From the NCBI GenBank assembly GCA_958435885.1, contig CAUBHZ010000068.1:1-7780 (forward strand): a DNA stretch of 7,780 nt. Direction: 5' to 3'. The position numbers and the translations under genes were made by a program. Source of the DNA: an uncultured Intestinimonas sp. (GTDB lineage Bacteria; Bacillota_A; Clostridia; Oscillospirales; Oscillospiraceae). Under the pieces are notes generated by a model. That model made no database searches. It was not told where the DNA came from and was given only the letters and a program-made list of their open reading frames with translations. Shown here in pieces: positions 1 to 7,780 of this stretch (positions within the stretch are counted from its first letter, which is position 1; each line of letters opens with the position of its first letter).

Positions 1-680
1 GCGGGGCGGCTCTCGCCATTTTCGAACCACACCCGGGTGGCATACACCCCATGGGCGGGCACCAGCACCCCTTCCGGGAAGTGCAGATTCACCGTGGGGA
101 AGCCCAGGGTGGAGCCCAGCTTCTTCCCGTGGCTCACCTTGTCGGTGAGCACGTGGGGGTGGCCCAGAAACTCCATGGCCCGCTCCATCTCCCCCTGGGC
201 AATGAGGGTACGGATGTAGGTGGAGGAGACGGTGATGCTCTCCATCTCCACCTTGGGGATGATGTCGCAGCCGATGCCCTGGGCCGCGCACAGCTCCTGG
301 AGCCGCTGGGGATTGCCCTCCCCCTTGTAGCCGAAGTGGAAGTCGTGGCCGGCCACCACATGGGCGGCGCCGTGCTCCTTCACCAGGTACTCGGTGACGA
401 AGTCCCGCCAGTCCATGCGCATCATGCTGTCGAAGTGGGCCACGATGACCTCCTGGATGCCGTAGAGCCGGCGCATCAGGTCGGCCCGGTCGGCGGCGGA
501 GTTGATGAGAGGGGTCACCGCGCCGGTGATCCGGCTGCCCGGGTGGGCGTCAAAGGTAAAGGCGGTGGGAATGAGGCCCTTCTGGGCCGACACATCCCGC
601 ACACGGCTCAGGAGGGCGCCGTGGCCCACGTGCACCCCGTCAAAAAAGCCCAGGGCGATGGCTCGTTTTGTCTCGTTCAA
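1..680 (-). CDS. ribF: Bifunctional riboflavin kinase / FMN adenylyltransferase, 3' end cut by window
   Basis: Makes FMN from riboflavin and ATP, then FAD from FMN and ATP, in the cytoplasm. I translated the minus strand from a TTG at 680; 226 residues are visible and the frame runs off the window. The N-terminal nucleotidyltransferase domain shows GFFDGVHVGH (residues 11-20, ATP-binding HxGH type), FTFDAHPG (41-48), GHDFHFG (111-117) and SSTYIR (152-157). The C-terminal kinase domain begins around 181 with the G-x-x-LG...GFPTVNL motif (to 199) and GVYA (211-214); most of that domain is outside. TTG is chosen because the frame has no ATG or GTG between the truB stop and the GFFDGVH motif, and a purine-rich GAGAG lies 9 bases upstream. 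This start gives a shorter N-terminus than the familiar RibF proteins. It follows truB by 28 bases, as is usual in this operon. Function is confident; the exact start is less so. Confidence 0.93.
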   Translation of the reverse strand, partial: MNETKRAIALGFFDGVHVGHGALLSRVRDVSAQKGLIPTAFTFDAHPGSRITGAVTPLINSAADRADLMRRLYGIQEVIVAHFDSMMRMDWRDFVTEYLVKEHGAAHVVAGHDFHFGYKGEGNPQRLQELCAAQGIGCDIIPKVEMESITVSSTYIRTLIAQGEMERAMEFLGHPHVLTDKVSHGKKLGSTLGFPTVNLHFPEGVLVPAHGVYATRVWFENGESRP

Positions 681-708
681 TGGGATCGTCTCTCTTTCCT
701 CTCCCGGC

Positions 709-1587
709 TCATACCGGGAAAAAGCTTTTGACCGTGATGAGTTTGCCCCGCTCAGCCCGGCACAGGGCCAGAAAGGTCTGGTCGCCGCCGTAGACCCGGT
801 ACTCCCCTTCCGGCAGGGCGGGCATCACCAGGGTCATGCCGTTGCGGAGCTTTTTCTCCTCCTCCGGCTTCAGGATCAGAATGGGGCGTCCGGCAAAGTA
901 GGCGTCCACCGGCAGCAGCAGGCTGTCCGCCTCTCCACGGTCGGCGGCGGCCTGGACGGCCTCCAGAGTCACCGCGTCGGCCAGGGTGAACCCGGCGGCC
1001 ATGGTCCGGCGCAGGGCACCCATACAGCCGCCGCAGCCCAAAGCCTCACCGATGTCGTGGCACAGGGTGCGGACGTAGGTCCCCTTGGAGCAGCGGACCC
1101 GCAGGCGGTAGTCCGCCGGACCGGTGGAGTCCAGCAGCTCCAGCTCGTAGATGCACACCGGGCGGGGCGCACGCTCCACCTCCTTGCCCTTTCGGGCCAG
1201 CTCGTAGAGCTTTTTTCCGCCGATTTTGATTGCGGAGTACATGGGCGGGATCTGCGTGATGTCCCCACGGAACCGGTCCAGCACCGCCAGTACCTGGTCC
1301 CGGTCTACCGTCACCGGCCGTTCTTCCACCACCTCACCGGTGGTATCCTGGGTATTTGTGATAACGCCCAGTTTAAGCTCCGCGATGTATTCCTTTTCGG
1401 ATTCAGAAGCGAACTCCACCGCCCGGGTGGCCCGGCCGATGAACACGGGCAGCACACCGGTGGCCATGGGGTCCAGGGTACCGGCGTGGCCCACACGCTT
1501 CTCGTGAAAGATGCCCCGCACCTTGGCGCACACATCCATACTGGTCCAGTCGGCGGGCTTATCGATGACCAAAATACCGTTAGGCAT
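709..1587 (-). CDS. truB: tRNA pseudouridine-55 synthase TruB
   Basis: Converts U55 in the T-loop of tRNAs to pseudouridine. The protein is 292 residues, normal for the family. It begins MPNGILVIDKP, shows the catalytic block GHAGTLDP (33-40, nucleophile Asp39), KEY (65-67), QIPPMYSA (112-119) and RCSKGTYVRTL (165-175); residues from about 235 form a short PUA-like tail. The ATG at 1587 is preferred over an in-frame TTG at 1635 because a GGGGAGG ribosome-binding site sits 7 bases upstream and because the known TruB N-terminus starts here. The start lies behind a 148-base hairpin-rich block and a second copy of its own first 21 codons, and it overlaps the stop of that leader frame by 8 bases (ATGCCTAA). 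It is followed 28 bases later by ribF. The coding sequence itself is intact. Confidence 0.96.
   Translation of the reverse strand: MPNGILVIDKPADWTSMDVCAKVRGIFHEKRVGHAGTLDPMATGVLPVFIGRATRAVEFASESEKEYIAELKLGVITNTQDTTGEVVEERPVTVDRDQVLAVLDRFRGDITQIPPMYSAIKIGGKKLYELARKGKEVERAPRPVCIYELELLDSTGPADYRLRVRCSKGTYVRTLCHDIGEALGCGGCMGALRRTMAAGFTLADAVTLEAVQAAADRGEADSLLLPVDAYFAGRPILILKPEEEKKLRNGMTLVMPALPEGEYRVYGGDQTFLALCRAERGKLITVKSFFPV
1525..1587 (-). repeat. Direct repeat, downstream copy (start of intact truB)
   Basis: This is the partner of 1736-1798 and forms codons 1-21 of the working truB gene. The two copies are 211 bases apart in register, which is 1 modulo 3. The frame opened by the upstream copy therefore meets the downstream ATG in the same relative frame in which nrnA meets the upstream ATG. 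Confidence 0.9.
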
Positions 1588-1735
1588 GACATAACCTCCC
1601 CGTGCGCCAAGGTCCGGCGCATTTGCGCCGTTCAAGCGTTTTGCCCTTGGGCAAAACCTTGCCGCAGGCGGAATTCACTTCCGCCGAGGATGTCAAATCA
1701 GTTCCGGGATCCCCATGGGCGCTCCGTGCCCATGG
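1588..1735. repeat. 148-base hairpin-rich block between the two truB starts (possible palindromic mobile repeat)
   Basis: Four perfect inverted repeats follow one another, given in plus-strand order. CGGCGCA/TGCGCCG lies at 1615-1621/1624-1630. GTTTTGCCC/GGGCAAAAC lies at 1638-1646/1649-1657, extendable by CAAG/CTTG around a one-base bulge. GGCGGAA/TTCCGCC lies at 1667-1673/1679-1685. CCCCATGGGC/GCCCATGGGG lies at 1711-1720/1728-1737, reaching two bases into the upstream repeat copy. This density of short palindromes is typical of REP/MITE-like intergenic repeats or of structured leader RNA. No transposase and no clear terminal inverted repeat bounding the whole block is visible. None of the stems is followed by a T-run, so they do not look like ordinary terminators. 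Identity as a dispersed element is inference. Confidence 0.6.
1595..1601 (-). promoter_or_regulatory. truB ribosome-binding site
   Basis: GGGGAGG on the minus strand lies 7 bases before the ATG at 1587. It decides the truB start against the longer in-frame reading that begins in the hairpin block. It sits in the non-duplicated sequence, so this site came with the block or with the downstream copy and was not copied from the nrnA-truB junction. Confidence 0.8.
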
Positions 1736-1798
1736 GGCGCACACGTCCATACTGGTCCAATCGGATGGTTTATCGATGACAAGAATTCCGTTAGGCAT
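1736..1798 (-). repeat. Direct repeat, upstream copy (truB codons 1-21)
   Basis: These 63 bases match 1525-1587 at 55 positions. The eight differences fall in codons 4, 6 (two), 10, 11, 12, 13 and 18; only codon 12 changes the amino acid (Ser versus Ala). Similarity starts exactly at the ATG, since the bases before the two ATGs differ, and ends after codon 21. Confidence 0.9.
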
Positions 1799-2741
1799 CG
1801 GCCTGCACCTTCCGGATGGCGGCCAGGATGGCCGCCTTGGCCTCTTCCACGGTGCCGGACACCGTACAGCCGGCGGCGGCGGCGTGGCCGCCGCCCCCCA
1901 GCAGGGCACAGACCTTGGTGGCGTTGAGGGTCTCGTCGGTGCGGACGGACAGCTTGCAGGACCCGCCCTTCAGCTCCCGGATGGTCACCGAGGTATGGAC
2001 CCCCTCCAGCTGACCCACGAAGGCGGCGATGTCCTCGGCGTCCGCCTCGTCGGCCTCCAGCCGGGCCATGTCGGCCAGGCCGATGGCGGCGATGGCAATG
2101 GCGCCGTCGTCGTGGAGGTCCATGGTGTCCACGATGAGGGACTCCAGCCGCAGCCGCTTCAGGCTCTTGGTGCGGAAGTGACGCTTGTTGGCCTTCTGGG
2201 CGTCAATGCCGGTGGCCATCAGGTCGGCGGCCACCCGGTGGGTGGCCGGAGTGGTGTTGCTGTACTGGAAGCAGCCGGTGTCGGTGGACACCGCCACATA
2301 GAGGGGCAGGGCCGCCGCCGGGGACACCGGACCCCACTGGCATATGAGGTCGTAGATGAGCTCGCCGCAGGCCGCCCGCCCGGCGTCCAGGCAGGTCTCC
2401 TTGGCAAAGTACTCCTGGGAGGGGTGGTGGTCGATGGCCAGGTCGATGCCCTGCCGGAGCCAGACCTCACCGGCCGGGGTGAAGAGGCTCTTGCCGGCGA
2501 TGTCCACCGACACCACAAAGGCGGGCTGGAAGCCCTCCGGAGCCAGATAGCCCTCCAGGTAGGGGGTGAACAGGCGGGTGGCGTCCTCGTTGGGGAGGAC
2601 CCAGGCCGTCTTGCCCTGCTCCCGCAGGGCCTGGCACAGACCCACGGCGCAGCCGATGGTGTCCCCGTCGGGCCGCTTGTGGGTCAGGATAAGAATGTCA
2701 TTTTGCCGCAGCAGCAGCGTTGCCGCCTCTCTGTAGTCCAT
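1791..2741 (-). CDS. nrnA: DHH/DHHA1 bifunctional oligoribonuclease / 3',5'-pAp phosphatase
   Basis: Degrades short RNA oligomers from the final stage of RNA decay and dephosphorylates pAp to AMP; a cytoplasmic, Mn-dependent family. The 316 residues match the family length. The DHH domain shows motif I THKRPDGDTIG (20-30, with DGD where many members have DAD), the motif II Asp in SVDIA (Asp80), DHH at 104-106 and the motif IV Asp in STDTG (Asp154). The C-terminal DHHA1 substrate domain carries GGGGH (282-286). The ATG at 2741 has GAGGTG about 10 bases upstream, overlapping the rbfA stop; the gap to rbfA is 12 bases. The 3' end overlaps the truncated truB start by 8 bases (ATGCCTAA), suggesting translational coupling. 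nrnA between rbfA and truB is a common clostridial arrangement. Confidence 0.94.
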   Translation of the reverse strand: MDYREAATLLLRQNDILILTHKRPDGDTIGCAVGLCQALREQGKTAWVLPNEDATRLFTPYLEGYLAPEGFQPAFVVSVDIAGKSLFTPAGEVWLRQGIDLAIDHHPSQEYFAKETCLDAGRAACGELIYDLICQWGPVSPAAALPLYVAVSTDTGCFQYSNTTPATHRVAADLMATGIDAQKANKRHFRTKSLKRLRLESLIVDTMDLHDDGAIAIAAIGLADMARLEADEADAEDIAAFVGQLEGVHTSVTIRELKGGSCKLSVRTDETLNATKVCALLGGGGHAAAAGCTVSGTVEEAKAAILAAIRKVQADA

Positions 2742-2753
2742 GTTCCGGGCACC

Positions 2754-3092
2754 TCACTTGTCCAGCTTTTCGATGAGCTCCAGGATGTGGGCGCCCTCGG
2801 CGATGGAGTCGTCGGCCACGAAGGTGAGCTCGGGGGTATACCGGAGCTGGAGGGACCGGCCCAGCTCCCGGCGCAGATAGCCGCCAGCCGACTTGAGGCC
2901 CTTGACCACCTCTTTGACGTCGCTCTTGTCCAGCATGCTCACGTAGACCTTGGCGTACCGCAGGTCGGGGGCGGTGTCCACCGCCGTGATGGAGACCAGC
3001 CCGTGGACCCGGGGGTCCTTCACGGTCCGGATCAGGGCCGAGAGCTCCCGCTGGATCTCCTCGTTGATGCGTCCGATACGATTGCTTGCCAT
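2754..3092 (-). CDS. rbfA: Ribosome-binding factor A
   Basis: Assists late 30S subunit maturation and processing of the 16S rRNA 5' end, and is important in the cold. The 112-residue protein has the single type-II KH fold typical of RbfA: the N-terminal helix RIGRINEEIQRELS, the first strands around DPRVHGLVSIT, the strand YAKVYVS, then the helix region with SAGGYLRRELG and the strand TPELTFVADDS. The ATG at 3092 is preceded by AGGAG (3099-3103) with a 6-base spacer. The gene follows infB after a 93-base spacer containing a stem-loop and precedes nrnA by 12 bases. It lacks the longer C-terminal tail of proteobacterial RbfA, as is normal for Firmicutes. Confidence 0.95.
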   Translation of the reverse strand: MASNRIGRINEEIQRELSALIRTVKDPRVHGLVSITAVDTAPDLRYAKVYVSMLDKSDVKEVVKGLKSAGGYLRRELGRSLQLRYTPELTFVADDSIAEGAHILELIEKLDK

Positions 3093-3112
3093 ATTTTTCT
3101 CCTATCAAGCAT

Positions 3113-3159
3113 ACAGACCCGTCCCCTCCTCAAATGACTTGGGGATGGAACGGGTCTGT
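3113..3159. terminator. 10-bp stem-loop in the infB-rbfA spacer, terminator-like only on the plus strand
   Basis: ACAGACCCGT (3113-3122) pairs with ACGGGTCTGT (3150-3159), with an inner CCCC/GGGG (3123-3126/3141-3144). On the plus strand the stem is followed by a T-rich run (TTTGGTTGTGTTTCTTTTC), resembling a Rho-independent terminator. On the operon strand the stem is followed by TATGCTTGATAGG, with no U-run, and is preceded by an A-rich stretch. It could stop antisense transcription entering infB, or be an RNA processing or stabilising hairpin in the operon mRNA. Confidence 0.5.
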
Positions 3160-3185
3160 TTGGTTGTGTTTCTTTTCAGGTGAGA

Positions 3186-5573
3186 TTACACTTCAATCTG
3201 CTCCATCAGGTAGGCCTCCACGATATCGCCTTCCTTGATATCCTGGAACTTCTCGAACGTAATGCCACATTCGTAGCCCTGGGCGACCTCCTTCACGCTG
3301 TCCTTGAAGCGCTGGAGGGAGGCGATGGCGCCGTCGTAGATGACGATGTTGTCCCGCAGCAGGCGCATCTGGGCGCCGCGCTGCATCTTGCCCTCGGTGA
3401 CGTAGCAACCGGCCACCATGCCCACGCCGGTGATGCGGAAGACGTTGCGGACCTCGGCCCGGCCCAGGTCCACTTCCTTGAACTTGGGCGCCAGCATGCC
3501 CTTCATGGCGGCCTCGATCTCGTTGATGGCGTCGTAGATGACCCTGTACATCCGCATATCCACCTTCATGCGGGCGGCGGAGTCCCGGGCGTTGTTGTCG
3601 GGACGGACGTTGAAGCCCACGATGATGGCGCCGGAGGTGGCGGCCAGCATAACGTCGCTCTCGCTGATGGCGCCCACGGCGCAGTGGATGACCCGGACCC
3701 GGACCTCCTCGTTGGAGATCTTCTCCAGGGAGGACTTCACGGCCTCGGCGGAGCCCTGGACGTCGGCCTTGACGATGATGTTCAGATTCTTCATCTCGCC
3801 GGCCTGGATCTGGCTGAAGAGGTCCTCCAGGGACACCTTCTGACCCACGGGGCCGTTGAGCCGGTCCTTCTGCTCCTGCTTGCGCTGCTCCACCAGCTCA
3901 CGGGCCATGCGCTCGTCGGCCACGGCGTGGAAGTCGTCGCCGGCGCCGGGCACCTCGCCCATGCCGATGATCTCCACGGGCACAGAGGGGCCGGCCTCGG
4001 TGACCTTCTCGCCCCGGGCGTTGGTCATGGCGCGGACACGGCCCACGGCGGTGCCGGCGATGATGATGTCGCCCTGGTGCAGGGTGCCGTTCTGGACCAG
4101 CAGGGTGGCCACGGGGCCGCGGCCCTTGTCCAGCCGGGCCTCGATGACGGCGCCGTGGGCGGAGCGGTTGGGGTTGGCCTTGAGCTCCTGCATCTCGGCG
4201 GTCAGGTTGACCATCTCCAGCAGATTGTCGATGCCCTCGCCGGTCTTGGCGGAGATGGGGCAGATGATGGTCTCGCCGCCCCACTCCTCGGGCACCAGCT
4301 CATACTTGGTGAGCTGCTCCTTGATGCGCTCGGGGTTGGCGTCCGGCTTATCCATCTTGTTGATGGCCACGATGATGGGGATATTGGCGGCCTTGGCGTG
4401 GTTGATGGACTCGATGGTCTGGGGCATGATGCCGTCGTCGGCGGCCACAACCAGGATGGCCACGTCGGTGATCATGGCACCCCGAGCCCGCATGGCGGTA
4501 AAGGCCTCATGGCCGGGGGTGTCCAGGAAGGTGATGGGCTTGCCATGGACCTCCACCTGATAGGCGCCGATGTGCTGGGTGATGCCGCCGGCCTCGCCGG
4601 CAGCCACGTGGGCGTGACGGATATAGTCCAGCAGGGAGGTCTTGCCGTGGTCGACGTGGCCCATGACCACCACCACGGGGGCGCGGGGCACCAGGTCCTC
4701 CTCCTTGTCCTCGGCGGTGTCGATGAGCTTCTCCTCGATGGTGACGATGACCTCGTGCTCCACCTTGCAGCCCATCTCCTCGGCGATGATGGCGGCGGTC
4801 TCGTAGTCGATGACGTCGGAGAGGGAGGCCATGACGCCGTTCTTGATGAGGCACTTGACCACCTCGGCGCCGGTCTTCTTCATGCGGGAGGCCAGCTCGC
4901 CCACGGCGATCTCGTCGGGGATCTTGACCACCAGGGGGTGTTTTTTGGCGATCTCGGCCTGGAGGCGACGCATCTTCTCCTGCTCCTCCGCCCGGCGCTT
5001 GCTGCCCTGGAAGCCGCCGCCCCGGCGCTGCTGGTTCCGGCCCTGGAACTTCTGCTTGCCGGCCTGCATCTGCTTGGTCTTGCCGGCGGCCAGGTCCTCC
5101 AGCCGCTGGTCGTACTTCTCCAGGTTCACGTTGCCGCTCTTCCGGGTGTCCACGATCTTCTTCTCGGGGACCTTCCGGCTGACGGTGTTCTGCTGGGGCG
5201 CGCTCTGAGCGGGCTTCTGGGCAGGCTGCTGCTGGGGCTGCTGGCCCTTGCCGCCGTTGTTGTTGGGCTTGCCGCCGTCCTGAGCGGCGCCGCCGGCAGG
5301 CTTCTCCGCCCCCTTCTGGGGCGCGGGCGCCGCCTTGGGCGCGGCGGCGGGCTTGGGCTCGTGATAGGTGTCGGCAAAGATGCTCTCGATGCTCTGGACC
5401 TGGTTGTTCTGGGTCAGGTAGTCGAAGAGGATGGCCAGCTCGCCGTCCTCCAGCACCTGCATGTTGTTCTTGGGTGCCTCCCCGTACTTGCCCAGAATGT
5501 TGATGATCTCCTTGGGCGTGCGGTCAAAATCCTTGGCCACATCCCGAACTCTGTACTTGATCAGACTACTCAA
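3186..5573 (-). CDS. infB: Translation initiation factor IF-2
   Basis: GTPase that delivers initiator tRNA to the 30S subunit and promotes subunit joining. The 795 residues include an N-terminal IF2_N module (about 1-53), a low-complexity linker rich in A, P, Q, G and K (about 71-200), a second IF2_N region (about 213-265), and the G domain with G1 GHVDHGKT (305-312), G2 GGITQHIG (329-336), G3 DTPGH (351-355), G4 NKMD (405-408) and G5 SAK (441-443). Domain II, the IF-2 specific domain and the C-terminal tRNA-binding barrel follow to the end. The start is a TTG at 5573, fixed by a GGAGGG site 7 bases upstream and by the family N-terminus; no upstream ATG fits. A 133-base leader with a strong hairpin separates it from ylxQ, so infB is probably tuned separately from the genes before it. 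Confidence 0.97.
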
Positions 5574-5580
5574 ATAAATT

Positions 5581-5586
5581 CCCTCC
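5581..5586 (-). promoter_or_regulatory. infB ribosome-binding site deciding a TTG start
   Basis: GGAGGG on the minus strand sits 7 bases before TTG at 5573-5571. The strong site compensates for the weak initiation codon and fixes the N-terminus as (M)SSLIKYRV. Confidence 0.8.
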
Positions 5587-5597
5587 GTTGATCGTTG

Positions 5598-5656
5598 GGA
5601 TCACTTCAATACGAAAACCCGGAGCGGAGATCCGGACTTGCGTATTGAAGCGATCC
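5598..5656 (-). promoter_or_regulatory. infB leader hairpin (16-bp stem with inner stem)
   Basis: On the minus-strand RNA, GGATCGCTTCAATACG (5656-5641) pairs with CGTATTGAAGTGATCC (5613-5598) over 16 positions with one G-U wobble. Inside it CCGGA and TCCGG (5635-5631/5623-5619) form a further 5-bp stem around a 7-base loop. The wobble is allowed only on the operon strand; the plus-strand RNA would have an A-C mismatch there. That favours a role in the infB mRNA leader. No U-run follows, so it is not a simple terminator. It ends 11 bases before the GGAGGG site. Possible roles are an RNase III cleavage site, an mRNA stabiliser or a protein-binding site. The remaining leader (5657-5706) holds only a small GCCGC/GCGGC hairpin. 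Confidence 0.6.
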
Positions 5657-5706
5657 GCGGGCCGTTGCTTCCTTCCTGCCGCCTCCGCGGCCTCATCTGT
5701 ACCCCT

Positions 5707-6243
5707 TCACGTCACGTGACGCCCTCCTCCGCGCTTTGTACCCTTCCCGGGACCTTTCCGCACCTGCTTCTTCCGGCCGGACGCCTTGCCGGGCGCCGCC
5801 GGTCTGGCGGGGGCGGCCCAGGGCTTGGCCGCCGCCCGCTCCAGCTTCTTCTCATGCCGCCGCTGCTCCTTCTGCCGCTGGAGGGCCCGCTGGGCCTTCT
5901 CCTCCAGGGCGGCGGACGTCTCGCCGTACTGCTCCCCGTCGGCCTCCGCCAGCTTGCGGGCGAAGGAGGCCGCCAGGCCGTAGTCGGTGAGGGCCAGCAT
6001 GGCGCAGGAGGAGCGGCCCACAGAAAGGCCCAGCTCCCCCTTGGTATAGGGGCTCTGGAGGACGGGCACCCCAGCGGACAGGGCGAAGTGTGAGGCCCGG
6101 CGCAGGGTGTTGTCGGCGGCGTCGGAGGCCAGCACCACCAGCCGGGCCTTGTGCGCCCGGGTGGCGGCGGCCACAGGCTCCTCGCCCACCTCCACGCGGC
6201 CGCCCTTCCGGGCCAGGCCGATGAGCCGCAGCGCGTTATCCAT
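5707..6243 (-). CDS. ylxQ: L7Ae/L30e-family RNA-binding protein YlxQ with long basic tail
   Basis: YlxQ proteins are L7Ae-like RNA-binding proteins of about 100 residues with an unsettled cellular role. Residues 1-105 match that fold: NALRLIGLARKGGRVEVG (3-20), a central strand LVVLASDAADNT (35-46), then SAGVPVLQSPYTKGELG (56-72), GRSSCAMLAL (77-86) and D-Y-G-L-A (87-91). From about 106 to 178 there is an extra segment: a charged helix rich in E, K, R and Q (111-140, possible coiled coil), then an A/P/G/K/R-rich, probably disordered tail ending GGGRHVT. This makes the protein nearly twice the usual length. The start ATG at 6243 overlaps the rnpM stop by 8 bases (ATGGATAA), indicating coupling. 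The tail probably adds nonspecific RNA or ribosome affinity; this is inference. Confidence 0.88.
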   Translation of the reverse strand: MDNALRLIGLARKGGRVEVGEEPVAAATRAHKARLVVLASDAADNTLRRASHFALSAGVPVLQSPYTKGELGLSVGRSSCAMLALTDYGLAASFARKLAEADGEQYGETSAALEEKAQRALQRQKEQRRHEKKLERAAAKPWAAPARPAAPGKASGRKKQVRKGPGKGTKRGGGRHVT

Positions 6244-6514
6244 CCTGCTCCTCCCCCGTCTTCATCTGGCCCTCCAGAGCCTCATAGACCTCCGGCGGCA
6301 GAGCCGCCGAAAAGGCCCGCTCCAGAGCCTTGGACTTCCGGGCCTTCTTCAGGCACTCCGGGTCGGGGCACACATAGGCGCCCCGACCGGGCTTCTTTCC
6401 TTTGAAATCCAGGGAGACCTCCCCCTCGGGGGAGCGCACCACCCGGATGAGCTGACGCTTTTCCTTCATCTCCCGGCAGCCCACACACTGCCGCATGGGG
6501 ATCTTCTTCGGCAT
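6236..6514 (-). CDS. rnpM: RNase P modulator RnpM (YlxR family)
   Basis: A small basic RNA-binding protein; the YlxR family has been reported to bind RNase P RNA and modulate its activity. The 92 residues include the family signature MRQCVGCREMKEKRQLIR (7-24, Cys10 and Cys13), the strand VSLDF (33-37), GRGAYVC (43-49, Cys49), Cys54 and the helix CLKKARKSKALERAF. The ATG at 6514 has a G-rich AAAGGGGGG about 9 bases upstream. It overlaps ylxQ by 8 bases and follows the small acidic ORF by 15 bases. Position after nusA and before ylxQ is conserved in Firmicutes. Confidence 0.93.
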   Translation of the reverse strand: MPKKIPMRQCVGCREMKEKRQLIRVVRSPEGEVSLDFKGKKPGRGAYVCPDPECLKKARKSKALERAFSAALPPEVYEALEGQMKTGEEQDG

Positions 6515-6529
6515 GTCACACGCCCCCCT

Positions 6530-6685
6530 TTACCAAATGCCGTTCTCGTCTCCGGCCTCCCGGCCGGAGCCCTCCTCTGTCCAGATACCGAAGGTGAGGT
6601 CCTCCTCCTCCGGCTCTGTCCCGTCGGAGTCCGGACGCCGGACGGCGTCGGGTCCAAAGAACCAGTCCCATTTCTCCCAGTTCAT
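6530..6685 (-). CDS. Small acidic tryptophan-rich hypothetical protein (51 aa)
   Basis: I do not recognise this gene. It runs from ATG at 6685 to TAA at 6530-6532 and encodes 51 residues beginning MNWEKWDWFFGPD and ending DENGIW. It has 5 tryptophans and 15 acidic against 4 basic residues, including EPEEED at 24-29. There is no signal peptide or membrane segment. A GGGAGG site lies about 9 bases before the ATG, the third codon positions are almost all G or C as in the neighbours, and the stop lies 15 bases before rnpM. It fills what would otherwise be a 204-base gap in a tightly packed operon. A competing 68-residue frame in the same stretch starts in an ATGA overlap with the nusA stop, but its Arg/Gly-rich product looks like a shadow. 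It could also be leader sequence translated by chance. Confidence 0.6.
   Translation of the reverse strand: MNWEKWDWFFGPDAVRRPDSDGTEPEEEDLTFGIWTEEGSGREAGDENGIW
6550..6569 (-). other. GNRA-loop hairpin upstream of rnpM
   Basis: On the minus strand CTCCGGCC pairs with GGCCGGAG around the tetraloop GGGA, a GNRA sequence closed by a C-G pair. The 8-bp stem is perfect and lies inside the last third of the 51-residue frame, 36 bases before the rnpM start codon. No U-run follows. It may slow ribosomes or stabilise or process the mRNA between nusA and rnpM; alternatively it is a by-product of GC-rich coding. Confidence 0.4.
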
Positions 6686-6718
6686 GTCCCTGCGCCTCCC
6701 GACGCTCTCCTGTGAGGG

Positions 6719-7780
6719 TCACTCCTCGATATCCACGCTCTCCTCGGGCTCCTCCTCGATCTCCACCTCGGCATCCTCCGCCGTGGGCAGCTCGCCCGGG
6801 TCGGACTCCGGCTTGATGTCGATCTTGTAGCCCGTCAGCTTGGCCGCCAGACGCGCGTTCTGGCCCTCCTTGCCGATGGCCAGGGAGAGCTGATCGTCGG
6901 GCACCAGTACCCGGCAGCTCTTGCCGTCGGGCAGCAGGTCCACGCTGACCACGTCGGCGGGAGAGAGGGCCGCCGCCACGTAGGCGGTGGGGTCCTCGCT
7001 GTACTTGATGATGTCCACCTTTTCGCCGTGGAGCTCCTCCACGATGTTGTTGACCCGCTGGCCGCCGGGGCCCACGCAGGCGCCGATGGGGTCCACGTTC
7101 TCGTCGGCGGACCAGACGGCGATCTTGGTGCGGCTGCCCGCCTCGCGGGCGATGGACTTGACCTCCACGGTACCGTCGTAGATCTCGGGGATCTCCAGCT
7201 CGAAGAGGCGTTTGACCAGGCCGGGGTGGGTGCGGGAGATGAGGACCTGGGGCCCTCTGGTGGAGCGGCGGACCTCCACCACGTAGACCTTCAGCCGGTC
7301 GCCCTCGTGGATCTCCTCCCCGCGGACCTGCTCACCGGGGGCCAGGAAGGCCTCGGTGTACTCGCTGCTGGAGCTGATGCGCAGGTTGGCGGCGCCGCTG
7401 CGGGGGTCGATGCGGGTGACGATGCCGGTGAGGATCTCGTGCTCCTTGGAGCTGAACTCGTCATAGATCATGCCCCGCTCGGCCTCCCGGATGCCCTGGA
7501 TGATGACCTGACGGGCGGTCTGGGCGGCGATGCGGCCAAAGTTCTTGGGCTTGACCTCGATGCGGACCACGTCCCCCAGCTCGGCGTGGGGAATGGCCCG
7601 GCGGGCCTCCTCCAGGGACATCTCGGTGGCCGGGTTGTCCACGGTCTCCACGATGTCCTTGAGGATGAACATGCGCACCTCGCCGGTGGCCGGGTTGGCC
7701 TTGACCTCGATGTTGTCCCCGGCGCCCTCGTGGTCCCGCTTGTAGGCGGAGGCCAGGGCCTGGGTGATCTTCTCCATCAT
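6719..7780 (-). CDS. nusA: Transcription termination/antitermination factor NusA, 5' end outside window
   Basis: NusA binds RNA polymerase and nascent RNA and controls pausing, termination and antitermination. 353 residues are visible. The two Met codons at the window edge are internal: the family normally has about 20 more residues before the helix EKITQALASAYKRDH, so the true start is not in the window. Domains in visible numbering are the N-terminal polymerase-binding domain (to about 112), S1 (about 114-182), KH1 (about 185-275, with GPGGQR 237-242) and KH2 (about 276-330, with AIGKEGQNAR 301-310). A short acidic tail (331-353) rich in E follows. The length fits the Firmicute form without the extra C-terminal acidic repeats of E. 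coli. It is the first gene seen of the operon and ends 33 bases before the small acidic ORF. Confidence 0.96.
   Translation of the reverse strand: MMEKITQALASAYKRDHEGAGDNIEVKANPATGEVRMFILKDIVETVDNPATEMSLEEARRAIPHAELGDVVRIEVKPKNFGRIAAQTARQVIIQGIREAERGMIYDEFSSKEHEILTGIVTRIDPRSGAANLRISSSSEYTEAFLAPGEQVRGEEIHEGDRLKVYVVEVRRSTRGPQVLISRTHPGLVKRLFELEIPEIYDGTVEVKSIAREAGSRTKIAVWSADENVDPIGACVGPGGQRVNNIVEELHGEKVDIIKYSEDPTAYVAAALSPADVVSVDLLPDGKSCRVLVPDDQLSLAIGKEGQNARLAAKLTGYKIDIKPESDPGELPTAEDAEVEIEEEPEESVDIEE

Follow-up and report, generated by a model that had tools for sequence, protein, structure and literature searches.

A dispersed, structured element flanked by duplicated gene ends and an inverted target copy in gut Oscillospiraceae

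The DNA discussed here, referred to throughout as the window, is a stretch of 7,780 nucleotides from an uncultured Intestinimonas sp. (contig CAUBHZ010000068.1 of GenBank assembly GCA_958435885.1), and its minus strand carries what we take to be an operon of the nusA-infB-rbfA-nrnA-truB-ribF type, in which nusA, infB, rbfA and ribF were named from open reading frame translations and Pfam confirms truB and the DHH-type nrnA. An nrnA-like DHH/DHHA1 phosphoesterase gene (1791..2741, minus strand; Pfam DHH and DHHA1) lies upstream of an intact truB of 292 amino acids (709..1587, minus strand; Pfam TruB_N, E=1.7e-56) and, as an earlier reading made from the letters alone (the sequence-only reading) had reported, codons 1-21 of truB occur twice, at 1525-1587 and 1736-1798, the copies agreeing without gaps at 55 of 63 bases (87%) with a start-to-start spacing of 211 and with seven silent bases and one missense base between them. 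The similarity starts at the ATG, as the alignment of the locus bears out, and the 148-base block between the copies is indeed hairpin-rich, containing four hairpins and a ribosome-binding-like GGGGAGG.

Followed along the minus strand, the locus runs from nrnA into copy A (1736..1798), the remnant of the original truB 5' end, which is joined to nrnA by ATGCCTAA as in relatives with an empty site. Adjoining this remnant is the left hairpin of the element (CCCCATGGGC..GCCCATGGGG; 1711..1737, minus strand), whose stem differs in sequence among 42 aligned copies yet remains paired, followed by hairpin 1 (GGCGGAAGTGAATTCCGCC; 1667..1685, minus strand; alignment and pair table), by hairpin 2 (CAAGGTTTTGCC..GGCAAAACGCTTG; 1633..1661, minus strand), the best-conserved part in alignment A1 and the pair table, and by hairpin 3 (GGCGCAAATGCGCC; 1616..1629, minus strand), which overlaps the imperfect outer part of an inverted copy of truB (1602..1622, minus strand; complement of 1511-1531, 90% over 21 bases, inverted repeat I8). 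A spacer (1588..1601, minus strand), with the GGGGAGG motif read from the sequence at 1595-1601, leads from the element to copy B (1525..1587, minus strand; direct repeat D11), which is the end of the intact gene and has the same anatomy as at the other insertions described below; by that anatomy the cut point, P, would lie between 1524 and 1525. The remnant also opens a frame of 72 codons through the element (1580-1798, minus strand) that stops at a TAA overlapping the intact truB start, in the register that nrnA has at the remnant; a Pfam search of this frame gave no match, and since the frame closes early in locus L012 (read from sequence), the open frame is not a conserved feature. Two more long inverted repeats (3106-3166 and 5598-5656; arms of 28 and 26 bases, 82-85%) flank the infB-like gene, one in each adjoining spacer.

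Among 80 truB loci fetched from species-representative genomes, six have the doubled truB start with the block (L002, L006, L012, L020, L021 and L025), two of them in isolate assemblies, Flavonifractor An10 (L012) and F. plautii ATCC 29863 (L025), and a GGAGG-type motif is present in the truB spacers of all six. L006 has three truB starts and two elements, and L025 has an extra element fragment upstream. The truB elements L020:2561-2770 and L025:2561-2764 also have an extra hairpin-rich insert of about 60 bases inside hairpin 1, like a nested second small element. Empty sites, which the sequence-only reading had looked to for the original junction, do exist: 73 of the 80 loci were taken as empty, none having an element match at truB and 71 having exactly one truB-start motif (L057 and L073 had none by that motif), the empty loci read by eye being L003, L004, L005 and L079 only. 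The first three of these have a single truB start, and in L003 and L005 ATGCCTAA stands directly at it with no block. L079 leaves the usual truB reading about 17 codons past the start (2501-2660) and the truB match resumes later, possibly reflecting another insertion or a frameshift. The contig of L001 starts inside truB copy B, and this locus was left out of the filled or empty judgement.

The window block is one copy of a dispersed, structured element of about 140 bases, and this dispersal, the position at many gene ends with fixed polarity and the inverted copy of the target are what the sequence-only reading missed. The element was matched, among the best candidates scored, in 29 of 40 related genomes searched (10 of 10 and, at a stricter cut-off, 19 of 30). 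With the L021 block as a DNA query, matches were found in all ten genomes, 1 to 36 in each among the matches listed (the best 40 candidates per genome being scored in two genomes); a covariance model built from 42 copies places it at 3 to 62 sites per genome in the same ten at E<=1e-4 among the matches listed (best 150 candidates scored), with at least 285 matches over the ten, and at one or more sites in 19 of 30 further genomes at E<=1e-12, the remaining 11 having no match at that cut-off among the best 115 candidates scored. The order of hairpins is left hairpin, hairpin 1, the highly conserved hairpin 2 and the variable hairpin 3, so that the ends of the aligned copies are two unlike hairpins. 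The bases of the left hairpin vary widely and mostly stay paired, with up to five pair types per position, and the pair table of the 42 aligned copies records compensated pairs in the element stems, together with 37 G-U pairs versus 20 A-C pairs. Rfam gave no match in the window at the gathering score; a weak full-length hit to sbcD RNA (E=0.022, below threshold) was dropped because it was absent from 14 loci with other copies, and the exact 36-base core had no match in viral contigs, a single exact pattern being a weak test.

Elements at the same locus resemble one another across genera more than they resemble other elements (0.765 versus 0.677 at truB, 0.894 versus 0.717 at UvrA and 0.898 versus 0.715 at SsnA), which suggests that many sites are old or were passed on whole, and independent insertion at the same site in each species is not favoured, with the reservation that the element tree, built from short element sequences, has no clean locus clades (the smallest clade with the eight truB elements holds 34 of 58 tips, that with the three UvrA elements 21 tips and that with the three SsnA elements 9 tips). 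Several copies are unusual in other ways. L090, L108 and L142 are divergent, with hairpin 2 swapped for a different sequence pair and the gene ends still duplicated; in genome G002, elements occur in threes at regular spacings of 198 and 210 bases (C9:96008-96528 and C1:190662-191207), a pattern that would fit tandem repetition of element and gene end together; and by eye seven copies (L086, L088, L092, L095, L096, L097 and L105) are near tRNA-like or terminator-like hairpin sequences, some copies of this kind having similar terminator hairpins on both sides and mostly no called long direct repeat.

The wider anatomy was read from 123 loci (L085-L210 plus the window; L081-L084 were not selected, and L091, L104, L109 and L131 were left out as repeats of other loci or truB itself), in which direct repeats flank 90 of 147 element copies and 57 have no called repeat, repeats being called at spacings of 100-260 bases only and shorter ones than those seen going uncalled. 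A coding gene end is marked by 70 of the 90 repeats, and the arrangement is that of truB, with an outer gene-end remnant (A), the element and a second gene end (B) continuous with the intact gene. With coding side and frame judged by a GC-position score, the intact gene is on the right of the element in 67 of the 90, on the left in none and on both sides in three, and 20 were not assigned, in a tally that counts orthologous loci separately and whose entries are not independent. Two of the 70 coding cases drop out as duplicate sites; of the remaining 68, 51 lie at the 3' end of a gene and 17 at the 5' end, with repeats of 24-111 bases and a mean identity of 0.945. P sits inside the gene end; in the 51 cases at a 3' end it is 25-110 bases away from the stop codon, and the outer edge of the repeat is within 3 bases of the stop codon in 26 of these, extends 5-43 bases beyond the start of the stop codon in 11 and stops 4-22 bases short in 14. 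In L122 and L002, whose repeats are identical (52/52 and 63/63), the match ends precisely where the gene does, which means that the spacer does not simply reproduce the native flank. Repeats flank 26 of 33 elements in a later set, the 30 loci from the covariance-model search of the 30 further genomes, with the gene on the right in 22, on the left in one and unassigned in three; the single mirror case, L236, lacks a called gene on its right, and its inverted copy closely resembles that of L223. The sequence-only reading had offered, as one option, an element with an unusually long target duplication, and this part of it holds, because the same family and the same type of duplication recur at dozens of other sites. 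Seventeen gene pieces were searched for target names and one gave no hit; the others include RNase HI, UvrB, LepA, a YycF-like regulator, AspS, pyruvate:ferredoxin oxidoreductase, SsnA, an amino-acid racemase and UvrA, as well as the EF-G C-terminus, an ABC transporter ATPase, an HD-associated domain protein, an argininosuccinate lyase C-terminal domain, DUF711, a metalloenzyme-superfamily protein and YchF.

The stretch between the right part of the element and the intact gene is often the reverse complement of the gene across P. Over the 68 sites the best inverted match has a median score of 12 versus 6 in cross-locus controls, and 39 sites are above the 99th percentile of those controls (score 10) and 29 are not, whereas no control passed, either among 272 positions moved 60-180 bases further into the gene or among 68 matches in direct orientation; the later set has 15 sites out of 26 that pass at the same score. 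The inverted copy spans P in 38 of the 39 clear cases, in which the matches are 12-26 bases long, and extends 2-9 bases beyond it in 32. At truB this tail follows its own genome, being CTTGGCGCA where codon 22 is AAG (six genomes) and TTTGGCGCA where it is AAA (L025), and it matches codon 22 in all seven rows whose target reaches the truB body and the next base in five of the seven. The tail of L164 tracks a change from AAA to AAG relative to L123 and L148, with another mismatch present, and the inverted copy of L144 has drifted from its own target.

The two gene ends differ in a manner that speaks to their history. Thirty-three coding repeats hold 83 silent and 12 missense differing bases where the expected silent fraction is 0.225 (binomial p=5e-41, a value that assumes independence of changes and of loci, which holds only in part); L139, which supplies three of the 12 missense bases, is probably in the wrong frame in this count, and the locus listed as L107 is truB of L020. 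In a neutral remnant most changes would be missense, so A was recently a functional allele, and since A has no start codon in the 3' cases, A is unlikely to be under selection itself. The silent excess also leads to rejection of a plain old neutral duplication, which the sequence-only reading had already doubted. At truB the remnant differs from its own intact copy at 0-3 bases in L002, L012, L020 and L021, at 6 in L025 and at 8 in the window; L006 has two remnants, which differ from its intact copy at 9 and 10 bases. The window remnant is equally distant from its own intact copy (8/63) and from the gene of another species, L003 (8/63). Exchange by homologous recombination with empty or filled alleles would be the simplest cause of these silent differences.

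I would give an even chance to an account in which a dispersed element inserts through staggered nicks, a self-primed 3' overhang and a jump onto the element, and in this account insertion with duplication of the gene end is far better supported than the chemistry. The target would be nicked at P on one strand and at Q, near or just outside the gene boundary, on the other, leaving 3' overhangs of tens of bases; the gene-side overhang would fold back and prime on itself, and copying would reach the junction of single and double strand at P and run a few bases more, producing the inverted copy, before the polymerase jumped onto the element (as RNA or single-stranded DNA) and the other 3' end completed the join. 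Fill-in would then duplicate the gene end, so that insertions rebuilding an intact gene survive. The reach of the inverted copy beyond P fits copying that halts soon after meeting duplex, and fold-back with a template jump would give both the duplication and the P-spanning inverted copy in one step; a plain staggered-cut model does not account for the fixed polarity, because it would also lead one to expect the mirror arrangement. The old look of many insertions, which show an outcome and no fresh event, also weighs against the account, as do the copies with no called repeat (57 of 147), the repeats with no clear inverted copy (29 of 68), the loss of similarity at the gene edge in L122 and L002, and the drift of the inverted copy in L144. 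Later recombination of filled with empty alleles, and of A with B, could refresh A with coding alleles, build tandem arrays and remove elements precisely, and at truB the insert gives the intact gene a ribosome-binding-like motif of its own where it would otherwise overlap nrnA directly. A search for a mobilising enzyme, covering two families in ten element-bearing genomes, pointed to none: reverse transcriptase (PF00078) is present in three and absent from seven, and Y1 transposase (PF01797) is present in two and absent from eight, an absence that is not firm because several of the ten are metagenome-assembled genomes. Neither is supported by these counts as a shared partner, and the extant copies may be old. 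It is conceivable, if doubtful, that the element belongs to a new class, a structured RNA or single-stranded DNA of about 140 bases that on insertion makes an inverted target copy across the cut, duplicates the gene end so that the gene is rebuilt intact, and may then use that copy as a guide for homing into the same site in other strains.

Several other explanations draw on the same observations. Were the element a guide RNA directing an enzyme, supplied in trans, to cut cognate alleles at P, repair would copy element and gene end from a filled donor, leaving A as the end of the recipient and B as that of the donor. Such guide-directed homing suits a structured 5' part followed by a target-complementary 3' tail that spans the cut and tracks the target at orthologous sites, it would yield the fixed polarity and the allele-like differences between A and B, and the surplus of G-U over A-C pairs weakly favours an RNA from this strand. 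However, the junction of B with the gene retains the full target, so the cutter would go on cutting filled alleles; the tail also varies in length across the clear cases, and the families searched offer no candidate for the enzyme, and on balance I consider homing rather unlikely. The other option of the sequence-only reading, in which recombination brought in a diverged truB allele together with its leader and the native start stayed on as a remnant, has some support in the predominance of silent differences and in the equal distance of the window remnant from its own copy and from L003, and divergence through allelic exchange is the portion of that proposal that survives. As the sole cause it is quite improbable, for it gives no account of the same element at dozens of unrelated genes, of the fixed polarity or of the inverted target copies, and genome searches tie the block to a dispersed family.

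A similarly small probability attaches to the idea that the arrangement is kept for a function, with the inverted copy pairing with the P region in the mRNA and the resulting stem enclosing the start or stop codon and tuning translation or mRNA stability. The tracking of the target across species, the likeness of elements by locus and the ribosome-binding-like motif in the truB spacers would agree with such a role, yet the genes that carry the element are varied (51 sites at a 3' end and 17 at a 5' end), some copies lie near tRNA-like sequences, the truB copy is missing from most relatives, and the match could also be kept by template-switch correction of imperfect inverted repeats, a known process (PMC7202029). 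That the whole pattern is an artefact of assembly or binning has a negligible probability: several of the relatives are metagenome-assembled genomes and one contig begins inside copy B, but the isolates L012 and L025 have the same anatomy at truB, and in the complete genome AP018533 (L216) flanking repeats (77/80) surround the element elsewhere, and assembly error is rejected on these grounds. Of all these accounts, the one with staggered nicks, fold-back priming and a template jump is preferred.

The element is common in the gut Oscillospiraceae sampled and enters conserved genes at their ends (among them RNase HI, UvrA, UvrB, LepA, EF-G, AspS and truB) while leaving them intact, and its signature, a polar duplication of the gene end with an inverted target copy, was matched to no described bacterial element; either a new insertion chemistry or guide-directed insertion would be implied, and concrete, testable predictions follow. 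A literature search, whose scope mostly left out subscription papers and preprints, found no such element described. Miniature inverted-repeat transposable elements (MITEs) and other small dispersed bacterial repeats are short, non-coding, hairpin-rich sequences present in many copies near genes, MITEs having terminal inverted repeats that match a parent transposon and a fixed target duplication of about 2-10 bases, and the element resembles them in being short, non-coding, hairpin-rich, multi-copy and close to genes. It differs in having a duplication of tens of bases (24-111, n=68) instead of a short fixed one, a tail copied from the target, a fixed polarity and, at its two ends, hairpins that are unlike each other. 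REPIN/RAYT systems are hairpin-forming dispersed repeats thought to be mobilised in trans, and they are the subject of PMC3116915 and PMC8266576. The present element shares the hairpin-forming, dispersed character, but it has a larger structure of several hairpins and a duplicated gene end, and the Y1 (RAYT) transposase was found in two of ten element-bearing genomes, several of these being metagenome-assembled. LINE-type target-primed retroelements and SINEs have long, variable target duplications, a sharp 5' end, a variable 3' end and template jumping; a long, variable target duplication, a sharp 5' end and a variable 3' end are found here too, and a template jump is part of the proposed mechanism, whereas the inverted target copy at the 3' end sets the element apart; a reverse transcriptase was found in three of ten genomes, and the extant copies may be old. 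The TnpB guide RNA of IS200/IS605 elements is a structured RNA with a target-matching 3' tail beside the right end of the element, and a 3' tail complementary to the target is seen in 39 of the 68 sites, but it matches the insertion site of its own element in inverted sense, and the gene end is duplicated. Integrative elements of the kind exemplified by SXT in prfC bring a replacement gene end with them, displacing the host end as a remnant and putting a diverged copy in its stead, much as the gene ends described here are left as remnants and replaced by silently different copies; unlike them, the insert is about 140 bases long with no integrase gene, has at least 285 model matches over ten genomes and carries a tail specific to each site. 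The insertion signature appears to be new, and 'small dispersed bacterial repeat', as a broad label for the element, is already known.
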